Part shown: piece after piece, positions 1 through 13,898 of the stretch | How the letters are laid out: each line of letters begins with the position of its first letter | How positions within the stretch are numbered: the first letter of the stretch is position 1 | Assembly (NCBI GenBank): GCA_029058455.1 | Contig: JAIDXU010000164.1 | Location: forward strand, 1-13,898 | Length of the DNA: 13,898 bases | Direction of reading: 5' to 3' | Source: Paramuribaculum sp. | GTDB lineage: Bacteria; Bacteroidota; Bacteroidia; Bacteroidales; Muribaculaceae | Position numbers and translations under genes: made by a program | Notes under the pieces: model-generated | What the model was told of the DNA's origin: nothing | The model's input: only the letters and a program-made list of their open reading frames with translations | The model's database searches: none

Positions 1-189
1 ATTGCTGACGCTCAGGCTCTCAACGTAACTGTTAACGGCAACACCGTTTCATTTACCGAAAACGCTGAGGTTTATGCCGTTTCAGGTGCTAAAGTTGCTG
101 CTGTTGCTGCCGGTGAATCAGTAGAACTCGCTGCCGGCTTCTATGTGGCTGCTGCCAACGGTAAATCAGTGAAGTTTGCCGTTAAGTAA
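1..189 (+). CDS. C-terminal fragment of a secreted protein with a T9SS-like sorting tail (5' end outside window)
   Basis: Frame 1 is open from the first base to a TAA at 187-189 and gives 62 residues. The start lies upstream of the window. The fragment ends in a short beta-rich module with the pattern VYxVSGxxV, then LAAGFYV and a final VKFAVK. This is the layout of Bacteroidetes type IX secretion C-terminal sorting domains (xVYxxxGxxV ... LxxGxYxV ... xxxK). The same pattern recurs at the end of the next gene (VYNLSGSVV ... LVAGHYIVAV ... IIIK), which supports the reading. The protein is therefore probably exported and cell-surface or extracellular. Its catalytic or binding part cannot be seen, so no function is assigned. 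The terminator immediately after it shows that it belongs to a different transcription unit from the GH18 gene. Confidence 0.72.
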   Translation: MADAQALNVTVNGNTVSFTENAEVYAVSGAKVAAVAAGESVELAAGFYVAAANGKSVKFAVK

Positions 190-233
190 AATGAATTGTT
201 GGATTATCCGTTATTCAACTGACTCATAATTAG

Positions 234-274
234 AAGGATGCCGTCAGTATTTTTATGCCGACGGCATCCTTTTT
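234..274 (+). terminator. Rho-independent terminator of the upstream partial gene
   Basis: A perfect 12-bp inverted repeat, AAGGATGCCGTC (234-245) and GACGGCATCCTT (260-271), encloses a 14-nt loop. The 3' arm runs into a T tract (270-274). It lies 45 nt after the stop codon of the partial gene. The A-rich 5' foot and T-rich 3' foot could let it act in both directions, but there is no gene on the - strand nearby to terminate. Confidence 0.88.
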
Positions 275-284
275 CCCTATTTCC

Positions 285-313
285 ATTATACATTGGTGTC
301 AACAATGTATAAT
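285..313. promoter_or_regulatory. Perfect 11-bp inverted repeat upstream of the GH18/SusCD locus (candidate operator)
   Basis: ATTATACATTG (285-295) and CAATGTATAAT (303-313) are exact reverse complements separated by 7 nt. The repeat sits 20 nt before the GH18 start codon and after the upstream terminator, so it lies where the promoter of this locus should be. Its left arm contains TACATTGG (289-296), one base off the Bacteroidetes -7 element TAnnTTTG. It has no T tract, and the arms are AT-rich, unlike a terminator. A dyad binding site for a dimeric regulator is the simplest reading. An RNA hairpin in the leader is the alternative. Confidence 0.5.
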
Positions 314-333
314 CCACTACCAATTAAATCTAC

Positions 334-2856
334 ATGAAAAAATTTCTACTCTCAGCCATTTTTTCCTTAGGACTACTTTCGGCGGCCGCTCAGGTTCAGA
401 ATTATGCGCTGGAATTTGATGGCTCCGGCACTGTTGACTGCGGAGCGCTTCCTGCCCTCGATTCCCGTCAGTCATTAGTTATGCAATTTTGGCTTAATCC
501 GTCGGAGTGGACTAAAGGTGCTACTCTGATTTCAAGAGGCGACGGATTTAAAGTGAGCATGGGCGAAGAAGGCACCCTCCTTTTCACTGTAGGCTCAAGC
601 TCGTTTACACAGAATAAAATTCCTGTAGGCGAATGGTCGCTTGTATCATTCAGAATTTCAGATGCCGGTAAGGTATTTATCAACGGAAGCCGCAAAAGTG
701 GCGCTCCCGAGGCTGTTCCCGCTTCCGACGAATCACTTGTGATCGGCGCCGGTTATAAGGGTAAGCTCGACGAGTTGCGTATCTGGGGTAAGGATATAGG
801 CAGCGATTTTAATTATTTCGAACACACTACGCTTAACAAATGGAATCCTAATTTAGACGATCTCCTTGTCTATTATAAGATGGATCAGGAGCTCTGTCCC
901 AATCTTGTTGATTACAGCGAGATTTTCAAAGGCTCAAAGTCAGAATATAACAACCACGGTTCATTCTCTGCTTCGGGTGTGAAGCGTGTGGCTGTCGACA
1001 TTCCCGGACTGCCTTATCTCATCAACGGAGCCTACACCGCCAACGAGCGTTTTTATGACCGCTCTATTCCCCGCGAACAATATCTGCTGTCTAACGACCT
1101 GATTATTCTCGGCATCGAATCGATGTCAGACGGTCATCTCCGTCTCGCCACTCCCAACAATCATGCCACCATCAACGGTGCTAAATGGATGAGCGAGTTT
1201 GAGGGAAGATCAGGTGTAATGTCTTTTGACGGAAACTCAACTCTTGATTGCGGCACCGATATAATGCGCGCTGATGCCCCCGCCTATATGTTTGAGTCGT
1301 GGGTTTATGTTGACGAATGGGTGTCCGACGCATATATATTCCGTAAGGAAACCGACGACTCAAAAAAAGGTTTTTCGATACGTCTCGGCGCCGAAAGCAA
1401 TCATGAAATCATTGTGCGTGTAAATGGCAACGATTATTATAATCAGCGCCAGATGAAAGCGGGGCAGTGGATTCATGTGGCAATCGGTGTGCGCGGCGGT
1501 AGCGTGGGTCATCAGGTGTTCTGGTGGCTTTATGACGGAGCCCGTGAAGGCTCAGGCTCGAGCAAGTGCTCTGAAAGCACCGATTATAAGCCGGTTGGCA
1601 ACAGCAATTGCCACGGTATTATCGGCCAGGGCTTCAAGGGCAAACTCGACGAGTTTGCTATTTGGGATCGCAGCTTCACTGTGAGCGAGGCTTCAAAACA
1701 GCGTCATGGTCTGCCAATGCCCGGTCTCGGCATTACGGTTAATTCCGATGTGCTTCAGAAAGCTAATACCTATCTGAAATTTGATAATCCTGAAAATCCC
1801 GGTTATGATTCACATTCGCAAGATGAGTGGAAGCGCATCATGGAATCGGCCTATGAGGGTCACCGCGGATATTCGATAAGAATATCAGTGAAGAGTCACA
1901 ACGGTTGGGAAACAACAATAGGCAATGCCGCCAAACGTAAAATCTTTGCCGCTGACCTTGCACGTCTCTCGGAAGGTTATGACGGCGTGGAACTTGATCT
2001 CGAATGGATTTATGGTGTTCAGACCAATCTCGGTCTTCTTTCCGATGAGATACGCGCGGCGCTTCCTAAAGATAAGAGCCTCATGATTTCATGCCATAAC
2101 GTGGCTTATCAGTTCCCCAAAAACAAGATGGTCAATTGCGAAGGCTTTACCTTCCAGCAATATGGTCCTCAGATGGAACACTCCACCTATTCCACTTTTG
2201 TCGCCAAAACCAACGCCTTTGTTTCATACGGTTTCCCGAAAGAGAAGATAATCTGCTCTTATGCCACCACAACCTCCAAAGGTTATAAAGGCAACACCGC
2301 TTCGGTTGACATCAAGGGTGTGAAAGACGGATTTATGGAAGACGGATTCGTGCCTCAGGAAGAGGTCGATTATGGCGATCAGGGGGGCTACCGTTTCTAC
2401 TTCGACGGCCCGCTGCAGACCTATAAACGCGCCAAATATGTGAGTGACAATAAACTTGGCGGCATATTCTATTGGGATATGGGCAACGATACCCGTGTGG
2501 AACATCCCTATAATCTTGCCAAATGGTGCAGCTACGGTCTTAATGCCAATGTCGACACTCTTGTAAAGACAGTTGAGGTGCGTCATTTCGATAACTCAGG
2601 TATTTCATCGACTATGGCCGACCGCACCAACCGCAAGATTTCCGTGAGCTATAACTCCGACACTCAGGTTATGAGCGTTATAGACAATTGCGCAGCCGTC
2701 AATCTCACTGTCTATAACCTTTCAGGCTCGGTTGTGGCCGTGTCGCCTGTCAATGACTCCAAGTCGAATCCTGTCAGCCTTGTTGCCGGCCACTATATCG
2801 TAGCCGTAACCGATAAGGACGGTTTTACCCGGAGCACCACCATTATAATTAAATAA
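334..2856 (+). CDS. Secreted GH18-family glycoside hydrolase with two LamG domains and T9SS-like tail
   Basis: This 840-residue protein starts with a Sec signal peptide (residues 1-19, cleavage near AAA-Q). A first LamG/concanavalin-like domain spans about 25-185 (FDGSGTVDCG at 28-37, GKLDELRIW at 143-151). The first GH18 strands appear at about 225-275. A second LamG domain follows at about 290-485 (FDGNSTLDCG at 298-307, GKLDEFAIW at 436-444). The GH18 barrel then resumes at about 495-735. The GH18 active-site strand is DGVELDLE (550-557), with E557 as the expected proton donor and D555 as its partner. FQQY (607-610) and the late-strand IFYW (711-714) fit later barrel strands. The tail (about 770-840) resembles a T9SS sorting domain. 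GH18 enzymes cleave beta-1,4 bonds at GlcNAc in chitin or N-glycan cores, so a chitinase or endo-beta-N-acetylglucosaminidase is likely. The linked SusCD pair supports glycan harvesting at the surface. The motif has E553 where most members have Asp. Confidence 0.87.
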   Translation: MKKFLLSAIFSLGLLSAAAQVQNYALEFDGSGTVDCGALPALDSRQSLVMQFWLNPSEWTKGATLISRGDGFKVSMGEEGTLLFTVGSSSFTQNKIPVGEWSLVSFRISDAGKVFINGSRKSGAPEAVPASDESLVIGAGYKGKLDELRIWGKDIGSDFNYFEHTTLNKWNPNLDDLLVYYKMDQELCPNLVDYSEIFKGSKSEYNNHGSFSASGVKRVAVDIPGLPYLINGAYTANERFYDRSIPREQYLLSNDLIILGIESMSDGHLRLATPNNHATINGAKWMSEFEGRSGVMSFDGNSTLDCGTDIMRADAPAYMFESWVYVDEWVSDAYIFRKETDDSKKGFSIRLGAESNHEIIVRVNGNDYYNQRQMKAGQWIHVAIGVRGGSVGHQVFWWLYDGAREGSGSSKCSESTDYKPVGNSNCHGIIGQGFKGKLDEFAIWDRSFTVSEASKQRHGLPMPGLGITVNSDVLQKANTYLKFDNPENPGYDSHSQDEWKRIMESAYEGHRGYSIRISVKSHNGWETTIGNAAKRKIFAADLARLSEGYDGVELDLEWIYGVQTNLGLLSDEIRAALPKDKSLMISCHNVAYQFPKNKMVNCEGFTFQQYGPQMEHSTYSTFVAKTNAFVSYGFPKEKIICSYATTTSKGYKGNTASVDIKGVKDGFMEDGFVPQEEVDYGDQGGYRFYFDGPLQTYKRAKYVSDNKLGGIFYWDMGNDTRVEHPYNLAKWCSYGLNANVDTLVKTVEVRHFDNSGISSTMADRTNRKISVSYNSDTQVMSVIDNCAAVNLTVYNLSGSVVAVSPVNDSKSNPVSLVAGHYIVAVTDKDGFTRSTTIIIK

Positions 2857-2907
2857 AGACAACCAATCTAAATCATAAACCATAAAAACCAAAAAATCAC
2901 CATCGCA

Positions 2908-3528
2908 ATGAAAAAGTTAGTTTGGGGATTAGGACTCTTGCTTTCGGCCGGCTTGTTCTGGTCATGCGAAGACACCCCTGAAAACCCCGGCGATTTCAAC
3001 GCCAAGGCCGAGCTTACGATGGGCACGCACTTTTGGGCACTTAGCGACCCTTCGCGCACCTATCCGCTTGAGATCGAGACTCGCCGCGACACGGTTTATA
3101 AATACCGTTACACCATCAACGACACGGTGTTTGAGTATTTTAATGACGGTCGTGACAGCACTTATGTTTATGGTCCCGACGGTAAGCCGATCGTAAACGT
3201 AACCGACACATTCTATTACAGCCTGAAAAAAGCCGAACTTGTGGTCATGAAGCCTATCTATCTCGAAAACTACAGTGACACTGTTATCGCTCAGGTATTC
3301 ACCAACTCACGATGGTTGGCAAAACAACCCACTCCTTCGGGATCACAGTGGTTGTTTAACTATAATTCTACCGAATCAGGAGGTGGTGACAGCGAGTTCG
3401 GACTCCGTAATGACCGTTACAGAGGTAAGAACATGCGTGGTCCTATCTATCAGTATGTATTTACTTCGGATAGCATGATTTGCGTACAGATACCTATCTA
3501 TCAAAAGGGTTCTGCCGACTATAACTAA
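2908..3528 (+). CDS. Small BACON-like surface lipoprotein, probable glycan-binding protein of the locus
   Basis: The 206-residue protein has a lipoprotein signal with LFWSC and the lipidated Cys at residue 20. The following residues EDTPE are acidic, as in the Bacteroidetes lipoprotein export signal, so surface display is likely. Residues 61-110 carry a run of DTVY-like units with an 11-residue period (DTVYKY at 61, DTVFEY at 72, DSTYVY at 83, then DTFYYS at 100). Residues about 126-201 (TNSRWLAKQP ... IPIYQKG) resemble a BACON domain, which has a core Trp and ends in a Q-x-G-like strand. The gene sits 51 nt after the GH18 gene and 29 nt before susC, in an A-rich leader without a clear Shine-Dalgarno site. 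Its position and export signal suggest a surface glycan-binding protein, but no binding residues can be identified. The family is not recognised with certainty. Confidence 0.78.
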   Translation: MKKLVWGLGLLLSAGLFWSCEDTPENPGDFNAKAELTMGTHFWALSDPSRTYPLEIETRRDTVYKYRYTINDTVFEYFNDGRDSTYVYGPDGKPIVNVTDTFYYSLKKAELVVMKPIYLENYSDTVIAQVFTNSRWLAKQPTPSGSQWLFNYNSTESGGGDSEFGLRNDRYRGKNMRGPIYQYVFTSDSMICVQIPIYQKGSADYN

Positions 3529-3557
3529 AGATTATCCAATCATCTACACTGCAATCA

Positions 3558-6500
3558 ATGAAAAAGTATATATTGTCGCTGATATGCATCTTTATCGCGG
3601 CTTATGCCATGGCCTTTAATGTAACCGGCGTGGTATATGAGCCGTCAGGCGAAACAGTGATCGGTGCATCAGTGATCGAAAAAGGTAAACCTGCCAACGG
3701 AACGTCGACCAACATCGACGGTGAGTTCAGTCTCAACGTTTCGTCACCCGACGCTACCATTATCGTTTCTTATATCGGTATGGAGACCCAGGAAGTAAAA
3801 CTTCAGGGTCGCAGCAAAATCGAAGTCAAGCTTACTACCGCAGGCGGTATCAACCTTGATGAAGTAGTTATCGTGGGCTATGGTCAGCAGAAGAAAGTCA
3901 ATGCTACCGGTGCCGTAAAGACTATCGACAACAAGGTGCTTGAATCACGTCCTATCTCTAACGCCGTGCAGGGTCTGCAGGGTGCCGTAGCCGGTCTTAA
4001 CATTACCAACGACCGTGGTGGCGCTCCCGGCCAGGGCATGAACATCAACATCCGTGGTGTCGGTAACCTCGGTGACGGTTCAAGCTCATCGCCCCTCATT
4101 CTTATCGACGGCATGGAGGGTGATCTCTCGACTATCAACCCCAACGATATTGAAAATGTGTCAGTGCTCAAAGACGCTGCCGCAGCTTCAATCTATGGTT
4201 CGCGTGCGCCTTTCGGTGTAATTCTCGTAACCACCAAATCAGGTTCGAGCAAAGCTACCACAATCAGCTATTCAGGCAATGTGCGCATGGCTCAGCCTAT
4301 CAATGTGCCTCACATGGTAAACGGCTATGAAGCCGCTCTTATGACCAACGATGCTTACCTTAACTACGGTGGCAATCCTCCTTACGGCAGCGTTCAGATT
4401 CAGAAGATTCTCGACTTTATGGCAGGTCTCAACGAGGGTGTCACCGAGTCTTCATGGGATAAGAACCATTGGTATAAGGATCAGGCCAGCTGGGCTTCGA
4501 CCGACTGGTATGACGTTCACCTGAAGAAACTTGTTGTTTCGCAGGAGCATAATGCCAGCCTTTCGGGCGGTAATGATAAGGTGAACTACTATTTCTCGGG
4601 CAACTATCTTAATCAGAACGGTTTGTTTAAGTATGCCGATGAGAAATACGAGCGTCTCACTCTCACAGGTAAGGTCAACATTACTTTCAACAAGTATGCT
4701 ACCTTCAACTGGACATCGCGTATCATTTCTACCGACAATAAGAAACCTTCCGCACTCAACGACCTGTTCTATCACAACCTCGGTCGTCGTTACATCACTC
4801 TGCCTGTAACTCTGCCCAGCGATTCTCCCGCCGCCGGCACCTACCACTATCAGTCGCTTATTCCCGCTCTGCAGGATGGTGGCGATCAGATTCAGAAAAC
4901 TCAGTCTTTCTATAATCAGGCCTCTCTGGTAGTAACACCTCTCGACCATTGGCAGATTCACGCCGAGATCAACTCGCGTATCGAGAATAATCCCTATACC
5001 CGTCAGTTTAAACCTGTCTATCAGGTTCTCCCCGACGGAAGTACAGAGGCATTCCCGGTGCTCGAAGGTCTGACCGATAAACATTCGGTTAACGACAACG
5101 GTACTTTCAACGTTCAGCCTTCGGCCGGTGAGAACTATTTTGAGCGTCTCGAATCGAGATCCAATTATTTCTCAACCAACTTCTATACCGACTATAACTG
5201 GAAATTCGGCAACAACGAGTTTACTTTCCTTCTCGGTATGCAGTCTGAATACTACCACTATGACCGTCTCCGCGCCGCTTCATGGAACGTAGCTATTCCC
5301 GACACTCCCTTCATTCCCTCGACCGTAGGCGACAAGCAGTCGATGGTATCTGACAAGAAGGGTGAATGGAGTTCACTCGGTTTCTTCGGCCGTATCAACT
5401 ATAACTACGACAGCCGCTATCTGTTTGAGGTCGATCTCCGCACCGACGGTGCAAGCCGTTTCCCCTCTAACAAACGTTGGGGTTGGTTCCCCTCGTTCTC
5501 ATTAGGTTGGAACGTCGCTCAGGAAAAATTCTGGGAGGATCTTTACAAAACTGTCAACCTGCTTAAGGTGCGCGGTTCATACGGTACTCTCGGTAACCAG
5601 AACACCAATTCCTACTATCCCTACTATCAGTCGATGTATACCTCCGGCGGTGACATAATTCTCGGCGGTGCTCAGGCTACAGTTCTTCCGATGTTCTCAC
5701 CCTTCACAACCAATATCACTTGGGAACGCATTGAGAATGTCAACATCGGTCTCGATCTCGGTATGTTTAACAACCGTCTCACCGGTTTGTTTGAATGGTT
5801 CCAGCGCACAACCAAAGACATGGTAGGCCCTGCAAAGGCTCTTGCCGGTGTATTCGGTGCCAATGCTCCCAAGACCAACAACGCCGAGCTCCGCACACGC
5901 GGCTGGGAAGTTGAGCTTGCATGGCGCGACAATATCAACAGAGACTGGAGCTATGGTATCAGCGGTACACTTTCCGACTATAAGACCAAAGTTACCAAAT
6001 ATGACTCGCCCGACAACCGTTTCAGTGAATGGTATCAGGGTAAGGACTATGGTGAAATCTGGGGCTACAAGTGGCTCGGAATCGCTCAGAGCGACGCTGA
6101 AATGCGCGAATATCTCTCAAAAGTCGACCAGTCGGCCATCGGCGATAAATGGGGCGGCGGTGACGTTATGTATCAGGACCTCAACGGTGACGGTCGCGTG
6201 AATGGCGGTTCGGGCACTCTTGATGATCCGGGCGATAAGGTTATTATCGGTAACAATACTCCCCGTTTTGCATATAGCTTCACTCTTGAGGCCAAATGGA
6301 AATTCATCGACTTCCGCGCTTACTTCCAGGGTATCGGCAAGAGAGATTTCATGTTTAGCGGTTCATCACCGTTCTTCGGTCTTGCCGGTGAATGGCAGCG
6401 CTCGCTCTATAAGGAACATCTTGATTATTTCCGTTTCGTAGGTGCTGACCTCGGCGCGAATACCGATGCCTACTATGGCCGTCTGCGTATCGACCACAAC

Positions 6501-6761
6501 AATATTCAGGATTGTGACCACTTCCTTCAGGACGCTTCTTATCTCCGTCTCAAGAACATTCAGATCGGTTTCAGTCTGCCTCAGAACACCCGTCTTGCAA
6601 AATATATCCGCCGTGCGCGTCTGTATGTATCGGGTGAAAACCTCTGGACACATACCAATCTTCGCATCTTCGACCCCGAAGCTATCAACGGTGACTGGGG
6701 TGCCGGTAAGGCTTATCCTCAGTATCGCACATGGTCGATCGGTCTTGAAATGACTTTCTAA
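3558..6761 (+). CDS. SusC/RagA-family TonB-linked outer-membrane transporter
   Basis: The 1067-residue protein is an outer-membrane importer that moves oligosaccharides into the periplasm using TonB energy. The signal peptide covers residues 1-19 (AMA-F). A carboxypeptidase-regulatory-like beta domain follows at about 21-95 (VTGVVYEPSGETVIGASV ... YIGMETQEV). A TonB-box-like segment, DEVVIVGYG, lies at 101-109. The plug spans about 115-230, with the SusC hallmarks LQGAVAGLNI, IRGVGNLG, LILIDGMEGD, NDIENVSVLKDAAAASIYG and GVILVTTK. The rest is a beta-barrel that ends in Phe, as outer-membrane proteins do. There is no extra N-terminal STN signalling domain, so direct control of an anti-sigma factor is not indicated. 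It is followed after 21 nt by susD. Length and domain order are normal for the family. The GH18 partner suggests a GlcNAc-containing cargo, but the sequence does not show the substrate. Confidence 0.97.
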   Translation: MKKYILSLICIFIAAYAMAFNVTGVVYEPSGETVIGASVIEKGKPANGTSTNIDGEFSLNVSSPDATIIVSYIGMETQEVKLQGRSKIEVKLTTAGGINLDEVVIVGYGQQKKVNATGAVKTIDNKVLESRPISNAVQGLQGAVAGLNITNDRGGAPGQGMNINIRGVGNLGDGSSSSPLILIDGMEGDLSTINPNDIENVSVLKDAAAASIYGSRAPFGVILVTTKSGSSKATTISYSGNVRMAQPINVPHMVNGYEAALMTNDAYLNYGGNPPYGSVQIQKILDFMAGLNEGVTESSWDKNHWYKDQASWASTDWYDVHLKKLVVSQEHNASLSGGNDKVNYYFSGNYLNQNGLFKYADEKYERLTLTGKVNITFNKYATFNWTSRIISTDNKKPSALNDLFYHNLGRRYITLPVTLPSDSPAAGTYHYQSLIPALQDGGDQIQKTQSFYNQASLVVTPLDHWQIHAEINSRIENNPYTRQFKPVYQVLPDGSTEAFPVLEGLTDKHSVNDNGTFNVQPSAGENYFERLESRSNYFSTNFYTDYNWKFGNNEFTFLLGMQSEYYHYDRLRAASWNVAIPDTPFIPSTVGDKQSMVSDKKGEWSSLGFFGRINYNYDSRYLFEVDLRTDGASRFPSNKRWGWFPSFSLGWNVAQEKFWEDLYKTVNLLKVRGSYGTLGNQNTNSYYPYYQSMYTSGGDIILGGAQATVLPMFSPFTTNITWERIENVNIGLDLGMFNNRLTGLFEWFQRTTKDMVGPAKALAGVFGANAPKTNNAELRTRGWEVELAWRDNINRDWSYGISGTLSDYKTKVTKYDSPDNRFSEWYQGKDYGEIWGYKWLGIAQSDAEMREYLSKVDQSAIGDKWGGGDVMYQDLNGDGRVNGGSGTLDDPGDKVIIGNNTPRFAYSFTLEAKWKFIDFRAYFQGIGKRDFMFSGSSPFFGLAGEWQRSLYKEHLDYFRFVGADLGANTDAYYGRLRIDHNNIQDCDHFLQDASYLRLKNIQIGFSLPQNTRLAKYIRRARLYVSGENLWTHTNLRIFDPEAINGDWGAGKAYPQYRTWSIGLEMTF

Positions 6762-6782
6762 TCACTATCACAACAGATTCCA

Positions 6783-8690
6783 ATGAAAAAACATATAATT
6801 TTGTCGGCCGTGGCTCTTGTAGCCCTCAGCTCATGCGATGATTTTCTCACTCGCGAGCCTCTCGACTTCGGTAGCGAGGTAGACTACTATGGCTCGGACA
6901 AAGATCTCATGGCCGCTGTTAATGATTTCTATTCAATACTTCCTACCAACAACGATTTCTGGGGTGGTATATACACCAGCGATGTAGTCAGCGACAATCA
7001 GGTATCATCAGGTGCCCAGAATCTGCTCTACATGGGTGATAAGCGCACACCGGCTATGAACAAAGATCAGGGCTGGTGGTTCAGAAACATGCGTGGCATC
7101 AACTTCTTTATCGCAAAAGTTGCCGGCCACGAGTCGGAAATGACCGGTGACCAGTCGTTGGTGAGACATTATCTCGGTGAGGCATATTTCTTCCGTGCCT
7201 ATGCCAACTTCAACCGCTATGTGAGCTATGGTGATACTCCTATCCTCACCGAAGTTCTGCCCGACGATCCCAATGTGCTTGCCGCCGCCTCAAAGCGTCT
7301 TCCCCGCAATATGGTGGCCCGCAACATTATCCAGGATCTCGACAGCGCTGTGAGCATGCTTAAGGATAATGCTCCCGAATCGGGCCGTATAACCTCCTAT
7401 GCAGCTCTCATGCTCAAGTCAAGAGTGGCTCTTTTCGAAGCTACCTGGGAACGCTATCATGCCAATACCGCTTTTGTGCCCGGCAACTCCAAGTGGCCCG
7501 GCAAAGACTGGTGGCCCGACTTCCAGTGGCCCGCAGGAAGCGCTGATGCCGAAATCAACTGGTTCCTCGAACAGGCTATCGATGCTGCCGACAAGGTTGC
7601 ATCTACCCATGCTCTTTCGCCCGACTATATCGGCATGTTTAACAGCATTATTCCTTTTGCCGAAGGTCATGAGGTTATCCTCGCCCGCTACTATATGGAT
7701 GGTGTGAAGGCTCACAGCTGCTCGGCTCTGCTCAAGAGCGGCGGCGGTTGTAACGCTACCCGCGCGCTGGTTAATTCCTATCTCATGCAGAGCGGTCTTC
7801 CCATCTATGCTGACAGTGAATATCAGGGCGATCTTACCTCCTATGAGGAATTTTTGGGTCGTGACCTCCGTCTCCGTCAGTCGGTGCGCGCCGCAGGCGA
7901 ATTTATTGAAGCCATCAAGGGCGCGGATGGTAAATATTATCCCGATACTATTTACTACTATCGTCCGAACATCTGGGTTTCAGGTAACGAAAAAGCTACC
8001 ACCGGCTACGAGCTTGACAAATGGGTGTCGAAGATTCCCGAACAGCGCATACAATATCATTGCACCACCGCCGTGCCTATTTTCCGTGCCGCAGAAGCTT
8101 ACCTCAACTATATCGAGGCTTATTATGAGCGTTACGGCAACCTTGGCGGTAACTGCGACAGATATTGGCGTGCGATACGTAAGCGTGCCGGTGTTGACGA
8201 TGATTATAACAAAACCATCGCAGCTACCGATCTCAGCAAGGAAAATGACCTTGCTGTCTGGTCGCATGGCAAGGAAGTATCTCCTGTGCTCTATAACATA
8301 CGCCGCGAACGTCGCTGCGAGTTTATCGCCGAAGGTCTCCGTCTCAATGACCTGAAACGTTGGCGCTCGCTTGACAAGATGGTCAACTATCAGCCCGAGG
8401 GTATCAACCTGTGGGGTGGTCCTCTCCAGAAGATGTATTCGGAAAAAGAACTCAAATCAGACCTCGTGTCTCAGCCGAGTTCGGGCAACTACATCATGCC
8501 TTTCCGCATCAACTCCACATCTCCGGTTTATGAGGGTTATAACTTCCCCAAAGCCCACTATCTCGAGCCTATACCCATCACCGAGTTCCTGCTCACCACT
8601 ATCGATGGAAAATCGACCCTCTATCAGAATCCGGGATGGCCTGACCGCGTTGACGGTACTGCCGACTATACCGGTTATGACTATGACTGA
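6783..8690 (+). CDS. SusD/RagB-family glycan-binding outer-membrane lipoprotein
   Basis: The 635-residue protein is the lid and binding partner of the SusC transporter encoded immediately upstream. The lipoprotein signal is ALSSC with Cys18 lipidated. It is followed by DDFL, the usual SusD start. Family hallmarks are the helical TPR-like region around residues 127-155 (HYLGEAYFFRAYANF ... YGDTPIL), GRITSYAALMLKSRVALFEATW at about 201-222, and the C-terminal RRERRCEFIAEGLRLNDLKRW. The acidic residues just after Cys18 fit surface display. At 635 residues it is longer than SusD itself, but within the range of this diverse family. The middle region is rich in Trp (for example KWPGKDWWPDFQW at about 237-249), which could contribute to sugar stacking, but binding residues cannot be assigned from sequence alone. 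Confidence 0.96.
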   Translation: MKKHIILSAVALVALSSCDDFLTREPLDFGSEVDYYGSDKDLMAAVNDFYSILPTNNDFWGGIYTSDVVSDNQVSSGAQNLLYMGDKRTPAMNKDQGWWFRNMRGINFFIAKVAGHESEMTGDQSLVRHYLGEAYFFRAYANFNRYVSYGDTPILTEVLPDDPNVLAAASKRLPRNMVARNIIQDLDSAVSMLKDNAPESGRITSYAALMLKSRVALFEATWERYHANTAFVPGNSKWPGKDWWPDFQWPAGSADAEINWFLEQAIDAADKVASTHALSPDYIGMFNSIIPFAEGHEVILARYYMDGVKAHSCSALLKSGGGCNATRALVNSYLMQSGLPIYADSEYQGDLTSYEEFLGRDLRLRQSVRAAGEFIEAIKGADGKYYPDTIYYYRPNIWVSGNEKATTGYELDKWVSKIPEQRIQYHCTTAVPIFRAAEAYLNYIEAYYERYGNLGGNCDRYWRAIRKRAGVDDDYNKTIAATDLSKENDLAVWSHGKEVSPVLYNIRRERRCEFIAEGLRLNDLKRWRSLDKMVNYQPEGINLWGGPLQKMYSEKELKSDLVSQPSSGNYIMPFRINSTSPVYEGYNFPKAHYLEPIPITEFLLTTIDGKSTLYQNPGWPDRVDGTADYTGYDYD

Positions 8691-8704
8691 TAAATGATTG
8701 TCGT

Positions 8705-8720
8705 GTCGGATAGTTCCGAC
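8705..8720 (+). repeat. Short 6-bp hairpin after susD
   Basis: GTCGGA (8705-8710) and TCCGAC (8715-8720) form a 6-bp stem with a 4-nt loop, starting 14 nt after the susD stop. There is no T tract. It may add to the mRNA 3' end structure formed by the larger hairpin downstream, or may be chance. Confidence 0.3.
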
Positions 8721-8738
8721 TGATTAATTCCTATACAT

Positions 8739-8776
8739 GCGGCCGCCGCCGGGGTTGATTCCCTGACGGCGGCCGC
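8739..8776 (+). terminator. GC-rich hairpin at the end of the SusCD locus, probable terminator or 3'-end stabiliser
   Basis: GCGGCCGCCG (8739-8748) pairs perfectly with CGGCGGCCGC (8767-8776). Inside the loop, GGG (8752-8754) can pair with CCC (8761-8763). The structure begins 49 nt after the susD stop and ends 70 nt before the promoter of the next operon, so it is well placed to end or protect the PUL transcript. It is followed by TGATATTTCC rather than a clean T tract, so it is not a textbook intrinsic terminator. Each arm carries the self-palindromic octamer GCGGCCGC. Confidence 0.45.
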
Positions 8777-8821
8777 TGATATTTCCTCACCCCGGTAAGG
8801 GTAATGATTGGTAGAGAAAAG

Positions 8822-8853
8822 TTGGGTCGTTTCGCCGATAAGTGTTAACTTTG
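8822..8853 (+). promoter_or_regulatory. Bacteroidetes-type promoter for the nitroreductase/cob operon
   Basis: TAACTTTG at 8846-8853 matches the Bacteroidetes housekeeping -7 consensus TAnnTTTG exactly. A TTG at 8822-8824 lies 21 nt upstream, where the weak -33 TTG/TTTG element is expected. Transcription would start around 8858-8862, giving a leader of about 40-45 nt before the ATG at 8903. That leader is too short to hold a cobalamin riboswitch. Confidence 0.65.
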
Positions 8854-8902
8854 CATGTCGCCCCATGCTATTGAAGCATCATAAAACGGCGGCTGTAGGA
8901 TT

Positions 8903-9550
8903 ATGAAAATTACAAGAACATTTTTTTATGCTCCGCTGATGGCGCTCCTGTGCTCATGTGGCGGAAATAATGGCGAGACGGCCGATGTGGCCGATGCGGT
9001 TGCCGATTCAGGCAAAAACGAAGTGGTCGAGGCCATAATGGCGCGCCGCAGCATAAGAGCCTATAAGGATACTCCTGTTGAAAAGGAGAAACTGCAGCTC
9101 ATAGCCGAATGTGGCATCAACGCTCCGAGCGGCATGAATCAGCAGCCGTGGGAGGTGAGAATCGTTAATGACAGCACCTATATCAACGGTATTACAAGTG
9201 TCTTTGCCGAAGCCAATCCAAAGGCGGTTGAGGCTCCCGGATTTAAAAATTTGTTCAGAAACGCTCCTGCCGTAATATTTGTAGCAGCTCCTGACGACGG
9301 CTCAGGCAACCTTGATTGTGGTATGCTTGGCGAAAACATGATGTTGGCAGCCGAGTCGCTTGGCCTCGGCACATGCTGTCTCGGCGGATGTATAAGCTTT
9401 ATCAATTCCTATCCCGAGGCTGCACCCTATCTCGATAAACTGATGATTCCCGACGGTTATACCCTGCTCTATGCAATAGCTGTGGGTTATCCCGACGAGG
9501 CTCCCGAAGCGAAGCCGCGCAATGCCGACAAAGTGAAGTTTATTGACTGA
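8903..9550 (+). CDS. Nitroreductase-family flavoprotein with a lipoprotein signal, first gene of the cob operon
   Basis: The 215-residue protein has a short hydrophobic leader ending in LLCSC. Cys19 is the predicted lipidation site, and residues 20-40 form a low-complexity linker. The rest is one nitroreductase domain: MARRSIRAYKDTPV (46-59) with the FMN-phosphate-contacting Arg/Ser, NAPSGMNQQPWEV (73-85), and LGENMMLAAESLGLGTCCLGG (142-162). Nitroreductases use FMN and NAD(P)H to reduce nitro groups, quinones or other electrophiles. The residues after Cys19 (GGNNGE) lack an early acidic cluster, so a periplasm-facing anchor is more likely than surface display. It is 8 nt from the next gene and shares its promoter with the cobalamin genes. 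BluB, the dimethylbenzimidazole synthase, belongs to the same superfamily, but this sequence has the ordinary nitroreductase motifs and a signal peptide. A BluB role is therefore doubtful and the substrate is unknown. Confidence 0.88.
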   Translation: MKITRTFFYAPLMALLCSCGGNNGETADVADAVADSGKNEVVEAIMARRSIRAYKDTPVEKEKLQLIAECGINAPSGMNQQPWEVRIVNDSTYINGITSVFAEANPKAVEAPGFKNLFRNAPAVIFVAAPDDGSGNLDCGMLGENMMLAAESLGLGTCCLGGCISFINSYPEAAPYLDKLMIPDGYTLLYAIAVGYPDEAPEAKPRNADKVKFID

Positions 9551-9558
9551 CACACCCT

Positions 9559-10467
9559 ATGGCGGGAGTTCTGATAATAGCTGACGGAATGGCTGATGAC
9601 AGCGCCGGAATTGACGGGGCCCTTGCCTCGCTCTCCGAGGCTCATACCCCCGCCATTGATTATATCAGGACTCACGGAAGCACCCTCAGATGTTATTTTA
9701 TAAACTCCGGCGAGAGCGTGGGCAGTGAATATGCCATCGCTTCGATTCTCAAATCACCTGTGCGTCTTGCCCGTGGGCCGCTTGAAGCCTTGGGTCTCGG
9801 ATTGAGATTTACAGATAATTATATGGCAGCAAGGGTTGATCGTGTTGACAGCGCTTGTGCCAAAATTCCGTGGGGTGAAGATATATTGTCGTCACTCCGC
9901 AAGCGCGGAGTGGAGAGCTATCCGCTCGCAACCGGTGGAACTTTAATGATAAAGCCTGATGATATGCCTTCATTGGGCGACTTGCTTGATGAGCTTGGTG
10001 TGGCCCGCTCAGATTTCAGAATATGGGGGGAGGGAAGATGTGTTATTCCTGAGATAATTTCTCAAAGAAGAGGAACTGTGGTTGCCGGTCTGTCTCTGCT
10101 TAAAGGATTGGCCGATGTCGCCGGAATGGACTTCATAAGGCCCGAGGGTGCTGACGGAACAATCACTACCGACTATGCGGCCAAAGGCAGAGCCGCTGTC
10201 TCGCTTCTTGAAAAGGGCGAGGAATTGGTAGTGGTGCATATCGAGGCTCCCGATACCGCTTCCCATCTCAGGTGCCGTGACCTCAAGGTTGAGGCTCTGA
10301 GCCTTATTGACCGTAACATTGTCGGCCCGTTGCTGAATTATGCCCTGTCATGCAGCCAAGAGGTTGAGATAAAGGTGATGAGCGACCATCCTGCTTCTCC
10401 CGTTACAGGCAAGCATATCAACGGCCCGGTGGATTGTTTTACTTTTAATAATATGACAAAACGATGA
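9559..10467 (+). CDS. Shortened cofactor-independent phosphoglycerate mutase/homoserine-kinase-like metalloenzyme in the cob operon
   Basis: The 302-residue protein belongs to the alkaline-phosphatase superfamily and resembles archaeal-type phosphoglycerate mutase (ApgM) and the related proposed homoserine kinases. The expected two-metal site is complete by motif: D9 (IIADGMAD), S56 (VGSEYAIASIL, nucleophile position), D232 and H236 (APDTASH), D276 and H277 (MSDHPASP), and H286 (TGKHINGP). Family core segments ARGPLEALGLGL (71-82), FRIWGEGR (153-160) and LSLLKGLADVAGM (178-190) are present. Typical members are about 400 residues. Here the stretch between GPLEA and IWGEGR is much shorter, so the substrate-capping region is reduced. 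The last four bases overlap cobU (ATGA), which implies translational coupling. A role in cobalamin assembly is likely from context. Options are L-threonine kinase, an alternative phosphatase, or an unrelated phosphotransferase. The specific activity is inference. Confidence 0.82.
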   Translation: MAGVLIIADGMADDSAGIDGALASLSEAHTPAIDYIRTHGSTLRCYFINSGESVGSEYAIASILKSPVRLARGPLEALGLGLRFTDNYMAARVDRVDSACAKIPWGEDILSSLRKRGVESYPLATGGTLMIKPDDMPSLGDLLDELGVARSDFRIWGEGRCVIPEIISQRRGTVVAGLSLLKGLADVAGMDFIRPEGADGTITTDYAAKGRAAVSLLEKGEELVVVHIEAPDTASHLRCRDLKVEALSLIDRNIVGPLLNYALSCSQEVEIKVMSDHPASPVTGKHINGPVDCFTFNNMTKR

Positions 10468-11003
10468 GCGACCCGAAAGTCACGCCTCCGCCGAGGTTAA
10501 TAATGGTTACCGGCGGCCAGCGCAGCGGCAAGAGTCTAAATGCTGAAAAAATAGTGCTGTCGCTCAGCGACAAGCCTCTCTATATAGCCACAGCTATGGT
10601 GCTTGACGACGAGATGGCTTCGCGGGTGGAAAAGCATCGCAGCCGCCGTGGTGAGAATTGGGAGACTTTCGAGGCTCCTTTCAATCCCTCGCTTGCTCCT
10701 GTAGGGGGGCGCACCGTGTTGCTCGATTGCCTTACGATGCTTGCCACAAACTGGTTTTTCAAGCTTGATGAGGATATCGAGGCGGCATATAACGCAGTTG
10801 CCGGAGAGATTGACCATCTTTGTCAATCTGATGCCACCACTATTGTTATCGTGACCAATGAAATCGGACTCGGAGGAGTGAGCGGAGACCGGCTCACAAG
10901 GCGGTTTACCGATCTTCAGGGGCGTCTCAATTCAATGCTGGCTCAGAAAAGCGATGAAGTGATAATGTGTGTTTCATCAATACCTGTAACTATCAAAAAG
11001 TGA
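10464..11003 (+). CDS. cobU: CobU: adenosylcobinamide kinase / adenosylcobinamide-phosphate guanylyltransferase
   Basis: The 179-residue protein phosphorylates the aminopropanol arm of adenosylcobinamide and then transfers GMP from GTP, making adenosyl-GDP-cobinamide. The P-loop GGQRSGKS lies at residues 17-24. H58 in EKHRSRR is the expected guanylylated histidine. D88 ([12 protein letters not shown]) and [10 protein letters not shown] (131-140) are the remaining family motifs. The C-terminal [29 protein letters not shown] is typical. Length is normal for CobU/CobP. The start overlaps the stop of the upstream gene (ATGA at 10464-10467), and its own stop overlaps the cobT start (TGATG at 11001-11005), so translation of the three genes is probably coupled. 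Confidence 0.97.
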
Positions 11004-12046
11004 TGACAATGACCAAATTCAACATACAACGGCCCGACCCGGCTATCGAGGGGGCCGCTATCGACCGAATCAACAATCTTACCAAACCAAAAGGGTCGCT
11101 CGGACGACTGGAGGAGCTGGCTCTGCAGTTGGCTCTCATTCAGCAGACACTCCGTCCCCGGCTGAAAAATCCGCATAATATTCTTTTTGCCGCCGATCAC
11201 GGCATTATTGAAGAAGGTGTGAGCGTGTCGCCCAAAGAGGTGACATGGCAGCAGCTCGGCCATTTCGCAAAAGGGGGCGCGGGTATTAATTTCCTGTGCA
11301 ATCAACATGGTTTTAAACTTGTGCTTGTTGATGCCGGCGTTGATTATGATATACCATCCGGCTCCGGAATTATTGATATGAAGATGGGGCGTGGAACGCG
11401 CAATTTTCTTCATGGCCCGGCTATGACCGTCGATGAGTTTGACGAGTGCCTGAAGCGCGGTGCCCGTGTGGTAGATATGGTGGCTGAGAATGGTTGCAAT
11501 GTGTTGAGCTTCGGTGAGATGGGCAGTGGCAACACGTCGTCGTCATCAATGTGGATGAGTATTCTCACCGGCATACCTATCGAAGAATGTATCGGAGCCG
11601 GTGCAGGACTCGACAATCCCGGTATAGCGCGCAAGCGTGATGTGCTCGGCCGAGCTATGGCCGGTTGCAGCGCAGAGAGTCTTATCGAGAAGCTTGCCTG
11701 GACCGGCGGCTATGAGATGGCTATGGCCGTGGGCGGTATGCTCAGGGCTGCCGAGCTTGGCATGGTGGTGCTTGTCGACGGGTTTATCATGACCGCGTGT
11801 ATTGCTGCGGCTATGGCCATTAATCCCGAGGTGAAACATTATGCCATATTCGGTCATTGCGGAGATGAGTCGGGTCACCGCCGTATGCTTGACGCTATCG
11901 GCGCGAAACCGTTAATCAGTCTCGGCTTGCGACTCGGTGAAGGCTCGGGTGCCGTGTGCGCCTTTCCTATTGTTGATTCGGCAGCCCGCATGATATGCGA
12001 GATGGATACGTTTGCCGATGTCGACGTGACAAAATATTTTGATTGA
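11003..12046 (+). CDS. cobT: CobT: nicotinate-nucleotide:base phosphoribosyltransferase
   Basis: CobT transfers phosphoribose from nicotinate mononucleotide to the lower-ligand base, giving alpha-ribazole 5'-phosphate or a purine analogue. I place the start at ATG 11003, which overlaps the cobU stop (TGATG) and gives 347 residues, close to the 356 of the Salmonella enzyme. ATG 11009 is a near alternative. The frame stays open upstream to an ATG at 10967, but that start would lie inside cobU and add 12 residues unlike the family. Motifs include [17 protein letters not shown] at the N-terminus, [44 protein letters not shown] and [11 protein letters not shown]. The Glu in the last (E313 from this start) aligns with the catalytic Glu (E317 in Salmonella). 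The base used (dimethylbenzimidazole, adenine or other) cannot be read off securely. Confidence 0.96.
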
Positions 12047-12049
12047 GAA

Positions 12050-12829
12050 ATGAAGGAGGCGTTCAACCGGTGGCTTGCCGCCATGATGTTTTTCACCCGT
12101 TTGCCGTGGTGGCGTCTGGGCAATCCGCCTAAGGAATGTTTCAGTCGTGTTGTGGAACTGTGGCCCTACGCCGGTTGGCTTACAGGCGGCGTTACAGCAG
12201 GGTTGATTTGGCTTTTTACCGGTATGGTTCCTCCCTATGTGGCTGTGATTTTGGCGCTGACCGGCAGATTGCTGCTCACCGGTGCGCTTCATGAAGACGG
12301 ACTTGCCGATTTTTGTGACGGTTTTGGCGGCGGAGTGACTCGTGACAGGATTCTTCTCATAATGAAGGATTCACATATCGGCACTTATGGAGTGCTGGGA
12401 CTTGTGATCTACTATCTTCTTGCAGTCGGAGTGCTTGGCGCATTGCCGTTGAGATATGCCTGCCTTGTGGCTTTTGCGGCTGATGGTTGGAGTAAATGCT
12501 GCGCCTCGGAGCTGATTAATTTTCTCGGTTATGCCCGAACTGAGGCTACTGCCAAAAACCGCGTTGTTTATGCCCGCATGTCGGTAACGACTCTATTGGT
12601 GAATATCGTGGGAGGACTGGTTCCGCTGGTTATTTTAATTAGTGAGGGCGGGGCGCTTGCTTTCTCGGCTTTAGCTCCGATAGTTGTCGTTTCGCTCGGC
12701 ATTTGGTTCTTAAAGAAGAAAATCGGGGGATATACGGGCGATTGTTGCGGAGCGCTGTTTCTCATCTGTGAGCTGGCCATGTGGCTCACAGCGTTGATAA
12801 TTTGGCGCGATATAGCCCTTAATTTCTGA
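12050..12829 (+). CDS. cobS: CobS: cobalamin-5'-phosphate synthase (adenosylcobinamide-GDP ribazoletransferase)
   Basis: The 259-residue integral membrane protein joins adenosyl-GDP-cobinamide to alpha-ribazole phosphate, releasing GMP and making adenosylcobalamin phosphate in the inner membrane. Diagnostic motifs are FFTRLPWW (14-21), the metal-binding GALHEDGLADFCDGFGGG at about 78-95, IMKDSHIGTYGVLGL at about 103-117, and KIGGYTGDCCGALFLICEL near the C-terminus. Several hydrophobic segments fit a polytopic membrane protein. It starts three bases after the cobT stop. An AAGGAGG string lies just inside the gene (12053-12059). The next in-frame ATG (12083) would remove the start of the conserved region and is too far from that string, so I keep the 12050 start. 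Length is normal. Confidence 0.96.
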   Translation: MKEAFNRWLAAMMFFTRLPWWRLGNPPKECFSRVVELWPYAGWLTGGVTAGLIWLFTGMVPPYVAVILALTGRLLLTGALHEDGLADFCDGFGGGVTRDRILLIMKDSHIGTYGVLGLVIYYLLAVGVLGALPLRYACLVAFAADGWSKCCASELINFLGYARTEATAKNRVVYARMSVTTLLVNIVGGLVPLVILISEGGALAFSALAPIVVVSLGIWFLKKKIGGYTGDCCGALFLICELAMWLTALIIWRDIALNF

Positions 12830-12837
12830 GATAGCCT

Positions 12838-13383
12838 ATGAGAATTGTTATGGTGAGACACACGGCGGTTGATGTGCCCAAAGGAGTGTGTTACGGACGC
12901 ACAGATGTGGGCCTCGCCGATGATTTCGATGCTGAGGCCGCGAAAATAGGTCGTAAGCTTGATGAGATGGTTAAGGAGCGCGGAGAGTTTGACCTCGCAG
13001 TTACAAGTCCGGCAACGAGGTGTGTCAAGCTTGCCGAAGCGTGTGGCTATGGCGAGGCTTTGCGCGATGAACGGCTATTGGAGCTGAATTTCGGCGAATG
13101 GGAAATGAAACGATATGATGAAATCACCGATCCGGTGATATGGAAATGGTATGACGACTGGCAGCATGTTGTGCCGACAGGAGGAGAGTCGTTTGAGCAG
13201 CAGACACGCAGGGTGAGCCGGGCATTGGAGGAGTATGTCAACGCCGGTATAGGTAGCCTTCTGATGTTTGCGCACGGAGGAATTGCCATGCAGCTGTTGC
13301 TGCTTGGCCGACAGGTTTCAACGGCTGAGGAAGCGGCGGCTGCCCAGCCCTCCTACGGGGGTATGATAGAGATTGAGATTTAA
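12838..13383 (+). CDS. cobC: CobC-like histidine phosphatase (alpha-ribazole phosphatase)
   Basis: The 181-residue protein belongs to the histidine phosphatase superfamily and should remove the 5'-phosphate from adenosylcobalamin phosphate or alpha-ribazole phosphate, the last step of nucleotide-loop assembly. The phosphate pocket is visible: R7 and the phospho-acceptor H8 (MVRHTAV), R61 (SPATRC), E82 (LLELNFGEWE) as the likely acid, and H146 (FAHGG). The usual RHG triad reads RHT here, so the Gly after His is replaced. The CYGRTDVGL segment (18-26) fits CobC-type members rather than glycolytic mutases. It lies 8 nt after cobS and is the last gene of the operon. The assignment rests on fold motifs plus operon context. 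Histidine phosphatases have broad specificities. Confidence 0.88.
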   Translation: MRIVMVRHTAVDVPKGVCYGRTDVGLADDFDAEAAKIGRKLDEMVKERGEFDLAVTSPATRCVKLAEACGYGEALRDERLLELNFGEWEMKRYDEITDPVIWKWYDDWQHVVPTGGESFEQQTRRVSRALEEYVNAGIGSLLMFAHGGIAMQLLLLGRQVSTAEEAAAAQPSYGGMIEIEI

Positions 13384-13394
13384 ATTATCGCTGT

Positions 13395-13862
13395 TTAGCT
13401 GCGGGGTTCGTTAACCGGAAGTTCGCGGTGAATACTGTTGTCGAGCGAGATAAGAGTTTCTGTACCGGTAACACCTACAATGTTCTGAATCTTGTTGTTG
13501 AGAAGATCCATGAGGTGCTCGTTGTCGCGGGCAAACACTTTTACAAGAATTGAATAGGGACCGGTGGTGAAGTGGCAGTCAACAATTTCAGGTATTTTCT
13601 GAAGCTCGGGCACCACGTTGCGATACATCGCACCGCGCTCAAGATTTACACCGATAAAGGTGCATGTTGAATATCCCAGCATTTTGGGGTTGACCTTATA
13701 TCCCGATCCTACAATTACGCCGAGGTCAGCAAGACGTTGTATACGCTGATGTATAGCGGCGCGACTAACGCCACAAACTGCTGCGATGTCTTTGGAAGCG
13801 ATTCGAGCGTTGCTCATTATTATTTCGAGAATTTTTCTGTCGAGGTTGTCGATTTTTTCCAT
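13395..13862 (-). CDS. Lrp/AsnC-family transcriptional regulator
   Basis: The 155-residue protein is a small DNA-binding regulator that usually works as dimers to octamers and senses amino acids or related small molecules. The N-terminal winged helix-turn-helix spans about residues 5-55 (LDRKILEIIMSNARIASKDIA, then VSRAAIHQRIQRLADLGVI). The C-terminal ligand-binding RAM domain spans about 65-142 (CTFIGVNLERG, VDCHFTTGPYSILVKVFARD, VGVTGTETLISL). Length matches the family. It is convergent with cobC, with only 11 bp between the stop codons. Its upstream region continues beyond the window. A weak -7-like TAAGTTTA can be read on the - strand at 13896-13889, about 26 nt before the start codon. 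No ligand or target can be named. A link to cob gene control is possible only by proximity. Confidence 0.94.
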   Translation of the reverse strand: MEKIDNLDRKILEIIMSNARIASKDIAAVCGVSRAAIHQRIQRLADLGVIVGSGYKVNPKMLGYSTCTFIGVNLERGAMYRNVVPELQKIPEIVDCHFTTGPYSILVKVFARDNEHLMDLLNNKIQNIVGVTGTETLISLDNSIHRELPVNEPRS

Positions 13863-13898
13863 GATGAAGATTTGAATGTTAACTTAGATAAACTTAAG

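Follow-up and report, generated by a model that had tools for sequence, protein, structure and literature searches.

The window, by which we mean the whole 13,898-nucleotide stretch of Paramuribaculum DNA analysed here, carries a B12 operon with the gene order apgM-like, cobU, cobT, cobS and cobC. The stop codon of the apgM-like gene overlaps the start of cobU in an ATGA, cobU in turn overlaps cobT, and the remaining junctions measure 3 bases (cobT to cobS) and 8 bases (cobS to cobC). A nitroreductase-family gene ends just 5' of the apgM-like gene and is perhaps the first gene of its transcript. No Rfam family, B12 riboswitch included, was found in the window at its own threshold. The features are as follows.

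8903..9550, + strand: nitroreductase-family gene with a lipoprotein-like start, ending 8 bp 5' of the candidate
9559..10467, + strand: cap-reduced ApgM-like metalloenzyme, 302 aa; candidate L-threonine (O-3) phosphotransferase
9583..9585, + strand: Asp9 codon, presumed metal ligand position, placed by alignment conservation
9724..9726, + strand: Ser56 codon, presumed nucleophile position
9793..9795, + strand: Gly79 codon; this residue, with two others, distinguishes cob-linked from thr-operon ApgMs
9832..10026, + strand: reduced cap insert, Arg92 to Trp156, 63 residues
10252..10266, + strand: Asp232-x-x-Ser235-His236; metal ligands, with Ser235 as a cob-linked signature
10384..10416, + strand: Asp276-His277 ... 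Gly284-x-His286; metal ligands, with Gly284 in place of the Arg/Lys usual in the thr-operon type
10464..11003, + strand: cobU, cobinamide kinase/guanylyltransferase; its ATGA overlap with the candidate's stop lies at 10464
11003..12046, + strand: cobT; the ATG at 11003 is the chosen start and overlaps the cobU stop
12050..12829, + strand: cobS
12838..13383, + strand: cobC, alpha-ribazole phosphatase-like (150.9 bits against a cut-off of 162.9)

Positions 334-8690, 5' of the B12 operon, hold a GH18-like protein with laminin-G-like domains, a small lipoprotein-like ORF, a SusC-like ORF recognised by eye and a SusD-family gene, and represent an ordinary polysaccharide-use locus.

The window protein and its active site

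The earlier note had described a complete alkaline-phosphatase-type metal site with a nucleophile serine, in a protein of about 300 rather than about 400 residues that overlaps cobU inside a cobalamin operon, and each of these points holds. All seven positions that we take to be the metal ligands and nucleophile are present (D9, S56, D232, H236, D276, H277 and H286); Asp9 is assumed to bind metal by homology to the alkaline-phosphatase superfamily, and Ser56 presumably occupies the nucleophile position. The reduced length is accompanied by a cap insert half as long as that of the thr-operon type (63 residues versus a median of 126). A predicted model, which is confident and compact, has the ApgM fold.

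The protein scores above the Pfam gathering cut-off for the Metalloenzyme family of the alkaline phosphatase superfamily (PF01676; 51.1 bits versus 24.3). The comparison with the ApgM and proposed homoserine kinase families that the earlier note had suggested places it below both NCBIfam cut-offs (TIGR00306, 155.7 versus 320 bits; TIGR02535 or ThrB2, 133.8 versus 446.3 bits). No GHMP family is among its Pfam and NCBIfam matches with E up to 1. Among solved sequences, archaeal phosphoglycerate mutases come closest (2zkt, 5.6e-16); the protein of that entry, Pyrococcus horikoshii PH0037, differs in having a 412-residue chain with a full cap, and was deposited as a phosphoglycerate mutase. Only three close relatives were found, and these keep the catalytic positions at 72-84% identity. 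In a collection of genome contigs, the protein matched one distant Halodesulfovibrio locus, where no match to cob reference proteins was seen.

ApgM-like genes in the B12 clusters of related genomes

Two sets of genomes were surveyed: 148 relatives, and 397 genomes of the family (Muribaculaceae, a name borne by some of the relatives) searched with a profile of cob-linked proteins. An ApgM profile matched 60 of the 148, five of them only by weak matches in frames of 509-519 aa, which is the size of the other mutase in the window's own genome (G000). The common ApgM type is about 400 residues long; of the 30 top-scoring loci (L003-L032), 27 have ThrA and/or ThrC next to the gene. Another type, about 347 residues in length, is found within B12 clusters. 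In L038 and L041, apgM lies between btuFCD-like genes and cbiHC, cbiET, cbiGF and cbiJD; L044 and L096 carry apgM-cobQ-cobD-cbiB; and in L042 apgM is arranged head to head with cobU. The window arrangement, apgM-cobU-T-S-C, recurs in two other genomes, G261 and G448 (loci L101 and L102), where apgM is directly 5' of cobU-cobT-cobS-cobC; both score low with the cob-linked profile.

That profile matched 110 of the 397 family genomes at 1e-25. Ten genomes exceed 370 bits, and all five that are new among them (G211, G418, G339, G384 and G275) carry the gene in a B12 cluster, with two further ORFs between apgM and cbiHC in G384. G426 has an apgM fragment at a contig edge followed by cbiHC. Thus, the conserved linkage to cob genes by which the earlier note proposed to judge its idea is evident in 13 genomes, which together have at least 14 loci, arranged in four ways, with an ApgM-like gene inside or beside B12 genes. 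The inspection of gene surroundings covered 48 of the 110 family genomes with an ApgM match, so more linked cases are possible. The 13 linked genomes were defined in part by this linkage and are not independent of one another.

Several other ApgM-like genes are of note. G211 has a second copy of its B12 operon in which the ApgM gene carries an internal deletion (L103, 6933-7523). Two ApgMs of 339-368 aa with a TGxH motif like that of the cob type (L097, 8079-9185; L098, 7352-8371) adjoin neither ThrA, ThrC nor cob genes, and their genomes have B12 clusters elsewhere and ThrC. Three thrA-apgM pairs have a shortened ApgM (360-369 aa) and no adjoining ThrC (L034, 6181-7281; L035, 1297-2406; L036, 6972-8054).

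Profile searches separate two cap-reduced types. Among the best 120 of 179 clusters, the longer type accounts for 72 (304-368 residues, at least 367 bits), and the next step falls to at most 311 bits with mostly about 400 residues. Among the best 120 of 641 clusters, the type of the window, G261 and G448 accounts for 39 (268-341 residues, one partial) together with the window's four, all at 248 bits or more, and the next match has at most 221 bits. Among these clusters, gene surroundings are known for the loci described above. A quick tree, of the kind called for in the earlier note, recovers the longer type as one clade (support 96) and places the window clade beside G261 and G448 with weak support (81). 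The window clade sits on a long stem (3.12 changes per column). An AU test does not reject one common origin for the cob-linked ApgMs as a whole (p 0.389).

Three residues distinguish the cob-linked proteins from the thr-operon type and outgroup. Gly284 occurs in all 80 proteins of the longer cob-linked type that have a residue at this position, in 6/6 of the other cob-linked subfamily and in 2/30 of the thr-operon and outgroup proteins. The corresponding counts are 81/81, 6/6 and 3/30 for Gly79, and 78/81, 6/6 and 3/30 for Ser235. Forty further short-type proteins agree (Gly79 in 40, Ser235 in 40, and Gly284 in 39 of the 39 with a residue there). The separation is weaker in 29 other full-length ApgMs, of which 6 have Gly79, 11 have Ser235 and 3 have Gly284. 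The three residues are common to both cob-linked subfamilies despite only about 30% identity between them. At the nucleophile position, 68 of 81 proteins of the longer type (the main cob clade) have Thr, and the window clade has Ser. What is new here is this pair of subfamilies, both with a reduced cap and with the residue switch in common.

Pathway genes in linked and unlinked genomes

A CbiB match was obtained in 92 of the 397 family genomes, 89 of them over the cut-off. All 13 linked genomes have one, versus 29 of the 97 other ApgM-bearing genomes, a comparison that is partly circular because linkage defined the 13. CbiB falls under the cut-off in two linked genomes, as a broken fragment in G012 and as two pieces on two contigs in G031. 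In G012, stop codons break the reading frames of both CbiB and CobU, and a search found no CobD; apgM itself is intact. The interrupted genes (L058, about 6880-7730) adjoin an intact cbi operon that includes apgM, which reflects either decay or an assembly error.

ThrC over the cut-off occurs in 0/13 linked genomes versus 26/29 of the other genomes that have both ApgM and a CbiB match; G005, G006 and G014 are the three without it (Fisher p = 2e-8, which is not a strict probability given that the genomes are related). Four of the linked genomes are 94-99% complete. Divergent ThrC homologues below the cut-off are present in G027 (151 bits) and G031 (112 bits), and the best ThrC match in G000, which is 79.75% complete, has 46.3 bits. 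Classical ThrB over the cut-off was found in 13 of the 148 relatives, none of them from the window's family. G005 and G006 (99% complete) carry thrA-apgM, have no ThrC match above 90 bits and keep cobQ-cobD-cbiB. Several same-genus genomes have divergent ThrC homologues (about 145-225 bits) without ApgM and without ThrB over the cut-off.

The earlier note had seen no PduX. A PduX fragment matched 11 NCBIfam families, none of them a PduX model, and real PduX sequences were therefore used instead. The resulting profile recovered both control records at more than 550 bits and had no match in two sets of 22 and 31 genomes, which comprise 52 distinct genomes with a CbiB match (47 from the window's family and 5 from its order), G000 included.

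Co-occurrence with CobD, which the earlier note had proposed to survey, is partial. Of the 13 linked genomes, 9 show CobD next to CbiB, not always on apgM's contig. The window's own genome is fragmentary, its CbiB is at a contig end, and it has no CobD match at 1e-30. The expectation that every CbiB-bearing relative carries an ApgM-like gene was rejected, since no ApgM-like match at 1e-25 was obtained in 50 of the 92 CbiB-bearing family genomes, 39 of these 50 being from a single genus (g17). The CbiB regions of 28 of these 50 genomes (18 from g17) contain no ApgM-like ORF among the ORFs identified, some ORFs there being unlabelled. PduX was likewise not found in the 12 of the 50 that were searched, and the threonine-phosphate step must therefore be met otherwise in those 12 genomes.

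An HAD-IB phosphatase-like ORF of 171-214 aa, weakly SerB/ThrH-like, lies near cob genes in 5 of the 28 genomes when cobU regions are counted as well:

L110, 4309-4953: HAD-IB gene, directly upstream of cobU
L109, 15369-15992: HAD-IB gene, directly upstream of cobU
L077, 6115-6741: HAD-IB gene, directly upstream of cobU
L113, 10105-10728: HAD-IB gene
L125, 9061-9576: HAD-IB-like gene with only 28% identity and the domain start missing

Models for ThrH (phosphoserine phosphatase/homoserine phosphotransferase) match these genes weakly. On sequence grounds, the HAD-IB gene may be another threonine phosphotransferase that replaces the ApgM-like protein at the same step. Alternatively, its location near cob genes could hint that the step is a phosphatase reaction.

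A candidate threonine phosphotransferase and its alternatives

PduX and BluE, the L-threonine kinases that act at the step proposed here, are GHMP kinases, a family unrelated to that of the window protein. Both are demonstrated threonine kinases according to PMC6249242, in which aminopropanol was measured after co-expression with CobD in an E. coli gldA mutant. PduX is not named in the main text of PMC6593275. Given the position of the ApgM-like gene beside cobD/cbiB or cobU, the failure to find PduX and ThrC, and the presence of CobC, threonine phosphorylation would be its simplest role. With moderate confidence, we propose that the window protein is a phosphotransferase of the alkaline-phosphatase superfamily and supplies CobD with L-threonine-O-3-phosphate. 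Ser56, which is Thr in many relatives, would accept a phosphoryl group from ATP, PEP or some other phosphate ester and pass it on to the threonine hydroxyl. The product would serve CobD, the threonine-phosphate decarboxylase, after which CbiB would join aminopropanol phosphate to cobyric acid. A switch of acceptor, with threonine taking the place of homoserine or phosphoglycerate, could be reflected in the shorter cap and in Gly284 replacing Arg/Lys, together with Gly79 and Ser235. The term 'kinase' may be too narrow for the candidate, since the phosphate donor may be one other than ATP.

Dehalobacter, which we take to belong to another phylum than the window organism, provides a precedent. 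In Dehalobacter restrictus, the TIGR02535 protein Dehre_1608 (CbiU), encoded in a corrinoid operon, was proposed as an L-threonine kinase in 2015 (PMC4285132), and the idea is therefore not new for an ApgM-type protein. The two cases share an ApgM/TIGR02535-type gene in a corrinoid operon, the failure to find pduX (by profile in G000, an incomplete genome) and the proposed role. CbiU differs by its description there as carrying TIGR02535; the window protein misses the TIGR02535 cut-off by a wide margin, and its cap is only half as long as usual. Word matching of the open-access literature found only PMC4285132 pairing CbiU with corrinoid, and neither an experimental test of the role nor a report from this bacterial family.

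The nearest studied family is ThrB2 (TIGR02535; BT2402), which (PMC7311316, PMC9026213) shares with the window protein the fold family, the metal-site positions and the conserved Arg72, Glu76, Arg92, Trp156 and Lys243. It differs in its length of about 400 aa, its thrA-apgM-thrC operons and its residues, which are mostly Arg/Lys at position 284, Ser/Ala at 79 and Gly at 235. Across 300 gut genomes, ThrB2 has been predicted to be a homoserine kinase (PMC9026213). According to PMC7311316, mutants of BT2402, which is of the thr-operon type, require threonine in minimal medium, BT2402 did not complement an E. coli thrB mutant, and TIGRFAM curators suggested PEP or a similar donor for the homoserine case. 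The failed complementation leaves the homoserine kinase role of the family itself unproven.

The alkaline-phosphatase superfamily is rich in phosphatases, and the gene could instead encode a nucleotide-loop phosphatase with alpha-ribazole-5'-phosphate or adenosylcobalamin-5'-phosphate as its substrate, either alongside CobC or in its place. The HAD-IB phosphatase-like gene near cob in five ApgM-negative genomes would fit such a shared phosphatase step. However, 11 of the 13 linked genomes, window included, show a CobC-like gene, although not always on apgM's contig (none was seen in G012, and the G426 region fell outside the survey). A second CobC is unlikely for this reason, in keeping with the earlier note's view that a CobC-like enzyme in the operon makes a phosphatase less needed, and we regard this explanation as unlikely. 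An enzyme of the same branch with another acceptor, such as serine (for norcobamide), aminopropanol or cobinamide, would be expected at the same genomic position, and the acceptor is not readable from sequence. Nevertheless, cobinamide is already covered by CobU, and where CobD stands beside CbiB its substrate must be made; we consider this possibility quite unlikely.

A homoserine kinase that merely moved next to B12 genes would suit the nearest studied family and its ThrA and/or ThrC neighbours at 27 of 30 top-scoring loci. This role is very unlikely for want of ThrC over the cut-off in any of the 13 linked genomes, including the four nearly complete ones, and it is further disfavoured by the score far under the TIGR02535 cut-off and the loss of Arg/Lys284. 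Least probable of all is that the gene encodes a phosphoglycerate mutase or is a duplicate in decay with no role in B12 metabolism, which could account for the reduced length, the long stem and the small number of close relatives. Against it, G000 has a separate phosphoglycerate mutase (TIGR01307, 668.8 bits versus a cut-off of 330.65), the catalytic positions are kept in the relatives, the model is confident and compact, and reduced caps recur in 39 other clusters.

A threonine-phosphorylating enzyme, as put forward in the earlier note, thus appears to be the best-fitting role, given recurrent cob linkage and the failure to find PduX and ThrC. The proposal is weakened by the 50 of 92 CbiB genomes without the gene at 1e-25 and by the CobD not seen in the window's own genome, and it is not the first of its kind. 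A broader scenario is more tentative, and we lean somewhat against it: bacteria of this family may have turned an ApgM/homoserine-kinase-like enzyme into dedicated B12 threonine phosphotransferases, comprising one subfamily of about 347 aa and another of about 300-330 aa that lies 5' of cobU where seen, both with a reduced cap and the Gly79/Ser235/Gly284 switch, and an HAD-IB (SerB/ThrH-like) protein may replace them in related genomes. If true, three unrelated folds (GHMP, alkaline phosphatase and HAD) would serve one B12 step. With a recurrent operon-linked candidate and no ThrC found in its genomes, an old guess is now directly testable, and the three residues and the cap deletion offer handles on substrate choice. 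A confirmed role would help to predict which gut bacteria make B12.
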